Made by a program: the position numbers and the translations under genes. Under the pieces are notes generated by a model that saw nothing but the letters and a program-made list of their open reading frames with translations, ran no database searches and was not told the DNA's origin. From Chloroflexota bacterium (GTDB taxonomy: Bacteria; Chloroflexota; Ktedonobacteria; Ktedonobacterales; Ktedonobacteraceae), in assembly GCA_902810755.1 (NCBI GenBank), contig CADDYT010000008.1, positions 21,348 through 85,347 of the forward strand: a stretch of DNA of 64,000 nucleotides, in the 5' to 3' direction. Of the stretch, positions 1 through 64,000 are shown piece by piece; position 1 is the first letter of the stretch, and each line of letters opens with the position of its first letter.

Positions 1-291
1 CAATACCCCGTTTCAAATGTAACTGTCTACACAACTGACACTGGTATTTCCGCCCCTATTATAACCCAGAAGGAAACAGCTAACATACTCATGAGTATAA
101 GAGAAGCGGCGTTCACTGTCAATAATATGAATGATCTTCCCACTTCAGGGAAACTGCGAAAACAGCCTTATAGCCCTTCTCTCCCATCCCCCTATCGTTC
201 ACTCCCAACTCCCCGCAAAATTCCCGTTTACTCCAATAAACACATGTGCTACAGAGCTATTTTAGTGGATGATTGGAGCAGTTGTATCATT
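1..291. other. AT-richer upstream region, no convincing gene
   Basis: This stretch precedes the glycoside hydrolase. An open frame continues upstream to an ATG at 91, but its translation is low in complexity (Ser/Pro/Lys/Asn-rich), its base composition is AT-richer than the body of the gene, and no ribosome-binding site sits at a usable distance from 91. I read it as leader or promoter DNA. Confidence 0.4.
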
Positions 292-1893
292 ATGCTTTTC
301 AGAGCGTATTTCAGCAGAAGGCAAGAGTTGGCGGGGAAGAGGCGCGCTTCCCGCTATGTGATGATGGCGTCGTTCTGGGTGCTGATAGTGTTGATTGGCT
401 ATGGGCTGCTGCGGAACCTGGTTGATGTGCGGGCGGCGTATCCTGCTATCCTTAACACGATCTTTTCCGACGCCGCTAATCCTGCCTTTACGATTGCTCC
501 TGTTGGGAATGACGATAGCATCTCCTATAGCGTGACCAGTTTCTCCGGGGCGACCATCTTGAAAGGGCAGGCGCAGGCACAGGGAAAGCAGGTGTATCTG
601 ACACTGCCCCGGCTGGGAGATGATTATTATGTGCTGCATGTGACGGAACAGAACGCAGGTAGCACGAGCAGCCAGGATATCTCGTTTGCCGTTATCTCTG
701 CTTTCGATGAGATAGCAGGTGCCAGGACATCTTTTGGCGTCGGGGTGCATTTGCTGGGGACGCATAATGCTGCGCTGGTTCAGCTCATTGCCGGGCTGGG
801 GACGGGGATGGTCAGGGACGACGCGACGTGGGCGGCGGTTGAAAGGTCGCCTGGGAACTATAATTTCAGTTCGTTCGACCCGTCGATGCAGATGTTGCAG
901 CAAAATGGCCTTGATCCTTTGCTGATCCTGGACTACAACAACCAGTTTTATGATAATGGGCAGACGCCTTATGATGCTGCCGGATTTACGGCTTTTGCCA
1001 ACTATGCGAAGGCGCTGGTGATGCACTACGGACAGCAAGTGAAAGAGGTTGAGGTCTATAACGAGTATAACGGGACGTTTTCAACGGGGCCGTGCGCGCG
1101 CAAACCGGCATGTTATGCGCAACTTCTGCGCTATACCTACCAGGCGATTAAAGCTGTACGACCGGATGTGACGGTGATTGGCGGCTCCGTATTTTCTACG
1201 GATACGAGCTGGTTCAGGCAGCTTTTCGCGGACGGTGCGCTGGCTTACATGGATGCCGTCTCAGATCATCCGTATGCTCCCCTTGATCTCGTTTCTCCTG
1301 AAGTGCAGGGGCTTGAGGAGGAGATGCAGGAGTTGCAGGGCTTGATAAAGCAGTACAATCACGGGGTGGCAAAACCGATCTGGATTACGGAGATTGGCTG
1401 GCCATCCTGCCTCCTGCATGTAAGCGAGCGCGCGCAGGCGGACTATCTGGTACGCGGCACGATTCTCAGCCAGGCGGCGGGCGTGCAGAAAATCTTCTGG
1501 TACGATGCTGTCAACGATGGCAGCGATAGTACGAAGATGGAGCAGAATTTCGGGCTGCTCCGGCAGCGCGATGCTCTGGGCCGCTATACGCCGAAACCTG
1601 ATTTCGTGGCCTATGCTGTACTCATTCGCGAACTGGCGAACCGCTCGTTCCTGGGCAGAGAGTCCGTCTTCCCGGGCATTTACGATATGCGCTACAGCGG
1701 CAACCTGCGCGTCTTCTGGTCGACGCCGCTCGGCCAGAGCGTCACGCTCTCAACCAACGCTCCGGTGACAGCGATCAGCATGACCGGGAAAATGCAGACG
1801 CTCCTCCCTTCGCATGGCCGTATCGTTCTCAAGGTAACGCCTGACCCGGTATACATCCTGGGCAATATCTCCGGGGTGAGCTGGCATATGTGA
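292..1893 (+). CDS. membrane-anchored clan A glycoside hydrolase-like protein (GH39/GH5-like)
   Basis: Predicted extracytoplasmic glycosidase of about 533 residues. A short basic N-terminus is followed by one hydrophobic segment (VMMASFWVLIVLIGYGLL), which should act as an uncleaved anchor. The rest looks like a (beta/alpha)8 clan A enzyme. The Asn-Glu pair of the acid/base is visible in EVYNEYNG (Glu codon at 1063-1065), and the nucleophile in WITEIGWPS (Glu codon at 1390-1392). Both sit at the usual strand 4 and strand 7 spacing. The substrate cannot be named. The start is uncertain: ATG 292 is chosen because it directly precedes the basic/hydrophobic anchor, but ATG 91 and ATG 244 are in frame. 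The next gene downstream is a broken glycosyltransferase, so this may be the remnant of a polysaccharide locus. Confidence 0.75.
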   Translation: MLFRAYFSRRQELAGKRRASRYVMMASFWVLIVLIGYGLLRNLVDVRAAYPAILNTIFSDAANPAFTIAPVGNDDSISYSVTSFSGATILKGQAQAQGKQVYLTLPRLGDDYYVLHVTEQNAGSTSSQDISFAVISAFDEIAGARTSFGVGVHLLGTHNAALVQLIAGLGTGMVRDDATWAAVERSPGNYNFSSFDPSMQMLQQNGLDPLLILDYNNQFYDNGQTPYDAAGFTAFANYAKALVMHYGQQVKEVEVYNEYNGTFSTGPCARKPACYAQLLRYTYQAIKAVRPDVTVIGGSVFSTDTSWFRQLFADGALAYMDAVSDHPYAPLDLVSPEVQGLEEEMQELQGLIKQYNHGVAKPIWITEIGWPSCLLHVSERAQADYLVRGTILSQAAGVQKIFWYDAVNDGSDSTKMEQNFGLLRQRDALGRYTPKPDFVAYAVLIRELANRSFLGRESVFPGIYDMRYSGNLRVFWSTPLGQSVTLSTNAPVTAISMTGKMQTLLPSHGRIVLKVTPDPVYILGNISGVSWHM

Positions 1894-2086
1894 TGTTCTC
1901 TCAATCCCGGTACGCAGCGGCACACTATGATAGCATACGTGTAATTTCATACTATGATAGCCCGTTTTTCCCGCAGGTATTGCTGCTGAGTCGGCAGGAT
2001 GATATAATGCTGAAAAACGCTGCGGGAAGGGTACGCAATGGCCAGATTGCTCGATTCCGGGAAGGTGATTCCGCCCAGGTTCACGC

Positions 2087-2849
2087 TTGCTGCAAGGACT
2101 TTGCTTCCCGCTCCTAAAGCAGTTGCGCGCCGTCCGCGCCTACGAGCCGCTGGTCTCGGTCATTATCCCCGCCTATAACGAGGAAGTCGGGCTGGTTGCC
2201 ACGCTCAAGACGGTGATTGCCAGCACGTATTCCCGCATGGAAGTGATTGTGGTCAACGATGGCTCCAGCGATGGCACGGAGCAGGAGATGCGCGGCTTTC
2301 TCTATAAGTACCACCTGTTCGACAACCGCTTTTTCACTGAAGATATGGAGATGTCGTTCAGGATACAGCAGGCGGGTATGCACGGAAGGGCCATCAACCA
2401 TTGCCGGGCTGATCAAGCAGCGCATCCGCTGGAATCGCGGGCGCATCGAGACGATTGTACACTATACGTCAGAGATCTTCAGCAAAGGGAGCAGGAACAG
2501 GCTCTTTTTCTGGTTTGTGGTGCCTCTAGTCTATCTGAGCGATCTGGTGGCGGTCCTGCGCGTTGTCCTCACCCTGCTGCTCTACATCTACTCGCTGGAA
2601 ATCGTCAACTACAGCTTTCTCTATGTCTTGATGGCGATGACCTCCTTCATTTACCTGCTCGTCTTCCTGAGCGATGACCACGAGCGCACCCCCGGCAACA
2701 TGGCGATTATTCCCCTGGTATACTTCCTCCTGCACCTCAGCACGCTCGTCGAGGTCTATACTCTGCTCACCGCGTACTGGACAATGCTAACCCGCCGTCA
2801 GGTCGGCTGGCAGAAATTGCAGAGGCGAGGGGTGGTAGATCATCAATGA
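2087..2849 (+). pseudogene. family 2 glycosyltransferase, internally deleted and frameshifted
   Basis: The first part encodes the N-terminal GT-A core of a processive family 2 glycosyltransferase (VSVIIPAYNEE, then VIVVNDGSSDGT). The sequence then jumps to a late motif (TEDMEMSFRIQQAG), so the middle of the catalytic domain, including the DxD region, is missing. Around 2366-2380 the reading shifts by one frame, and the new frame continues with the expected GLIKQRIRWNRGR motif (QxxRW type) and four to five hydrophobic membrane segments to the stop at 2847-2849. An internal deletion plus a frameshift means no active enzyme can be made. The intact parent would resemble PgaC/IcaA-type or hyaluronan-synthase-like enzymes. 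The 5' limit is uncertain because no good start is visible. Confidence 0.8.
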
Positions 2850-2902
2850 GGACAGGCTGCGCAATATGACATGGCGCAGCCTGTCCTCGTTGATGATCTA
2901 CC
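2834..2902. terminator. long inverted repeat between convergent genes
   Basis: Arms 2834-2862 and 2874-2902 are 29 bp each with one mismatch, separated by an 11-base loop. The left arm contains the stop codon of the glycosyltransferase pseudogene; the right arm ends 11 bp before the nitroreductase stop. It probably acts as a bidirectional terminator, although no clear U-tract follows on either strand. Confidence 0.7.
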
Positions 2903-2913
2903 CTTACTCAAGC

Positions 2914-3420
2914 TTACTCGAAGGGCTGTCCCCAGCGTTCGCTGTAGGCGACTTCGCTCAGGGGCTTGCGTTTCTTTTTGCCCTTGCCGACCGGCTGAGC
3001 CGGGTAGCCGAAGGGCAGGATGGCGAGAACGGAGACATCCTGGGGGATGCCCAGCAGAGAATTGACCTGCGGCAGGTTGTTGAAGCCAACCCAGTTGGAG
3101 CCGACGCCCTGCGACCACGCCGCCAGGATCATGTCCTGGATGGCACGACTGCCATCGGAGACGGCAAAACGGCTCTGATCCATCGCTACCACGATAGCCA
3201 GCGGGGCCTGCGCGATATAGCGACCGGTAGGCGCGAGCTGCCCGAGCTTCTGCAACGTCTCCTTATCCTGCACAACAATAAAGTGCCAGGGCTGCCCATT
3301 CTGACTGCTGGCGGTCAGGCGGCCTGCCTCGACAATGTCCCGCACAATCGACGCGGGGATCGGCGTATCTTTGAAACTGCGCACTGCCAGCACGGTGCGA
3401 ATCGTCTCAAGTGTATCCAT
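2914..3420 (-). CDS. nitroreductase family protein
   Basis: FMN-dependent NAD(P)H oxidoreductase of the nitroreductase superfamily, 168 residues, which is at the short end for the family. The N-terminal RSFKDTPI motif (phosphate contact of FMN), the ASSQNGQPWHF motif and the C-terminal GYPAQP segment are typical. Enzymes of this family reduce nitroaromatics, quinones or enones; the substrate cannot be told from sequence. ATG 3420 is preferred over GTG 3426 because an AGAGAG stretch lies 6-8 bases upstream. The gene is convergent with the broken glycosyltransferase and downstream of the molybdenum enzyme, with a palindromic terminator between them. Confidence 0.85.
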   Translation of the reverse strand: MDTLETIRTVLAVRSFKDTPIPASIVRDIVEAGRLTASSQNGQPWHFIVVQDKETLQKLGQLAPTGRYIAQAPLAIVVAMDQSRFAVSDGSRAIQDMILAAWSQGVGSNWVGFNNLPQVNSLLGIPQDVSVLAILPFGYPAQPVGKGKKKRKPLSEVAYSERWGQPFE

Positions 3421-3541
3421 GCACACTCTCTTTCTTGCTCTACGACTGGTAGAGAGAACCGACCGAGCTATATTAGCAACTTACAGATAGTAAGGCCTCT
3501 TCAAATAAGAGCATAAGATGGCGTGTATGGCAAGCTGAGGC

Positions 3542-3589
3542 ATGACAAAGGGAAGCCGACAGGCGCGCCTGTCGGCTTCCCTTTGTCAT
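3542..3589. terminator. 48-bp perfect palindrome, terminator of the molybdenum enzyme gene
   Basis: The two 24-bp half-sites are perfect reverse complements with no spacer, centred at 3565/3566. It lies 12 bp after the stop of the minus-strand gene ending at 3602 and upstream of the nitroreductase. A transcript from the minus strand would fold into a very long hairpin. The flanks are not strongly U-rich. Confidence 0.65.
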
Positions 3590-3601
3590 TTCTTTGTATC
3601 C

Positions 3602-5902
3602 CTATGGGAGGGCTTCCAGTACCCTTTCAGGGGTCATGGGGATGTGTGTCAGGCGGGCGCCGGTGGCGTCGTGGATGGCATTGGCGATAGCGGCGGCGAC
3701 GGGGACGACAGGCGGCTCGCCGACGCCTCTGGCGCCGAAGGGGCCGAGGCCGGAAGGAACTTCGACCAACAGCGTGGCGATAGTGGGGATATCCTGGCTG
3801 TGAGGCAGGGCGTAGTCCATCAGGGTTGAGGTAAGCAACTGGCCATCTTCGTCGTAGGCCATGCCCTCGAAGAGCGCCCAGCCGATACCCTGAGTGACGC
3901 CGCCATGAATCTGGCCCTCTACTTCGGCGGGGTTGATGGCGCGGCCAACGTCCTGGGCGGCGACGTAGTCGAGGACGCGCACCTCGCCCGTTTCAGGGTC
4001 GACGGCCACCTTCGCCACATGGACGGCAAAGGCCGGTGAGGCGACGCGAATGGCCGAGCGCCCGCGCCCGAAGATCGGCTCGTAGGGCGCGCCGAAGTTC
4101 ATCGTATTGGCGGCGATCTGCTGCAAGGTGACATGCTTCTCAGGCACGCCTCTAACCATAATGCGACCGTCGCGCATCTCCATGTCGTCAGGTGAGGCTT
4201 CCAGCATGTCGGCGGCGATGCTGAAGAGCTGGTTGCGCGCATCCCGCGCCGCCGCCTGCACGGCAGCGCCGACCGTGTAGGTGGTTTTGCTGCCAGCAGA
4301 GAGGCCGCTATAGGGCATGGAGTCGGTGTTGTCGTGCGTGACGCTGATAGCCGAAGCGGGAAGGTTCAACTCTTCGGCGGCGATCAGGGCCATCGAGGTA
4401 TCGGAGCCGGAGACATCGACGCTGCCGACAACGACGGTGAAGCTGCCGTCGCGCTCCATACGGCAGAGGGCGGCTGCCGGTTCCGTGCCACCGCCCCAGC
4501 CCCCGGCAGCGAGGCCGATACCGACTTTCCAGCCCTTGAGTTCTTCCGGCACCACCTGTTTCTCCTGCTCGCGCCGCGCCCACAGGGGGTGCCGCTCGAT
4601 CTGCGCCAGACATTCCTGGATGCCGATACGCGGCCAGCGCGCGCGGAAGAGATTCGGGTCGCCCTCTCTAACGACGTTGAGGCGGCGGAACTGCAACGGG
4701 TCAACGCCGATTTGCTGGCAGAGTTCCTGCACCGTCGATTCGAGGGCGAAGAATGCCTGGGGGCCAAAGGGGGCGCGGTAGGCTCCTGTGCCGGGTTTGT
4801 TGGTCTCCACCACATAGCAGCGCGCGCTGACATTGGGGCAGCGATAGAGGGCGGCGAAATGGAAGCCGCTGAGACCCGCGAGCATATTGGGGTAGGCTCC
4901 CGAATCGAGGATAATCCTGGTCTGGATGGCGGTGAGCGTGCCATCGCGCTTCGCCCCCAGTTTGACGGTGATGATCGCCTGCGGGGCGGGATTACCGGCC
5001 AGCAGGTCTTCCTGGCGGGTGTAGGTCAGGCGCACGGGCCGATGCAGGCGCGCGGCTATCGTCGCGGTCAGCGGCTCCAGCAAGGTCTCTTTGCCGCCAA
5101 AGCCGCCGCCGATGGGAACCGGCTCGACATGAATCTGCCGCTCCGACAGATCGAGCGCGCGGGCCACTGCCGAGCGCACATTGAAGAGCCCCTGCGTGCT
5201 TGACCAGACGAAGAGGCCAGAGGGGCCGGGCGAGACCGTCACCGTGTGTGGCTCCATGTAGGACTGGTGAACGGGTTGCGTGCGATAGCTGCGCTCGACC
5301 ACCACCTCGGCCTCGCGCAGCCCGGCCTCGATATCGCCCATGTTCAACGGCACCGTCTGAATCATGTTCTGGGAAAGCTCCTCTTGCTCGACCGGCGCGC
5401 CATGTTGAGCGAAGGCGGGGAGAAAATTTTCTCCACTGCTCGGCGGGCGGTACAGGCGCGCCCCCGGCCCGCCTGGCCGCATAGCCGCCTCGGGATCGAT
5501 GACGGCGGCCAGCGGCTCGTAATCGATCTCCACTGCGTCGGCCCCATCTTTTGCGCTGGCCTCTGTCTCGCCGACCACGACCGCGACGGGCTGCCCGCAC
5601 CACACCGCTTCTTCCTGCGCCAGAGGAGACTGCGCACGCGAAGCCGATCCAGCCTGGCTCATGCCCAGCGTCTCGGCGGTAAAGACGGCTACCACGCCCG
5701 GCAGGGAGAGCGCAGCCGCCGGATCAATACGTAAAATACGCGCGTGGGCATACGGGCTGAGAATCAGGCGGGCATAGAGCATGCCCGGCACTACCTGATC
5801 CCCCGCGTAACGCGCCTGCCCGGTCACTTTATCAAAGCCATCCACGCGGGGCAAAGATGTGCCGACGCGCGCGAATTGCTCCTGTTGTGTTCCCTGTACC
5901 AT
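3602..5902 (-). CDS. xanthine dehydrogenase family molybdopterin-binding subunit
   Basis: Large (molybdenum) subunit of the xanthine oxidase family, 766 residues, the usual length for a stand-alone CoxL/XdhA/NdhL-type chain. An N-terminal aldehyde-oxidase a/b-hammerhead domain begins after RVDGFDKVTGQARYAGD. The cofactor-binding motif GGGFGGKE and the GTGAYRAPFG segment follow, and near the C-terminus GARGVGEPP carries the catalytic base Glu, about residue 729. These enzymes hydroxylate N-heterocycles, aldehydes or CO; the variant cannot be assigned. ATG 5902 is chosen because GAAGGAAGG lies just upstream. The partner FAD and 2Fe-2S subunits are not in this window, so they must be encoded elsewhere, unless the gene is an orphan. 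It follows the phosphorylase-like gene by 49 bp. Confidence 0.9.
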   Translation of the reverse strand: MVQGTQQEQFARVGTSLPRVDGFDKVTGQARYAGDQVVPGMLYARLILSPYAHARILRIDPAAALSLPGVVAVFTAETLGMSQAGSASRAQSPLAQEEAVWCGQPVAVVVGETEASAKDGADAVEIDYEPLAAVIDPEAAMRPGGPGARLYRPPSSGENFLPAFAQHGAPVEQEELSQNMIQTVPLNMGDIEAGLREAEVVVERSYRTQPVHQSYMEPHTVTVSPGPSGLFVWSSTQGLFNVRSAVARALDLSERQIHVEPVPIGGGFGGKETLLEPLTATIAARLHRPVRLTYTRQEDLLAGNPAPQAIITVKLGAKRDGTLTAIQTRIILDSGAYPNMLAGLSGFHFAALYRCPNVSARCYVVETNKPGTGAYRAPFGPQAFFALESTVQELCQQIGVDPLQFRRLNVVREGDPNLFRARWPRIGIQECLAQIERHPLWARREQEKQVVPEELKGWKVGIGLAAGGWGGGTEPAAALCRMERDGSFTVVVGSVDVSGSDTSMALIAAEELNLPASAISVTHDNTDSMPYSGLSAGSKTTYTVGAAVQAAARDARNQLFSIAADMLEASPDDMEMRDGRIMVRGVPEKHVTLQQIAANTMNFGAPYEPIFGRGRSAIRVASPAFAVHVAKVAVDPETGEVRVLDYVAAQDVGRAINPAEVEGQIHGGVTQGIGWALFEGMAYDEDGQLLTSTLMDYALPHSQDIPTIATLLVEVPSGLGPFGARGVGEPPVVPVAAAIANAIHDATGARLTHIPMTPERVLEALP

Positions 5903-5951
5903 AAACGACCTTCCTTCTTCAATAGAGAGCAGCACTATCCGGGTCTGCGTG

Positions 5952-7949
5952 TTACACAGCTTCCCCGATTTTTGGCGATTCGTTGGTGACCGGCGCCGAC
6001 CCTGCAACGGGCGGGATGATGCTGGCGGTGGTTGGCTCGGCGGATTGGCCTTCCTCCTGCAGACGCACGGCGCGAATCTCGTTTTCAAAGATGCGGCGCA
6101 CAATGGCGACTGAGCAGGCGTAGGTGGAGTCCATACCGAAGTAGGAGAGGCTGCCCGCGCCCAGATTCTTGCCGCGCGTGTAGGGCGTGTCCGAGGCGTA
6201 GTGCAGAATGCCCAGTTCGTAGGGCAGGCGGGCAAAGTTGATGTTCTCCCACGTCGGGTAGCGTGTCAGATACTGGTCTTCGTAGACGGCGTTCAGGTAG
6301 GGGCCGCTCTCCATCTCGACAACGGTGTAGTTGGCGCGATAGTAGAAGTCCAGGTACTGGCGGTTTTGCAGGAAGGTGCCTTTGCCGGAGACTGCCTTCT
6401 GGTTGTCCAGCACGGAGCCGTAGATCAGGTAGGGCTGGACATCCTGCGCGGTGAAGCAGTTGTCGAGCCAGTAGGTGTTCTGGCTGTGTTCGTCCAGCAC
6501 AACGTTAGAGATCATCACGTCGCCGATGCTGCCGTTGAGCGTCGCGGCCTTGCCCAGGATGTAGATGCCGCGAATATGCGTCACGTTCTCCATGATCTCG
6601 CGCAGCATGCGATAGGCGGCCATGCCCAGCGGGTAATCAATGTTGAGGATGACGGCCTGGCTTTTTGCCAGCTTATCCATGCCGGACATGCGGCAGCGCG
6701 GGTCGATCTCCATCTGGTGCAGGCGGGCAATCTCGAAGATCTGGGCGTCAATCTCCAGCCCGTGCCGTGCGTTGACATACCAGATGCCGCGCTCCTGCTC
6801 ATACTGCTGGCGGTTGCGCGCAAACTCCTGCCCCTGCCGCGTGTGCTGCATCCACTCACGAGCCACGAAGTAGAGGAAGTTCTGCCAGTTGCCGGGTACT
6901 GTTCCCTCGTGCAGCTTGCGATACTCGGACTCCAGGTACGGATCCTGCCCGCTTTTCGCGAAGTCGATCAGTTCCTTTTCGTGGCTGAGAATGGCGCCGG
7001 AGACGAGGTTGACGATACTGTGCGTGTTGCTGGAGACGAAGTAGACGGGGCGATCTCGCAGGCCCAGCGTTTCCAGCACGTTTTCGACCGGCGCCCACCA
7101 CTTGCGCGTCGCCCGCACATAGCCTACGTGCGAGCCGCCAAGCATGCGCAGCGAGAAGCTCTTGCGATGACGCCCGATCTTTTTCAGGTTTTCCCACAGC
7201 CGGTCCCCCCAGATGACTTCCAGCCGCCGCCAGTCGTCGGGCGAGATATGCAGCCGCTCGCGCAGCACTTTGGTGATCTCGGCGAAGACAGGCGAAGAGC
7301 GATCCATGCGCGTCTCCAGCAACTGCATGGTGGTGGGGTCGGAATTGAGCAGGTAGTAAATCTTGTTCCACTCGATCTGGAAGGCGACCAGGATGGGTAC
7401 GATATCATCGGTATCGCTGACGCTGGCGACATAGACGGCCAGCGTTTCTTTGCCGTCATAGAACCACTTGCGCCGCCGCGCCGGGGCCGTCACCGCCTCC
7501 CAGCCCTCAACGGGGTAGCCATGATTGATAAAGACATCTTCGGACTGGCCGAGGACGACCAGGTTACAGTTGATGATCGAGGCGGGCAGGCGCAGCACAC
7601 TATAGATAAAGGCCGACATATCGGGGTAGGGCGAGCGCGCCTCCGGGTGCAGGCTGGAATCGATATTGTAATGCGCCTGCACCAGCGCCTTCAAACTGAT
7701 CTCGCCCGAGCTGCGCAGCAGCGTGTTATACGTGCGGATATAAAGGTCGACATCGCGTTTGCCTGCCTCGTGCAGGCCCTCTTCGCGCTCGAACTGCGTA
7801 TCCATAGCAGTATGCGTTGTCGGGTGCTGGTGCAGTTCGTAAGCCTGTTCCGCGTCACTCGCGTCGTTGTAATCAGGGGCCGTCTGCCGTCCATTAAACG
7901 GCTGCGGGGTCATAAACTCATCTCCCTGTTTATTTCTGCGTGGCATCAT
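5952..7949 (-). CDS. large conserved protein with a nucleoside-phosphorylase-like C-terminal half
   Basis: A 665-residue cytoplasmic protein that I do not recognise with certainty; it may belong to the DUF6909 type. The N-terminal 350 residues show no motif I can name. The C-terminal half has patterns typical of the purine-nucleoside phosphorylase/MTAN fold: GIYILGKAATLNGSIGDV (glycine-rich phosphate/ribose region) and TVVEMESGPYLNAVYE (the V-x-MES/A purine or ribose signature). The latter is followed by GKNLGAGSLSYFGMDSTYA. Inference: a nucleoside or nucleotide-cleaving or binding enzyme with a large accessory domain. The start ATG 7949 (ATGATG) has AGAGGG five to six bases upstream; the in-frame GTG at 7973 lacks a ribosome-binding site. 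It is the likely first gene of an operon with the molybdenum enzyme, which would fit purine handling. Confidence 0.6.
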   Translation of the reverse strand: MMPRRNKQGDEFMTPQPFNGRQTAPDYNDASDAEQAYELHQHPTTHTAMDTQFEREEGLHEAGKRDVDLYIRTYNTLLRSSGEISLKALVQAHYNIDSSLHPEARSPYPDMSAFIYSVLRLPASIINCNLVVLGQSEDVFINHGYPVEGWEAVTAPARRRKWFYDGKETLAVYVASVSDTDDIVPILVAFQIEWNKIYYLLNSDPTTMQLLETRMDRSSPVFAEITKVLRERLHISPDDWRRLEVIWGDRLWENLKKIGRHRKSFSLRMLGGSHVGYVRATRKWWAPVENVLETLGLRDRPVYFVSSNTHSIVNLVSGAILSHEKELIDFAKSGQDPYLESEYRKLHEGTVPGNWQNFLYFVAREWMQHTRQGQEFARNRQQYEQERGIWYVNARHGLEIDAQIFEIARLHQMEIDPRCRMSGMDKLAKSQAVILNIDYPLGMAAYRMLREIMENVTHIRGIYILGKAATLNGSIGDVMISNVVLDEHSQNTYWLDNCFTAQDVQPYLIYGSVLDNQKAVSGKGTFLQNRQYLDFYYRANYTVVEMESGPYLNAVYEDQYLTRYPTWENINFARLPYELGILHYASDTPYTRGKNLGAGSLSYFGMDSTYACSVAIVRRIFENEIRAVRLQEEGQSAEPTTASIIPPVAGSAPVTNESPKIGEAV

Positions 7950-8306
7950 TATCCCTCTTTCTGCCTCCTCCACAGAGGAGACATATGGTTCAGTTCATTC
8001 TCTATATTTCTCATAATTATACCCGCCATAGACAAGTGAGGGTAGGGGGAAATTGCACAGCTTTTTTGAGACGTTTATCACACAAATGGCTAAAATGTGC
8101 CACTAATCGCTCAGTAAATTCGTTACTACTTTGAGAGATGTTGCCAAATGACCGGTATCCCCATAGCCGGCATTTCCCCCTGGTAACATCTCTTTCCTGC
8201 TACGCCAACCAGGCGCAAAAGCTCGTAATGACTTCTGAAATTGGATGAGGTTCGCAGGCGCAGATTATCATTTTCATTCCCGGCGGCGCGTACAATCGAT
8301 CGACGC
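7950..8306. other. intergenic region, about 357 bp: promoter-like box and imperfect hairpin
   Basis: On the minus strand a GGG-TATAAT box (8016-8021) lies about 65 bp upstream of the phosphorylase-like gene and could be its -10. An imperfect inverted repeat at roughly 8135-8194 (outer arms AGAGATGTT and AACATCTCT) lies downstream of the histidine kinase and may be its terminator. No coding potential is visible. Confidence 0.4.
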
Positions 8307-10058
8307 CTACGGGAATGTCGCCAGGGGCAGGGAGACGTGGAAGGTGGTGCCGTGGGCCTTCTGACTCTCGGCCCAGATGCGGCCATTGTGGCGACTGATG
8401 ATCTCACGCGAGAGGTAGAGGCCAATGCCGAGACCGGCGAAAGGCCTTTCCTGCGGATAGCTTACCTGGTAAAAACGCTCGAAGATTTTCTCAAGGTCGT
8501 CCTCCGCGATGCCGATGCCGAAGTCCTGCACGCTGACCAGCACCTCCCGCTCGTTCGTCGTGATGCGGATAAGCACCTTTTCGACGTTGGGTGAATATTT
8601 GATGGCGTTCAGCAGCAGGTTGGTGAAGACATGACCCAGGCGCTCGCGATCTCCGGAGACGAAGGCAGGGACCTGCGCCGTATCCTCGATGGAGAAGCGG
8701 TGCGTCGTCGTGGTGGCCTGGATTTGCTCGACGATGCCCTCTACCACCTCGCGCAGGTCGAATATCTCGATACGGTACTTAAGGCGACCGGTTTGAATTC
8801 TTGATATTTCGAGCAGATCGTTGATCAGGCGCGTCAGGCGGTTCAGTTGCGAGTCCAGGCGTGAGAGAAAGAGGTGCGCTTCGGGGTCGTCGAAGTGTTG
8901 CAGGCGACGCTGCAAGAGCTGCGTGAAGCCCTTGATAGTCGTGACCGGCGTCTTCAGTTCGTGGCTGACCACGCTCATAAATTCATCTTTGCGCCGCTCC
9001 GTTTCCTTGCGCTCGTCGATATAGCTCATCAACTGCTCTCTGGCCTGCTGCGACTCACTGTAGAGCCGACCATGTTCGATGGCTGTGCTGACGCGCTGAG
9101 CGATCTCCTGTGCCAGTTCCAGGTCGGCCTCGTTGAAATGCCGTTTCGATTCGGCAAAGACAAAGGTGATCGTACCAATGATGGTGCCATTGACGATGAG
9201 GGGAACGGCCATGAGCGAGTTATAGCCAATGGCACGCAGAGCAGCGAGCGCCTGTTCATTTCTGGCGAGCGCGGCGAGCATCTCATCGGTAAATGCAGGG
9301 ATCAGTTCTGGCTGTCCCGTGCGTATCACCTGTTCTAGCGCGACGGGCGCGTCAGAGATCATGGGGTACTGCTCGCGCCATTGCATTAGCCATTCAACCT
9401 TTCGCGGGTCTTCATGGGCAACTTCGAGCAAGTTGATGTTGCCATCGTCGTCGAGCAGGTGAATGGCACACCAGTCGGCCAGTGCTGGCACTACCAGGCG
9501 AACGATACTGGCAAGTGTCGTCTGGTAATCGAGCGAGGAGGCAAGGATTCTACTCGCTTCACTGAGGAAGCGCGCCCGCTCTTCCGCCTGCTTGCGCTCG
9601 GTGACATCACGATGCATGACAAGAATGCCTGTGGCCGCCCCGCTTCTGTCGCGTACCAGAGAGAGCGACATCAGGATATTGAGCGGCGTACCATCGCGGC
9701 GTTTCTGGATAACCTCGCCCTGCCAGCTACCTCGTTCGGCCAGCGCCTTCCGCCATTCTGTTCGCCAGTTCGGGTTAGCGGGGATATTGCTTTGCACAAT
9801 CTCAATGGCCAGCTTCCCGATGACCTCTTCTCTTTTCCAGCCAAAGAGCTTTTCGGCGGCCTGGTTCCAGTCGAGAAAACGTGTCTCCATATCCGTGACG
9901 GTCACAGCTTCGGGAATGTCGTGGAGACCCGTCAGGTAGAGGAGTTCCGCCAGATCGTTTTGTATGCTCGCTGCATATTCCCTGATCGGCCTGTCCTGTG
10001 CGTCGGCCTGCGCATTTACAATGGGAAAAGCCTGATTCGAGCCATCACGGTAGGACAT
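8307..10058 (-). CDS. PAS-GAF sensor histidine kinase
   Basis: Soluble hybrid-sensor-type histidine kinase, 583 residues. A PAS domain covers about residues 50-165 (VTDMETRFLDWNQAAEKLFGW through RDVTERKQAEE). A GAF domain covers about 180-340. The dimerisation/phosphoacceptor domain carries SHELKTP with the phospho-His at residue 366. The ATP-binding domain shows the N box (NLLLNAIKYSP), G1 (DFGIGI) and G2 (GLGIGLYLS). There is no transmembrane segment, so it senses a cytoplasmic signal. No response regulator is adjacent. ATG 10058 is preferred to the upstream in-frame start because AAGGAG lies about 10 bases before it. It is closely related in architecture to the kinase at 17706-19778. Confidence 0.9.
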   Translation of the reverse strand: MSYRDGSNQAFPIVNAQADAQDRPIREYAASIQNDLAELLYLTGLHDIPEAVTVTDMETRFLDWNQAAEKLFGWKREEVIGKLAIEIVQSNIPANPNWRTEWRKALAERGSWQGEVIQKRRDGTPLNILMSLSLVRDRSGAATGILVMHRDVTERKQAEERARFLSEASRILASSLDYQTTLASIVRLVVPALADWCAIHLLDDDGNINLLEVAHEDPRKVEWLMQWREQYPMISDAPVALEQVIRTGQPELIPAFTDEMLAALARNEQALAALRAIGYNSLMAVPLIVNGTIIGTITFVFAESKRHFNEADLELAQEIAQRVSTAIEHGRLYSESQQAREQLMSYIDERKETERRKDEFMSVVSHELKTPVTTIKGFTQLLQRRLQHFDDPEAHLFLSRLDSQLNRLTRLINDLLEISRIQTGRLKYRIEIFDLREVVEGIVEQIQATTTTHRFSIEDTAQVPAFVSGDRERLGHVFTNLLLNAIKYSPNVEKVLIRITTNEREVLVSVQDFGIGIAEDDLEKIFERFYQVSYPQERPFAGLGIGLYLSREIISRHNGRIWAESQKAHGTTFHVSLPLATFP

Positions 10059-10260
10059 GCAACAAAAACTCCTTCTCCTGGGCAAGACACAACCATTAGC
10101 ACCCTTCGTCACTGCTAACAGGTTCATATACCCCTATCAGTAAAAAAGCGGTGGAAGCCCGCTTAGAAAGATAGTAACATAGGGCCAGAGTATGTGTAAA
10201 TACGCAATGAGTATTCTCAGCGTTTTCTAATGAAAAAAAGAACAGTCGGGGAAGCTGCAC
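10059..10260. other. intergenic region between two minus-strand regulators
   Basis: This is an AT-rich leader of the histidine kinase that follows the end of the NB-ARC regulator. I see no gene and no strong terminator in it. Confidence 0.3.
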
Positions 10261-12819
10261 TCACATTTCACCAAGCCGGTAGGCCAGTTCAAGGGCTTGC
10301 TCAAAGGTGAGGCTGCGGCCCTGCTGCCAGGCTTCGTTCCAGCGTTCGTCGCCGACGATCTGGCGCAAGTGCTGGCGTGCAAGGAGGGTAAGCGGATAGG
10401 TCCGTGTCCAGGGAGTGAGGCCGATGGTATCCATGAGAGCTTCGGCGGCCCCACCGATACGGGCCGAATGAATGCTGGCGGTCGCAGCATCTGGCTGCGC
10501 TCTCAGACCAACGGCGAAACTGAGCCAGCCGAGGCCGGTGGCGATGAACTGCCGGTGATCCATCTCGTGGCACAGGCGCAGGCTTTGCAGCAGGCTGGCA
10601 ACTGACTCATCGTATTTGCTCTCCAGGATCAGCAGGCCCCCCTGATCTTTCAGCAGATCGGCCAGGGCGCTGCGATCGCCCACCTGCTCGAAGAGTTCTT
10701 TGCTGCGCGTAAAGCAGACATGCATCTGCTCAAAATTGAAGGATTGTCCTTCAGTGTCACCGAGGTGGAAGAGCAACTCAGCGTGTAACCAGGGGTCAAG
10801 CTCGACGGGAAGCTGTTGCAGACCCTCACGGTAGACACATCGGGCCGTTTCAAAATCGCCCTGCGCATGGGCGGCCCAGCCACGATGGAGCAGGGCGCTG
10901 GCCAGCCCTCTGGTCTCGCCAGGCTGGCGGCAGAGCGAGATGCTGGCTTCCGCCAGTTCTATAGCTCGCGGCTGGTCATTCTGTAAATCCACCAGGCGAG
11001 CCGCTTCGCCCAGCGCCCAGGCGCGCGCCACCAGAGCCGAACGCTCCGCCTCCTGCTCAAAAGGCAGGTCGAGGGCGCCTATCAACCAGCTGCGCCCTTC
11101 GTTCAGATAGCCCTTCCACTCCCAGTAAGGCCGAAAAGCCGTCGCCAGGCGCAGACAGAGTTCAACTGCGGACAGCGTCCTCTTGCCGCCCCCTTCCTGA
11201 CCGGCGGCAGGCGATTGCTGGATGAGGGCGGCGGGAACTTCGATTCGCCTGCCCTCTCTGGCGCTCTGGAGCAGCCACTGGAAGGCGGCGCGGAAATTCT
11301 CGCGCAGTTGTGTCAGATGGGCCAGCCAGGCCAGTTGTTGCGGGCCGCGCAGGCCCGGCACCGATGCCTCCCCCAGTTGCAGGTAGTAGCAGGCATGCCA
11401 GTCACGCAGAACTTCGATCTCGCCATGGGCGGCCAGTTCTTCCAGGGCATATTCCCGCAGCGTTTCCAGCAGCATAAAATAGGTACGATCTCGCACAGTT
11501 GGCAGGCGAACCAGCAAACTGTTATCGACGAGGCGTTCGAGCATATCAAGCCCATCAAAGGACGGTAATGGGCTGGCTGCTTGCCCGACCATTGCCTGCA
11601 TCATCGACTCCGCGGCTTCAAACGACCAGGGACCGGTAAAGATGCCGAGGCGGCGAAACCATGCCTGCTCTTCCGGCGCGAGCAACCTGTAACTCCAGGT
11701 GATGGTGTTGCGCAGGGTTTGCTGCCGATCAGGCAGATTTCTGGGGCCGCCGGTGAGCAGCGGCAGGCGGGCCTGCGAGAGGCGGTCCAGCAGTTCCGCC
11801 GGGGAGAGCAATTTGCTGCGAGCGGCGGCCAGTTCCAGCGCCAGCGGCAGGCCATCGACCCTGGCGCAAATCTGCGCGATAGTTCCGGCATTTTCATCGC
11901 TGACCGTAAAATCGGGCCGCGCCGCCTGCGCCCGTTCCACGAAAAGCTGGATGGCCGGAAAGGAGAGAATATCCGCCGCCTTGAGCCTCTCCTGCAGGGC
12001 GGGAACGTCTAAGGGAAGTACATCGAAGGCGCATTCTCCATAGAGGTGCAAAATAGCGCGACTGGTGACAAGTATTTTGACGGCGGGAGCCTGCGTGAGC
12101 AACTCGTCCAGCATGGCGGCTATGCCCGTTATCTGCTCCACATTGTCGAGGACGAGCAGAAGGTGTTTATTGCGCAGGTAGGCGATGAGTTGCTGAAACG
12201 ACGGCTGATCAGAACGGGAAGCGATGTTCAACGCCTGCATGATGCTTACCGGCACTTCGGCGGCGTCTTGTACAGCTGCCAGGGCAACGAACCAGACGCC
12301 ATGCACAAAGGAACTGACCACCTCAGCGGCTACGTGCAATGCCAGCCGCGTTTTGCCGCTGCCCCCCGCGCCCACCAGTGTGATAAGCCGCACATCAGCA
12401 CGATCCAGCAGGTGGCGCAGGCGCGTCACGGCCCGTCCCCTGCCGATCAACCGCGTCGCCGCCGGGGGAAGATTTTGCTGAGCGGCAGCGGAAGAAGTAG
12501 CGTCGAAAAACAGGGGCGAACCCTGCGCCGCCAGCGAGCGCAGAGGCAGAGCCTGCCAGCCAGCGTCGCTCATGATGGCAGCCTCGACCCCGGCAGCGGC
12601 CAGTAGCTGCAATGCCTGGTCGCGGCTGGTGATGGCATGCCACCTCGCCAGTGTCTTGATGATGCCCTTTATTTCCTGGTGATTCAGCCGCGCCTCCCCG
12701 CTCCTGTTCACCTTGCGGCTGAGAACCTTCGGGTGCAAACCCACCTCCCGCGCCAGTTCATGCTGGACATGTCCGCTGGCGCGCAAATATTTTTGAATAA
12801 TGCTACTCAACGACTCCAT
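10261..12819 (-). CDS. XRE-type HTH / NB-ARC ATPase / TPR regulator
   Basis: An 852-residue regulator of the AfsR/SARP-like STAND class. The N-terminal 60 residues resemble a Cro/C1 helix-turn-helix (HVQHELAREVGLHPKVLSRK). The NB-ARC ATPase follows: Walker A GAGGSGKT at residues 150-157, Walker B LLLVLDNVEQ, sensor ILVTSR and the GLPLALELAAARS motif. The C-terminal 400 residues are helical TPR-like repeats. STAND proteins switch between ADP- and ATP-bound states when a ligand meets the repeat domain, here presumably to change promoter binding. The target genes are unknown. The protein is divergent from the small gene at 13013, so the shared 190-bp interval may be its operator region. Confidence 0.85.
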   Translation of the reverse strand: MESLSSIIQKYLRASGHVQHELAREVGLHPKVLSRKVNRSGEARLNHQEIKGIIKTLARWHAITSRDQALQLLAAAGVEAAIMSDAGWQALPLRSLAAQGSPLFFDATSSAAAQQNLPPAATRLIGRGRAVTRLRHLLDRADVRLITLVGAGGSGKTRLALHVAAEVVSSFVHGVWFVALAAVQDAAEVPVSIMQALNIASRSDQPSFQQLIAYLRNKHLLLVLDNVEQITGIAAMLDELLTQAPAVKILVTSRAILHLYGECAFDVLPLDVPALQERLKAADILSFPAIQLFVERAQAARPDFTVSDENAGTIAQICARVDGLPLALELAAARSKLLSPAELLDRLSQARLPLLTGGPRNLPDRQQTLRNTITWSYRLLAPEEQAWFRRLGIFTGPWSFEAAESMMQAMVGQAASPLPSFDGLDMLERLVDNSLLVRLPTVRDRTYFMLLETLREYALEELAAHGEIEVLRDWHACYYLQLGEASVPGLRGPQQLAWLAHLTQLRENFRAAFQWLLQSAREGRRIEVPAALIQQSPAAGQEGGGKRTLSAVELCLRLATAFRPYWEWKGYLNEGRSWLIGALDLPFEQEAERSALVARAWALGEAARLVDLQNDQPRAIELAEASISLCRQPGETRGLASALLHRGWAAHAQGDFETARCVYREGLQQLPVELDPWLHAELLFHLGDTEGQSFNFEQMHVCFTRSKELFEQVGDRSALADLLKDQGGLLILESKYDESVASLLQSLRLCHEMDHRQFIATGLGWLSFAVGLRAQPDAATASIHSARIGGAAEALMDTIGLTPWTRTYPLTLLARQHLRQIVGDERWNEAWQQGRSLTFEQALELAYRLGEM

Positions 12820-13012
12820 ATGTCAGGCTCCCACTACTCTCATATATTGCTCTTATTATTCTCCAACAGGATCATCTCCCGCCCGTGTCCATCCAGATCA
12901 ATAGAAGTTGAGTAGACAATGGGTTACCAGAACCGTAGAAGGAAGTCCCAGACGCCAGTATACTCGAACTATTGGGGGCAAATCAAGACATAAGAAGGAA
13001 AGGAATCTCTCT

Positions 13013-13381
13013 ATGTGGATGCTGAAAATGAACATACAGAGTTCTGCCCGTTTCCTGGAAATCTTACCCGACGAGGTAGAAAGTACCGAACTGAGCATAG
13101 AAAATGGTGTAAGCCAGGTACTGCTGGCACACTTCGATAGTGTAGCGATGGACGAGGTACGACTTTATACCGTACCCGGCAGCAACGGGGGCCTGCATTG
13201 CTACCTCATTCAGATCGGAGCGCAATGCGGCACCGTATCTTCTCCCTCGTTCTTCCACAACGAGGACCATCTGAAACGGATCATCGCACGGGACGTTTCC
13301 GCTCTCCTGAAAGATTTATTTGGCAGGGTGAGCGTGGAAGGCATCACCATGCATCCCACGCCCTCCCGGCTCTCCGCGTAA
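13013..13381 (+). CDS. hypothetical protein
   Basis: A 122-residue protein that I do not recognise. It begins MWMLKMNIQSS and shows no signal peptide, no membrane segment and no cysteine motif. The composition is mixed alpha/beta, and the C-terminus (VSVEGITMHPTPSRLSA) resembles an amphipathic strand-turn. ATG 13013 is preferred because GGAAAGGA lies about 9 bases upstream; the frame stays open to a TTG at 12908, but that part looks non-coding. It is divergent from the NB-ARC regulator, and its stop is 19 bp from the stop of the XRE-TPR gene on the other strand. Confidence 0.55.
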   Translation: MWMLKMNIQSSARFLEILPDEVESTELSIENGVSQVLLAHFDSVAMDEVRLYTVPGSNGGLHCYLIQIGAQCGTVSSPSFFHNEDHLKRIIARDVSALLKDLFGRVSVEGITMHPTPSRLSA

Positions 13382-13400
13382 ATATATTCAGCATCAGGCT

Positions 13401-14783
13401 TTATATCGCCGCGCCGCTCCTGTTCTGCTGCTGATGCCTGTAGGCCTGTTTGATGGCAGAGAGGCTGCGCTGGATTTCGCCGCGCTCCTCCAGATGGCTG
13501 GCATAGTGGAAGTAGGCGCTGGCAACCAGGTCGTGATCGCGAATCTTTTCCAGTAAAGCCAGACCCTGCTCAAAGGCGCGGTCGGCCTCAGTGTAATCAC
13601 CGGCCTGGTGACGCAGTTGCGCCAGCACCAGCAACGCCTGGCCCTGCGCCCGCGCATCACCGCTGGCACGGGTGATGGTAACAGCTTCCTGCGCCTGCTG
13701 CTCCGCCATCTGCACATCCCCGCGCTTGCTCGCCAGTTCGGCCAGGGCAATGAGGCTTTGCGCAAATGAGGCGCTATCGTGAAGCGGGCGGGCCATCTCC
13801 GTCGCCTGGAGATATTTCTGCTCCGCCTCCTCCGCCTTCTGCTGCTTCTCCAACGCCCGGCCTAACTCTTGATGGAGACGGCTCTGCTGAAGTTGCAGGC
13901 CGCGCATCTGGTAGATGGCACAGCTGCGCGCCGCCTGATCTCTGGCCGACAAAAACCTGCCCGCAGCCCGCGAACGCTGGCTATTCTCCAGTGAGAGTTG
14001 TGCATAGCTTCTCTCGTCGTTATCCAGTTGCTCGACCAGCGCCTGCGCGCGCTGCATATAGAGATTCGCTCTCTCAAATTCGGCGAGCGCGGCACAATCA
14101 TCGACCAGGTTGCAGTAGACTTCCAGGGCGAAGAAGGAATCGCTGATCTCTTCCTCTTCAATGGCAGTCGCGCAGACGCGATGTGTTTCTTCAGCCAGAG
14201 TGTAATTGGATAACAGGAAATTCGCTTTGCCCAGTAGATTGCGGGCGCGTTCGGCCAGTTCGCGCTCCTTGAGCGTCTCTGCCTGCCCGATGGCGGCGCG
14301 CAGATCGGCTATGGCCTCTTCAAAGCGACGCCGCGCCAGGGCAATCTGCCCGCGCAGCAGGAAGAACTGGTAGGAGTGCGGCGGCGCAAGGCGAGACGGG
14401 GCAAGGGGGAGAAGCAACTGCATAGCCTCTTCATACGCGCCCTGTCGCAGCAGCACCGCCGCTTGCAGCAGTTCAACCTCAATCTGGTCGCTCTCATCGG
14501 TATTCACCGGGGCGTAGCCGAGAACCTGGGACTGCGAGTCTGCTGCCGGAGAGCTTTCAAGCAACAGGGTAACAGGAACGCCCAGCCGCTGCGCGAGGAC
14601 AGACAACGCCTTGATCGACGGACGCAGCTTCCCGTGTTCAATGGCTGAGATGTAAGAAACAGAGAACTCGGGCGATGCCAGCCGAGCCTGCGTCATGCCA
14701 CGTTCAATACGGGCCTTTCGCATGTTCGCGCCTATACGCGCGGAGACAGACTTGACAATACTGGTTGTTTCAAGGTATGGCAT
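13401..14783 (-). CDS. XRE-family regulator with TPR repeats
   Basis: A 460-residue protein. Residues 15-75 form a Cro/C1-type helix-turn-helix (RKARIERGMTQARLASPEFSVSYISAIEHG). The remainder is a string of about eight to ten TPR-like helical hairpins (for example LLGKANFLLSNYTLAEETHRV). This layout matches Rgg/PlcR/RapN-like and other HTH-TPR regulators that bind a peptide or protein ligand in the TPR superhelix. No small peptide gene is evident next to it. It is convergent with the hypothetical gene at 13013. Confidence 0.85.
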   Translation of the reverse strand: MPYLETTSIVKSVSARIGANMRKARIERGMTQARLASPEFSVSYISAIEHGKLRPSIKALSVLAQRLGVPVTLLLESSPAADSQSQVLGYAPVNTDESDQIEVELLQAAVLLRQGAYEEAMQLLLPLAPSRLAPPHSYQFFLLRGQIALARRRFEEAIADLRAAIGQAETLKERELAERARNLLGKANFLLSNYTLAEETHRVCATAIEEEEISDSFFALEVYCNLVDDCAALAEFERANLYMQRAQALVEQLDNDERSYAQLSLENSQRSRAAGRFLSARDQAARSCAIYQMRGLQLQQSRLHQELGRALEKQQKAEEAEQKYLQATEMARPLHDSASFAQSLIALAELASKRGDVQMAEQQAQEAVTITRASGDARAQGQALLVLAQLRHQAGDYTEADRAFEQGLALLEKIRDHDLVASAYFHYASHLEERGEIQRSLSAIKQAYRHQQQNRSGAAI

Positions 14784-15266
14784 GGCTCATCCTTTCACAA
14801 ATGCTCACCCTCTCACCCTGCAAGAGGGATGAGTAAACGCTACTCGCTTGTGTGACTCCTGCTCCAATCTGGCAAGCCGTTTCTTCTCTTCATCATCTTT
14901 CTCACATTCAAATGAGTTGCATCCTTCGTGAAAAGAAAAGGAGCAGAGCAATCGCCCCCACGTCTAGTATACACGTAAAGCGGAGCAAAAGCAAAACATA
15001 AGAAGTTGAGTGGCTTCACATAGCTCATAATTCCTACTCTTCGTGCCTGAATGTTCACCTGTCTACCATAGAAGCAGAAAAAGTGCTATGATAAACCCAG
15101 ACAACGGAAATATGCTTGCAAGCACAAACCTGCAGGACAGCAATGAATCATAGACTCTTTCGTTGTCTTCTTTCCCCTCCCCGCGCTATGATACACTATG
15201 ATAGAGAAATGTATGAGTATGGAAACGTTTTGTCTGGAACTGGAAAGAAAAGAGACGAGACGATAG
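14784..15266. other. intergenic region, 483 bp, divergent promoters
   Basis: This region separates the minus-strand XRE-TPR gene from the plus-strand P450 gene. A hairpin-prone run (about 14803-14833) lies in the XRE-TPR leader. Several TATGATA-like boxes (15085-15200) precede the P450. A minus-strand open frame at 14840-15058 has no ribosome-binding site and no recognisable content, so I do not call it. Confidence 0.35.
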
Positions 15267-16796
15267 ATGGCAACGAAGATAGATGACCAACAGATGCAAG
15301 GGCAACAAGAGGCGCGAACACAGACGAAGGCGCAGACACAGGCAACTCTGCCGCCGGGGCCGGGGAAGCTGCCCTATCTGGGCAACCTGCTTGAACTCCG
15401 CCAGAACCCGCTGGGCTACTTTCAGCAGATGCAGCGCACGTATGGGGATATGGCGACGATCCATTTTGGCAAGACGCCGGTGGTGCTGCTCTTCCGACCC
15501 GAATATGTGCGTTACGTGCTGGTGGAACGCCCGCGCAGCTTCGTGAACAGCACCTTCGCGGGCGGCCCGAACGATGACAGCAGCGCGGCCAACGAGGGTT
15601 TGCTGACAATTAACGGGGAGAAGCACCGGCAACAGCGGCGGGCCGTGCAACCTGCCTTCCACAAAAAGCGTGTCGAGGGCTATGCCACCATTATGCAGGA
15701 GTATACGCAGGAGTTGCTGGATAGCTGGCAGGCCGGGGAGACGGTGGATATGTCGCAGGCCATGCAGGAATTGACGCTGCGCATCGTCAGTAAATGCCTC
15801 TTCAGCATCGACCTGTCGAATCAGTTGCGCCCGCTGGGCGACGCCTTCAACGGCTTCATCGGCAGTCAGACCAGCGTAGTGGAAGACCTGCTCAATATTC
15901 GCATCGATAACCCGATCACCGGCTATGGCAGGCGCAGGGCGGCGATGCGCCAGTTGAACACGCTGGTCTATACGCTGATAGCGCAGCGCCGCGACAACCC
16001 CCACGATTACGATGATGTTCTGGCGATGTTGATGGAGGCGACGAGCGGCGACGAGCCGGAGACGAAGCTGACGGAAAAGCAAATTCACGACCACATCATC
16101 ACCTTCCTCGCCGCCGGCCACGAGACAACGGCCATTGCCCTGGTCTGGACATTTTACCTGCTGGCGCAGTATCCCGCCGTGCGCGAAAAGCTGCTGGAAG
16201 AACTGCGCACCGTCCTGGCAGGTCGCACGCCAACAGCAGAGGACGTAGCGAAACTGCCCTACCTGGACCGGGTCTTGAGCGAGTCGATGCGCCTCTACCC
16301 TCCTGCCTGGATGCAGGTGCGCTTCACCGCAGAGGATGTCGAGATCGGCGGCGTCACGCTGCCGCAGGGAACGATGTTGATTGTCAGCCAGTGGGTGCTG
16401 CACCGCCTGCCGGAAATCTGGGGGGACGCGGAGGTCTTCCGCCCGGAACGCTGGGACCCGGCCAGCGAGCAGGCGATCCAGCCCGGCGCCTACTTCCCCT
16501 TTGGCGGCGGCCCGCGCACCTGCATCGGCATGCCCCTGGCGCAACTGGAGGCGAAAATCATTCTCGCCACCATCCTGCAACGCTACACGCCGCAGCCCGT
16601 TCCCGGCTACACCCCCGGCCTGCAGCCCGTCATCACCCTGCGCCCGAAACGCAACCTGCGCACTATCCTGATTCCCACTGTGACGGGCAGCAACGGCTCC
16701 TCAAACGCCTGGCGCCAGCTTGCCCCCGCCCCCAACGCCACCGTCCAGGAGCGCAAAGGCTGTCTGACCGCCCTGCTGAGCCTGTTCGGCTTGTAG
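15267..16796 (+). CDS. cytochrome P450
   Basis: Heme-thiolate monooxygenase of 509 residues. The full set of signatures is present: proline-rich N-terminal LPPGPGKLPYLGN; I-helix oxygen-activation motif AAGHETT (residues 282-288); K-helix ExxR at Glu339-Arg342; and the heme-binding loop FGGGPRTCIG with the axial Cys419. There is no N-terminal membrane anchor, so it should be a soluble bacterial P450 needing separate ferredoxin and reductase, which are not encoded nearby. The substrate is unknown. The general layout is like CYP class enzymes acting on fatty acids or terpenoids. The gene stands alone, and a structured repeat follows its stop. Confidence 0.95.
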   Translation: MATKIDDQQMQGQQEARTQTKAQTQATLPPGPGKLPYLGNLLELRQNPLGYFQQMQRTYGDMATIHFGKTPVVLLFRPEYVRYVLVERPRSFVNSTFAGGPNDDSSAANEGLLTINGEKHRQQRRAVQPAFHKKRVEGYATIMQEYTQELLDSWQAGETVDMSQAMQELTLRIVSKCLFSIDLSNQLRPLGDAFNGFIGSQTSVVEDLLNIRIDNPITGYGRRRAAMRQLNTLVYTLIAQRRDNPHDYDDVLAMLMEATSGDEPETKLTEKQIHDHIITFLAAGHETTAIALVWTFYLLAQYPAVREKLLEELRTVLAGRTPTAEDVAKLPYLDRVLSESMRLYPPAWMQVRFTAEDVEIGGVTLPQGTMLIVSQWVLHRLPEIWGDAEVFRPERWDPASEQAIQPGAYFPFGGGPRTCIGMPLAQLEAKIILATILQRYTPQPVPGYTPGLQPVITLRPKRNLRTILIPTVTGSNGSSNAWRQLAPAPNATVQERKGCLTALLSLFGL

Positions 16797-16860
16797 AGGC
16801 GACCCTGATGAATGTCGCCAGCCGCAGCCCGCAAGGGGTGACCTCATAGGCGTCAACTTA

Positions 16861-16990
16861 AGGCCACCAGAGCAGGCCAGCCGCCAGGGGTGGCCCTACT
16901 ATACGCGGGGCCACTCAGATGGCTCTGGGAGCCATACTGGCACCGTATAGAGTAGGGCCACCCCTGGCGGCTGGCCTGCTCTGGTGGCCT
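16861..16990. repeat. structured GGCC-rich repeat with 40-bp perfect inverted arms
   Basis: Arms 16861-16900 and 16951-16990 are exact 40-bp reverse complements. The 50-bp spacer contains an extended pairing (CTATACG/CGTATAG) and its own TGGCTC/GAGCCA hairpin. It sits between the P450 stop and the convergent alkyltransferase-like gene. A third partial copy and degenerate GGCCTG units follow to about 17115. Related units occur at 32782-32802, so it is probably a dispersed REP- or MITE-like family. Confidence 0.8.
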
Positions 16991-17016
16991 GCACGGCTGG
17001 TCCCGTGTCGTCTCTC

Positions 17017-17044
17017 GTAGGGCCACCCCTGGCGGCTGGCCTGC
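17017..17044 (+). repeat. third copy of the GGCC-rich repeat unit
   Basis: This 28-bp stretch repeats, in the same orientation, bases 16952-16979 of the right arm of the neighbouring inverted repeat apart from at most the edge positions. It is followed by degenerate CTGGCC-rich units up to about 17115. Confidence 0.7.
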
Positions 17045-17129
17045 CCGTGTGGCCTGCCCCGGCGCTGGCCTGTCTCCTGCGGCTGGCCTGCACCGGTGGT
17101 GGCCTGGCTACGGGCGGCTGGCCCGATTC

Positions 17130-17597
17130 TCACGAAATCTCTTCCCTGAAGGGCGAGGCGGGATCGTTGAGCATAAGGTTGAGCAGGCGGGGAGTGGGGG
17201 CGACGGGGACAACGGCGTTAGCGAGGATGCTTTGCAGTTCCTCGCCGCTCAGGTCGCGCGAGGGGTCCCAGCCGTAGCGTTTGAGGTCGACGCGCTCGTC
17301 CTCGGAGAAGGTGATGCCTTCAGCTTCCAGCAGTTTGCGCATGCGCCCGCGCTGGCCGAAGGCCCGGCTACCGCTCAATTCGCCCTTGCTATTGATGACG
17401 CGCTGCGCAGGCACGCCTTCAGGCGACTCGTTCATGATCCAGCCGATCATGCGCGCACCACGAGGGTAGCCCAGCGCCTTGCCAATCCAGCCATAGGTCG
17501 TCACTTTTCCGGGAGGGCAGGCGCGCACCAGGGCGTAGACCTGTCCTTTGAGCGAGGCTACAACCTGCCCGCGAGTCGGAGGTGTCTCTTCTACCAT
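17130..17597 (-). CDS. alkyltransferase-like protein (MGMT family, Cys replaced)
   Basis: A 155-residue DNA-binding protein of the O6-alkylguanine-DNA alkyltransferase C-domain family. The helix-turn-helix and Arg-finger region is present (PPGKVTTYGWIGKALGYPRGARMIGWIM). The catalytic motif PCHR, however, reads PAQR (VPAQRVINSKGEL), so no alkyl-accepting cysteine exists. Alkyltransferase-like proteins of this kind bind O6-alkylguanine and pass the lesion to nucleotide excision repair. The protein is longer than typical ATLs (about 100-110 residues) by a C-terminal tail of about 45 residues. ATG 17597 is chosen because a TATAAT box at 17653-17658 (minus strand) lies upstream and would be inside the gene if the longer frame were used. 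Confidence 0.8.
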   Translation of the reverse strand: MVEETPPTRGQVVASLKGQVYALVRACPPGKVTTYGWIGKALGYPRGARMIGWIMNESPEGVPAQRVINSKGELSGSRAFGQRGRMRKLLEAEGITFSEDERVDLKRYGWDPSRDLSGEELQSILANAVVPVAPTPRLLNLMLNDPASPFREEIS

Positions 17598-17652
17598 TGC
17601 GTTACCAGCTTTCTTCCAGATCGATACATTTGTTCTATATCCTGCCGCTGAC

Positions 17653-17658
17653 ATTATA
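17653..17658 (-). promoter_or_regulatory. putative -10 box of the alkyltransferase-like gene
   Basis: TATAAT on the minus strand, 56 bp upstream of ATG 17597. No good -35 hexamer is seen at 17 bp, so this is weak evidence. Confidence 0.3.
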
Positions 17659-17705
17659 TCACGTTCGTCCCCAGGGAAGGGCATATGCAAAGAATATTGC
17701 CCGCT

Positions 17706-19778
17706 TCACCTTTTCTGCATGGGCAGGGTAAAACTGAAGGTTGCTCCCTGGCCGGGGGCGCTCTCGACAGAGATGGAGCCGTGATGGCGCTTGATGATTT
17801 CGCTGGCGAGGTAGAGGCCGATACCCAGGCCCGCAAAGGGCTGGTGGTTAGCGTCGCTGACCTGATAGTACCGCTCGAAAATCTTCTGCTGGTGTTCTCT
17901 GGCGATGCCGGGACCGAAATCCTGCACGCTGACACAGGCATTTTCCTGCCCGGCGGAGAGGCGCACCACGATCATATCGGCATCGGGAGTGTAGCGAATG
18001 GCGTTCGTCAGTAAATTGATGAGAACCTGCCCGATGCGGTCGGCGTCGCCGAGGATGGTGGCGTGTGTCTGCCCTTCCAGCCGTATGTGATGGCTGGCCG
18101 TTCCTTCCCTCACAGTTTCCACAATCTCGCGCACGAGGGTATCCAGTTGAAAGGGCTGCATCGCGTAGTCTAGCTGGCCGGTTTGCATACGGGAAATGTC
18201 CAGCAAATCCGTCACCAGCTTGGTGAGGCGCGTAACCTGGTGATCGACGCGCTCCAGATAGACCAGCGCCTGCGTATCCTGTTGCCTGCGCAGGCGCTGA
18301 CCGAGCAGGTGGAGAAAGCCTTTCAGGCTCGTCAACGGCGTGCGCAGTTCGTGGCTCGCCATAGCAATGAATTCATCTTTACGTTGCTCCTGCTCTTTGA
18401 ATTGCGTGATATCGTGCAGGACGCTTAACACAGCCCAGGGCCGACCGCGACTATCTGTCACCGCCGTCGAGGTAATCAGCAGCCAGCACACGTCGCTGTT
18501 CTCCTTCTTTCGCAAGCGTACCGTCACCTGCAAGGGGCCTTCCCCCGCGATGACGCGCCGACCCGGAAAACGCTCCGGGGAGAGAGGCTCGCCCTGCTCA
18601 TCGGTCACCTCAAACTGCTGCTCATAGAAAAGAGCGGGCGCGCGCAGTAGTTCTTCCACTGACCGGTAGCCGTTCAGCGTCGCGATTGCCTGGTTGGCAT
18701 AGAGAATCTTGCCATCCCTATCCTGCAAGATAATGCCGTCGTCAATGGTTTTAAGGATGGCTTCAAGTTGCCGGTTAGCGCGCTGCAACTGCTCTTCCAG
18801 TTGTGTGCGCCGCGCCAGTTCTTGCTGCGCTTCCTCGTAGAGCCGCGCATTGTCCAGCGTAATAGCGATGCGCCGCGCCAGTTCTTGCGCAAAGGCGAGA
18901 TCCTCGTGCGTATAGCGCCGTTGCGGCTGCGTAGAGGAGAAAGTAATCGCGCCGATCACTTTGCCGCGCGCAATCAGCGGCATTCCCATGTAGGATTTGA
19001 GGCCAAGCGCATCAATAATGGTCAGCAATTCCGCGTTCTCCTGCTCGTTCTCATAAAGCGGTTCATAATGGGCAACGTCGGAGATCAGTTCGGGCTGGCC
19101 GGTCTCAAGCAGTCTCTGCAAACCGTATGTGCTGCTTGCGCGGTCTTTATACTGCTGGTAGAGTTCGCGTACCAACGCCAGTTGCGCGGGGTCGATGTGA
19201 TTGACGGCAATATCTTTAATCTGTCGCTGCTCATCCAGCACGGCGATACGGCAATAATCGGCCAGTTCTGGCACAATCAACTGCGCAATCTCTTGCAGCG
19301 TGAACTGCTGATCCAGCGAGGAAGCCAGTTTCTCGCTGGCCTCGTTAAGCAAACGCTGTCGCTCCTCCGCCTGCTTGCGCTCTGTGATATTGCGGAAATT
19401 GCCAACGATGGCCTGAATGTGCGGGTCGTGCAGGTAATTCGAGCCGGTAGCCTCAACCCAGACCCAGGAACCGTTTTTGTGCCGGACACGATATTGCAGC
19501 GTGACCCGCCCGCCTGGCGTCTGAAGCAAGCTGGCGAATGCTTCCATAAACGCGGGAAAATCATCGGGATGCACGTAAGGTCGCGCGTCTACCCCCTGAA
19601 TCTCTTCCGGCCTGTAGCCTGAGACCCGCTCTACCGAATCGCTCGAATAAAGAACCTTTCCCTCGGCGCTGAGCAGTTGAATCGCGTCAGCACTTTGCTG
19701 AATCAGGGCGCGAAAGCGTTCTTCGCTCTGCCGCAGAACATCCAGCGCGGCATCCTGCCTGTTCATATCAGTCGCCAT
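17706..19778 (-). CDS. PAS-GAF-PAS sensor histidine kinase
   Basis: Soluble histidine kinase of 690 residues. The order is PAS with PAC (about 20-135, ending NITERKQAEE), GAF (about 150-310), a second PAS (about 340-465, ending LHDITQFKEQE), HisKA with SHELRTP (phospho-His about residue 476), then the ATPase domain (N box NLLTNAIRYTP, DFGPGI, GLGIGLYLA). It shares domain order and the C-terminal third with the kinase at 8307-10058, so the two look like paralogues. There is no membrane segment and no adjacent response regulator. ATG 19778 has AAGGAT eight to ten bases upstream; the longer frame begins in low-quality sequence. Confidence 0.9.
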   Translation of the reverse strand: MATDMNRQDAALDVLRQSEERFRALIQQSADAIQLLSAEGKVLYSSDSVERVSGYRPEEIQGVDARPYVHPDDFPAFMEAFASLLQTPGGRVTLQYRVRHKNGSWVWVEATGSNYLHDPHIQAIVGNFRNITERKQAEERQRLLNEASEKLASSLDQQFTLQEIAQLIVPELADYCRIAVLDEQRQIKDIAVNHIDPAQLALVRELYQQYKDRASSTYGLQRLLETGQPELISDVAHYEPLYENEQENAELLTIIDALGLKSYMGMPLIARGKVIGAITFSSTQPQRRYTHEDLAFAQELARRIAITLDNARLYEEAQQELARRTQLEEQLQRANRQLEAILKTIDDGIILQDRDGKILYANQAIATLNGYRSVEELLRAPALFYEQQFEVTDEQGEPLSPERFPGRRVIAGEGPLQVTVRLRKKENSDVCWLLITSTAVTDSRGRPWAVLSVLHDITQFKEQEQRKDEFIAMASHELRTPLTSLKGFLHLLGQRLRRQQDTQALVYLERVDHQVTRLTKLVTDLLDISRMQTGQLDYAMQPFQLDTLVREIVETVREGTASHHIRLEGQTHATILGDADRIGQVLINLLTNAIRYTPDADMIVVRLSAGQENACVSVQDFGPGIAREHQQKIFERYYQVSDANHQPFAGLGIGLYLASEIIKRHHGSISVESAPGQGATFSFTLPMQKR

Positions 19779-19956
19779 GCAATCTATCCTTTTTGCCAGC
19801 GCGGACTCATCCGCTTCATACGCTACTATACCATGTTTTTCCCTTTCTCTCAAACCGGGCAAAGGCAACCCTGGACAGGTCGTGCTATGAGTAATCATCG
19901 CCGACGTGGCATGCCATGCGCGTGGCCGCCGGTCATGGCATTGCCAGGATATAGCT

Positions 19957-20826
19957 CTACACAAACAGCGGCATCATGCCCAGGCGGTTGACAAGTTCCT
20001 GCATCTGCGCATCTGTTGGCTCAGTTTGACCAGGCTGGAAGCGGCTGGCGGCATCGAGAACCATTGGCAGCAAATGGATGTCACCAACGGTGTTGAGGAA
20101 GATGCCCGGCTGTTTGAGTGTCCAGTGAACGGCGAGATCGATATCTTGCTGGTTATCCAGTGGCTGGTACCACGTTTCGTGTGTATGCGGGTGCCCCCAC
20201 CAGGGCCGATAGGCGATGGATTTGATCGTCTGCACGGCGACATTGCGTTGCTGGCAGGCGGCGAGCAGGGCATTGAAGTTTTCTGCGTAGTAGGGACTCT
20301 GCATGGTCAGAAAGTTGTAGGGCAGCAAGACCGAATCGAAGTCGTAGCGTTCGAGGCTGCGCCGATGGGTGGCGGCAATCTCCAGCCCGTGTCCGGTAAC
20401 GCCGATAGCGCGTACCAGGCCCTGATGCTTCGCCTCGATAGCTGCTTCAATCGCGCCGCCGGGACTGAGAGCAATGTCCCACTCGATGGGGTCGACGAGG
20501 TTGTGCAACTGCCACAGGTCTATAGAGTCAATGCCCATGCGTTCGAGGGAGCGATGCAGATCCTCCTTCGCGGCCTGAGCCGTGCGCCCGTCGGTTTTCG
20601 TGGCAACAAAAAATTGCGAGCGATACTGCTTGAGCCAGGGGGCAATACGCAATTCAGCATCCCCATAGCTGGCTGCCACATCGATATGATTGACGCCGTA
20701 CTGGAGCAATACTTCCAGCGTTCTGTCCGCCTCCTCCTGCGTCACATGACTGAGAGCAGCCGCGCCAAAAAGCGCGCGCGTACTCATATGACCGCTGCGA
20801 CCAAATACCTGCTTTGCTATTGCCAT
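19957..20826 (-). CDS. aldo/keto reductase
   Basis: NAD(P)H-dependent oxidoreductase of the aldo/keto reductase family, 289 residues. The catalytic tetrad is visible as Asp49 and Tyr54 ([12 protein letters not shown]), Lys77 (VATKT) and His108 (LWQLHN). The fold is a (beta/alpha)8 barrel acting in the cytoplasm. The C-terminal part ([15 protein letters not shown]) corresponds to the cofactor-binding loop. Its substrate is unknown. It lies 150 bp after the peroxiredoxin gene on the same strand. Confidence 0.9.
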
Positions 20827-20976
20827 CTCTTCTGTTCCTCCGATCTTCCTTTTTACTGCTGTCTGACTCTGCTACCATTAAAAGCTTTGTCCTTTTCATT
20901 GTAGCTCTCCACCAGCACGATTGGATAGAGCAACAGATGACGATGCCGACGCAATTGATTTCGTTATTTCCCGCTT

Positions 20977-21480
20977 TTACTCATGCTCCCTGCGCAGCGT
21001 TTGTAGCACTCGCATTGCCTCCTCAACGTGTTTTTCGGCGGCAAACTGGGCGATGAAGATGTGGCGCACGAGGCCTTGTTTGTCGATGACAAAGGTGACG
21101 CGCCCGGGCAGCAGGCCTAGCATGGGAGAAACGCCATAGCGTTTGCGCACACTGCCATCTCTGTCGCTAAGCAAGATGAAGGGAAGACGGTGCCGGGCGG
21201 CGAAGCTCTGGTGCGCCTGTTCAGAGTCTGAACTGATGCCGATGACTTCGGCCCCCATTTCTTTGAAAATCTCGTAGCTATCGCGGAAGGCGCAAGCTTC
21301 TGCGGTGCAACCGGGAGTAAAGTCTTTCGGGTAAAAGTAGAGAACGATGTCGCTTTTGCCAATAAAGTTTGAGAGGCTGATCGGCTGGCCCTTCTGATCC
21401 GGGAGCGTGAAGTCAGGGGCCTGGTCGCCTATCTTTATTTTGTTGCTTGCTGATCGCGCTTGCTCGTTTGGGGTGTTCAT
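20977..21480 (-). CDS. bcp: peroxiredoxin of the BCP/PrxQ type
   Basis: Thiol peroxidase, 167 residues. The peroxidatic cysteine is Cys58 in FYPKDFTPGCTAEACAF, with a resolving-type Cys63 five residues later, the arrangement of atypical 2-Cys PrxQ/BCP enzymes. It reduces H2O2 and alkyl hydroperoxides with thioredoxin-like partners. The N-terminus carries the usual GDQAPDFTLPDQKG motif. It is upstream of the aldo/keto reductase in the same direction, perhaps a small stress unit. Confidence 0.92.
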   Translation of the reverse strand: MNTPNEQARSASNKIKIGDQAPDFTLPDQKGQPISLSNFIGKSDIVLYFYPKDFTPGCTAEACAFRDSYEIFKEMGAEVIGISSDSEQAHQSFAARHRLPFILLSDRDGSVRKRYGVSPMLGLLPGRVTFVIDKQGLVRHIFIAQFAAEKHVEEAMRVLQTLRREHE

Positions 21481-21702
21481 GAGTGTTTTTCATTCTCCTT
21501 CTGGCACTGCGGTGATCTCGCCACCGATTTATCTAACTCGCATTGATACCTACGCATCACGTTACTTATATGTCATAGCGCGCCCTCTTTTTCCTGTCAA
21601 GCGTGTCACCGCTCAGTACATTTCTGGCGTGTAGTGAAAAACAACATCCCGTTCCTGCTCTGCTGGCAGGCTACATTTCAGAGATAGACTGGAAAAGCTT
21701 TG

Positions 21703-22947
21703 ATGATGAACACGTTCCCGCAAGTAGACATCGTTGAAAGAACCAGCGTTGAGACCTCTGCCTTCTTTGTCCCCATTTTCCCCGCATATGCGCATCGAGA
21801 GGACAGGCCACGTTTCCTGCTCACACCCGACGTGGGCATTGGCGACGCCGTAGCTATCGGGTTGAGCGCCGTTGACCAGATCGTCAGGAACGATGCCGGG
21901 GCATGGGGCGCCATCGATATCCTCTGCAACCGCGTGCAGGCGCAACTGTTTGCACACGACCCGCGTATCAACCGCGTGATCGTCAGCGATTGTCGCTTTT
22001 TTCCGGGGCGGCAAATTTCGCAGTGGCTGCGCGGCATCGTGCTGGATGAAAACGCGCGACGGCTGGTGACGTTCCTGCACGAGCGGCACTACGAGGCCAT
22101 CCATCCCGGCATCGTCGCGCCTGGCCTCTACTTCCGACTGCACGCGCGCCTGATGTATCCCGACGTGCTGAAACTGGCGCGCGATATCTTCTTTCCCCGC
22201 CTGTACGCCAATCTCTCCATGCGTAAAGTGGCGAGACAGATGGTGAACCGCTACTTCGGACAAAGCGCGCCGGTCGATGAATCTGTCGATGAGGTACTAC
22301 TCTATGTGAGCCACGAACATATGCAGAAGGCGCGCGCACTGGCCGCGAGGCTCAAAACGCGCGCAGCCGGGAGTGCCTGTAAGCTGTTGCTGGTGGCTCC
22401 TGATAGCGCATCCGCCGTTACGAGACCGCCCACGCGCCTGCTGGCAGCGGCGCTCTCTCAGGTCCTTGCGCGCTGCCCTCATCTGCTGGTCGCGATTCTG
22501 CCCGCCTATACCGACAGGCTGTGCGCGGGCAGGCTCTGGCACGCGCTGGCCTGTGATGACAGGCATGCCAGTCGTGTCATCTTACTTCCCGCAGAGCCGC
22601 GCATGCCACTGCTCGAACTGGCGGCCCTGCTCAACCAGACCAATATCATCCTGACAGGCGACACGGGAGTGATGCACCTGGCGGCGGCCACGAAACGTGT
22701 AGCGGGAGAAGATGGCGACTGTCCGGCACACAACACATCCAGAATCATCGCCCTCTTCGGCGGCACCAATCCCGGTTTTTACGGCTACCGAACGCGCACC
22801 ACCATTCTCGGCGAAGGCCGTCCCGAGCAACGTTCCTTTCGCCCCGGCTTCTCCAAAGAAGGCTATGACACGCGAGGAAAAGATTTGTTCGACCATATCG
22901 ATCCACAGATGGTGGTAGATGCTATTATGTGTCACCTGTTCATGTGA
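21703..22947 (+). CDS. glycosyltransferase family 9 (heptosyltransferase-like)
   Basis: GT-B enzyme of about 414 residues. An early LLTPDVGIGDAVAIG segment matches the GxGD motif of the N-terminal Rossmann domain. The C-terminal domain has the GT9 hallmark ILTGDTGVMHLAAA, which contacts the nucleotide sugar, followed by IIALFGGTNP. Family members move heptose or other sugars onto cell-surface glycans. In a Chloroflexota host without classical LPS, the acceptor is open. ATG 21703 is used; 21706 is equally possible. The dehydrogenase gene follows after 45 bp on the same strand, so the two may be co-transcribed. Confidence 0.85.
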   Translation: MMNTFPQVDIVERTSVETSAFFVPIFPAYAHREDRPRFLLTPDVGIGDAVAIGLSAVDQIVRNDAGAWGAIDILCNRVQAQLFAHDPRINRVIVSDCRFFPGRQISQWLRGIVLDENARRLVTFLHERHYEAIHPGIVAPGLYFRLHARLMYPDVLKLARDIFFPRLYANLSMRKVARQMVNRYFGQSAPVDESVDEVLLYVSHEHMQKARALAARLKTRAAGSACKLLLVAPDSASAVTRPPTRLLAAALSQVLARCPHLLVAILPAYTDRLCAGRLWHALACDDRHASRVILLPAEPRMPLLELAALLNQTNIILTGDTGVMHLAAATKRVAGEDGDCPAHNTSRIIALFGGTNPGFYGYRTRTTILGEGRPEQRSFRPGFSKEGYDTRGKDLFDHIDPQMVVDAIMCHLFM

Positions 22948-22992
22948 GTTTGATGTCCGTAGGGCAGCCGTGTTTCCGCTATAAGGAAGTCT

Positions 22993-23964
22993 ATGGAACA
23001 ACCTGTTATATCAGACAGAGGAGACATCCCCGCGCGCAGTCTTTTGCTGACGGCCCCGCAGCGTTTAGAATGGGTCAGCGCGACCCTGCCTCCGTTGGGG
23101 GAGCGGGACGTGCTGGTGCAGACACGTACAGGAGCGATTAGCACTGGCAGCGAACTGCCGCACTACCTGGGAAACTCGCGGAGCAGCAAGCCGACGAGCT
23201 ATCCGTGCATGACCGGCTATGAAAGCGTTGGCACGGTGCTGGCCTGCGGCGTCGCCGTGCAACATATTCGCGTGGGAGAGCGCGTTGTCGCTTTCTACGG
23301 ACACAGGACGCACGCGATTGTACCGGAGGCGAAGGCAATTGTCGTGCCGGCTGACATCTCGGATGCGCTGGCAATACTGGCAATTCTCAGTTGCGATGCC
23401 GCGAAGGGCGTGCGCAAACTCGCGCCTCAAGCAGATGAGCCTGTTCTCGTGACGGGCGCCGGTACAATGGGTCTGCTCACGCTCTTCATCCTCAAAGCCT
23501 GTGGGGTGGCCATCGTTGATATGGTTGAGCCACGTAGAGAACGGCACGCCCTGGCATACAGGCTGGGGGCCAGCCATGTCCTGTGTCCGCAAGATTTGCC
23601 GACGACGAGCGAAAGCTACGCGGCTGGCTTCGAGTGTTCGAGCAGTAATGCGGCCTTTACCCTGCTCCAGCAGCAGATGCAACAGGATGGGCGCATCTGC
23701 ATTACCGCCGACGGCAACAGAGAGCCACTTGTGCTGGCGCCAGCCTTCCACGAAAAAGAGTTGCAGCTTGTCGGCTCAAGCGATGGCTGGGATTATCACG
23801 CACACGCCGCCTGGTATTTCCAGTACCTCCGGCAGCACCCAACCAGCCTGGAAGCACTGTTTGAGATTAGAGTATCAGCCGATGCCTTAATAGCCACCTT
23901 CGCCCATCTGGCGGCAGGCGCGCTACAACCGGTGAAGGTGCTGGTCGATTACGCAGAGCCTTAA
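22993..23964 (+). CDS. medium-chain dehydrogenase/reductase, zinc-ligand-poor type
   Basis: Medium-chain alcohol dehydrogenase-like protein, 323 residues. The Rossmann motif VTGAGTMGLLTL and the substrate domain (CMTGYESVGTVLACG) are clear. In place of the catalytic-zinc Cys the sequence reads GAISTGSELPHY, as in BchC-like and threonine-dehydrogenase-like relatives that start with STGxE. The four-Cys structural zinc loop is absent, so it is probably zinc-independent or has altered metal binding. It follows the GT9 gene in the same direction. Its role is unknown. Confidence 0.8.
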   Translation: MEQPVISDRGDIPARSLLLTAPQRLEWVSATLPPLGERDVLVQTRTGAISTGSELPHYLGNSRSSKPTSYPCMTGYESVGTVLACGVAVQHIRVGERVVAFYGHRTHAIVPEAKAIVVPADISDALAILAILSCDAAKGVRKLAPQADEPVLVTGAGTMGLLTLFILKACGVAIVDMVEPRRERHALAYRLGASHVLCPQDLPTTSESYAAGFECSSSNAAFTLLQQQMQQDGRICITADGNREPLVLAPAFHEKELQLVGSSDGWDYHAHAAWYFQYLRQHPTSLEALFEIRVSADALIATFAHLAAGALQPVKVLVDYAEP

Positions 23965-24038
23965 CGCCTGTTTCCTCTCGACAGGCGACTTCCGTTATGG
24001 TACACTGCTCTTAGAATGTTTGTGTGGAGCGTATGTGT

Positions 24039-25061
24039 ATGTCGACCCCGTATGATGAGAGTTTTAAGACGCTGATCCGAGATGATCCGTTAGCCTTTAT
24101 CCATCTGATGTTTCCCGGCGCGCAGCTGGTGCGGCAGTTGCGGGAGAAACTGAAAGAATGGAAGCTGGAGGTGGATGCCCTTTTTGAAATTACGCTGGAA
24201 AGCGGAATCCCGATCCTGGTGCATTACGAGTTCCAGACCTACAATGATCCAGAAATGGCGAAACGGCTCTTGCGCTATAATGTGCTGATCTGGAGCGAGT
24301 ACAATCTGCCGGTCTGTTCCTGTGTCATCCATGTGCTGGGCGATGGTCACTTACCCACCTCACCCTTTCAGCTCGAAATTGACCCGACCAGACCGATCTT
24401 CCGCTTTCACTTTGACGTTCTCGAATTAGGGGAGCTATCCCCCGAAGAGCTGATGCAAACGGGTCAACCCAACCTGTTTCCGCTCCTGCCCTTTACCAGA
24501 GGCGGAGCCAGCCGTGAGGTGGTTGAGACCGTTTTTGAAGAACTGGTGCAAAGCGGCAAAACCAACTTACTCTCCGTCGCCCAGACGCTGGCTTCCCTGG
24601 CTTTCGGGCGGGCAAAGAATGATACCGATCAGGAATGGCTTCTCAGGAGGTACAGGCAAATGTTTGATATTATCAAAGATACTCCTGTTTACAGGGAGAT
24701 GGTGCGCGATGCTCGTGAAGAGGGATGGGAGAAAGGGTTGAAAGAGGGACGGGAGGAAGGGTTGAAAGAGGGACTGGAAAAGGGACTGGAAAAGGGACTG
24801 GAAAAGGGACTGGAAAAGGGGATCGAGGAGGGGCGCAAGCAGGGTCAAGTAGAGGCATTAGAGCAGACTTTGATAGATCTCATTGCTGATCGCTTTCCCA
24901 GACTGGTTCGCTTTGCGAGAAGACAGCTTTCAGACGTTGATGATCCAGCCCTTTTGCGCCTGCTGGTTCTTAAGCTCAGTACCGCTCAGACGGCGGAGGA
25001 AGCGCGGGAACAACTGCTGACCATCATAGAAGAAGCTGACGAAGAGCAGGGCGAGCAATAG
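24039..25061 (+). CDS. Rpn-type PD-(D/E)XK nuclease / transposase-like protein
   Basis: A 340-residue protein of the recombination-promoting-nuclease family (PDDEXK transposase-like, DUF4351-like C-terminus). The nuclease core shows Asp46 (KLEVDALFEI) and the HYEFQT motif with Glu64 and Gln66. The C-terminal part has a repeated Lys/Glu/Gly coiled segment built of GLEKG units, then a helical tail (LIADRFPRLVRFARRQL). Rpn proteins cut DNA and are often transferred or phase-variable. ATG 24039 has GGAG nine bases upstream; GTG 24024 and ATG 24033 are alternatives. It is flanked downstream by a hairpin terminator and has no transposase partner. Confidence 0.85.
   Translation: MSTPYDESFKTLIRDDPLAFIHLMFPGAQLVRQLREKLKEWKLEVDALFEITLESGIPILVHYEFQTYNDPEMAKRLLRYNVLIWSEYNLPVCSCVIHVLGDGHLPTSPFQLEIDPTRPIFRFHFDVLELGELSPEELMQTGQPNLFPLLPFTRGGASREVVETVFEELVQSGKTNLLSVAQTLASLAFGRAKNDTDQEWLLRRYRQMFDIIKDTPVYREMVRDAREEGWEKGLKEGREEGLKEGLEKGLEKGLEKGLEKGIEEGRKQGQVEALEQTLIDLIADRFPRLVRFARRQLSDVDDPALLRLLVLKLSTAQTAEEAREQLLTIIEEADEEQGEQ
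24771..24818 (+). repeat. four perfect 12-bp tandem repeats inside the Rpn-type gene
   Basis: The unit GGACTGGAAAAG occurs four times back to back and encodes Gly-Leu-Glu-Lys each time. Degenerate units lie on both sides (24735-24770 and 24819-24835). Being a multiple of three, copy-number change would lengthen or shorten the linker without a frameshift. Confidence 0.9.
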
Positions 25062-25097
25062 ACAAATGTAAGGTCGCCTTCAAAACAGGACTGATAA

Positions 25098-25154
25098 GCG
25101 AGCGAAGCAAAGAGGACGTGGCAAGTTTGTCCGCGTCCTCTTTGCTTCGCTCGC
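25098..25154. terminator. hairpin terminator after the Rpn-type gene
   Basis: Perfect 21-bp arms, 25098-25118 and 25134-25154, with a 15-base loop. It lies 36 bp downstream of the stop at 25061 and 68 bp upstream of the peptidase start. No U-tract follows. Confidence 0.7.
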
Positions 25155-25222
25155 CATACTCTGGACAATCCTGCCCTCCCCTGCTACCATAGGAGCATAT
25201 CTTATCATGGTGGAAAGGATGG

Positions 25223-26605
25223 ATGTTTGCTATGGCAAGCCAGGTAGAAACCTATATTCGCGAACACGAGGATCGCTTTCTGGAAGATCTGAAGGGGTGG
25301 CTGCGCATTCCGAGCATCAGCACGCTGCCGGAGCATGTGGGCGACGTGCAGCAGGCTGCCGAATATGCCGCCGACCAGTTGCGGCGCATCGGCTTCGAGC
25401 AGGTGCAGGTGATACCAACGAAGGGACACCCGCTCGTCTATGGCGAATGGCTCAAGGCGCCGGGCAAGCCGACGCTGCTCATTTACGGGCATTACGATGT
25501 GCAGCCCGTTGACCCCCTCGATCTGTGGGAGTCGCCGCCGTTCGAGCCGACGATTCGCGGAGGCAACCTCTATGCGCGCGGCGCTGCCGATGACAAGGGG
25601 CAGACGATGCTCGTTTTCAAGGCGCTGGAATCGTTAATGACCGTCAACGGCAGGCTGCCCGTCAACGTGCGCGTGCTGATCGAGGGAGAGGAGGAGGCCG
25701 GCGGCGAGTCCATCGAGCAGTACGTGCGCGCCTACCCCGAACGCCTGCGCTGCGACGCCGCCTTCATCTGCGATACCGGCATGCCTTCGCCGGAACTGCC
25801 CGCGCTAGTCTACGGATTGCGCGGCATTGTCTACACGGAGGTCGAGGCGCGCGGGGCAAAGCGAGACCTGCATTCGGGGATGTACGGCGGGGTCGCGCCC
25901 AACCCGCTGCACGCGCTCGCGCTCATCATTGCCGGGCTGAAGGATGCCGAAGGGCATATTCATATCCCCGGCCTCTATGACCACGTGCGCAAGCCGACGG
26001 CGGAGGAAGAAGCCTTCTGGCGGGAGGATCCGCTGCACACGGAAGAGGCATTGCTGGAAGAGATGGGCGTGCCGCAACTGGTGGGCGAGAACGAGTACCC
26101 GGCCCTGGAGCGACTGGGCGCGCGCCCGACACTGGAAGTTCACGGCATCGTCGGCGGCTTCACGGGCGAGGGGGCCAAGACCGTCATTCCCGCCGAGGCA
26201 AAGGCCAAGATCAGCCTGCGCCTGCCCCCGGATGTAACCTCGGAGGAAGCGTTCGCGCTCTTTGAGCGGCGCGTGCATGAACTGGCCCCGCCGGGAGTGC
26301 AGATCACGGTGCGCAACATTCACGGCGGCGAGTCGGTGCTGGTGCCGGTGGATACCGCGCCCATGCGCGCCGCCGCTGCTGCCCTGCAAGAGGTCTACGG
26401 CAGAGAGCCGGTCTTCCTGCGCGAAGGCGGCTCCATTCCCATCGCCGCCCTCTTCTATACCGTGCTGAACGTCCCCGTCGTCATGATGGGCTTCGGCCTG
26501 CCCGACGACAACCTGCACGCCCCCAACGAGAAATATTCCATCTCGCAATTTTATAAGGGCATTCGCACGGTCGCCAGCTTCTTGCAGCGGTTGGGACAGG
26601 AGTAG
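25223..26605 (+). CDS. M20 family dipeptidase/peptidase
   Basis: Zinc-dependent exopeptidase of clan MH, 460 residues. Metal ligands are recognisable: His90 and the catalytic-motif Asp92 in IYGHYDVQP, bridging Asp123 in ARGAADDKG, and the general base and ligand pair in IEGEEEAGG (Glu156/Glu157 region). The dimerisation domain is inserted around residues 210-330. Family members (CNDP-like, PepV-like) hydrolyse dipeptides or acyl-amino acids in the cytoplasm; there is no signal peptide. The stop is followed after 3 bp by a second M20 gene, so the two form an operon and could make a heterodimer or act on different peptides. Confidence 0.92.
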   Translation: MFAMASQVETYIREHEDRFLEDLKGWLRIPSISTLPEHVGDVQQAAEYAADQLRRIGFEQVQVIPTKGHPLVYGEWLKAPGKPTLLIYGHYDVQPVDPLDLWESPPFEPTIRGGNLYARGAADDKGQTMLVFKALESLMTVNGRLPVNVRVLIEGEEEAGGESIEQYVRAYPERLRCDAAFICDTGMPSPELPALVYGLRGIVYTEVEARGAKRDLHSGMYGGVAPNPLHALALIIAGLKDAEGHIHIPGLYDHVRKPTAEEEAFWREDPLHTEEALLEEMGVPQLVGENEYPALERLGARPTLEVHGIVGGFTGEGAKTVIPAEAKAKISLRLPPDVTSEEAFALFERRVHELAPPGVQITVRNIHGGESVLVPVDTAPMRAAAAALQEVYGREPVFLREGGSIPIAALFYTVLNVPVVMMGFGLPDDNLHAPNEKYSISQFYKGIRTVASFLQRLGQE

Positions 26606-26608
26606 AGC

Positions 26609-27979
26609 ATGGCAGAAACTAACGTAAACACCTATCTTGAAACGCATCCTGACGAGGCGCAGGCCCTGCTGGAGCAATTGACGCGGCAGCCGAGCGTGGC
26701 GGCGCAGGGGCTGGGCATGGCGGAGATGGCCGACCTGGTGGAGCGGCTGCTGCAAGAGACGGGTTTCTCCACGCAGAGACTGCATGCCGAGGGCGCGCCA
26801 ACGGCCATCTACGGCGAACTGCGCGGGCGCAGTCCCTACACCGTGCTGCTCTACAACCATTACGATGTGCAGCCTGCCGAGCCGCTGGAGTTGTGGAATA
26901 CGCCGCCGTTCGAGCCGACGGTGCGCGAGGGCAAGCTTTTTGCGCGCGGCTCCGCCGACAACAAGGGGGAGATTTCCGCCCGTTTAGCCGCCATTCGCGC
27001 GCTGCTCGCAACTGAGGGCGAACTGCCGATCACGCTGCGCTGGATTATCGAGGGTGAGGAGGAGGTGGGCAGCCCGCATTTCGCGGCCATCGCCGAGCAG
27101 TACGCGCCATTGCTCCAGGCCGATGCCTGTTTCTGGGAGGGCGCGCATTTCGGCCCCACCGGTCGCCCGGAATTGCTGCTCGGCACCAAGGGGCTGCTCT
27201 ACGTGCAGCTTGACGTGGAGGGCGCGGGTATCGATGCCCATTCCGGTTCGGCCCCCATCCTGCCTGCCCCGGCATGGCGGCTCGTGCATGCGCTGGCCTC
27301 GCTCAAGACACCGGAGGGGCGTGTCCTCATTCCCGGCTTCTATGATGACGTGCTGCCGCCCTCGGAGCAGCAACTGGCGGCCATCGCCGACCAGCCCGAC
27401 ATGGATGCCGAACTGCGCGAAGCCTACCGGGTCGATGCCTTCGTCGATAATCTCTCCGGCGCGGCCCTGCGCGAGCGGCTGATGTTCACCCCCACCTGCA
27501 ATATCGCCGGTCTGCTCAGCGGCTACACCGGCTCCGGCGTCAAAACCGTGCTGCCAGCAAAAGCGATGGCGAAGATCGATTTCCGCCTCGTCCCCAACCA
27601 GGAGCCGCAGGATATCGCGGCCAAATTGCGCGCCTACCTGGATGCGCAGGGCTACAGCGATGTCCGCCTCAGCGTCCTCGGCGGCGCGCCGCCCGTCGTG
27701 ACGCCGATGGAGGAGCCGATTGTGCAGCGCGTGAAAGAGATCGCGCAGGAGTATAGCGGACAGAGGCCGGTCATCAACCCCATCGCGGGCGGGACATTGC
27801 CCCTGCTGGGGGCGCTGCGCCGCTTTGTCGGCGTTCCCGGCCTCGCCGTCCCCGGCAACCCGACCTACTGGGCCAACGGCGCCCACGCCCCCAACGAGCA
27901 TATCCGCCTCGGCGATCTGCAGCAGGCCGTGCGCTTCAACTGCTACCTGTTCTCTTCTCTGGAAGAGGGGATGAAATAA
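26609..27979 (+). CDS. second M20 family peptidase
   Basis: Paralogue of the preceding gene, 456 residues, same architecture. Ligands are His84 and Asp86 in YNHYDVQP, Asp117 in RGSADNKG, and Glu150/Glu151 in IEGEEEVGS. The C-terminal ligand His lies in NGAHAPNE. GGACAGGAG overlaps the end of the upstream gene and serves as ribosome-binding site. The last five codons and the stop (Glu-Glu-Gly-Met-Lys-stop) lie inside a 92-bp perfect palindrome, and the convergent tryptophan dioxygenase gene ends with exactly the same six codons. Confidence 0.92.
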   Translation: MAETNVNTYLETHPDEAQALLEQLTRQPSVAAQGLGMAEMADLVERLLQETGFSTQRLHAEGAPTAIYGELRGRSPYTVLLYNHYDVQPAEPLELWNTPPFEPTVREGKLFARGSADNKGEISARLAAIRALLATEGELPITLRWIIEGEEEVGSPHFAAIAEQYAPLLQADACFWEGAHFGPTGRPELLLGTKGLLYVQLDVEGAGIDAHSGSAPILPAPAWRLVHALASLKTPEGRVLIPGFYDDVLPPSEQQLAAIADQPDMDAELREAYRVDAFVDNLSGAALRERLMFTPTCNIAGLLSGYTGSGVKTVLPAKAMAKIDFRLVPNQEPQDIAAKLRAYLDAQGYSDVRLSVLGGAPPVVTPMEEPIVQRVKEIAQEYSGQRPVINPIAGGTLPLLGALRRFVGVPGLAVPGNPTYWANGAHAPNEHIRLGDLQQAVRFNCYLFSSLEEGMK

Positions 27980-28053
27980 AAGGAAACCGGCATATGGCCC
28001 GCGTTCGCGAACGCGGGCCATATGCCGGTTTCCTTTTATTTCATCCCCTCTTC
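27962..28053. repeat. 92-bp perfect palindrome spanning both 3' gene ends
   Basis: Centred at 28007/28008, with 46-bp half-sites and no spacer or mismatch. It includes the last 18 bases of the peptidase gene and the last 18 bases of the tryptophan dioxygenase gene on the other strand. A transcript from either side would form a 46-bp hairpin. It probably terminates both genes. Confidence 0.95.
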
Positions 28054-28752
28054 GTCCGCTATCTTTGTGAGCTGGTTGCGTACTTCCCAGAGGTCGGGGT
28101 AGAAGCAATCGTTGAGGGTACGCTCAAGCACCTGCATGGGAGTGCCGCCGGTGCCGGTCGAGCCGGGGCCGATCATCCGCCTCGCCAGCTTGATGTGCTG
28201 GTCGCGGAAAATCTGGAAAATTTCGTCGTAGTCGGTGAGAGCCTCGGCAAAGGCGAGCAGGAGCGGGTAGCGGTCGGCGTGGATGTAGATATCGATGAGC
28301 GAAACCTGCTCGTGTGCCAGCACGGCGCAAAAATCGTCCCACAGCAGGGGCGAAAGGGTCATCAGGGCGTGGAAGCCGGGCGAATCGGTGCCGGCGCCAT
28401 CGCCGAGGACCAGGCGGAAGCCATGAAAGTCCCAGGGAGACATCGTTTCCAGCATGCGCATATTGTCCAGCATCAGGTGCTGGATTTTGATAACGCGCTG
28501 CATCAGCCGCGTGGCGTTGAGCAGGTCGAAGCGTTGGAGCAACGCGCGAATGGTGCGCAGTTCAAAGGCCGCTTCCTTCCACCACAACTCAAATACCTGA
28601 TGGACGACCTGAAACTGCAATTCATCGTGGTGCGCCAGTTGCTCTTCCGGCTTCTGGAGCGAGAGCAATTCTTCCGTGCGCAGATATTTCTCGTAGGTGC
28701 TTTCTCCGGGAGCGTGCCGCCGTGTCCTGTGCGGCGTCATATTCTTGACCAT
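28036..28752 (-). CDS. kynA: tryptophan 2,3-dioxygenase
   Basis: Heme dioxygenase of 238 residues that opens the indole ring of L-tryptophan to N-formylkynurenine, the first step of the kynurenine pathway. The motif HHDELQFQVVHQVFELWWKE carries the substrate-site His of the family, the heme-ligand His is expected in DQHIKLARRMIG, and GSTGTGG is the substrate-binding loop. The length is slightly short compared with about 280-residue homologues. ATG 28752 is chosen for the GAGAGGG about 11 bases upstream; ATG 28740 or an upstream GTG are alternatives. No kynureninase or formamidase gene is nearby. The extreme C-terminus is encoded by the 92-bp palindrome. Confidence 0.92.
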   Translation of the reverse strand: MVKNMTPHRTRRHAPGESTYEKYLRTEELLSLQKPEEQLAHHDELQFQVVHQVFELWWKEAAFELRTIRALLQRFDLLNATRLMQRVIKIQHLMLDNMRMLETMSPWDFHGFRLVLGDGAGTDSPGFHALMTLSPLLWDDFCAVLAHEQVSLIDIYIHADRYPLLLAFAEALTDYDEIFQIFRDQHIKLARRMIGPGSTGTGGTPMQVLERTLNDCFYPDLWEVRNQLTKIADEEGMK

Positions 28753-28815
28753 CGTAGTTTTCCCTCTCTGGAATGCTGCCAGAGGCGTCATTGCCACGTA
28801 ACCGGAACGCATTAC

Positions 28816-29127
28816 CTATCGTTTCGCCTTCTTATGCTTTTCGGCCCTGCGCTGCTTCTCCACGGCTTCGGCCTGCTGGTTGTAAGAACTCGCGCCGGGC
28901 AGCGTGACATCGGGCGTAGTATGCGCGGGGACGCGGGCACTGGACACGCCGGCCTCCATGTCATAGGCGATCTCAACCATCTGGTCGGTGCGCGTGGGCA
29001 TGGGTCTCTCGCCCGGCGGCGGCGGCGTCGCCTGCGGCCCCGCCTTCGATGTCGGCCAGGGCGGTAGCGGCGGAATTTTGACAATGGGCTGTACAGCTTT
29101 CTCTTGCTGCTCTTTCTCTAGCTGCAT
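28816..29127 (-). CDS. small proline-rich hypothetical protein
   Basis: A 103-residue protein of unknown function. It is rich in Pro, Gln and Lys (KIPPLPPWP, ATPPPPGERP) with a charged helical tail (AEAVEKQRRAEKHKKAKR), and probably disordered. There is no signal peptide, no cysteine and no membrane segment. It is accepted as real because GGAGG lies five bases before ATG 29127 and because it ends 63 bp before the tryptophan dioxygenase start on the same strand, which suggests co-transcription. Confidence 0.6.
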   Translation of the reverse strand: MQLEKEQQEKAVQPIVKIPPLPPWPTSKAGPQATPPPPGERPMPTRTDQMVEIAYDMEAGVSSARVPAHTTPDVTLPGASSYNQQAEAVEKQRRAEKHKKAKR

Positions 29128-29207
29128 AGGGACCTCCTCTGTCCTTTTCCTCTATTGTATCACGTATGGGAGAAGAGTGAAGGCACATTTACCTGAAAAG
29201 GTCAGCC

Positions 29208-30272
29208 CTATCTCCCTCTGGCAACGAAGAAGAGTCCGGCGATGCCGATGATATAGAGAAACAACACTGTCAGGGAGTCGAGGCCGATGATTTTGAAGAT
29301 GCGAGGGCGAAAGATCAGCCCGTAGAGGTAGACGGAGACGAGCAGAATCCCCAGGCCGGAAAGGTAGATATCCGTATTGTTGGCGTGCGGCAGGACAGCT
29401 TCACCGGAAAGCAGGTTTGCCAGAAAAAAGAGGACGGGCAGGAAGGCATTGCCGCCCATGATATCACTGACCGCCATTGTATAGTCATTAACTTTGATTG
29501 AAGCCAGACCGGTCGAGAGGTCGGGCAGTGAAGTGGTGAAGGCAAGCGCGGTGGCGGCGAAGACAACGCCACTCCATCCCATGTGCATCGCAATCTGATT
29601 GCTGGTCTCTTCGAGTACAACCCCGGCAGCCAGGGTGAAGAGGGAAGCGATGGTGAAGACAATGACAATCATGGTAAAACTCATCCCTTTGATGTGTGTC
29701 GCCCGCGCCACCTTTGAACGTTTCGACAGGCCCGCCTGGCTGCCCGGCGCCTGCCCTTTCTCCTGCCAGGGTAAGTCGCGACGCGCTTTGTCGATCAGCA
29801 TGATGCCGACGACCCAGATAGCGGCAATGAAAAAGCCACCAGGGGCAATACGGACAAAGATGAGCGATGAGGGTAGCTGCGTCGCCATAATAGCCACGAC
29901 GAGTACGGCCACGACCAGCACGCCTTCAAGAGCCAGTACGAGAGAGGCAGCATAGTAGGTCAGCGCGCCTTTGCGCCCCAGACCGAATACATCTTCGACG
30001 ACGAGAACCAGCGTCTGCATGGCAATGCCGCCCAGGATATCGCCCGTCGCAATATCAATATGATGGGCAATAGAGGCGCTGACGACAATGGCAAGCTCTG
30101 GTAGATTGGTGATGAAGCCCAGAATAATCAGCCCGCCAAGTGCTTCCCCGATATGGAAGCGATCAGAAATCATGTCCGTCGTTTCAGAAACATAGATACC
30201 TGCTATCCAGACAATGATAGCTGAAACCACAAACAGAATAACAAGAACGGGAAAAGAAAGTGCCTGAAACAT
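29208..30272 (-). CDS. sodium/calcium exchanger family membrane protein
   Basis: A 354-residue integral membrane protein of the CaCA superfamily with about ten to eleven hydrophobic segments in two halves. The first alpha-repeat reads GLIILGFITNLPELAIV and is followed by GDILGGIAMQT. The second reads ATALAFTTSLPDLSTG and is followed by SDIMGGNAFL. The paired TN/TSLPE-D acidic residues are the cation ligands. A charged cytoplasmic loop (about 165-200) links the halves. It probably exchanges Ca2+ or another cation for H+ or Na+. It starts at ATG 30272 with GGAGAG upstream. Confidence 0.88.
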   Translation of the reverse strand: MFQALSFPVLVILFVVSAIIVWIAGIYVSETTDMISDRFHIGEALGGLIILGFITNLPELAIVVSASIAHHIDIATGDILGGIAMQTLVLVVEDVFGLGRKGALTYYAASLVLALEGVLVVAVLVVAIMATQLPSSLIFVRIAPGGFFIAAIWVVGIMLIDKARRDLPWQEKGQAPGSQAGLSKRSKVARATHIKGMSFTMIVIVFTIASLFTLAAGVVLEETSNQIAMHMGWSGVVFAATALAFTTSLPDLSTGLASIKVNDYTMAVSDIMGGNAFLPVLFFLANLLSGEAVLPHANNTDIYLSGLGILLVSVYLYGLIFRPRIFKIIGLDSLTVLFLYIIGIAGLFFVARGR

Positions 30273-30468
30273 GGCTACATCTCTCCTCTATGGCCACCGC
30301 TAGAAGCTGGCTGGAACCTGCCTGTATAAAGGTTGACCTTGCCTACCTGTTGCACGGGAAATCTTCCAGAAGCGTTTCAACAGGATGTTGAAGGCAAGGG
30401 AAGGACGTAAGACTGGTACTTCAGGGTCATTCGTCCCTATCAATGCGCTTCGGTACGTTGCATAGTAT

Positions 30469-30494
30469 AAGGGATGGGTTTGCTCCCATCCCTT
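30469..30494. other. 10-bp hairpin in the leader of the epimerase gene
   Basis: Arms 30469-30478 and 30485-30494 pair perfectly around a 6-base loop, 52 bp upstream of ATG 30547. It could be a 5' UTR stabiliser or the terminator of a transcript arriving from upstream; no U-tract follows. Confidence 0.4.
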
Positions 30495-30546
30495 GTCTAT
30501 TGATGCACTAACAGGATACGCTGGAAAAGTGGAGGAAATATCGTCT

Positions 30547-31587
30547 ATGCGCGTGCTGATTACCGGGGCCACCGGCTTGCTCGGCGGACACCTGATTCGA
30601 GCGTTGCAGGAGCGAGGGGAGCAGATTCGCGCCCTGGTGCTGCCTGTAGAAAACGCGGATAAGCTGATTGAGCAGGGCGTGGAGGTGGTGCGGGGGGATA
30701 TTACGGATGCCAGTACGCTTGGCCCTGCCGTGAAAGATGTCGAGTTAATTTTTCATCTTGCCGGCATGATGGGCGTCTGGCGCCCGCTGGCCGATTACCG
30801 GCTGGTCAATGTGACCGGCACGGAAAATCTCTATAAGGCGGCGCAGGCTGCCGGGGTGCGCCGCTTCGTGCATACCAGCTCCCATACCGTCTACGGCCTC
30901 GGTCATGGCCGCTTCATGGTGGAGGAAGACCCGCTGAAGCCCGACCCCGACCCGTACAGCATCACGAAGGCCGAAGGCGACCGCATGATGCGGCGACTGA
31001 TGATCGATAGCAACGTGGAGACGGTTATTTTGCGTCCCGGCACCTTCTTTGGCCCCGGCGACCGCCTGCACTTCGGACGCATGGCACAGAAGATGAAGGA
31101 TGGGAAGGGCCTGATTATCGGTAAGGGCGATAACGCGCTGCCCTTCTGCTATGTGACCGACGTGGTGCAGGGCTTCATGCTGGCCGCCTACCATGAGAAC
31201 GCGCCCGGCAACGTCTATAACATCACCAACGACCGCCCGCTGACACAGCAGGAGATGTTCGATGCCATCGCCGATGCCGTCGGCGGCAAGCGGCCCACAC
31301 TGCACCTGCCCTACCTGCCCATCTACTACGGCAGCATTGTCGCGGAGAAGGTGGTGGCTCCCCTGACACGCACAAAGCCCATTGTGACGCAGTTGGGCGC
31401 GCTCATGTTTGGCAGCGACAACCGGCACAGCGTCGAGAAGGCGCGGCGCGAACTGGGCTACGAACCGAAAGTAGACCTGCGCGAAGGTATTTTGCTGGCG
31501 GCTGAATGGTTCAACGCCGGCGGCATGGATCAGCCTTCCGTCACCCAGGCCAGCCAGAACGCTCCCCTGGCCGGTGCGAGAAGGTAA
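30547..31587 (+). CDS. NAD-dependent epimerase/dehydratase (3-beta-HSD-like SDR)
   Basis: Extended short-chain dehydrogenase of 346 residues. The nucleotide-binding motif TGATGLLGGHL is at the N-terminus. The catalytic Ser-Tyr-Lys set appears as TSSHTVYG and YSITK, and the RPGTFFGPGDR loop closes the substrate pocket. The similarity is to sterol/hopanoid and dihydroflavonol reductase-like SDRs rather than to UDP-sugar epimerases. The product is unknown. ATG 30547 is preferred over the upstream in-frame start because GGAGG lies about 10 bases before it and the Rossmann motif begins directly after. The stop abuts a 62-bp palindrome. Confidence 0.88.
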   Translation: MRVLITGATGLLGGHLIRALQERGEQIRALVLPVENADKLIEQGVEVVRGDITDASTLGPAVKDVELIFHLAGMMGVWRPLADYRLVNVTGTENLYKAAQAAGVRRFVHTSSHTVYGLGHGRFMVEEDPLKPDPDPYSITKAEGDRMMRRLMIDSNVETVILRPGTFFGPGDRLHFGRMAQKMKDGKGLIIGKGDNALPFCYVTDVVQGFMLAAYHENAPGNVYNITNDRPLTQQEMFDAIADAVGGKRPTLHLPYLPIYYGSIVAEKVVAPLTRTKPIVTQLGALMFGSDNRHSVEKARRELGYEPKVDLREGILLAAEWFNAGGMDQPSVTQASQNAPLAGARR

Positions 31588-31649
31588 GAATAAGCGAGCA
31601 AGCAGAGGAGCCAGCCCGCGGGCTGGCTCCTCTGCTTGCTCGCTTATTC
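31588..31649. terminator. 62-bp perfect palindrome at the convergent 3' ends
   Basis: 31-bp half-sites without spacer or mismatch, centred at 31618/31619. The left edge directly follows the TAA of the epimerase gene, and the right arm contains the last codon and stop of the minus-strand zinc-ribbon gene. It is likely a bidirectional terminator. Confidence 0.8.
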
Positions 31650-31919
31650 AGACATAGTCGAAACTTTTTTCCCCGCCGCTTTGAATCCGAACTTCCTGAT
31701 GGTGCTGCGCAGCCAGGGCGCGGTGGGGCCATCGTCGATACGCTTGCTGGTCTCGACCAGGAAGGGCGCTGTATCCGGTTTGGGCTTCAACTGGTTGGCC
31801 TGCCGCAGCGACGCCAGTTCCTCGTAATGCTGGAAGGCCCAGTACAGGTTGACGCGGCATCCCTTACAGTTTTTTGCATCGTCCTCATTTGCTGTTCCAC
31901 ATTGCGGACACTCTGTCAT
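31644..31919 (-). CDS. small zinc-ribbon protein
   Basis: A 91-residue protein beginning MTECPQCGTANEDDAKNCKGCRVNLYWAF. The four cysteines in a CPxC-x11-CxxC pattern form a zinc ribbon. The rest is charged and helical with a basic C-terminus (RSTIRKFGFKAAGKK). Proteins of this kind are usually adaptor or nucleic-acid-contacting modules. ATG 31919 has CAGGA six bases upstream and begins right at the ribbon; the in-frame start at 31937 is less likely. It is 26 bp after the response regulator stop and probably co-transcribed with it. Confidence 0.75.
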   Translation of the reverse strand: MTECPQCGTANEDDAKNCKGCRVNLYWAFQHYEELASLRQANQLKPKPDTAPFLVETSKRIDDGPTAPWLRSTIRKFGFKAAGKKVSTMSE

Positions 31920-31945
31920 ACATTTCCTGCCTTTCATTCACTATC

Positions 31946-32734
31946 TTAAATCAACCCCATGCGCATGGCTTCGGCGACAGCCTGGGCGCGGTCGGCGACC
32001 TGCAGCTTGCGGTAGATATCCTGCATCTTGCGCTTGACCGTGACCTCGCTCCAGAACTTGAGGGCCGCGATCTCTTTGTTGGTGCAGCCACGGGCTGCGA
32101 AGCGTACCAGTTCGATTTCCTGATCGCTCAGACCCCGCTGCAGGCGCTCGCGCTCCCTGGCCATACGGCTGAACTCGTTCAACACGTGCGTGAGCGCCTG
32201 CGGCTCGCCCACGACGCGCTGGCCCTGGTAGATGGCCCGCAGGGAGGAGAGCAGCTCGTCGGCGGGCAACGCCTTTTGCAGGAAGCCGTGGACGCCGATG
32301 CGCAGCGCAAGGAACAGGCTCTCATCCTCACAGTGACCGGTGAGGATGACCACGCGCATGTTCGTTTCCGGGCAGGCCCGCAGCAACTGTTGCGCGAAAT
32401 CCAGCCCGTTGCCCTCACCCAGAAAAATGTCCAGCAGCACGATGTCCGGCCGCAGTTGCCGGGCGAGCGCGAGCGCGTCACTGGCCGTCGCGGCCTGCCC
32501 GATGACCTCGAAGTCATGCTGTTCGTTGAGGATGATGCAGACGCCCCGGCGCACGACTTCGTAGTCGTCGACCACCAGCACGCGAATACGAGCCGTCTCC
32601 CGGCCTTGCTCTCGCTGCTCTCCCTCACCCGATTCCGCCACGAGTTCTTGTTGTGCTTCCTGCTCCGGTTCGCATAGCTTCATTGCAACTTCCACCGCGA
32701 CGCTATGTCGTGCAACTGATAATTCTGTCTTCAT
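31946..32734 (-). CDS. NarL/LuxR-family response regulator
   Basis: A 262-residue two-component regulator. The receiver domain (about 50-170) has the acidic pair in LVVDDYEV (Asp56/Asp57), phospho-acceptor Asp102 in IVLLDIFLGEG, Thr in VILTGH and Lys in FLQKALP. The LuxR-type DNA-binding domain (about 200-260) shows LSDQEIELVRFAARGCTNKEIAALKFWSEVTVKRKM, split here only by normal spacing. The first 45 residues are an acidic, Gln/Glu-rich extension that is unusual, and ATG at residue 18 is an alternative start. No kinase is adjacent; the orphan kinases in this window are candidates only by guess. Confidence 0.9.
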   Translation of the reverse strand: MKTELSVARHSVAVEVAMKLCEPEQEAQQELVAESGEGEQREQGRETARIRVLVVDDYEVVRRGVCIILNEQHDFEVIGQAATASDALALARQLRPDIVLLDIFLGEGNGLDFAQQLLRACPETNMRVVILTGHCEDESLFLALRIGVHGFLQKALPADELLSSLRAIYQGQRVVGEPQALTHVLNEFSRMARERERLQRGLSDQEIELVRFAARGCTNKEIAALKFWSEVTVKRKMQDIYRKLQVADRAQAVAEAMRMGLI

Positions 32735-32913
32735 GGCTCACACCAGGCCACCCGTAGGAACACAATGAATTGCGCTCCCCAGGCCACCCGCAAGGGATGG
32801 CCCTACTATATACGAGTTCTCACTACACCGTTCCATTTATGCCTGACCTGTTCGGTTCTGGCGAGTACAATAGTTCCGAAACGTCTAGCGTTCCATTGAC
32901 CGCTTGCTTTCGT
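32735..32913. other. downstream flank of the TnpB gene
   Basis: This is where the right end and the guide (omega) RNA of a TnpB element would be expected, immediately 3' of the minus-strand stop. I cannot define an end or a guide boundary. It also carries a GGCC-rich hairpin unit and part of a second unit (about 32742-32757). Confidence 0.35.
32782..32802. repeat. GGCC-rich REP-like hairpin unit
   Basis: GGCCACCC and GGGATGGCC pair around GCAA with one bulged base. The core resembles the units at 16861-17044 (GCCACCCC with CCTACT at the edge), which supports a dispersed repeat family. Confidence 0.55.
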
Positions 32914-34119
32914 TTATGCGCGAAGGCGCACCGGGCGAACTACCACGCCCTCTACCCCATCGGCAAAAGCGTTTGGAGCTACTTTCCTGATGATGTTGGC
33001 GCTGCCATTGACATCGGCATTGAGAAGACGGCCATCAGCAGCTCGGAACAATCCTCGCTTCAGCCGCTGGCCTGCATAGGTTTCGTGCTTGCCTATTGGC
33101 TCGTGATCGAGAAAACTGCACTTGCTGGTGTAGGACTCTTCGGTGATGATGACGCCAATGCCCACCAGTTCGCCTTTATAAGCCAGCATCTGGATGAAAC
33201 GGGCATGAGGAATCGCCACGAATTGCTGGTTGTTCCTTTTGCCCATGTTCACTTCCTGTTTCCAGTTCGGGTTCTTGCCAATGACCAGCGTGCCGATGCC
33301 CTCTTCAACGAGCAAATTGACCATACGCCGACTGGCAGTGTGGAGATAGTGATTGATGCGGCGTGTCCGTGTGGTGGCAAGCCGTTCCAGCCGGTGTGAG
33401 CAACGACGGCGAGCATCCATTTTCATCAGCTTCTCATCAAGTTCCGCTTTGCGCTTGTTGTAGAACTGGTTGATTGACTTCACTGGACGCCCGTTAACAA
33501 TATGTGGCACAAAGCCTTTCTTGTTTGAGGTTAGCGTAGCCAGATTATCAACGCCAATGTCGATGCCAGCGTAGAGCGTCGGGTTTACATCAGCCTGTAC
33601 CGGCTCACGGCTAGAGACCACTTCCACCACGTAGAAGCCGTGACGAGGGATGATGCGTACCTGATCGACGTTCTGATGAGCCGTTTTGATGCGGATAGGC
33701 AAGCCTGATGGTTGAATACAACCTTGCCGGAGAGCAGGTTTGCTGAGAGCTTGAATGGTGTAAACAAGCAAGTTGCGACCCTTCTGCTTATCTTTGTATC
33801 TGGGCAATGAGGGACGGCCTGAGAACTTCTCAGGATGTTCTCTCCATTGAGCTATGGCTTTGAAAAAGGATTGCCAGTTCTTATCCAACGTCCTGAGAAC
33901 CTGTTGAGAGACTTTAGCAGGCAAGGCTTTGTAGGCGTCGTGAGACTTCATACGCCGATGCATCTCATGATAGTTGAGATAGACGCCCTCTTTGATGAAA
34001 GCTTGCCGTATCTCATAGTTGGCAGCATTGTACAGGTTCTTGGAGGCAAAAGCCGCCTGATCTATAGCTTCATAGCGACTGTCACCTTTGCGGATAACGT
34101 GTTGTTCGACCAGTTGCAT
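32914..34119 (-). CDS. tnpB: TnpB-type RNA-guided nuclease (IS200/IS605 OrfB family)
   Basis: A 401-residue protein of the OrfB/TnpB family, full length. The split RuvC nuclease is complete: Asp187 in GIDIGVDN, Glu328 in ITEESYTSKCS, and Asp369 in LNADVNGSANI. The N-terminal oligonucleotide-binding wedge region contains SQQVLRTLDKNWQSFF. TnpB nicks or cuts DNA using an RNA made from the 3' end of its own gene. The usual CxxC...CxxC zinc knuckle between the Glu and last Asp is missing; only Cys334 remains, although the spacing is kept. No TnpA transposase is present, so mobility would depend on one in trans. The start overlaps the upstream ribbon-helix-helix gene by 38 bp. Confidence 0.92.
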   Translation of the reverse strand: MQLVEQHVIRKGDSRYEAIDQAAFASKNLYNAANYEIRQAFIKEGVYLNYHEMHRRMKSHDAYKALPAKVSQQVLRTLDKNWQSFFKAIAQWREHPEKFSGRPSLPRYKDKQKGRNLLVYTIQALSKPALRQGCIQPSGLPIRIKTAHQNVDQVRIIPRHGFYVVEVVSSREPVQADVNPTLYAGIDIGVDNLATLTSNKKGFVPHIVNGRPVKSINQFYNKRKAELDEKLMKMDARRRCSHRLERLATTRTRRINHYLHTASRRMVNLLVEEGIGTLVIGKNPNWKQEVNMGKRNNQQFVAIPHARFIQMLAYKGELVGIGVIITEESYTSKCSFLDHEPIGKHETYAGQRLKRGLFRAADGRLLNADVNGSANIIRKVAPNAFADGVEGVVVRPVRLRA

Positions 34120-34270
34120 CTGCTTCCATCCCTAAACACTGCTCTAAACACCAGACTAATTGTGCATTCATGGAACGATGCTGCTTTTGTGCCTCTTGCC
34201 GTAAGGCTTCTAACACTTTTTGAGGCAGATAAGCAGTAAATTGTGGGTTCCTATTTGTTTTCTTGCTCAT
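34082..34270 (-). CDS. Arc-like ribbon-helix-helix DNA-binding protein
   Basis: A 62-residue protein, MSKKTNRNPQFTAYLPQKV at the start. The pattern NPQFTAYLP (DNA-contacting strand) followed by KVLEALRQEAQKQHRS and MNAQLVWCLEQCL (two helices with the RSMN turn) is typical of Arc/MetJ repressors. Its 3' end overlaps the tnpB start by 38 bp in another frame, so the two genes are co-transcribed. The promoter upstream is bracketed by an inverted repeat that looks like its own operator. Inference: an autorepressor that keeps tnpB expression low. Confidence 0.75.
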   Translation of the reverse strand: MSKKTNRNPQFTAYLPQKVLEALRQEAQKQHRSMNAQLVWCLEQCLGMEADATGRTTRYPQR

Positions 34271-34305
34271 ACCAGTATGATACCATAGTAATACAGGTAT
34301 GTCAA
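34268..34305 (-). promoter_or_regulatory. sigma-70 promoter with overlapping operator for the RHH-tnpB pair
   Basis: On the minus strand TTGACA (34300-34305) and TATCAT (34277-34282) are separated by exactly 17 bp. An inverted repeat with 11-bp arms (34268-34278 and 34291-34301, one mismatch, 12-bp centre) covers the -10 and touches the -35 and the start codon. With initiation about 7 bases past the -10, the transcript would begin at or next to ATG 34270, i.e. be leaderless. Confidence 0.75.
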
Positions 34306-34393
34306 GGACAGGTTCCTCAGAGATTGTCAAGGTTACGCTACTGTTTCAGTGAATGTTTATCATACCTTTCGCAGACGGTCGGCAAAAGCCAGA

Positions 34394-35671
34394 CTATTGA
34401 CCCGTTTGCGGAACGGAAACATCGACCTCAAGCTCGTCGATGGCGGCGGCTTGATGACCGTTATTGCTGTGTCCATTGTGATGCCCGTTGCCATTGCCGC
34501 TGGCAGCTTCTTCGGCAGGGCGAATGACGGGCAGGGTGCGCAGCTTCGCGGATTTGCCGCCAGAATGCGCGCCGAGTTTAGAGGCGACGGTACCCCGGCC
34601 AACTTCCAGGGCGACGCTGGTCATCGTCGGCACGTGGCAGAGCATGTTGGTATACGATGCGTTGGCGAGCGGGCAATAGCACTCGCCGGCTTTGATGCTG
34701 CGCCGCATCTCCTCGGCTTTGACGGTATTCCAGGCGGAGGCAAAATCATAGTTATGCTCGCGCAGGTTGCCGACCGACTCTGCGCGGATGCAGCAGGTCC
34801 AGACATCGCCGTTGGGCGCGATCTGCGCGGAGGCGATACCGGCCAGGCAGGGGATGATCTGCCGCTTCTCTACCAGCGTGCGCTTGACGATATCATAGTA
34901 GCGGTCGCGGAACGCCTGTGTGATGCGCGAGACGCCATCGGTTTCTGCCTGGCGAATGCCCGCCTGCAACTTCTCAATGACGGGTTTGTACTTCTCCAGC
35001 GGCGGCGTGATACCCATGCCGACGGTATCGAGTTCGACGCGCTCCTCGGCAATCTCGCTGATGAACTGGTCGGGCTTGAGTTCGCCGGTGACAAAGGCGT
35101 AGATTTCATCGAAATCGTCGACGTTGAAGTTGGAGATGACGGTGTGGACACCCAGAGTGAAGTTCTTGTAGCGACCCTTGAGCGCCTTCAGCCCGGCGTA
35201 GGTGCGCATGGCGCGCTCGAAGTTGCCGCGCACGCCGCGCACGATGTCATGTTTGATGCCCACGCCGTCCAGCGAGAGGTTGATAATGACCTCTGAACCC
35301 GGCGCGGCCTGCAACACTTGCTCCACGCGCCCCGGAATGATCTTATCCTGAATGCCGTTGGTGGGGATATTGATGATGCCGGGTCGGCAGTGGCGATAGG
35401 CCAGCCCGACCATCTCCGGCAGGTCTTTGCGCAGCGTCGGCTCGCCGCCGCTGAAGGTAAACCAGTACGGGGCGCGACCGATCGAGGCAAAGGTCTTATC
35501 GTATTCTTCTAGCGTAAAATCATCGTTGGGCCGCTGCCAGACATTGCAGGTTTTACAACGAGAGTTACAGCGATAGCTTACGCTGATAGTGAGATTAAGC
35601 GGCAGGGCAAGCGGCTTACCAAGTATATAAGACGCCTGCATTTTTGGAATCTGCGGTAAAACTTCAAGCAT
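34394..35671 (-). CDS. radical SAM protein with SPASM-like cysteines
   Basis: A 425-residue radical SAM enzyme. The 4Fe-4S/SAM motif CxxxCxxC is in YRCNSRCKTCNVW, followed by FSGGEPTLRKDLPE (SAM-binding GGE) and NLSLDGVG. A second cysteine group lies at residues about 285-345 (IIPCLAG, VWTCCIR, GECYCPLANA), which would bind an auxiliary cluster as in SPASM/Twitch enzymes. The C-terminus is a low-complexity Gly/Asn/His tail (GNGNGHHNGHSNNGHQ). Members modify peptides, act in cofactor synthesis or process nucleotides; no precursor peptide gene is evident next to it. ATG 35671 has GGGAGGA about 8 bases upstream. Confidence 0.85.
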   Translation of the reverse strand: MLEVLPQIPKMQASYILGKPLALPLNLTISVSYRCNSRCKTCNVWQRPNDDFTLEEYDKTFASIGRAPYWFTFSGGEPTLRKDLPEMVGLAYRHCRPGIINIPTNGIQDKIIPGRVEQVLQAAPGSEVIINLSLDGVGIKHDIVRGVRGNFERAMRTYAGLKALKGRYKNFTLGVHTVISNFNVDDFDEIYAFVTGELKPDQFISEIAEERVELDTVGMGITPPLEKYKPVIEKLQAGIRQAETDGVSRITQAFRDRYYDIVKRTLVEKRQIIPCLAGIASAQIAPNGDVWTCCIRAESVGNLREHNYDFASAWNTVKAEEMRRSIKAGECYCPLANASYTNMLCHVPTMTSVALEVGRGTVASKLGAHSGGKSAKLRTLPVIRPAEEAASGNGNGHHNGHSNNGHQAAAIDELEVDVSVPQTGQ

Positions 35672-35969
35672 GTCTGGTTCCTCCCTTACGACCGGACAAT
35701 ACAATGAGAAATAGCTTCACGTTCTCTCTATCTTCCTTTTTTCGGCTAAGAGATAGTTTTTCTCAAGGGCAATCTTTTGCTTCTACTCTCCTAAACGGTT
35801 GAGCAGAAGGCCAGCAACAGAGAGGATAGAAAAGTACCAATGTACTATGCATTTTTGATGAGCTTAAAGAGCGATCCCGGGCCAAAGTGTGAGCCAGGCC
35901 AGGGTAAAAGAGGGTGCCAGGGCGGAGCGGGCCTCCGTGCTGGCACCCTCTTCACTGTCTGGAGACATG
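35672..35969. other. intergenic region, about 300 bp
   Basis: It holds the promoter region of the radical SAM gene and the terminator of the osmC gene. I see no further gene. Confidence 0.3.
35908..35952. terminator. hairpin terminator after osmC
   Basis: Perfect 13-bp arms, 35908-35920 and 35940-35952, around a 19-base GC-rich loop, 17 bp downstream of the osmC stop on the minus strand. Confidence 0.65.
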
Positions 35970-36419
35970 CTACTGCGCGAGGTGGGCGTTGAGGTGGATA
36001 TTGACGTTGTTGCGAATGGCGTTGGTGACGGGGCAGCCCTGCTCCGCCTGTCTGGCCAGTTGTTCAAATTTCGTCTCGTCCAGCCCCGGCACATTCCCGG
36101 TGACGTTGATTTCCATATCGCTGACCTTGTAGCCGCCCGCAGGCTGGGGGGCAAAGGTGCAGGTGGTGTTGACGGTCAGGCTCTGGGCGGGCGTGCCGTT
36201 CTGGGCCAGGGCGTGCGCGAAGGCCATCGCATAGCACCCGGCCTGCGCCCCCGCCAGCAGCTCCTCCGGGCTGGTCAATCCGCCTGGCGCCTCTGTGCGC
36301 GCAGCCCAGCTCAACTTTTGCTCGCTAATGGCGCCACTACCAAAACTGACGGTACCGCTCCCCTGCGGCAGATTCCCCTGCCAGTGGGCCGTCGCATGAC
36401 GTTCCGCTTTCGCAGCCAT
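35970..36419 (-). CDS. osmC: OsmC/Ohr family peroxidase
   Basis: A 149-residue hydroperoxide reductase. The two active cysteines are in LAGAQAGCYAMAF and EQGCPVTNAI, the spacing of OsmC rather than Ohr. It is about the usual length (140-150). Such enzymes detoxify organic hydroperoxides with lipoylated or thioredoxin partners and are often induced by osmotic or oxidative stress. GGAGG lies about nine bases before ATG 36419. It stands alone between the radical SAM gene and the carotenoid operon, and could help protect carotenoid- or lipid-rich membranes. Confidence 0.92.
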   Translation of the reverse strand: MAAKAERHATAHWQGNLPQGSGTVSFGSGAISEQKLSWAARTEAPGGLTSPEELLAGAQAGCYAMAFAHALAQNGTPAQSLTVNTTCTFAPQPAGGYKVSDMEINVTGNVPGLDETKFEQLARQAEQGCPVTNAIRNNVNIHLNAHLAQ

Positions 36420-36584
36420 AAATACCTTCCTCCTTTTTCAAGTCAGAACACTGTTGCCAATGGATAGACTGGCGTATCTTCGCGTAAGAAACCGGCGAGG
36501 TGAGACGGTGGAAAGCCGAATAGCCTCAGCCGGGGATGCGCTCCACCCACAAAAGAGTATAACAGGTATTTTTCTCAGGCGCCA

Positions 36585-38129
36585 CTAAGATGGTATTCGC
36601 GCCAGATCATGCATGACCAGGCGGCTGGTGATGGCTGCCGAGAGCAGTACGCCGGGGATGCCGGCGCCGGGATGGGTTCCTGCACCGACGAAGTAGAGTT
36701 TGTCGATGCTATCGGCACGATTATGCGGTCGGAAGCAGGCAGACTGGAAGAGGGTTGGCTCGATGGAAAACGCTGCCCCCAGATGGCTGCGCAACTCGGA
36801 AGCAAAATCGAGCGGCGTGAAGCTGTGTTCGCTCACAATACTCGCTTCCAGCCCTTGCAGGCCACCCTCCTGTTCAAGGAAGCGGATAATGCGGTCGCGG
36901 AACGCGGGCGTTTCGCGCGTCCAGTCAACGCCATGCGCAAGGTTGGGAACGGGGGCAAGCACGTACAGACTTTCGCCGCCCGCCGGAGCCATCGATGGGT
37001 CGGTCCTGGTGGGGGCGTGCAGGTAGAGCGCCAGGTCGCGCGGCAGCCCCTGACCGTCGAAGATTTCAGAAATCAGTTCCTTATAGCGGTCGGGCATAAA
37101 GATCGTATGATGGCGCAGTTGCGGATATTGCCGCTTGAGTCCCAGGTAGAGCATGAAGCAGCTCATGGAGTAGCGGTAGCGTTTCATGCGGGCCGCCTCC
37201 GGCTGAGAGCGGTACGGCTCCGGCAGCAGCGTGAGCAGGGTAGAGGCAACATCGCTGTTGGCGATTACGGCTTCTGCCGCCAGCGTGGTGCCGTCCGCCA
37301 GTCGCACGCCCGCCGCCCGACGTTCTTTGAGGAGCAATTGCTCGACAGGCACGCCGCAGCGCACTTCACCGCCTGCCGCCCGGAACAGACGCTCCATCGC
37401 CTCCACCAGGGTGTACATACCGCCCATGATGAAATGCACGCCACCCAGCCGTTCCAGGTAAGGCACGATGCTATAGATGGCGCTGGCGCGAAAGGGATTG
37501 CCGCCGATGAAGAGCGGGTGAAACGAGAAAACCATACGCAGGTATGGATGGCGAAAGTAGCGCGCGACAAAGGCATAGACGCTGCGCTGCGCCCTCAGCC
37601 GTATGAGTTCGGGCGCGACGCGCAGGAAGGAGCCGGTGGTGAGAAAAGGTTGCGCCGCCAGATCGGCGAAGGCGCGCTCGTAGATGCGCTGCGTATCGGC
37701 CAGAAAAGCGCGATAGGCGGCGACATCACGCGGCTCGAATTTCGCGATCTCCGCCTCATCCCCGGCGGCGTTGCCGTGATAATCGAACCAGCGACCGTCG
37801 CGAAAGTAGATGCGATAAAACGGGTGCAGCGGCACGAGCGGTACGTCATCCTTCAGGCTGCGCCCGGCGCTGGCCCAGAGGTCTTCCAGCAGATGCGGCG
37901 CGGTCAACAGCGTCGGCCCCATGTCGAAGGTGAAACCGTTGTCTTTGAGTTGATAGGCGCGACCCCCCAGGCGTTCGCGCGCTTCCACCAGCGTGACAGC
38001 ATGCCCGGCTGCCTGCAAACGAATGGCGGTCGCCAGCCCGCCGAAGCCACCGCCGATCACAATGACCCGCTTCTGGCTCGAAGCGGGGGCGGATGTGGTA
38101 ACGATGTTATCGGTATGTATCTGCGTCAT
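36585..38129 (-). CDS. crtI: phytoene desaturase-family carotenoid enzyme
   Basis: FAD-dependent desaturase/isomerase of 514 residues, the normal CrtI length. The dinucleotide-binding motif VIVIGGGFGGLATAIRLQAAG is near the N-terminus, here starting at about residue 22, with the ERLGGRAYQ loop behind it. The C-terminal flavin contact YFVGAGTHPGAGIPG is complete. It would introduce double bases' worth of conjugation into phytoene to give zeta-carotene/lycopene-type products; CrtN, CrtO or CrtD-like 3,4-desaturase activity is also possible. It is the last gene of the carotenoid operon; its ATG overlaps the stop of the preceding gene as ATGA, indicating translational coupling. A 130-bp gap to osmC follows. 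Confidence 0.88.
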   Translation of the reverse strand: MTQIHTDNIVTTSAPASSQKRVIVIGGGFGGLATAIRLQAAGHAVTLVEARERLGGRAYQLKDNGFTFDMGPTLLTAPHLLEDLWASAGRSLKDDVPLVPLHPFYRIYFRDGRWFDYHGNAAGDEAEIAKFEPRDVAAYRAFLADTQRIYERAFADLAAQPFLTTGSFLRVAPELIRLRAQRSVYAFVARYFRHPYLRMVFSFHPLFIGGNPFRASAIYSIVPYLERLGGVHFIMGGMYTLVEAMERLFRAAGGEVRCGVPVEQLLLKERRAAGVRLADGTTLAAEAVIANSDVASTLLTLLPEPYRSQPEAARMKRYRYSMSCFMLYLGLKRQYPQLRHHTIFMPDRYKELISEIFDGQGLPRDLALYLHAPTRTDPSMAPAGGESLYVLAPVPNLAHGVDWTRETPAFRDRIIRFLEQEGGLQGLEASIVSEHSFTPLDFASELRSHLGAAFSIEPTLFQSACFRPHNRADSIDKLYFVGAGTHPGAGIPGVLLSAAITSRLVMHDLARIPS

Positions 38130-39718
38130 GAATGAAGAACCTCCTGAGTAGCGCCGGGTACAGGCGCGTCAACCAGAGCGGAGAGGGCGCGTACCTGCGC
38201 TTCCAGCGCCTGTACCGTCTCTGCTGTACTGCTGTAATCGCGGCGGAAGAGCGGGGGGCCAAAGCGCAGCGTGACCTGCCACTCTCCGTCCCGGAGATAG
38301 GTCAAACCCGCCGGGACGAGGGCGACGCCGGTGCGGCCATCTTTCTCAGCCAGCTCTACCAGCTTTGCGAAGCCGGGCCGGAAGGGAAGGAAGGCCTCGT
38401 CGTCCTTTTTCGGCGAGGTCTCCGGGTCGATGTTGGGATATGCCTCTGGAAAGACGACGAGAACCTCGCCGTTGCGCAGCAGGCGTATTGCGTCAGTGAC
38501 TGCCCGCCGTAGATAGCGTCTGAACTCGCCGCGTGAATAAACGCTGCCCTTTGCCGCCTCCGTTCCCGCGCCGAGCCGCTCAAGGCGCAGCAAGGCGGGC
38601 CACTCAACGGCTGCGCAGGCCCATTCCATCACCGGACGCTGCCAGCGTTTCCTGATCCAGTCCAGGGCGACGAGGATGTGCAGGCGGCGCGGGACGGCGT
38701 GCAGCAGGACGCAGCCGTCATAGAGGTGGTGAAAGTGGCGCGCTACGATCATTACCGGCCCGCAGGTCGGTACGTGTTCCAGCCCTTCGACGACAAGCTG
38801 CACCCTGCCCCGGCTGAGCGCGTTGCTGGCTGTGGAGATGCTGAACCACGAGATGCGCTTCACGATCGAATCGTTGCCTGCTCGCGCGGCCTGCTTTGTG
38901 TCGGCAGGCTTTAAGAAGAGAACCAGCGAGGCGGGCAAGAGGCCGAAGAGGATGGCGATGAGGACGGGCGGCCACAGACCGGCGCTCAGGTTCAGGGCAA
39001 TGGCGAAGCCGGTATTTGCCGCGTACATGCCGAAAAGGAACCAGGGCGCGAGACGCCGGACATCCAGGTTTGCGCCCCAGAGCAGGCGGCTGATGCCCAT
39101 GTAGACCAGGCCGGTCAGCGACCAGCCGACGAGATTGCTGATGGGCATGCCAAAGTAGGGGCCGCTCTGGTACCAGAGCCAGAAATGGATGGGCAGGCGC
39201 TGGCTGGCCATTGCCGGGTCCAGGGAGAGATCCCAGGCCGTCAAAAAGTAGACGCCCAGCGCCAGCGACCAGGCCGAACGATGGCGCCAGCGAAGATGGG
39301 CGACGATGACGCTTGCCAGCATGAACGAGACAAAGCCCATGTAGAACCAGGAGAGCGGGATAGAATAGGGTACCAGGTCGGCAATTTTGAAGCCGAGAAA
39401 ATCCGTATAGGCATATGGCCCGAACGGAATGCCCGTACTGGTTCCCAGTAACTCCATGCCTAGAGGTATGGTAGTCGCCACTACGAAGAAGATGAGCGTT
39501 TTGCGCGCGCCCACGAAGAGCAGGCCAAAGAGCAGGACGGCAGCGGCGCCGAAAAGGATGTGCAGCGATCCGGCATAGTGAATGCCGAAATTGAAGACTT
39601 CGACCGCGAAAGGACTCTTATCCCACAGTTCGGGATGCGGCAGCGCGATCAAGAGGCCACCGAGGCCAAAGAGCAGGGCTGCCAGGTGACAGGAGAAGAG
39701 GATTTTTACTGTTCTCAT
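38126..39718 (-). CDS. CruF-like carotenoid hydratase fused to a PlsC-type acyltransferase
   Basis: A two-domain protein of 530 residues. Residues 1-270 are hydrophobic with about eight membrane segments and match the CruF/DUF422 type (LGMELLGTSTGIPFGPYAYTD; LTAWDLSLDPAM), known as gamma-carotene 1'-hydratase. Residues about 285-530 resemble a glycerolipid-type acyltransferase: ARHFHHLYDG corresponds to the H-x4-D region, and VVFPEAYPNID plus ALVPAGLTY to the later motifs. In green bacteria the hydroxylation (CruF), glycosylation (CruC) and acylation (CruD) steps are separate proteins. Here the first and last appear joined. It overlaps both neighbours by ATGA. The acyl acceptor is inferred, not shown. 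Confidence 0.8.
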   Translation of the reverse strand: MRTVKILFSCHLAALLFGLGGLLIALPHPELWDKSPFAVEVFNFGIHYAGSLHILFGAAAVLLFGLLFVGARKTLIFFVVATTIPLGMELLGTSTGIPFGPYAYTDFLGFKIADLVPYSIPLSWFYMGFVSFMLASVIVAHLRWRHRSAWSLALGVYFLTAWDLSLDPAMASQRLPIHFWLWYQSGPYFGMPISNLVGWSLTGLVYMGISRLLWGANLDVRRLAPWFLFGMYAANTGFAIALNLSAGLWPPVLIAILFGLLPASLVLFLKPADTKQAARAGNDSIVKRISWFSISTASNALSRGRVQLVVEGLEHVPTCGPVMIVARHFHHLYDGCVLLHAVPRRLHILVALDWIRKRWQRPVMEWACAAVEWPALLRLERLGAGTEAAKGSVYSRGEFRRYLRRAVTDAIRLLRNGEVLVVFPEAYPNIDPETSPKKDDEAFLPFRPGFAKLVELAEKDGRTGVALVPAGLTYLRDGEWQVTLRFGPPLFRRDYSSTAETVQALEAQVRALSALVDAPVPGATQEVLHS

Positions 39719-40860
39719 TGCGAACCTCCACGAACGAGAATGCGCCCACGCCAGACATGGCGCCGTTGCAGCGCGCTCTTTCCCAGCTGGAGAGCGACCG
39801 GCAGATCACAGAGCGGCGAGAGCCAGTAGGACCAGGGACGGCGGCGATAGGCGCGCGCCGTGCCGCAGAGGACGCCGAGACGTACAGCCAGCAGCACGCC
39901 GTTGAGCCTGAAAAACCAGTTCTGCCGCTTCCTCAGCAACCAGAGGACGAGCAGGAGCGGCAGCGGCAGCGCCTGCACCAGCAGCACTTCGAGCCAGCCG
40001 AGCAGGGTGTTGAGGCCAGAGAAGTGGTCGCGCATTGGCAGCGAGCGGCTCCAGTTCCGCCAGGCGTCGCGCCAGCCGACATACATTTTGACACTCACCA
40101 GCTCGCCCGCCTCGTAGAAGCCAACGGGGTAGCCGCGAGCCACCAGCGTGCGCGCCATGGTGACATCTTCACAGATGGAGTTGTAGGCCGCCTGAAAGCC
40201 GCCGCAAGCTTCCAGCGGCTCGCGCCTGAACAGGAAGCACTGCCCGTTGGCCTGCACCGCATTGACCTGCGCATAGCTCTTGCCCGGTATGCCGAAGCGG
40301 TAGACGAGCGTTGTCAGCAGGGAGGGATGCAGCAATGCTTCCGCGACCGTGTCTATCTCCTGCAGGGTAGCGATGCTCAGAGCGACCAGGCCTGCGCATT
40401 TTGCGCGGCCCAGCAGGGAGCGCGCGAGCAGAGGGGCGGGGCGCACATCGGCATCGATGGTGAGTATCCAGCATGAGGAGGCGGAGCGCAGTCCTACCTG
40501 TAAGCCCCAGGCTTTGCCGTTCCAGTTTGCCGGAATGGGGCCGGTCTCCACCAGGCGCACGCGCGGGTCGCGCTGCGTGTACAGAGAGACCAGTTGCTGC
40601 GTCCCATCGTCTGAACCGCCATCCACTACGACGATTTCGGCCACCTCCGGCCCCTGAGCGATCAGCCCCTGCAAGCAGGGAGCAAGACGCTGGCGCTCGT
40701 TGAGTACCGGTACGATTACAGATACCTGCTCTCCGCTCGCGTGCCGCGCCTCTTCAGCCGTGATGCGCGCTCCACCGGCGCTGCGCAGCAGACGCCAGAC
40801 GACGCGCGACGCCAGCAACGTCTGCGCGCACAGCAGCGGAGCCAGCAAAAGGGTCGGCAT
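39715..40860 (-). CDS. family 2 glycosyltransferase, CruC-like, carotenoid operon
   Basis: Membrane GT2 enzyme of 381 residues. The N-terminal helix is followed by VSVIVPVLNERQRL, VVVDGGSDDGT, WILTIDADVRP (the DxD metal site) and EDVTMARTL with the later WRNWSRSLPMRD (Q/RxxRW-like) motif. Two to three membrane helices end the protein. Its position between phytoene synthase and the CruF-acyltransferase fusion suggests that it glycosylates a hydroxylated carotenoid, as CruC does; hopanoid-type HpnB-like glycosyltransferases are the main alternative. ATG 40860 starts one base after the crtB stop (TGA-C-ATG), so reinitiation is likely. Confidence 0.82.
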   Translation of the reverse strand: MPTLLLAPLLCAQTLLASRVVWRLLRSAGGARITAEEARHASGEQVSVIVPVLNERQRLAPCLQGLIAQGPEVAEIVVVDGGSDDGTQQLVSLYTQRDPRVRLVETGPIPANWNGKAWGLQVGLRSASSCWILTIDADVRPAPLLARSLLGRAKCAGLVALSIATLQEIDTVAEALLHPSLLTTLVYRFGIPGKSYAQVNAVQANGQCFLFRREPLEACGGFQAAYNSICEDVTMARTLVARGYPVGFYEAGELVSVKMYVGWRDAWRNWSRSLPMRDHFSGLNTLLGWLEVLLVQALPLPLLLVLWLLRKRQNWFFRLNGVLLAVRLGVLCGTARAYRRRPWSYWLSPLCDLPVALQLGKSALQRRHVWRGRILVRGGSQ

Positions 40861-40861
40861 G

Positions 40862-41890
40862 TCAGTCTTCTTCAAGCCACGCCTCCTTTTCTGAGGAGAC
40901 CTCTGCCTCACCATAATGCCAGAGCCGGGCGAGCATAAAGGCGATGGCGGCTTCACGCAACTTCTCGGGGAAACTGGTTGCCGCCCGCGAACGCAGAACG
41001 TCGTATTGCTGATGCTCGATGGCCGTCAGAATACGGCGATACAGCCGACCCGCGATGAGAATGGGCAGGCGGCTTCTGCGAGGCAGCAGCCAGATGCCCG
41101 ACATGCCACTCATGTAGTAGCGATGCGCGCGCGCGATCTGGTAGCGCATCAAGGCCCGAAAGCGTTCATCTGGCCCGCGCTGCCCGCGGTAGAGCTGGAT
41201 GAGATGGTCGCGCGAACTGCCGAAACGAGTCAGTTCCTCCTGCGGCAGGTAGAGGCGCCCGCAGGCAAGATCACCGCCGACATCGCGCAAAATATTGGTT
41301 AATTGCATGGCGATTCCCAGGTTTTGCGCGGCGAGGAGCGCCTGCCGCGAGGTAGCGCCCAGCACATGGGCCATCGCCAGCCCCACCGTTCCCGCAACGC
41401 AATAGCAATAATGATGGAGTTCCTGAAAATCGCGCATCTCTCGCGGTTCCAGATCGCCGCTGAGGCCATCGAGAAAATCGGAGAAGATAGCTACAGAGAT
41501 GGGGCATTCGGCCAGCAGGGCGGCCAGGTGCGTTCCCAGAGGTTCGCGCGGCGCGGGAAAAGGATAACCCGCTCCAAACCAGCCTTTCCATGCCGCCAGT
41601 TCGTCACGGATATCCTCGACGCTACGCCCCTGCGGCGGCTTATCGACGAGATCATCCAGAATGCGGAAAAAGGCATAGAGGACGATCACCTGTCGGCGCT
41701 GCGGCGGCGGGAGAAAACGCGCCGCAAAGTGAAATGTGCGCCCATGCGTTGCCAGCAGTGTCTCTTCTGATTCTGATTCTGAATCGTTCCCGCTGGGAAG
41801 CAGGTAGCGTGCGGGAAGCCCCGTTTTGCTGTGTTTCCCCACCCGCCCCGTATTTTTTCTATCCTCGTTCTCTATCTCTACGATGCTCAT
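40862..41890 (-). CDS. crtB: phytoene/squalene synthase family enzyme
   Basis: Prenyl-diphosphate condensing enzyme of 342 residues. The first Asp-rich motif is AFFRILDDLVDKP (Asp79/Asp80/Asp83) and the second is TNILRDVGGDLACGRLYLP, the pair that binds diphosphate-Mg2+. In this operon it most likely joins two geranylgeranyl diphosphates to phytoene. It is the first gene of the carotenoid operon. The start is uncertain: ATG 41890 is the first ATG near the conserved part but has only a weak ribosome-binding site; the frame stays open to about 42070. Confidence 0.9.
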   Translation of the reverse strand: MSIVEIENEDRKNTGRVGKHSKTGLPARYLLPSGNDSESESEETLLATHGRTFHFAARFLPPPQRRQVIVLYAFFRILDDLVDKPPQGRSVEDIRDELAAWKGWFGAGYPFPAPREPLGTHLAALLAECPISVAIFSDFLDGLSGDLEPREMRDFQELHHYCYCVAGTVGLAMAHVLGATSRQALLAAQNLGIAMQLTNILRDVGGDLACGRLYLPQEELTRFGSSRDHLIQLYRGQRGPDERFRALMRYQIARAHRYYMSGMSGIWLLPRRSRLPILIAGRLYRRILTAIEHQQYDVLRSRAATSFPEKLREAAIAFMLARLWHYGEAEVSSEKEAWLEED

Positions 41891-42295
41891 ACTGCCACGT
41901 GCGTCTCTTTCTGCTCGATGTATTGCTTCAAGGACCTCTATGAACCTTGCGGGCAATCCTGCCTCATTTATCAAGGTTCGCCAAGCCCTTCTCTCTAAGA
42001 GATGCAAGATCAGAACAGAATGGGTGCATTTCTGGCAAGAACTCGCCGACATCAATCTGGCGACATGCATCCTATGGAATACGTCAGGGGCAACCAGAAA
42101 GGAGACAGCAGGATGCCAGACAGAACCAGAGGTGTCTGCAAGCTATGAGCATGGGGAGAGGAGAGACGGGAACCAGGGCGACGGCCAGCGTCTCCCCTAC
42201 CCTCTGCTCTGCTGGTGTACCCCCTGGGGTTGATTGAGCGCGATCACGATAGCATCCGTTGGAATGGGGGCTGGCCTGGTTCGCCCCCATCGGCT
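41891..42295. other. intergenic region, about 400 bp, upstream of the carotenoid operon
   Basis: It should carry the operon promoter. A hairpin (41942-41949 with 41972-41979, GAACCTTG/CAAGGTTC) would lie in the leader of crtB if transcription starts further up. The permease terminator is at the distal end. I recognise no B12 or other riboswitch here. Confidence 0.35.
42264..42290. terminator. hairpin after the permease gene
   Basis: Perfect 8-bp arms ATGGGGGC (42264-42271) and GCCCCCAT (42283-42290) around an 11-base loop, just past the minus-strand stop of the permease. Confidence 0.45.
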
Positions 42296-43750
42296 TCACG
42301 AGGTTATGGAGCTTTTGCCGAATTTGCTACGCAGGGCGAGTACGATACCTACGCCCAGCACGATCCAGACTCCGACGACATAGGGGATGAAGGCGAGAGG
42401 GCCGGGGCCGGGCGAGAGGACGGCAGCGAGGAAGATGGCGGCGATGATCAGCGTGCTGAGGACGGGGAAGACGATGTGCAGCAGGATGGCCTTCAGGCCT
42501 CTGTGCGCTGCATCGAGCCGCCAGAAGAAACGGATGCAGGCCACGTTGACCAGGGCGTAGATGAGGATGACAAAGAGCGCGTCGAGCGTTCCCAGGAAGC
42601 TAAAGGCGCCAGTCGGGGTGAAGGCAAGGCCGAGGGCGATGCCGGAGACGAGGCCGAGCAGGCACAGGCCGGTGATGGCACCGATGGGCGTGCGCCGCGT
42701 CGGATGCAGGATGGCAGTCCAGCGCGGCAGCAGGCCATCCACGCCGACGGTGTAGAGGATGCGCGCGCCGCCGTTGACGATGGCGAGGGCGGCGCCGAAA
42801 AACGAGAGGATGCCCGCCACGTCGAGCAGCGAGGCCAGCACGCCGCCGCCAAAACGCCGACCGATGGTATCGAACGGCGCGAGGTCGCTGGCATAGCCTG
42901 TTGCCATATGGTTGATGCCGTAGCCAATGGTGGCGATGTAGGCCATCAGCACGTAGAAGAGGCCGACGACGACCATGGAGCCGAAGACGGCGCGGGGAAT
43001 GTTGCGATGCGGGTTGCGCGTCTCCTCACCCAGCGTCGCCGCCGTCTCGAAGCCGATGAAGCTGAGGACGCCCAGTACGATGCCCACCGTCAGATCGCCG
43101 CCCGGCGGCACCTCGGCGGGGTTGAACGGCTCGGCGCTCAGCCCGCCATGCGTCCCCGCGCTGACAAGGACGATCAGCGCCAGCACCAGGCAGATGCCCA
43201 TTTCAAAGGCCAGTAGCGTCATGTCAACGCTCAGCGATTGCCGCGTGCCGATGTAACAGAGAGCGAAGATAATGCCGATAGCGGCGACAAACCAGAAGCT
43301 CCAGTGCAGATTGAGGCCAACCCAACGCTGCACCAGCACCTGCAAATTGGCGCTCATCAAAATAAAGGAGTATGGCACGCCCAGCGCGATGGCGATGAGG
43401 CCCAGCCACGCTGTCAGAAAGCCCCAGCGCGGCCCGATCCCCTCTACCACAAAGGTGTAGGCAGAGCCGCTGGAGGGCAGTTCCCGCGACATCTCGCTAT
43501 ACTGGTTCGCCATCAACAGGGCCACCACGAAGCCAACGACGTAGCACAAGGGCACAGCCGCCCCCACCAGCCCCGCCTGCGGAATCGTGTTGAAGAAAAT
43601 CGAGGCCGCCGGTGACATCACCGCCACCGAGATGACTACCGCGTGGCGCAGATCCAGCGAGCCGCGTTTCAGTCCCGTTATCTTTACCGGCATCGCATCA
43701 TCCGCGCCGGAGTCGGCAGGTGAAGGGGTGGAAGAAGGGATATCGCTCAT
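42296..43750 (-). CDS. APC-family amino acid permease
   Basis: A 484-residue membrane transporter with about 12 hydrophobic segments. The APC signature is near the N-terminus (VAVMSPAASIFFNTIPQAGLVGA), and FIGFETAATLGEETRNPHRNIPRAV is the conserved helix 6-loop motif. The substrate is probably an amino acid or amine. ATG 43750 overlaps the oxidase stop (TGATG). It is the third gene of a deaminase-oxidase-permease unit, so it may import the substrate of these enzymes. Confidence 0.9.
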   Translation of the reverse strand: MSDIPSSTPSPADSGADDAMPVKITGLKRGSLDLRHAVVISVAVMSPAASIFFNTIPQAGLVGAAVPLCYVVGFVVALLMANQYSEMSRELPSSGSAYTFVVEGIGPRWGFLTAWLGLIAIALGVPYSFILMSANLQVLVQRWVGLNLHWSFWFVAAIGIIFALCYIGTRQSLSVDMTLLAFEMGICLVLALIVLVSAGTHGGLSAEPFNPAEVPPGGDLTVGIVLGVLSFIGFETAATLGEETRNPHRNIPRAVFGSMVVVGLFYVLMAYIATIGYGINHMATGYASDLAPFDTIGRRFGGGVLASLLDVAGILSFFGAALAIVNGGARILYTVGVDGLLPRWTAILHPTRRTPIGAITGLCLLGLVSGIALGLAFTPTGAFSFLGTLDALFVILIYALVNVACIRFFWRLDAAHRGLKAILLHIVFPVLSTLIIAAIFLAAVLSPGPGPLAFIPYVVGVWIVLGVGIVLALRSKFGKSSITS

Positions 43751-45117
43751 CAAAGACCTCCCTGTTCTGTGGCGGTTTGCTGTTCGCCTGCGCTGGTAGC
43801 GGGTACCGGTTCGTCGGCATCAAATAACTGGCGCAGGTAGTCGTTGAGGAAGAGGCCCTGCGGGTCGAGGGCGGCGCGCACGCGGCGGAAATCGTGCCAG
43901 CGCGGGTAGAGTTGCGCCAGTTCCTGTGCTGTGCGCGTGTGCATCTTGCCCCAGTGCGGGCGGCCCTGATAGCGGCGGAAAATCTCCTCGATATGCTGGA
44001 AATAGGACTGGTAGGGCATGCCCCGGTACATATGTACCGCGAGATAGCACGAGTCGCGCTCGTAGGCCGGGCTGAGCCAGATATCATCGGAGTGGACAAA
44101 GCGGCACTCTACCGGAAACTGGACGGCAAACTGCTCGCGCTCGATGCACTCCCGGATCTCCTTCAGCACCGTTGGCCCATCCTGGGCGGGGACGTTGTAC
44201 TCCATCTCCTGAAAGCGCACGGCCCTCGGCGTGGCATAGACGCGATGGCTGTAATCCACCTCGTCAACCGGGGAAATGCCCGCCGCCGAAATCTGGCTGA
44301 TCGTCTTCGCCGCGCGCGGCAGCAGGCGGCTGCACTCGGAAAGCAGGCCGAAGAGGCCGTTTTCCAGCACAATCTGGTTGAAATTGCTCCAGAAGCCGCC
44401 CGCGTTGGCCTTCGCCTCCGTCTCATTCAGAAACTTGGCCTGCACCCACTCACTGTAGGGGAACCAGAAGAACTCAAAGTGGCTGTTCTCGCGCTTGTAG
44501 CGTTCCAGATTGGCGAGACAGTCGGCCAGCCGCTCGCGGCGAGCGACGAAGTGCAGGCGTTTCGCCGGGACCACGCGCAGCCGCACCTTCGCGATTACGC
44601 CCAGCGCGCCCAGCGAGACCTGCGCCGCCTTGAAAATATCAGGATTCTGTTCCGCCGAGCATTCCAGCAGGTCGCCAGTGGCCGTCACCAGCGTCAATCC
44701 TTCCACCTGCGTTGCCAGCGAGCCGTAGCGCACTCCGGTGCCGTGCGTTCCCGTGCTGATGGCCCCTGCTATGCTCTGCTCGTCGATATCGCCCAGATTC
44801 TCCTGCGCCAGCCCCTGTTCCAGCAGCGCGTTGCCCAGGTGGCGCAGCCATGTTCCGCCCAGCACCGTCGCCGTGCCGCCCTCCTTATCAACGGCCTCGA
44901 TACCCTGCACGCCGTCCAGCGACACCAGTACGTCGTCGCTCTGCACCAGCGGCGTAAACGAGTGGCCGGAGCCGAAGACGCGCACGTGCCTCCCCTCGCG
45001 TCCGTACCTGCCGATCAGCCGCGCCAGCTCCTCCACGCTCTGCGGCCTCACTATCTCTCTCGGCTCGCAGCGCACCGACCCGGACCAGTTCGACCACGTT
45101 CTCTTCTGGCTTGCCAT
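43750..45117 (-). CDS. FAD-binding oxidoreductase of the D-arabinono-1,4-lactone / gulonolactone oxidase type
   Basis: Flavoprotein of 455 residues in the VAO/ALO family. The N-terminal FAD-binding domain has VFGSGHSFTPL (the His is the covalent FAD attachment site in many members) and AGAISTGTHGTG. The C-terminal ALO domain carries the hallmark HWGK (RPHWGKMHTRT). Family members oxidise sugar lactones or polyols, or hydroxy-amines. GGGAGGAGG lies seven bases before ATG 45117. It follows the PLP deaminase/aldolase gene by 23 bp and overlaps the permease start, so all three should form an operon. Confidence 0.88.
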   Translation of the reverse strand: MASQKRTWSNWSGSVRCEPREIVRPQSVEELARLIGRYGREGRHVRVFGSGHSFTPLVQSDDVLVSLDGVQGIEAVDKEGGTATVLGGTWLRHLGNALLEQGLAQENLGDIDEQSIAGAISTGTHGTGVRYGSLATQVEGLTLVTATGDLLECSAEQNPDIFKAAQVSLGALGVIAKVRLRVVPAKRLHFVARRERLADCLANLERYKRENSHFEFFWFPYSEWVQAKFLNETEAKANAGGFWSNFNQIVLENGLFGLLSECSRLLPRAAKTISQISAAGISPVDEVDYSHRVYATPRAVRFQEMEYNVPAQDGPTVLKEIRECIEREQFAVQFPVECRFVHSDDIWLSPAYERDSCYLAVHMYRGMPYQSYFQHIEEIFRRYQGRPHWGKMHTRTAQELAQLYPRWHDFRRVRAALDPQGLFLNDYLRQLFDADEPVPATSAGEQQTATEQGGL

Positions 45118-45140
45118 GAACATCCTCCTCCCGATGATTC

Positions 45141-46400
45141 TCACAGAAAACACTGCCCGTCGCCGCGATAGGTTGGCACCTCGTCGATGATGGCGCCGTT
45201 GGAAACGAGCAGCAAGGTGGGAAAGCGTTCGCAGAGTTCGCCGGCTTTGGCGTGGCGCATGAAGATGGGATCGCCCGGATTGAGGGAGAGCGGGCCGTTG
45301 TACCGGATGGGCGTCTGCACCTCGCCCGCCCCTTCCAGCGGCAGCAGATGCGCGCCGCGCGGCAGGTAGGGCTTCGGCAGCTTATCCGCCCCCGCCGCGC
45401 CGGAAGCCGTGTAGCCGCCGCCCAGGCAGGTATAGATGGTGGGGGCAGGCTGGCGCACGATCTCGATGGCGTACCCGGCGGCAGGCAGGTAGCGAAACTC
45501 GATGTAGTTGTCGAAGAGGGCCGGGGAATAGAAGCCAGAGCCGACGGTGATCTCGGTCACGACCGCTTCCGCGCCCGTCGTTATCATGCTGCCCGTGCCG
45601 CCGCCGTTGACGAAGCGCAACGTGAGGCCATACGACCGGGCGAGTTCGACCAGCGCCGCCCGCCTGCGCGCTACCTCGCGGGCCGAACGGCGTTTGAGCT
45701 GGCGCACCAGCGCGTTTTTCGCCGCCTGGCCGGGGTAAGCGTCGCCCACACCGGCGATCTGCGCCTCATAGCCCATTACGCCATCCAGCCAGACATGCTC
45801 AGATTGGACGATACGTTCGATCAGCGGTCGCGCCTGCTCCACCGCGCGCAGGGGCGAGCGCCAGACGCCGAAATGCAGGCCGGGAACGTCCAGCGACATA
45901 TCCATATCCAGGCAGAGCGGCAGGCGCACCCCGCACTCGCTCGCCACCGCCTCAATCTGCTCTACGTGAGCCGCGCTGTCCACCATCAGCGTAATATGCG
46001 CGCCCCCCAGCGTTGCCTGCGCCACCTCGGCGATATCTTCTCTGTGCCAGCATGGATAGCCGAGCAGCAGATCGTCGAAGCCCTGTGAGGCGAGATAGAC
46101 CGCCTCGCGCGCCGCGTAGGACATGATGCCCTGAAAGCAGGCATCGGCAGCCAGAATGCGCCGCAGCATCGCCACGCAGCGCAGCGATTTCGAGGCCAGC
46201 CGCACCCGTTTCCCCCGCGCCCGCGCAGCGATCTGCCGGATATTCTCATCCAGCGCATCCAGATCAACAAAGGCAAAGGGCATGCGCCGCCCGCGAAAGA
46301 CCTCACGGTAATAGGCGTAATCACGCACGCGCTCCGTTACGGGCTTCTGGCTGCTCTCCAGCTGCGCTGCGGCTGTCATGCTTTCTCGCTCTTTCTGCAT
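45141..46400 (-). CDS. PLP-dependent amino acid deaminase/aldolase (alanine racemase N-domain, DSD1-like)
   Basis: A 419-residue fold-type III PLP enzyme. The N-terminal TIM-barrel starts with PFAFVDLDALDENIRQIA, the PLP-binding Lys is Lys71 in VRLASKSLRC, and the C-terminal beta domain carries metal-site-like PxHxC-region residues. Relatives include D-threonine aldolase and D-serine dehydratase. The reaction cannot be fixed. ATG 46400 has GAGG seven bases upstream. It heads the operon with the flavin oxidase and the permease; inference: import, cleavage/deamination and oxidation of one amino-acid-derived compound. Confidence 0.8.
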   Translation of the reverse strand: MQKERESMTAAAQLESSQKPVTERVRDYAYYREVFRGRRMPFAFVDLDALDENIRQIAARARGKRVRLASKSLRCVAMLRRILAADACFQGIMSYAAREAVYLASQGFDDLLLGYPCWHREDIAEVAQATLGGAHITLMVDSAAHVEQIEAVASECGVRLPLCLDMDMSLDVPGLHFGVWRSPLRAVEQARPLIERIVQSEHVWLDGVMGYEAQIAGVGDAYPGQAAKNALVRQLKRRSAREVARRRAALVELARSYGLTLRFVNGGGTGSMITTGAEAVVTEITVGSGFYSPALFDNYIEFRYLPAAGYAIEIVRQPAPTIYTCLGGGYTASGAAGADKLPKPYLPRGAHLLPLEGAGEVQTPIRYNGPLSLNPGDPIFMRHAKAGELCERFPTLLLVSNGAIIDEVPTYRGDGQCFL

Positions 46401-46425
46401 GCTCATCCTCAAAAGTAACCTGTAC

Positions 46426-46460
46426 TTCCACAGGCGCCGATTGATCGTGCGCCTGTGGAA
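46426..46460. terminator. hairpin terminator after gcvPB
   Basis: Perfect 12-bp arms, 46426-46437 and 46449-46460, with an 11-base loop, 9 bp downstream of the gcvPB stop on the minus strand. It separates the glycine cleavage genes from the deaminase unit. Confidence 0.65.
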
Positions 46461-46468
46461 AGCGCATA

Positions 46469-47953
46469 TTAATGCGTCACTTCCTGACCAGGCTGCCAGC
46501 GCAGGTTGGGTTTGCGGGCAGCCAGAGCCTGATCGAGCCTGCCGACGGGCGTGGTGTGCGGGGCCGTTTTGACGACTTCGGGGTTGGTACGCGCCTCTTC
46601 AGCGATCCGGTGCATGACATCGACGAAGTAGTCGAGGGTCTCGCGCGTCTCCGTCTCCGTCGGCTCGATCATCATGGCTTCATGCACGATGAGCGGAAAG
46701 TAGATGGTCGGGGCGTACATGCCGAAGTCGAGCAGGCGCTTGGCGATGTCGAGGGCGGTGACGCCGCTCTCCTCCTTCTGTCGCTCGGCGGTAGCGACGA
46801 ATTCGTGCTGGCACATCAGCGGGAAGGCGATCTCGTAGTCTTCCGACAGCTTCTGCCGCAGGTAGTTGGCGTTGAGGATGGCGCTCTGCGAGACGTGCAG
46901 CAGCCCTTCGGGGCCGTAGGTGCGAATGTAGGTATAGGCGCGCACAAGGACGCCGAAGTTACCCATATTGGCGCGCACCTTGCCGATGGACTGCGGGCCG
47001 GGACTTTCCCAGTAGTAGCCCTGCTCGCCCTTCGCGGGCAGCGGACCCGGCAGGAACGGCACGAGATGCTCTTTGACGCCGATGGGACCGGCGCCGGGAC
47101 CACCGCCGCCATGCGGGGTGCTGGTCGTCTTGTGCAGGTTGAAATGCACCACATCAAAGCCCATATCGCCGGGGCGCGTGATGCCCATAACGGCGTTGGC
47201 GTTCGCGCCGTCGTAATAGAGCTGGCCGCCAGCCTCGTGAACCATCTGCGCGATCTCAACGATGTTGCTGTCGAAGAGGCCCAGCGTGTTCGGGTTGGTC
47301 ATCATGATGGCCGCGACGTTCGGCCCGTACTCATCCAGGATGGCGCGCAGGTGGCCCATCTCAATGCCCCCGGTGGCAGGATTGGTCTTGATCTCGACCG
47401 TCCTGTAGTCGGCCAGCGTGGCGCTGGCAGGGTTGGTGCCGTGCGCGTTATCGGGAATAAGCACAAGGTTGCGATGTCCCTGACCCTGGCTCTCGTGATA
47501 GGCTTTGATGAGCATGAGGCCCGTCAATTCGCCATGCGCGCCCGCCGAGGGCTGCAAGGTGACGCGGGTCATGCCCGCGATCTCGGCCAGGTACTGTTCC
47601 AGTTCGTACATCAACTGGATGGCCCCCTGTACCGTCTCTTCCGGTTGCAGGGGATGGATATGAGCGAAGCCGGGGAGGGCGGCCATGTCCTCGTTGAGCT
47701 TGGGATTGTACTTCATAGTACAGGAGCCGAGGGGGTAGAAGCCGGTGTCCACGCCGAAGTTGCGCTGCGACAGGTGCGTATAGTGACGCACCACCTCGAT
47801 CTCGCTCACCTCCGGCAGCGGCGCGGCCTCTTTACGAATCATGTTCGCGGGCAGCAGGGCTTCAACCGGCTCGGTCGGCACATCCATAGCCGTCATGGTG
47901 GCGGCGCGGCGACCGGGCGCGCCCTTCTCAAAAATCAAGGTCTCTACGCTCAT
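46469..47953 (-). CDS. gcvPB: glycine dehydrogenase (decarboxylating) subunit 2
   Basis: PLP-binding half of the split P-protein, 494 residues. With GcvPA it decarboxylates glycine and passes the aminomethyl group to lipoyl-GcvH. The PLP Lys is Lys275 in [20 protein letters not shown], with the typical Gly-rich loop after it. The N-terminus shows [17 protein letters not shown] 47953 overlaps the gcvPA stop as ATGA, so the two subunits are translationally coupled, which is sensible for a heterotetramer. Confidence 0.96.
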
Positions 47954-49356
47954 GCCTGCGCCCCCTTTCCAGCGGCGGCGCCGCTTTCGACGCCACTCAG
48001 TTGCGATGCCTCAATTTCTCGTAACGCTTTGACCAGCGTGTCAATGTCCTCTTTTGTGCGCGTCTCCGTGACGCAGAAAAGCATGGCGTTTTCCATGCCG
48101 GGGTAGCTCTGGCTCAGGTCGTAGCCGCCGATGATGCCCTTCTGTAAGAGACGCTGCGAAAGCTGCTGCGCGGGCATGGGCGTTTTGATGACGAATTCAT
48201 CGAAGAAGGGGCTGCTGAAGGCGGCTTCGTAGCCGGGCAGTGCTGTTATCTGGCGGAAAGCGTAATGGGCTTTTTGCAGGCAGAGTTCGCCCAGTTCGCG
48301 GAAGCCCTGTTTGCCCAGCGCGGCCAGGAAGATGGTGGCTCCGACGGCCAGCAGGGACTGGTTGGTGCAGATATTGGAGGTGGCGCGCTCGCGGCGAATG
48401 TGCTGCTCGCGCGTTTGCAGGGTCAGCACGTAGCCCGTCTGCTTTTCGCCGCCCTCTTCGACCGTCTGGCCAACGAGGCGACCGGGCAGCAGGCGCATAT
48501 ATTTCTGTTTGGAGGCCATGAAGCCGAGGGCCGGGCCGCCGTAGCTCATGGGGTTGCCGAAGCTCATCAGTTCGCCGACAGCGATATCGGCGTTGTAGTC
48601 TCCGGGCGCGGCCAGAATGCCGAGCGAGGCGGGTTCGGTGATGGCGGAGATAAAGACGGCTTTGCCTTTATGCGCGATGGGTTCGATGGCCGTCATGTCC
48701 TCGACGGAGCCGAAGAAATTGGGCTGCTGGATGACCACCGCCTTCGTCTCCGGGCCAACAGCCTCGTCGAGGGCTTGCAGCGAGGTGACGCCGTTCTGAG
48801 TCGGCACCTCTTTGACGTGGAAGCCGCGCGCGTGAGCGTAGGTCTTCAGCACGGTGCGGTACTGCGGGTCAACGCCTTCGGAGATAACGACTTCGCCGCG
48901 CCCGCCGGGGCCGAGCGCCAGCAGCACGGCCTCAACTACAGCTGTCGCCCCATCATAGAGAGAGGCGTTGGCAATATCCAGTCCTGTTATCTGGCAGACC
49001 ATCGTCTGAAATTCGTAGATCGCCTGCAACATGCCCTGACTGACTTCCGGCTGGTAGGGCGTGTACGAGGTCACAAACTCGGAGCGCCGCTGCAGGTGGG
49101 GCACCACGCTCGGTATGGCGTGGTCGTAGGTGCCAGCTCCGAGAAAGGCAATGGTGGTGTCTAAATTAACGTTTTTCGCCGCCATGCCGCTGACCACCCG
49201 TTTGAGGTCGGGTTCGGCGAGGGCGGGCGGCAGCGCAAGAGGGCGTCGCAGGCGCACGTTTTCCGGTACGGGCGCGAGCAGGCCCTCCAGCGAGGAAAGC
49301 CCCAGTTCGGCCAGCATTGCCGCCTGGTCTTCCGGGGTATTTGGTACGTAGCTCAT
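47950..49356 (-). CDS. gcvPA: glycine dehydrogenase (decarboxylating) subunit 1
   Basis: N-terminal subunit of the split P-protein, 468 residues, the normal length. Recognisable parts are [17 protein letters not shown] at the start, then [35 protein letters not shown] and the C-terminal [19 protein letters not shown]. It contributes to the PLP pocket of GcvPB. ATG 49356 is chosen because GGGAG lies about nine bases upstream; the longer frame would run into the terminator hairpin. Expression must pass the leader terminator at 49390-49422. Confidence 0.95.
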
Positions 49357-49389
49357 GCCGTCACTCTCCCTTAAGAAAGCTATCAGAAG

Positions 49390-49422
49390 AAAAAAGCAGC
49401 ATCCCCGACGGGCCATGCTGCT
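49390..49422 (-). terminator. intrinsic terminator (attenuator) in the gcvPA leader
   Basis: On the minus strand AGCAGCAT (49415-49422) and ATGCTGCT (49395-49402) form an 8-bp stem capped by a CCC/GGG helix, followed at once by a run of six U (49390-49395). It lies 34 bp upstream of the gcvPA start, between a possible promoter and the gene, so readthrough must be controlled. Confidence 0.8.
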
Positions 49423-49525
49423 GAACGATTAAAATGACCGACAACACCCGTTTCCTGCGCGTAGGCCGTGCAGGAAATGATGCTGCTCTATGCCCAACAG
49501 TGCGTACTCCATTGTACCACATCAC
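49423..49525 (-). promoter_or_regulatory. structured leader RNA upstream of gcvPA-gcvPB, candidate cis-regulatory element
   Basis: The predicted transcript contains a hairpin with 8-bp arms (49451-49458 and 49470-49477, 11-base loop). It also has a second AGCAGCAT (49480-49487, minus strand) identical to the 5' arm of the terminator. Only one of the two can pair with the 3' arm at 49395-49402, so alternative folds are possible. It does not match the glycine riboswitch core that I know. It could be another riboswitch, a protein-bound leader or a plain terminator for gcvTH. Confidence 0.5.
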
Positions 49526-49553
49526 ATTATGTCATGTTCACTGTGAATGACAA
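49526..49553 (-). promoter_or_regulatory. putative promoter of the gcvPA-gcvPB leader
   Basis: TTGTCA (49548-49553) and CATAAT (49526-49531) on the minus strand with a 16-bp spacer, directly after the gcvH stop. A TACAAT box 10 bp further down is an alternative -10. Confidence 0.45.
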
Positions 49554-49555
49554 CC

Positions 49556-49951
49556 TTATCTACCTTCGAGATATTCCCTGTACTGCTCGGCAGTCATCAG
49601 GGAGTCGAGCTGCGCGGGGTTGGAGAGTTTGACGGCGATCATCCACCCTTCTTCGTAGGGGCTGTCGTTGACGAGTTCTGGTTGTTCTTTCAACGCTTCG
49701 TTGACCCGGACAATCTCGCCGCTAACGGGTGAGATGAGTTCCGAGGTGGCCTTGACGGACTCGATATCGCCGAATTTCTGCTCATCGGCGATGCTTTCCG
49801 CGCCCTCCCAGGGCAGTTCAATATAGACGACATCGCCAAGCTGATCCTGCGCGTAGTCGGTGATGCCGATAACGGCGGTATCGCCCTCCACGCGCACCCA
49901 TTCATCGGTCTTGCTGTACTTGAGATCGGCAGGATAATTGAGGCTGGCCAT
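49556..49951 (-). CDS. gcvH: glycine cleavage system H protein
   Basis: Lipoyl carrier protein of 131 residues, the usual length. The lipoylated Lys is Lys67 in GDIESVKATSEL. It shuttles the aminomethyl and dihydrolipoyl groups between the P, T and L proteins. GGGAG precedes the ATG. It follows gcvT by 51 bp on the same strand. The L protein (dihydrolipoamide dehydrogenase) is not encoded in this window. Confidence 0.97.
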   Translation of the reverse strand: MASLNYPADLKYSKTDEWVRVEGDTAVIGITDYAQDQLGDVVYIELPWEGAESIADEQKFGDIESVKATSELISPVSGEIVRVNEALKEQPELVNDSPYEEGWMIAVKLSNPAQLDSLMTAEQYREYLEGR

Positions 49952-50002
49952 ACGATACAGTCTCCCTTCTCACATGAAAAAATAGAAAACGTTGCCACCG
50001 GC

Positions 50003-51160
50003 TTACTTCTGCCGCCTGTAAAAAGGCAGCGCGACGATCTGTGCCGCCGTGCGTTTGCCGCGAATATCGATCTGGACGGGCTGGCCTGGCGTGGCAAACT
50101 CAGGCTTGACGTAGCCCAGGCCGATATTTTTGCCCACCGTCGGGCCAGGAGCGCCGCTGGTCAGGGAGCCGATGGGCTGCTCGTCCGCGTAGATAGTGTA
50201 GCCGCCGCGCGGCACCCCGCGCTCGACCATCTCGATGCCCACCAGTTTCTTCTGCGGCCCCTCCTGCTTCACCTTGAGCAGGGCCTCGCGCCCGATAAAC
50301 TCGCCCTTGTTCAGCTTGACCGTCCAGCCCAGGTTGGCCTCCAGCGGGTTGGTCTGCTCGTCCAGTTCGTGGCCGTAGAGGCAGTAGGCCGCTTCCAGCC
50401 GCAGGGTGTCGCGCGCGCCGAGGCCAGCAGGCTTGAGACCCTGCGCTTTTCCGGCTTCCAGCAGGTCATTCCACAGCTTCGCTACCATGACCGGCGCGCA
50501 ATACAGTTCAAAGCCATCCTCGCCCGTGTAGCCTGTGCGCGAGATAAGACAATGCACGCCATCTACCGTGCCGGGCGCGAAATGGTAGTAGCGAATGGTA
50601 GAGAGGTCGACATCGGTCAAGGGTTGCAGGATGGCCTCGGCCTTCGGCCCCTGCAAGGCCAGCAGCGCGGTGGTATCCGACTGGTCGAAGACGGCCACGT
50701 CGGGGAAGTTGCGCGCCTGCTCCTGCACCCAGGCAAAATCCTTCGCGATATTGGCCGCGTTGACGACCAGCATGTAGTGGCCCTCGTCCAGATGGTAGAC
50801 GAGCAGATCATCGATGGTGCCGCCGTCGGGCAAAATAAGTTGCGTATAGAGAGCCTGCCCGATGGCGAGTTTGCCTACGTCGTTGGGGACAAGATACTGC
50901 AGGAAGGGCAAAGCCCCGGCGCCCTCAACCTTGAACTCGCCCATGTGGCTCACATCGAACAACCCCGCGTTCGTGCGCACGGCCTGGTGTTCGTCCAGAA
51001 TGCTGCTATACTGCACCGGCATCTCCCAGCCGCCAAACTCCACCATTCTCCCCCCCAGCGCCCTGTGCTGCTCATACAGGGGAGTGCGTTTCAGCGGCGC
51101 GGCCTGTGTCGCCTGTGTCTGGCTATCCTGAGTCTTCGTCGTCTCATCATGTGCTGTCAT
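50003..51160 (-). CDS. gcvT: glycine cleavage system T protein (aminomethyltransferase)
   Basis: Folate-dependent aminomethyltransferase of 385 residues, releasing ammonia from the H-protein intermediate and forming methylene-THF. Motifs: GGRMVEFGGWEMPVQY, GLFDVSHMGE and RTGYTGEDGFELYC, with the C-terminal barrel LGYVKPEFATPG. ATG 51160 is used because GGGAG lies 10 bases upstream and would be too close to the in-frame ATG at 51169. It is the first gene of the gcv run and has a good promoter at 51207-51235. Confidence 0.96.
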   Translation of the reverse strand: MTAHDETTKTQDSQTQATQAAPLKRTPLYEQHRALGGRMVEFGGWEMPVQYSSILDEHQAVRTNAGLFDVSHMGEFKVEGAGALPFLQYLVPNDVGKLAIGQALYTQLILPDGGTIDDLLVYHLDEGHYMLVVNAANIAKDFAWVQEQARNFPDVAVFDQSDTTALLALQGPKAEAILQPLTDVDLSTIRYYHFAPGTVDGVHCLISRTGYTGEDGFELYCAPVMVAKLWNDLLEAGKAQGLKPAGLGARDTLRLEAAYCLYGHELDEQTNPLEANLGWTVKLNKGEFIGREALLKVKQEGPQKKLVGIEMVERGVPRGGYTIYADEQPIGSLTSGAPGPTVGKNIGLGYVKPEFATPGQPVQIDIRGKRTAAQIVALPFYRRQK

Positions 51161-51491
51161 CGTCACCATCTCCCGTTCAATTTAGCGAGTCCTACGTGTC
51201 TGTTTCACTATATCAGATTTTCCCGCTAACAGCAATGATGAGCGGGTTGTAGGCTCTCTATCCTTCGGGGGGAACCTGGAGGGACAGGGCCGGGCCGACC
51301 AGAGCAGTTGATGACATGTCCGGGCCTACTTTACAATAGCCAGCCATAACCAGCTATTTTTGCCTGTGTTATACTCTGCAAAAGGTACCTGCTACGATAG
51401 CAGGGGCAAGGATGGTAGGGCAGCGCGGGGTGGGTTCTCGCGGTTGCCCTGCTAGCTGGATAGAGTATTGTCTGAGAAGAGGGCTGAAGCC
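51161..51491. other. divergent intergenic region between gcvT and dhaR, 331 bp
   Basis: It holds the gcvT promoter and, on the plus strand, a TATACT box (51370-51375) about 115 bp before dhaR. A degenerate stem (about 51416-51452, GGGCAGCGCGGG with CGCGGTTGCCC) resembles REP-type hairpins. No gene is visible. Confidence 0.4.
51207..51235 (-). promoter_or_regulatory. sigma-70 promoter of gcvT
   Basis: TTGCTG (51230-51235) and TATAGT (51207-51212) on the minus strand with a 17-bp spacer, giving a start about 40 bases before gcvT. A 6-bp stem (51222-51227 with 51241-51246) overlaps the spacer. Confidence 0.6.
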
Positions 51492-53621
51492 ATGCAAGGT
51501 ATGACACATGATTACTGGGCGGCCTGGAAGCAGTTTGTGCTGCATGGTGTTATGCAGGAGGATGTGCTGCCCCCGGCATTGATGCAATCGTGGCGGCGCT
51601 GCGCGGCGCTTGGCCTCGACCCGTACAGCGATCGCGGGCTGGATGATGATTCTCGGGTAGGGTCTGCTGGTGTTTCCAACGGGTCAGGTGGTCCGATGAT
51701 TTCTGGTGTTTCTCATGAGCTGCTTTCGCTGGTGAGACCGGCGCTGGAGGATTTGCACCAGTTTATTGAAGGGTCGGCTTCTGTAGTGGTCTTTGCCGAC
51801 GCAGGAGTGCGCGTTGTCGATCTATTTGGTGACCGGGAGTTGCAAGGGGAACTTGAGCATTTAGGGTTGGTGGTGGGAGCCTCGTGGCGTGAGGAGCACC
51901 AGGGGTCGAATGCGCTGGCCCTGGCGTTGCAGGAGTCGTTTCCCATGCAGCTTGATGGTGCCATGCATTATCGTGCTGCCCTGCACGCCCTCTACACGGC
52001 TGCCGCACCCGTGCATGATTTGATGGGACACGCCGTTGGCGTGCTGGCGGTGGTTGGTCGGCATGAGGACTGCCACCCGCATACGCTGGGGATGATCGCG
52101 GCGGCGGCGCAGGCGATGAGTAACCAGTTGCAGATGCAGGTCTGGCTGAGCAATGCCAATGATCTTTTGTCTGAACTGAAAGTCATCCTGCAAACGCTGC
52201 CGGAGGGCATCCTGTTGTTGCGACGCGATGGCGTGATTTCACAGATGAATGCCCCCGCCGGTACCATGCTGGGACTCGCGCCCGCGAAGGTGACGGGGAG
52301 ACGGCTGCGCGATGTGTTGCCGGTTCCCACGCTGCTGCTGGAGGCGCTGGCCGCGCAGCAACAACTCACAGACGAGGAAATTATCTTTGACACAGTGCAT
52401 GGGCGTGTCACCTGCCTGTGTTCGCTCAAACCCATTTCGAGTTACCGGCCAGAGACGGGGCTGGAGAATATCGTTGGTTCCAGCGGCATCGTACTCGCGG
52501 AGCCGGTCGCGCCGGATGGCTTTGTGATGATCTTGCGCAGCATCGAGCGCGTGCAGAAGCTGGTCAATCGCATCACCGGCGCTCGCGCTCGCCTGACCTT
52601 TGCCCACGTGGTAGGCGAGAGCGCGGCGTTGATGGAAGCACTGCGACTGGCGCGGCTGGCGGCGAAAAGCAATTCGACTGTGCTGCTGCAAGGTGAGACT
52701 GGGACGGGGAAGGAGATTTTCGCACAGAGCATCCATAACGGCAGTGCGCGGTCGGATGGGCCGTTTGTGGCTGTCAACTGTGCGGCCATTCCCCGCGAGT
52801 TGATCAGCACCGAACTCTTCGGCTACGAGGGCGGCTCGTTCACCGGCGCAGACCGGCAGGGGCGGTCCGGGAAGTTTGAGCAGGCGCATGGCGGCACGCT
52901 CTTTCTGGATGAGATCGGTGACATGCCGCTTGAATTGCAAGCCACGCTGCTGCGTGCCATCGAAACGCGCACGATTGTGCGTATCGGCGGCCAGCGCGTC
53001 ATCCCCGCCGATGTGCGCATCATCGTTGCCACGCATAGAGAACTGCGCGAGGAGGTGCAGCGCGGCACCTTCCGCTCCGACCTCTTCTACCGCTTAAATG
53101 TGCTGACTATTCACATTCCCCCGCTGCGCGAACGCAGCGATGATTTGCCTCTGCTGGTGCAGTATTTCCTGCGCCGTCAGAGCCGCATGCTGGGCCGTTC
53201 GTTCGCCATCACCCCGGAGGCGCTGGCGGCGATGCAGCACTATTCCTGGCCCGGCAACGTGCGCGAGCTTGAGAATATACTTGAACGCGTCACCTACCTG
53301 ATGCCGAAAAACACCATCACCCTCGACGACCTTCCCATCGAGTTTCAATCACCTGTTACCCGTCCTGAGCTTGAGCAATCCGTTTCCTCACCCTCGATTC
53401 AATTCTCACCTGCTGACCATTTCAGGCACAGCGTACCCGAAGCGGTAAGCGAGCAGACCAGAGCTTTGCGGGAGCAGAGCACCAATGCCGAGATACAGGC
53501 CATTGTGCAGGCACTGCACGCCAGTAACGATCACATGGCGCAGGCGGCAGCGCTGCTCGGTATCAGCCGCACCACCCTCTGGCGCAAGATGGTGAGATAT
53601 GGTCTAAACGAAGGGAAATAG
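51492..53621 (+). CDS. dhaR: DhaR-like sigma-54-dependent transcriptional activator
   Basis: Enhancer-binding protein of 709 residues. The order is an N-terminal GAF-like sensor (about 70-220), a PAS domain (about 230-330), the AAA+ domain with Walker A GETGTGKE, the sigma-54 contact loop GSFTGA (usually GAFTGA), Walker B GTLFLDEIGDM, and a C-terminal Fis-type helix-turn-helix (MAQAAALLGISRTTLWRKM). This is the architecture of DhaR/AcoR. It lies just upstream of glpF-dhaKLM, whose promoter region has a -24/-12 element, so DhaR is the best name. ATG 51492 has AGAGGG ten bases upstream; the TTG at 51468 is less likely. Confidence 0.88.
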   Translation: MQGMTHDYWAAWKQFVLHGVMQEDVLPPALMQSWRRCAALGLDPYSDRGLDDDSRVGSAGVSNGSGGPMISGVSHELLSLVRPALEDLHQFIEGSASVVVFADAGVRVVDLFGDRELQGELEHLGLVVGASWREEHQGSNALALALQESFPMQLDGAMHYRAALHALYTAAAPVHDLMGHAVGVLAVVGRHEDCHPHTLGMIAAAAQAMSNQLQMQVWLSNANDLLSELKVILQTLPEGILLLRRDGVISQMNAPAGTMLGLAPAKVTGRRLRDVLPVPTLLLEALAAQQQLTDEEIIFDTVHGRVTCLCSLKPISSYRPETGLENIVGSSGIVLAEPVAPDGFVMILRSIERVQKLVNRITGARARLTFAHVVGESAALMEALRLARLAAKSNSTVLLQGETGTGKEIFAQSIHNGSARSDGPFVAVNCAAIPRELISTELFGYEGGSFTGADRQGRSGKFEQAHGGTLFLDEIGDMPLELQATLLRAIETRTIVRIGGQRVIPADVRIIVATHRELREEVQRGTFRSDLFYRLNVLTIHIPPLRERSDDLPLLVQYFLRRQSRMLGRSFAITPEALAAMQHYSWPGNVRELENILERVTYLMPKNTITLDDLPIEFQSPVTRPELEQSVSSPSIQFSPADHFRHSVPEAVSEQTRALREQSTNAEIQAIVQALHASNDHMAQAAALLGISRTTLWRKMVRYGLNEGK

Positions 53622-53694
53622 CAGTTACGTTGCGAAAGTGAAACGTATTGTTGCAATAATGCAACAATACGTTTCACTTTCGCAACGTAACTGC
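53621..53694. promoter_or_regulatory. 35-bp-arm inverted repeat: dhaR terminator and possible activator site
   Basis: Perfect arms 53621-53655 and 53660-53694 with a 4-base loop. The left arm begins with the last base of the dhaR stop codon. The inner part (TTGTTGCA-ATAA-TGCAACAA) looks like a dyad operator for a Fis-type HTH dimer. It lies about 120-190 bp upstream of the -24/-12 promoter, a normal distance for a sigma-54 enhancer. Confidence 0.7.
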
Positions 53695-54000
53695 TCTACT
53701 GCCCGGCAGGTTTTTTTCTTTCATTTTTCAGCATTAGAAATTTCTCTCGCGCCTCTTCGCAGGCTGTTTTACATCTCTTTGTTATCCGCTGTTTCTTTCC
53801 CCGGCTCAGGTTTGGCATGATTCTTGCCCCTTAGTGAAGCAGGACTCATTTGATCGCCGAGTCTTCAGTCAGTTTGCGAAAGGAGGTGAGAGAAGTATCC
53901 GCACATCCCTTTACCATCGGGTCATCTGGTTTTTTTGCGTTGAACATTGCTTTCGCATGCGAAAGGAGGATGTCTGCCGGAGCTGGCAGACGAGAATGAT
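53695..54000. other. leader region of the dha operon
   Basis: Between the inverted repeat and glpF are the -24/-12 promoter, a Shine-Dalgarno-perfect AAAGGAGGTG at 53879-53888 with no proper start codon at the right distance, and a 16-bp palindrome (53950-53965). A small hairpin follows (GTCTGCC 53972-53978 with GGCAGAC 53985-53991), close to the glpF start. The latter two could affect glpF translation. Confidence 0.4.
53813..53827 (+). promoter_or_regulatory. sigma-54 (-24/-12) promoter of the glpF-dha-pts operon
   Basis: TGGCATGATTCTTGC matches the RpoN consensus TGGCAC-N5-TTGC at all key positions, with GG at 53814-53815 and GC at 53826-53827, exactly 10 bp apart. It is about 175 bp before glpF and downstream of the gene for a sigma-54 activator. 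Confidence 0.82.
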
Positions 54001-54813
54001 ATGGATAGGACTCCGACCCTCACGCAGAAATTTATCGCCGAATTGCTGGGCACTGCTTTCCTGACGTGGATTGGGGCAGGCTCGATTACGGCAGCGGTGT
54101 ATCTCCTCAATGGTGCGAAGCCAGCACTGGCCTTTTCAATGGCCGATCTGGGTATGATCGCCCTGGCCTTCGCCTTTGCCATCGCGGCTATGGTTTACAC
54201 TATTGGTCACATTTCCGGCTGTCACATTAACCCGGCGGTCACATTCTCGCTGGCCGTGACGAAGCGCATGCCCTGGAATGAGGCAGTGGTCTACTGGGCA
54301 GCGCAATTCATAGGCGGCATTGTGGGCGCGCTGGTCATCGCCCTCTCTTTTGGCTGGACGACGGCCGCGCAGGGACCCGGCCTCGGTGCGACCAACTTTG
54401 GCGGCGCAATCGCTCTCTTCGGCACGGGCGGTGGCTGGGTAGTCGCTATCGTGATGGAGACGATTGGCACCTTCTTCCTGCTGCTGGTCATCATGGGAAC
54501 GGCTGTCGATGGGCGCGCTCCCTCCGGCTGGGCGGGCTTCATCATTGGCCTCATGGTTGCCGGTGAAATCCTCGCTTTCGGCCCTATCACCAATGTGGCC
54601 CTGAATCCCGCTCGTGCGCTGGGGCCTGCCCTGATACAGGTTTTACTCGGCGGAAAATATGATCTTACGCACCTGATTGTTTATTTTGTAGGGCCTCTCT
54701 TAGGCGGCGTTCTCGGTGTACTGACCTACGATTTCATCTCACGCGGTCGAGTGATAGCAGGCTCGCCTGAACTCGGCGGGGTGGCAGAGTCGGCTGTCGA
54801 GCATGTCCAGTAA
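54001..54813 (+). CDS. glpF: MIP family channel, glycerol facilitator/aquaporin
   Basis: Six-helix membrane channel of 270 residues. Both half-helix motifs are present: HINPAVTF and ALNPARALGP. Being first in the dha operon, it most likely lets glycerol or dihydroxyacetone enter the cell, although the C-terminal motif looks closer to water channels (NPARALGP without the NPARD Asp typical of GlpF). Substrate choice is therefore inferred from context. ATG 54001 is the best start by position before the first helix, but its ribosome-binding site is weak, and a strong AAAGGAGG lies 34 bases upstream. Confidence 0.88.
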   Translation: MDRTPTLTQKFIAELLGTAFLTWIGAGSITAAVYLLNGAKPALAFSMADLGMIALAFAFAIAAMVYTIGHISGCHINPAVTFSLAVTKRMPWNEAVVYWAAQFIGGIVGALVIALSFGWTTAAQGPGLGATNFGGAIALFGTGGGWVVAIVMETIGTFFLLLVIMGTAVDGRAPSGWAGFIIGLMVAGEILAFGPITNVALNPARALGPALIQVLLGGKYDLTHLIVYFVGPLLGGVLGVLTYDFISRGRVIAGSPELGGVAESAVEHVQ

Positions 54814-54872
54814 GTAGTACAGGCGTTTTCCCGGAAGACTGAAGCACTGTGTTTCTCAAGAAGGAGACAGCG

Positions 54873-55874
54873 ATGAAGAAGCTTATCAACAAGCCAGAGG
54901 ATGTAGTAAAGGACGAACTGGCAGGCATGGAGGCCCTGCACCCGGAATTGATCCGTGTGGATTTCGAGAACCAGATTGTCGTACGGAAGGATGCCCCGGT
55001 ACGCGGCAAGGTGGGGGTTATCTCAGGAGGCGGCAGCGGACACGAGCCGATGCACGGCGGCTTCGTTGGGCGTGGCATGCTCGACGCAGCCTGTCCCGGC
55101 GCCGTCTTCACCTCACCCGTTCCCGATCAAATGCTGGCCGCGACCCGTGCGGTCAATGGAGGTGCAGGCGTGCTGCACATCGTCAAGAACTATACCGGCG
55201 ATGTGCTGAACTTCGAGATGGCGGCAGAACTGGCCGGGGCCGAAGGCATCGAGGTCGCCAGCGTGGTGACAAACGATGACGTGGCTGTGCAGGATAGCCT
55301 CTATACAGCTGGACGGCGTGGCGTGGGCGTGACTGTCCTGCTGGAGAAGATCGTGGGCGCATTGGCCGAGACGGGCGCGTCACTGGAGCTGGTTGCCGCT
55401 CTGGCGCGGAAGGTGAACGATCAGGGACGCAGCATGGGCATGGCGCTGACCTCCTGCACCGTCCCTGCGGCTGGCAAGCCAACGTTTGAACTGGGCGAGG
55501 ACGAGATGGAAATCGGCATCGGTATTCATGGCGAGCCGGGCCGCCGCCGTGTCAAGCTCGCGCCAGCTTCCGAGGTGACGGAAATGCTTGCCAATCCGAT
55601 CATCGAAGACCTCGGCCTGAAAGCTGGCGAGCGCGTGCTGGCCTTCGTCAACGGCATGGGCGGCACCCCATTGATCGAGCTATATGTGGTTGCCAATGAA
55701 CTGGCGAAGATTCTGCGCGGCAGGGATATTACCATCGCTCGTTCTCTCATCGGCAGTTATATCACCTCGCTCGAAATGGCGGGCTGCTCCATCACCCTGC
55801 TGCGGCTCGATGATGAATTGACCCGCTACTGGGACGCTCCTGTGCATACGCCCGCTCTGCGCTGGGGAGTGTAA
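54873..55874 (+). CDS. dhaK: dihydroxyacetone kinase subunit DhaK
   Basis: Substrate-binding subunit of PTS-dependent dihydroxyacetone kinase, 333 residues. The covalent substrate His is His219 in GIGIHGEPG, matching His218 of E. coli. The N-terminal phosphate/glycine motif [16 protein letters not shown] is complete. It holds DHA as a hemiaminal while DhaL-ADP transfers phosphate. AAGGAG lies seven to eight bases before ATG 54873. It is second in the operon, 59 bp after glpF. Confidence 0.96.
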
Positions 55875-55918
55875 CCAGTATTCGACTCAGGCATCCAGTT
55901 GTACAATGTAGCTGATCT

Positions 55919-55949
55919 GTGGGGCGATGATTAACTGTCGTCGCCCCAC
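55919..55949. other. intercistronic hairpin between dhaK and dhaL
   Basis: 12-bp arms, 55919-55930 and 55938-55949, one mismatch (G-U in RNA), 7-base loop. No U-tract follows, so it may be a processing or stability element that sets DhaK levels rather than a full terminator. Confidence 0.5.
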
Positions 55950-56012
55950 GGAACAAGATGGATGCTTTGCGGGCGCACGCAAGGACTGCTCTCTACACAC
56001 GCGGAGGAGACT

Positions 56013-56642
56013 ATGCCTATTACGACTGAAGACACGATACGCTGGCTGCAACGGCTAGCGGTTGTCCTGCACGAAAACCGAGATTTTCTCACCCAGCTTG
56101 ATTCTCCTATCGGGGACGCCGATCATGGCATCAACATGGATCGGGGCTTTCAGGCGGTAGTGGAGAAACTGCCTGCGCTAGCCGGGATGGATATTGGCTC
56201 CATGCTTAAGACGGTCGGCTCGACGCTGGTTTCGACGGTGGGAGGGGCGAGTGGGCCGCTCTATGGAACTGCATTTCTGCGGGCTGGCATTGCAAGCGCC
56301 GGCAAGCACGAACTGGACGAGGCCGATGTTGTGAGCATGCTGGAAGCCGCGTTGGAGGGGGTCAAAGCGCGGGGTAAGGCCCAGCCGGGCGAGAAAACGA
56401 TGGTTGACGCGCTCACCCCGGCGCTGGTGGCGGCGAAGGAGGTGGAGGCACAGGGGCTGGACCTCTCACAACTGCTGCAACGTGTGAGCGATGCCGCCGA
56501 AGCGGGCATGAAGGCCACGATTCCCATGCTTGCTACAAAAGGACGCGCCAGCTATCTGGGCGAGCGCAGTGTCGGGCATCAGGATCCCGGCGCAACCTCT
56601 AGCTGGCTGATACTTAGAACGTTAGCTGAGACAATTGGCTAG
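56013..56642 (+). CDS. dhaL: dihydroxyacetone kinase subunit DhaL
   Basis: ADP-carrying subunit of 209 residues. The Mg2+/ADP-binding Asp residues lie in SPIGDADHGINMDRG, followed by GGASGPLYG and the HQDPGATSS motif near the C-terminus, all typical of DhaL. The bound ADP is rephosphorylated by phospho-DhaM and passes phosphate to DHA on DhaK. GGAGGAG is about six bases before ATG 56013. Confidence 0.95.
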   Translation: MPITTEDTIRWLQRLAVVLHENRDFLTQLDSPIGDADHGINMDRGFQAVVEKLPALAGMDIGSMLKTVGSTLVSTVGGASGPLYGTAFLRAGIASAGKHELDEADVVSMLEAALEGVKARGKAQPGEKTMVDALTPALVAAKEVEAQGLDLSQLLQRVSDAAEAGMKATIPMLATKGRASYLGERSVGHQDPGATSSWLILRTLAETIG

Positions 56643-56690
56643 AAATTGAGCATTGCGATATGCCTTGCATACTAACTAAAACACATTGGG

Positions 56691-56706
56691 CGCAAAAGTT
56701 TTTGCG
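56691..56706. other. short hairpin before the dhaM ribosome-binding site
   Basis: CGCAAAA (56691-56697) pairs with TTTTGCG (56700-56706). It ends three to four bases before AAAGGAG of dhaM. The two-base loop is too tight for the full stem, so inner pairs must open. Confidence 0.3.
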
Positions 56707-56723
56707 TCAAAGGAGATTGTGCC

Positions 56724-57149
56724 ATGACGGTTGGCTTAGTTATCGTATCTCACAGCGCGCAACTGGCGGAGGGGGTAGTCGAACTGGCAGGGCAGATGGC
56801 GCAGGGGAAGGTGGCAATCGCGGCGGCGGGCGGCACAGCGGCAGGTGCGCTTGGCACCTCGGTCGAGAAGATTCTAGCCGCGCTACACGTGGTGGATGGG
56901 CCTGACGGCATTCTAGTCCTGCTCGATCTGGGAAGCGCGGTGATGGCGACCGAAATGGCGATTGAAGCATTCACAGAAGGTCGGGAAGATTTTCAAGACC
57001 ACATCATCATCAGTTCCGCGCCACTTGTCGAAGGGGCGGTGATTGCTGCCGTCGAGTCCTCTATCGGCAATAGCCTGCACGAGGTGGCGGAGGCGGCAGC
57101 CGAGGCTTGTACGCTGCCGAAGGTACATTCGCAGAACAGCCAGGATTAG
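56724..57149 (+). CDS. dhaM: DhaM, EIIA-Man-like phosphotransferase subunit
   Basis: A 141-residue protein with the EIIA-mannose fold. The phosphorylated His is His10 in LVIVSHSAQLAEG, and LVLLDLGSAVMATEMAI is the conserved second motif. It takes phosphate from HPr and rephosphorylates ADP on DhaL. In E. coli DhaM is a fusion with HPr and a truncated Enzyme I; here only the first domain is encoded, and HPr and Enzyme I follow as separate genes. Confidence 0.94.
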   Translation: MTVGLVIVSHSAQLAEGVVELAGQMAQGKVAIAAAGGTAAGALGTSVEKILAALHVVDGPDGILVLLDLGSAVMATEMAIEAFTEGREDFQDHIIISSAPLVEGAVIAAVESSIGNSLHEVAEAAAEACTLPKVHSQNSQD

Positions 57150-57167
57150 GAAAGGGACCATATCAAC

Positions 57168-57443
57168 ATGCCAGTAGCGGAAGCATATCTCGTCATCAAA
57201 AATAAGGTTGGGTTGCATGCTCGCCCGGCGCGGCTGCTTGTGCAGACCGCCGCGCAATTTCAGTCGCGGATCCAGCTTCAACAGGGAGAGAAAAGTGCCA
57301 ACGCCAAAAGCATCATCGGTGTACTCAAACTCGGTGCGGTGTTCGGTGACGTCCTCGTCTTGCGTGCAGAAGGAGAAGACGCCGAAAAGGCGGTGAAAAC
57401 GCTGACGGAGCTTGTAGACCGGAAGTTTGATGAGGAGGAGTAG
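57168..57443 (+). CDS. ptsH: HPr phosphocarrier protein
   Basis: A 91-residue HPr. The active His is His17 in NKVGLHARPARLLVQTA, and the regulatory-site Ser is Ser48 in ANAKSIIGVLKLG. It carries phosphate from Enzyme I to DhaM. Its stop is eight bases before the ptsI start. No sugar EIIC gene is visible in the window. Confidence 0.95.
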   Translation: MPVAEAYLVIKNKVGLHARPARLLVQTAAQFQSRIQLQQGEKSANAKSIIGVLKLGAVFGDVLVLRAEGEDAEKAVKTLTELVDRKFDEEE

Positions 57444-57450
57444 GGCATAT

Positions 57451-59232
57451 ATGACGGGCAACACTTCATCTTCGATCAGCCCCGTGAAGGTAATGGCGAT
57501 TTCGCCCGGCGTGGCTATCGGTCCGGTAAGGCTATATAAAGCAAAAAGTCATGCGGTCGAGACGGCAAAGATTCGTCCAGAACAGGCCGGAGCCGAGCAG
57601 GTCCGTTTACAACAGGCTATTGAGTCCGCTACTAAGGAGCTACGCGAACTGAGCGAACACGTGGCCCGGACGGTTGGTAGCAGCGAGGCCGATATCTTCG
57701 AGGCGCAGCAGTTGATACTGGCAGACCCGGAGCTGCTTGCTGAGACAACGAGGCTGATAGCGCAAGAGTATTTCTCTGCTGGCGCTGCCTTACAACAGGT
57801 AGCGGAGAGCTACGCACAGGAACTTGAAGCGTTGGAGAACGAGACGCTGGCCGCTCGCGCCGCCGATGTGCGTGATGTCACAGCGCGGGCAATACGCCAT
57901 CTGCAAAGCGGTGAGCTTGCGGCTGAGCGTAGTAACGATGATACACCTGTGCTGGTAGTGGCCTACGATCTCACGCCCTCGGACACCGCCATCTTTAACC
58001 CCGAAACAACTCTTGGCATCTGCACCGTGGTTGGTGGCCCGACCACGCACGCGGCCATCATCGCTCGCGCTTTGGAGATACCTGCGATTACCGGGTTTGA
58101 CGCTCATTTGCTGGAGACGCTGCAGGATGGGCAGCAGATCGCTATCGATGGCGCAAAGGGCCTGCTGTATCTGCAACTTGAAGACGCGCAGCAGGAGGAG
58201 TTACGCAGTGCTATGCTTCAGCAGCAGCGCGAGCGGAAGCAGCGTCGCACGCAAAACGATACGTTCTGGCGCGCTCAACCCGGCTCTACTGCCGATGGCT
58301 ATGCAGTACAAATGTTTGCCAACGTGGGCGATGTGGAGAGCGCCCGGGCAGCCGCCGAGCTTGGTGCCGAGGGGATAGGGCTGCTGCGCACCGAATTTCT
58401 CTTTGCCGGACGCCAGGCTTTTCCTGATGAAGAGGAGCAGTTCGATAGCTACGTGGCCTTATTTCAGGCGTTTGCCGGTCGCGCCCTGTTCGGCAAGACC
58501 ATCATTGCCCGCACGCTTGACGCAGGCGCCGATAAGCCGTTCCCCGCCCTGGAACCGTTGATAGGAGCCATGCAGGAGGCCAATCCCGCGCTGGGCTTGC
58601 GAGGTGCACGCATCCATCTTGTACATAAAGAACTTCTGCGCCAGCAACTGCGTGCGCTCCTGCGTGCAGCGGGGGTGATCAATATACAACTGTCCATCAT
58701 GTTTCCCATGATTGCTACAGTGGAGGAGATACATCAGTTGCGTATGCTCTATACAGAGGTGAGGCGCGAGCTTGAACGCGAGGGTGTGATACTCTCGCCC
58801 GATACGCAGGTTGGCATTATGGTTGAGACACCGGCGGCGGCAGTGATGGCCGGGGTGCTGGCACGGGAAGTGGATTTCTTCAGCATCGGTGCCAACGATC
58901 TCTTCCAGTATACGATGGCTGTCGATCGTACCAATAGCCGTGTGACGGGCATGTTTGGCCTGCTAGAGCCAGCCGTGTGGCGTTTGATCGCCCGGGTGGT
59001 GCGGGCAGGGAAGATGCGGAGCAAACTCGTTGCCCTGTGCGGTGAACTGGCTGCCGATCCGCGCATCGGTCCGCTGCTGGCCGGGCTGGGCGTGCAAGAG
59101 CTGAGCATGAATCCAGCCGCCATCGCTAACGTCAAGGCGGCGTTGCACCACCAGACAAGAGATTACTGGCAACAGCGAGCGCAGGCACTGCTCAGAGCAG
59201 AAACGGCGCAGGAGATGAGTGAGATGCTGTAG
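57451..59232 (+). CDS. ptsI: phosphoenolpyruvate-protein phosphotransferase (Enzyme I)
   Basis: PTS Enzyme I of 594 residues, full length. The phospho-His is His200 in GGPTTHAAIIAR. The PEP-binding domain has the motif GLLRTEFLF, metal ligands in FFSIGANDLFQY, and the catalytic Cys530 in LVALCGELAADP. It starts the phosphorelay PEP to EI to HPr to DhaM. GGAGGAG overlaps the ptsH stop. The in-frame ATG at 57427, inside ptsH, is an unlikely alternative. Confidence 0.95.
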   Translation: MTGNTSSSISPVKVMAISPGVAIGPVRLYKAKSHAVETAKIRPEQAGAEQVRLQQAIESATKELRELSEHVARTVGSSEADIFEAQQLILADPELLAETTRLIAQEYFSAGAALQQVAESYAQELEALENETLAARAADVRDVTARAIRHLQSGELAAERSNDDTPVLVVAYDLTPSDTAIFNPETTLGICTVVGGPTTHAAIIARALEIPAITGFDAHLLETLQDGQQIAIDGAKGLLYLQLEDAQQEELRSAMLQQQRERKQRRTQNDTFWRAQPGSTADGYAVQMFANVGDVESARAAAELGAEGIGLLRTEFLFAGRQAFPDEEEQFDSYVALFQAFAGRALFGKTIIARTLDAGADKPFPALEPLIGAMQEANPALGLRGARIHLVHKELLRQQLRALLRAAGVINIQLSIMFPMIATVEEIHQLRMLYTEVRRELEREGVILSPDTQVGIMVETPAAAVMAGVLAREVDFFSIGANDLFQYTMAVDRTNSRVTGMFGLLEPAVWRLIARVVRAGKMRSKLVALCGELAADPRIGPLLAGLGVQELSMNPAAIANVKAALHHQTRDYWQQRAQALLRAETAQEMSEML

Positions 59233-59255
59233 GCGCCGGTTATACAGGTGAGTAC

Positions 59256-60167
59256 CTAGCGCGACCAGCCTCGTTTTTGTCGCTTCAGTACCTGTTCCAG
59301 CGTAGGGATGCCGGTGATGCCTTCGTGTTCGACGGAGAGGGAGGCGACGGCATTGGCGAAATCGACGGCGGCGGGCGGGTCAGCGTGGCGGGAGAGGTGG
59401 ATAAGGAAGGCGGCGGCGAAGACATCACCGGCTCCGGTGGGGTCGAGTTCGCGGGCGCTGTAGGCGGGGAAGCGGGCAGGCTGGCCGTGCTGGTAGAGCG
59501 TGGCGCCGTAGCGACCGTCGGTGGCGACGAGCAGGGGAACGTGCTGGCTCCAGCGGGCCAGGATAGCATCGGCTTCAGCGCGGTTGCCGTTGGCAAAGGG
59601 CAACAGGTCATCGTGACTGAGGATGAGGGCGTCGAGACAGGGCAGTATCTGTTCGGCAGCCGTCCAGGGAGCGGGCCAGACGCGGCCATCGGCATCCTGG
59701 CGGCGTAGCCAGCCCTGGGGTGTGGCGGCGATGAGCGCGCCGGGTCGGCGTGGGAAGAGCGCGAGGATTCCGGGGTCGAGTTCCTGCGCGAGAGGGGCCA
59801 GCAGGACGATGGGCGCGGCGCGCCAGGCCTCTGGCACATCATCTGCCTGCAATGTATCAGCGCGCGCCAGCAGGTACTGCGTGCGAAAGCCGTCATGGTA
59901 GCGGTTGTCGAAGGTAGTGGTCTCGGCAGAAGGCCGGACGGCCAGAGCGATGCCGGGCAGGAGCCGGGGCAGTTGCGCCGCTAATTGCACATCGGCGCGG
60001 GTGACAACGGCGGCGCTCGCCCCCAGGCGGGCGGCGGTCAGGCTGGCAAAGGAAACGGTGCCGCCCAGTGAAAAGCTGCCATCGGCGTGTACATCACGGG
60101 TAACATGGCCAACGGTCAGCAGGTCGGGGGGGCCATCTCCCTGCACCGACTGAAGAACAGGTGACAT
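59256..60167 (-). CDS. PfkB-family carbohydrate/nucleoside kinase
   Basis: A 303-residue kinase of the ribokinase family. The signature with the catalytic Asp is DPTGAGDVFAAAFLIHL near the C-terminus. The N-terminal G-G motif reads SLGGTVSFASLTAARLG, equivalent to the PfkB substrate motif but somewhat diverged. The substrate is unknown. AGGAG lies six bases before ATG 60167. It is convergent with ptsI (23 bp between stops). Confidence 0.88.
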   Translation of the reverse strand: MSPVLQSVQGDGPPDLLTVGHVTRDVHADGSFSLGGTVSFASLTAARLGASAAVVTRADVQLAAQLPRLLPGIALAVRPSAETTTFDNRYHDGFRTQYLLARADTLQADDVPEAWRAAPIVLLAPLAQELDPGILALFPRRPGALIAATPQGWLRRQDADGRVWPAPWTAAEQILPCLDALILSHDDLLPFANGNRAEADAILARWSQHVPLLVATDGRYGATLYQHGQPARFPAYSARELDPTGAGDVFAAAFLIHLSRHADPPAAVDFANAVASLSVEHEGITGIPTLEQVLKRQKRGWSR

Positions 60168-60225
60168 CGATTCTCCTATCCTGAAGGCGTAGTGCCTGAC
60201 GTATACCGATGCGCCTCTCTGCCAG

Positions 60226-60274
60226 AAAGAATGGATGTGCGATGAGACGTATTACGATCACACATCCATTCTTT
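60226..60274 (-). terminator. terminator of the rpmH-jag cluster
   Basis: Perfect 14-bp arms, 60226-60239 and 60261-60274, with a 21-base loop and U-rich flank on the minus strand (TTCTTTCT). It lies 26 bp past the jag stop. Confidence 0.7.
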
Positions 60275-60300
60275 TGAAGCTTTCTTTCTTAAAGGATGAG

Positions 60301-61338
60301 CTAACGACCGGGGCGTTTGAGAGAGATAACGACGCGGCGGGCATCACCCTCACCGATGCTTTCGGTGCTGATGTCTTGACTGTCCGCCAGGGCGATATGG
60401 ACGATGCGACGCTCGTGGGGCGGCATGGCCTCAAGGGCGATGGAGCGGCGATAATTGCGCACCTGCTGCGCCACGCGCAGGGCCAGGGAGCGCAGGTTCT
60501 CTTCGCGGCGCTGGCGATAGTTCTCGGCATCAATGATGATACGCATGCGGTGGCGGGTGCGGTGGCCGACGATCAGGTTGACCAGCAATTGCAGCGAGGC
60601 CAGCGTCTCGCCGCGCCGCCCGATCAGCAAGCCCAGATTCTCATTGATGCCGTGAATATTGAGCGTGAGCGGGTTCGTCGAGCGCACCTGCACGGTGGCA
60701 TGGATATTCATATAGCGCAGGATATGCTGCAAGACATCGACGGTGATCTCGACATCTTCGCGGCTCGGCACGGTCACTTCCTGCATGCCTTCGCCCTCGC
60801 CCTGGGGGCTGGCTGCCGGGAGCGCCTCTTCCTGCAATTCAGGCGCAAGGGCAGCAAGGGCAGCAGAATTGAGGAAAGGAGCCGCTGCTTCCTCCTCATC
60901 CTCGTACTCTTCCACTTCCAGATCCTCTTCGTCCTCACCCTCCTCGTCGAATTCCTCACCTTCTTCATCGAGGAATTCCTCGTCCTCGAATTCGCCTTCT
61001 TCCTCGTCCTCGTCCTCGTACTCCTCCACTTCCAGGTCTTCGTCCTCGAAGCTATCGGGGCCGAGGATGGCGTCGGCCATTTCGGGGGTAATGACGGCGC
61101 CGGGGCGAGCGACCGATGCGCCGACGGTCGGGGTCGAAGTCGGCGCGGCGGGGGCGCTCATGACATTCGGGCGCACAGTGACGCGCACGCGAGCCTCTTT
61201 GCTCCCCAGGCCAAATGCGCCGCGAGCGGCTTCCTGCAGGACGGTGATCTCCACTTCATCGCGGCGTCTTCCCAGGCGCGTCAGGGCCTGCTGTACGGCC
61301 TCTTCAATCGTTTTGCCACTGGCCTCTATGCTTTCCAA
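60301..61338 (-). CDS. jag: Jag/KhpB RNA-binding protein with an acidic linker
   Basis: A 345-residue RNA-binding protein. The Jag-N domain covers residues 1-53 (LESIEASGKTIEEAVQQALT). A KH domain carries the GxxG loop GRRG at 240-243, and R3H ends with PPHERRIVH. Between them, residues about 98-150 are almost only Glu and Asp with two copies of a DLEVEEYEDE unit. KhpB binds many RNAs and affects cell elongation in Gram-positives. The start is taken as TTG 61338 because GGGAGG is nine bases upstream and Jag-N begins there. Position after yidC is the standard one. Confidence 0.9.
   Translation of the reverse strand: MESIEASGKTIEEAVQQALTRLGRRRDEVEITVLQEAARGAFGLGSKEARVRVTVRPNVMSAPAAPTSTPTVGASVARPGAVITPEMADAILGPDSFEDEDLEVEEYEDEDEEEGEFEDEEFLDEEGEEFDEEGEDEEDLEVEEYEDEEEAAAPFLNSAALAALAPELQEEALPAASPQGEGEGMQEVTVPSREDVEITVDVLQHILRYMNIHATVQVRSTNPLTLNIHGINENLGLLIGRRGETLASLQLLVNLIVGHRTRHRMRIIIDAENYRQRREENLRSLALRVAQQVRNYRRSIALEAMPPHERRIVHIALADSQDISTESIGEGDARRVVISLKRPGR
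60895..61050. repeat. acidic-codon low-complexity tract in jag
   Basis: GAG/GAC/GAA-rich tract on the minus strand (read as CTC/GTC-rich on plus), with two imperfect direct copies of about 35 bp around 60898-60935 and 61012-61046. It encodes the acidic linker of Jag. Confidence 0.75.
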
Positions 61339-61413
61339 GTTTGCTTGCCTCCCTCTTACTCGTTTCGACGAAATTGCAGTCTGGAAACGGCGTTTTGCCC
61401 GCTGCAATTGATG

Positions 61414-62475
61414 TTAGCTGCGCGACGGATATCTTCTGGGAGCCTTACGTCGGCGCGCGGCCGCGCGCTGCGATGCGCTGCGGCGTGTAGACGATGCGCC
61501 ACCGGAGGATGATGGATTGCGCAGTTTGCTGCCTACCGGCCCCTCCTCGGCGGCGTATGATGCCTGCGACGTTTCGCTCTCCGATTCGAGCATGGCCTCC
61601 TTCTGCTGCTCGATCAGGCTTTTCTTCCTGCTCCCATTGCTGGCGGTGGTATTGCTCGCGATTTTTTCGCCGGTCACCCTGCTAACAAGCGGTGGTACAT
61701 CCGCCATCGCGCCCCAGCCAGTGACAAAGTATTGCTGCACCATACTGAAGATCGACGAAGTGGTCCAGTAGAGGGCCAGACCGGCGGGGAAGCTCAAGCC
61801 AAAGACAAGGGTGATGACCGGCATGATGTATTGCATCATGCGCATCTGCTGGGACATGGCGTCGGTGGCTTTAGGCGCGTTCGGGTTCTGGTTCTGGCGC
61901 GCCATCGACATGCGCAACTGCACAAAGGTGGCCAGAGCGGCGAGTACGGGCAGCACATGGGTCGGGTCAGGAGTTCCCAGAGAAAAGTACCAGCTATGAT
62001 TGATGAAAGTGAACCACGTCAGGTTGATATTCGGGAAGTGGCTGAAATGGGGTAAAAACGGGTAGATGAAGCCGTTGAGGGACTGGAGACCCGCGCCCCC
62101 CTTCATAGCGGCATCATGAATGACCGCCTCCAGCGCGTAGAACAGCCCGTAGAGAACCGGCATCTGTACCAGCAGGGGCAGACAGCCAGAGAGGGGATTG
62201 ACGCCGTACTCTTTATAGAGTTCCTGCATCGCCTTCATCTGCATCTGCTGGTCATTGGCGTACTTTTTGCGAATCTCCGCCATACGCGGTTGAAGCTGCT
62301 GCGTCGCTTTGGTTGATTTCAGTTGCTTCAGCGTGAGCGGGAAGAGAATCAGACGCAGGGCCAGCGTCAACACGATGATGGAGACGCCGAAGTCACCGAA
62401 GAGGTGATAGAGCAGCATCAGGGCGTTGAAGGTTGGCTGCGTAAAAACAACATTGATGAAATTACTTATCCACAC
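61414..62475 (-). CDS. yidC: YidC/Oxa1-type membrane protein insertase
   Basis: A 353-residue insertase without the large periplasmic P1 domain of proteobacteria. Five hydrophobic segments are visible; the conserved Arg of the hydrophilic groove is in LALRLILFPLTLKQLKS. The C-terminal tail is strongly basic (RRSASQRAAARRRKAPRR), which would contact the ribosome. It follows yidD by 33 bp. The start is read as GTG 62475 with AGGA about eight bases upstream. Confidence 0.94.
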   Translation of the reverse strand: MWISNFINVVFTQPTFNALMLLYHLFGDFGVSIIVLTLALRLILFPLTLKQLKSTKATQQLQPRMAEIRKKYANDQQMQMKAMQELYKEYGVNPLSGCLPLLVQMPVLYGLFYALEAVIHDAAMKGGAGLQSLNGFIYPFLPHFSHFPNINLTWFTFINHSWYFSLGTPDPTHVLPVLAALATFVQLRMSMARQNQNPNAPKATDAMSQQMRMMQYIMPVITLVFGLSFPAGLALYWTTSSIFSMVQQYFVTGWGAMADVPPLVSRVTGEKIASNTTASNGSRKKSLIEQQKEAMLESESETSQASYAAEEGPVGSKLRNPSSSGGASSTRRSASQRAAARRRKAPRRYPSRS

Positions 62476-62508
62476 AGGGTTTTCCTGCCTTCCTCGATCT
62501 CGTCTGGT

Positions 62509-62736
62509 CTAGTCGCGTAAGCGTTCCGGGACCGGATCGTAGAGATTGCCGTGGTAGAAGGGGTGACAGCGCCCGATGCGCTTGATTGTCAGCCAGCCGC
62601 CACGGAAAAAGCCAAAACGTTGTATTGCCTCATATCCATACTGTGAACACGAGGGAGTGAACCGACACGACGGGGGCAGGACCACCGAGAGCGTGTTTTG
62701 ATAAAGCCGTATAAGAAAAAGCGCGATGTATTTCAT
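62509..62736 (-). CDS. yidD: membrane protein insertion efficiency factor YidD
   Basis: A 75-residue protein with the family signature [16 protein letters not shown] and a C-terminal [19 protein letters not shown] 62736 sits right before the amphipathic helix ([13 protein letters not shown]); the longer frame into rnpA is not conserved. It starts 64 bp after the rnpA stop. Confidence 0.95.
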
Positions 62737-62800
62737 TTCACTTCCCTTGCCTGTTGACGACCTCCCACTAAACGGTACAGACAAACGCTCGCAGTCCAGG

Positions 62801-63184
62801 TCACTCGACTTCGGCCCCGCGAGCCGTTTCGAGGAGACGCGCCTTCCGCAATAAAGTGACAATATCCTGCTGTAATGTATGAAGATCAGCGTTGGCTGCC
62901 TCGCTTCTGGCGCTGATGACGATATCCCACGCGCCGGATACTGCGGGCAGAAGCGGGCGAACAGCCTCGCTGAGCAGTCTTTTCAGAAAATTACGTTTGA
63001 CGGCCAGCTTCGAGATACGTTTACTGACCACGAAGCCGACGCGCGAACGACCTGCATCGTTGGGAGTCCATGCAAGGATAAGCAGCCGGGACGTGAGATG
63101 GCGTCCCTGCTGCCTCACTCGCTGGAACTCACTACTTTTCCGCAATCGCGATGCACGTCGAAGCGCCACAAGATTTCTACTCAA
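62801..63184 (-). CDS. rnpA: ribonuclease P protein component
   Basis: A 127-residue basic protein that helps RNase P RNA process tRNA 5' ends. The RNP motif appears as [22 protein letters not shown], and RVGFVVSKR is the preceding strand. The start is TTG 63184, a rare codon, with a G-rich stretch close upstream; a later start would cut the N-terminal helix. It lies 60 bp after rpmH. Confidence 0.92.
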
Positions 63185-63244
63185 GCCCCCGGCATAGACC
63201 GGGGCAACACCAGGCCAGGCCAGCCGAAACCGGCCCGGACAGGA

Positions 63245-63379
63245 CTAGACAGTCAGCTTCCAGCGCCCCTTGGCGCGGCGAGCTTTCAGCACGCGCCGAC
63301 CGTTGCGGGTCGCCATACGTTTCATAAAACCATGTACGCGCAAACGCGGAATACGTTTCGGTTGCCAGGTCCGTTTCAT
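63245..63379 (-). CDS. rpmH: 50S ribosomal protein L34
   Basis: Translation of the minus strand gives a 44-residue, Arg/Lys-rich protein: [18 protein letters not shown] at the start, [15 protein letters not shown] in the middle and KLTV at the end, the standard L34 sequence and length. It is the first gene of the rpmH-rnpA-yidD-yidC-jag block. Confidence 0.97.
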
Positions 63380-63449
63380 AACCCTGCTCCCCTCCCTCTA
63401 TAAAAGATGTCCTGTAGATTATAGCGGCTACAGCCAGATGTGTCAATCT

Positions 63450-63481
63450 GTCAGGGCGCAAGGTGACCATTGCGCCCTGAC
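63450..63481. terminator. hairpin terminator after the FHA gene
   Basis: Perfect 12-bp arms, 63450-63461 and 63470-63481, with an 8-base loop, 11 bp past the FHA gene stop on the minus strand and upstream of rpmH. Confidence 0.7.
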
Positions 63482-63492
63482 GATACGTTTGT

Positions 63493-64000
63493 TCAGGCCG
63501 TTTTGAAGCGCAGGAGTACGCGACCGAGCTTGATTTCATCGTTATCGTGCAGAGGGGTCGGCGTTTTGGGGGCCAGCCTCTGGCGATTGAGGAACGTGAA
63601 ATTGGTGCTATTCTCGTCTTCGATCATGTACTGGCCGTTGTCGGTAAAGATGCGGGCATGCATGCGGGAGACGCCGCCCTCTTCACCGCCATGGGGCGTC
63701 AGGTCGACATCGGGGAAAATGTTGCTGACGGCATCTTCACGCCCGATCAGCACATTATCTTTCCCGCTCAAATCGAATTCCTGATTATCGGCTTCGACGA
63801 TCAGGCGCGCGTTCAGCGTAGCGGGTGCTGCGGGAACGGGCGCAGCCGCGACGGGAGCCGCTTCAGGAGAGGGGGCCGGGGCGGGCGCGGCGACGGGAGC
63901 CGGGACAACGGCGGGCGCGCCCAGTAGGCTGGCGCCGCAGTTAGAGCAGAAAGCCTCTCCGGGGGGATTGAGCGCCCCGCACGAGGGGCAGGCCTCACCC
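63493..64000 (-). CDS. zinc-ribbon/FHA-domain protein, 5' end beyond the window
   Basis: Partial gene; at least 168 residues are visible. Reading the frame to the edge gives CPSCGALNPPGEAFCSNCG (a double CxxC zinc ribbon), then an Ala/Pro-rich linker of about 35 residues. A forkhead-associated domain follows: LIGREDAVSNIFPDVDLTPHGG, SRMHARI (the SxxH phosphothreonine contact) and ENSTNFTFLN. FHA domains bind phosphothreonine, so it is likely a substrate or reader of Ser/Thr kinases. A TTG at 63771 could act as a start, but the continuous zinc-ribbon frame shows that the real start lies outside the window. Confidence 0.85.
   Translation of the reverse strand, partial: GEACPSCGALNPPGEAFCSNCGASLLGAPAVVPAPVAAPAPAPSPEAAPVAAAPVPAAPATLNARLIVEADNQEFDLSGKDNVLIGREDAVSNIFPDVDLTPHGGEEGGVSRMHARIFTDNGQYMIEDENSTNFTFLNRQRLAPKTPTPLHDNDEIKLGRVLLRFKTA

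Follow-up and report, generated by a model that had tools for sequence, protein, structure and literature searches.

A perfect 92-bp palindrome holding the ends of two convergent genes in Ktedonobacteria, and its probable making by template switching at a terminator hairpin

In the window, by which is meant the whole stretch of 64,000 nucleotides analysed, a metallopeptidase gene and a tryptophan dioxygenase gene on opposite strands converge on a perfect palindrome, and 18 nt of each, five codons and the stop, lie inside it. The features concerned are these.

26609..27979, + strand: M20 family metallopeptidase gene (Peptidase_M20, E=1.2e-28); last 18 nt in the left arm; putative recipient of a copied tail
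28036..28812, - strand: tryptophan 2,3-dioxygenase (TDO) family gene (Trp_dioxygenase, E=2.5e-33); last 18 nt in the right arm; putative tail donor
27962..28053, no strand: perfect palindrome of 92 bp with zero spacer and 46-nt arms
27962..27979, + strand: putative copied tail, the closing five codons of M20 with its stop, the same as the TDO tail of the opposite strand
28036..28053, - strand: TDO tail, its last five codons and stop, in the right arm
27984..28031, no strand: terminator-like core, with a GC-rich stem and a T-rich run behind it on both strands; a bidirectional intrinsic terminator by prediction

The original prediction had described both the perfect palindrome and the sharing of the C-terminus EEGMK by two proteins, and both are confirmed: the arms (27962-28007 and 28008-28053) are 100% complementary with 0 nt in between, and the open reading frames give SSLEEGMK as the end of M20 and IADEEGMK as that of TDO. 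The longest perfect zero-spacer palindromes in the window are of 92, 62 and 48 bp, below which there is a background of 16 bp, and as base composition leads to an expectation of about 10^-22 for perfect zero-spacer arms of at least 46 nt in 64 kb, a chance origin of the 92-bp palindrome is excluded. Two further observations concern the genes themselves. The TDO reading frame as listed begins 20 codons ahead of its nearest homologue, P0001 (28752-28812), and translation probably starts instead from residue 21, an internal ATG. M20 peptidase genes stand in tandem, at 25223-26605 and 26609-27979, and it is the second of them that has the apparently rewritten tail.

What might such a structure do at the RNA level? 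Between the convergent genes, 27984-28031 has a GC-rich stem and then a T run when read on either strand, and of the seven terminator-like sites in the 1-kb region (0.8 in shuffles), six are this core. The palindrome as RNA folds very stably (-90.1 kcal/mol, z -13.1), and between 27800 and 28200 there were 0 matches to Rfam families at gathering score. The hairpin is thus a predicted bidirectional terminator, at which transcription from both sides would be expected to end. It was not inherited with the gene pair: a convergent M20/TDO pair is present also in Ktedonobacter racemifer (G002), Ktedonobacter sp. (G003), G005 and K. robiniae (G006), so that conserved synteny was considered as an explanation, and rejected, since the pairs of G002, G003 and G006 have other hairpins and that of G005 has no long one. 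A search of plasmid records yielded only two short, partial matches.

Which gene supplied the shared tail? Among the 120 TDO homologues listed, of 776 passing the E-value threshold, 105 end in [DN]E.G[LM][KR] and 89 in exactly EQGLK or EQGLR, though none in exactly EEGMK, while 0 of the 120 M20 homologues listed, of 7990 passing, end in EEGMK. The nearest three M20 homologues listed, 94% identical, end in CYLFSSLAQ where the window protein has CYLFSSLEEGMK. Because TDO homologues have similar ends and M20 homologues do not end in EEGMK, TDO appears to be of the donor type and the M20 tail to have been replaced, the change being approximately from SSLAQ to SSLEEGMK. This assignment derives from homologous protein sequences rather than from orthologous DNA; where organism names accompany the homologues of either protein they are Ktedonobacteraceae, Ktedonobacter or unspecified Chloroflexota. 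The comparison of C-termini that had been proposed as a check therefore supports the earlier suggestion that one gene end was copied in inverted orientation over the other at a terminator hairpin, M20 having apparently lost its native tail and TDO having kept one of native type. The simplest version of that suggestion needs amendment, as the TDO tail too seems to have changed. Between TDO and its nearest homologue (99% identical) there are 3 differences in 238 aligned residues, of which two are in the five palindromic codons (window EEGMK, homologue EQGLK), a clustering with a Fisher p of 0.001.

The 92-bp palindrome is not alone in the window, where three more perfect inverted repeats, with arms of 24-36 nt, and a near-perfect one lie at gene 3' ends.

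31588..31649, no strand: perfect palindrome of 62 bp (31-nt arms, spacer 0), directly 3' of the epimerase stop and including the end of the zinc-ribbon ORF
30493-31587, + strand: epimerase gene, its stop directly adjoining the 62-bp palindrome
31644-31937, - strand: zinc-ribbon ORF, its last codon and stop (GAA TAA) within the 62-bp palindrome
3542..3589, no strand: perfect palindrome of 48 bp (24-nt arms, spacer 0), 12 bp after a minus-strand stop (CTA, 3602-3604) that was read by eye
53620..53695, no strand: perfect inverted repeat with 36-nt arms and a 4-nt spacer, overlapping the stop codon of the sigma-54-type regulator gene
51468-53621, + strand: sigma-54-type regulator gene, its stop overlapped by the preceding repeat
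2834..2902, no strand: near-perfect inverted repeat with 29-nt arms, an 11-nt spacer and 1 mismatch, 11 bp after the nitroreductase stop
2914-3426, - strand: nitroreductase gene, with the preceding repeat beyond its stop

A more tolerant scan of the window placed 7/7 inverted repeats at gene 3' ends, a count in which the stop beside 3542-3589 was read by eye and the zinc-ribbon ORF taken from the list of reading frames, the home-made codon-usage script that called the genes having missed both that ORF and the gene beside 3542-3589. Directly after the repeat at the sigma-54-type regulator gene comes a second, independent GC hairpin that is terminator-like and has a T run (window 53620-53730), so that the repeat may not itself be the terminator there. 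Elsewhere in the window, the reading frame at 24024-25061 combines a weak match to Rpn/YhgA-like nucleases with a long KGLEKGLEKGLE repeat.

How widespread such repeats are was assessed as the number of perfect inverted repeats with arms of at least 18 nt and spacers of at most 12 nt per 100 kb. The values are 23.8 for K. racemifer, 21.2 for K. robiniae, 19.0 for G003, 18.3 for G035, 7.9 for G031 and 6.2 for the window, as against 0 in 200 kb of E. coli K-12, 0 in 100 kb of G042 and 0 in the samples of 10 to 60 kb from each of the Thermogemmatispora genomes G007-G011. At least one was present in 14 of the 31 genomes of the class that were sampled, several of the samples being short; sample size ranged from 6 to 400 kb per genome, and zeros from the short ones mean little. 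As random control a single first-order Markov sequence was made per set, and none of the nine contained a repeat even at an arm of 13. By extrapolation from the samples, perfect palindromes at gene ends would number in the hundreds to thousands per genome.

Their position is far from random. In seven sequence sets a repeat was found at 67 of 174 convergent gene junctions, while tandem junctions had one in 114 of 700 cases and divergent ones in 24 of 167 (convergent against the rest, p=2e-10), and at convergent junctions 73 of 140 outer arm edges fall between 10 bases short of the gene end and 5 inside it; some inverted repeats are far from any called stop. Seven convergent repeats, two of which are one locus in two species, take the stop codons of both genes into their arms, and 7/7 reach as far into one gene as into the other (3/3, 3/3, 3/3, 14/14, 10/10, 9/9 and 18/18 nt). 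The last of these is the window palindrome. The window palindrome is accordingly better seen as one of a class, which the original prediction had not reported, than as a singular event; it is the deepest of the seven two-gene examples, and the notion of inverted copying is kept.

Perfect zero-spacer palindromes are a known type of chimera, and that is what speaks for a fold-back artefact of assembly or amplification at the window locus. We regard this as very unlikely, as genomes assembled independently of one another have repeats of this class at gene ends too, orthologous ones in different species among them, as the window itself has further long inverted repeats at gene ends, and as the EEGMK copy is in frame and terminated by a stop for both genes.

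Could the hairpin instead have been brought in by a mobile palindromic element of MITE or REP type? Repeated families do account for a minority of the long repeats (14 of 76 in G003, 9 of 22 in G031), and for a few of the G003 repeats the orthologous K. robiniae site is nearly empty. Such families, for example one with GATTCTTCGCTGCGCTCAGAATGACA in G031 (L117-L130) and one with GACGCTACTAAAGTACGCGTCTACATAT in G003 (L057-L076), look REP- or MITE-like and distinct from the unique gene-end palindromes. However, none of the window arms (4/4) has a second copy within the 64 kb, in place of the dispersed copies that an element would have; 24 of the 25 convergent repeats of G003 are unique within 400 kb, so these are not one mobile family; and tail codons of TDO are not what an insertion would be expected to bring as cargo. 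A mobile origin for the window palindrome seems to us barely credible. Two compositional features of the G003 sample (L057-L076) may be recorded here: the left arms are G-rich and C-poor (0.36 vs 0.17), and the commonest spacer is exactly 3 nt (24 of 76).

The most informative evidence comes from orthologous repeats. Along most of the 400 kb set side by side, G003 and K. robiniae show synteny, with a median identity of 96.5%, and K. racemifer, about 95% identical to both, served as outgroup. Over 68 orthologous repeats and 1838 arm pairs, 61 pairs differ by mirrored changes that preserve complementarity, where about 1.0 is expected, 27 by a change in one arm, and 0 by changes in both that leave them unpaired; an offset of 1 or 2 positions between the partners leaves no more than 3 to 8 co-changing pairs. 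One comparison with K. racemifer (52 loci) gave 73 mirrored, 28 single and 1 unpaired, with 7 to 10 for offset partners, and the other (61 loci) gave 75, 43 and 3, with 8 to 13, the three comparisons having genomes in common and so not being independent. These pair counts exclude repeats whose partner is absent or different. Of 93 G003 repeats set against the K. robiniae segment, 9 have no repeat there, 11 are matched by a different repeat and for 5 no anchor was found; unanchored repeats numbered 3/76 in one comparison and 5/93, 12/93 and 15/108 in three others. Within G003, stem mismatches are rare (38 of 2677 pairs).

Is selection on the RNA enough to account for this, a needed bidirectional terminator having its pairing maintained by ordinary compensatory mutations? 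Hairpins are indeed commonest at convergent junctions, the window hairpin is terminator-like on both strands, and single-arm changes between G003 and K. robiniae are mainly transitions (25 of 27), as if G-U pairs were tolerated. But mirrored changes outnumber single ones in 3/3 comparisons, and many are transversions: 25 of 61 between G003 and K. robiniae, 29 of 73 and 25 of 75 in the comparisons with K. racemifer. In the first of these comparisons just 2 of the 27 single-arm changes are transversions (p=0.002 against the mirrored), and a G-U intermediate cannot yield mirrored transversions. The spacers tell against it as well. Counting those of equal length that are not self-complementary, 15 of 40 are exactly inverted between G003 and K. 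robiniae (19 are the same and 6 otherwise different), 4 of 23 between G003 and K. racemifer (10 the same, 9 other) and 9 of 29 between K. robiniae and K. racemifer (13 the same, 7 other). Inverted spacers are thus fewer than unchanged ones in both comparisons with K. racemifer, while between the two species that are 96.5% identical they have been flipped almost as often as kept, 15 vs 19, and for such inversion there is no RNA rationale. Pairing, moreover, reaches into coding triplets. At one locus a leucine codon at a gene end is TTG in K. racemifer and CTG in K. robiniae, and the opposite arm is altered to match. Spacer flips and mirrored transversions speak against RNA selection as the sole cause, and we consider that it is unlikely to suffice.

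Growth of palindromes can also be followed, and with K. racemifer as outgroup it was polarised at two loci. At the first, 16 bp gained in K. robiniae alone are the reverse complement of the other side and take the arm from 28 to 38 nt; at the second, a right-hand base change found only in K. robiniae copies the left flank, the arm going from 29 to 32 nt, and the spacer is flipped too. A locus where the spacer is 0 in K. robiniae and 11 in G003 was considered as a possible case of spacer closure and rejected, K. racemifer having a centre of the K. robiniae type; loss of symmetry in G003 is more likely there.

A second tail copy is visible at the DNA level, in isolate genomes. The first gene of a convergent pair ends in FLQKE in G003, FLKRV in K. 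racemifer and FLQKASKSV in K. robiniae, and its neighbour in GDPKSV in G003 and GDTKSV in both of the others, in each case followed by the stop. The K. robiniae palindrome there, with 37-nt arms, includes the last 14 nt of both genes; that of K. racemifer, with 38-nt arms, has the same core and a copy of KSV-stop that follows closely on the stop of the first gene itself; the hairpin of G003 is another one. As the copy is present in K. racemifer it predates K. robiniae, in whose lineage the first gene would then have adopted it as its own tail.

Both mirrored arm changes and spacer inversion, then, are found at orthologous Ktedonobacter repeats, and homogenised arms together with inverted spacers are the described signature of template switching, which argues for that process. 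The further mark, an inverted copy of neighbouring DNA that overwrites or is inserted, is seen in K. robiniae in the 16-bp gain and the tail copy, and at the window locus in the protein comparison. With arm mirroring, spacer flips and growth in related genomes and a second tail copy in DNA, the template switching of the original prediction is supported. We consider it likely that these palindromes are built, lengthened and kept homogeneous by template switching at terminator hairpins, and that this process copied the TDO end over that of M20 at the window locus; by analogy with the Ktedonobacter loci it would have acted in the window too, and a replicative switch would seem the agent in preference to another form of conversion between arms. 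The starting point would be a bidirectional terminator-like hairpin between convergent genes, the terminator behind TDO. During replication the nascent strand would fold back, or hop to the opposite strand, at that hairpin, and one arm would then be copied into the other, with perfect pairing restored. The same copying may flip the spacer, and it may overrun the stem into flanking DNA and so extend the palindrome outward, sometimes into codons. In the window, the 3' end of TDO (five codons, the stop and the terminator arm) would in this way have been copied over the 3' end of M20.

Several points do not fit easily. Donor and copy have both changed (EEGMK vs EQGLK), so either two further substitutions or a more complex event is needed. 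A simple snap-back leaves a loop, and a zero spacer needs a self-complementary loop, later closure or a hop between strands. There are also the minority of repeated families (14 of 76 in G003) and the repeats far from called stops. Selection for terminators probably decides which palindromes survive.

Why are some genomes rich in these palindromes and others poor? With the curated SbcD model TIGR00619, 8 of 14 control genomes score above the cut-off, and of the 47 class members one does, a Thermogemmatispora whose sample had no long repeat. Loss of SbcCD as the cause was set aside, no correlation with palindrome density being seen; weaker SbcD-like and SbcC-like matches occur in palindrome-rich and palindrome-poor genomes alike. 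Loss of exonuclease VII fares no better, as 45 of the 47 class members have its large subunit above the cut-off. Rpn nuclease was likewise set aside: 17 of the 47 have matches at E <= 0.001, and the palindrome-rich K. racemifer, G003 and K. robiniae have none. Matches to SbcD, exonuclease VII and Rpn thus fail to separate the two kinds of genome. As a tentative proposal, for which the chances seem to us somewhat short of even, some Ktedonobacteria may have an unusually active process for making palindromes at gene ends, perhaps due to a lineage-specific change in replication or hairpin processing, that goes on making bidirectional terminators from scratch and holds them perfect by arm conversion; C-termini would be rewritten as a side effect, and convergent neighbours would come to share tails and stops.

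The work suggests how perfect bidirectional terminators originate and remain perfect, and offers a route by which a gene may gain a new C-terminus from its neighbour. It also raises the question of how these bacteria cope with palindromes that have no spacer and measure up to 92 bp. By comparing strains, one could measure how arms are converted, spacers flip and palindromes grow.

Bidirectional, X-shaped, intrinsic terminators occur between convergent genes, and ordinarily their stem is shorter, encloses a loop and does not reach the stop codons. The window hairpin resembles them in its location and in having a stem and a T run on both strands, features that in its case are read from sequence, and differs in that its stem is longer, has no loop and includes the stop codons.

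In yeast genes, according to excerpts of PMC8604942, template switching homogenises the arms of inverted repeats and inverts their spacers, which is quasipalindrome correction. As in those excerpts, the arms here are identical, spacers are inverted and coding changes span several residues, up to five neighbouring amino acids in yeast and five codons in the window. Unlike the short repeats described there, the perfect arms here reach 46 bp, are at gene 3' ends and are dense in some genomes, and the product is a C-terminus and stop shared by two convergent genes. Template switching can also create and repair the stems of RNA hairpins, as extracts from PMC8794818 have it, and perfect stems from one event with pairing maintained by copying at the DNA level are common to both; that account is of RNA genes, whereas the hairpins here are intergenic, that of the window being terminator-like, and a number of them run into the ends of protein-coding genes. 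Mitochondrial genes of Nematomorpha have coding palindromes (PMC6649704), likewise long perfect inverted repeats in coding DNA; in the sections of that paper considered, they are inside genes and both arms encode conserved protein, in contrast to the window palindrome, which joins two gene ends on opposite strands and appears to have replaced one tail. Repeats near terminators have an excess of substitutions in their spacers (PMC13155455, section 12), and on the evidence of that section spacer flipping could be a contributor to the excess. By a word search of their main text, three inverted-repeat surveys make no mention of Ktedono* (PMC13155455, PMC4060949 and PMC10434271), the Ktedonobacter inverted repeats in the relevant portion of PMC13289182 are large terminal ones, and no report of the present class of palindrome was found in the accessible parts of the open-licence literature on Ktedonobacter palindromes or inverted repeats. 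The process, then, was already known, and what look new are its intensity in these genomes and the rewriting of C-termini that goes with it.
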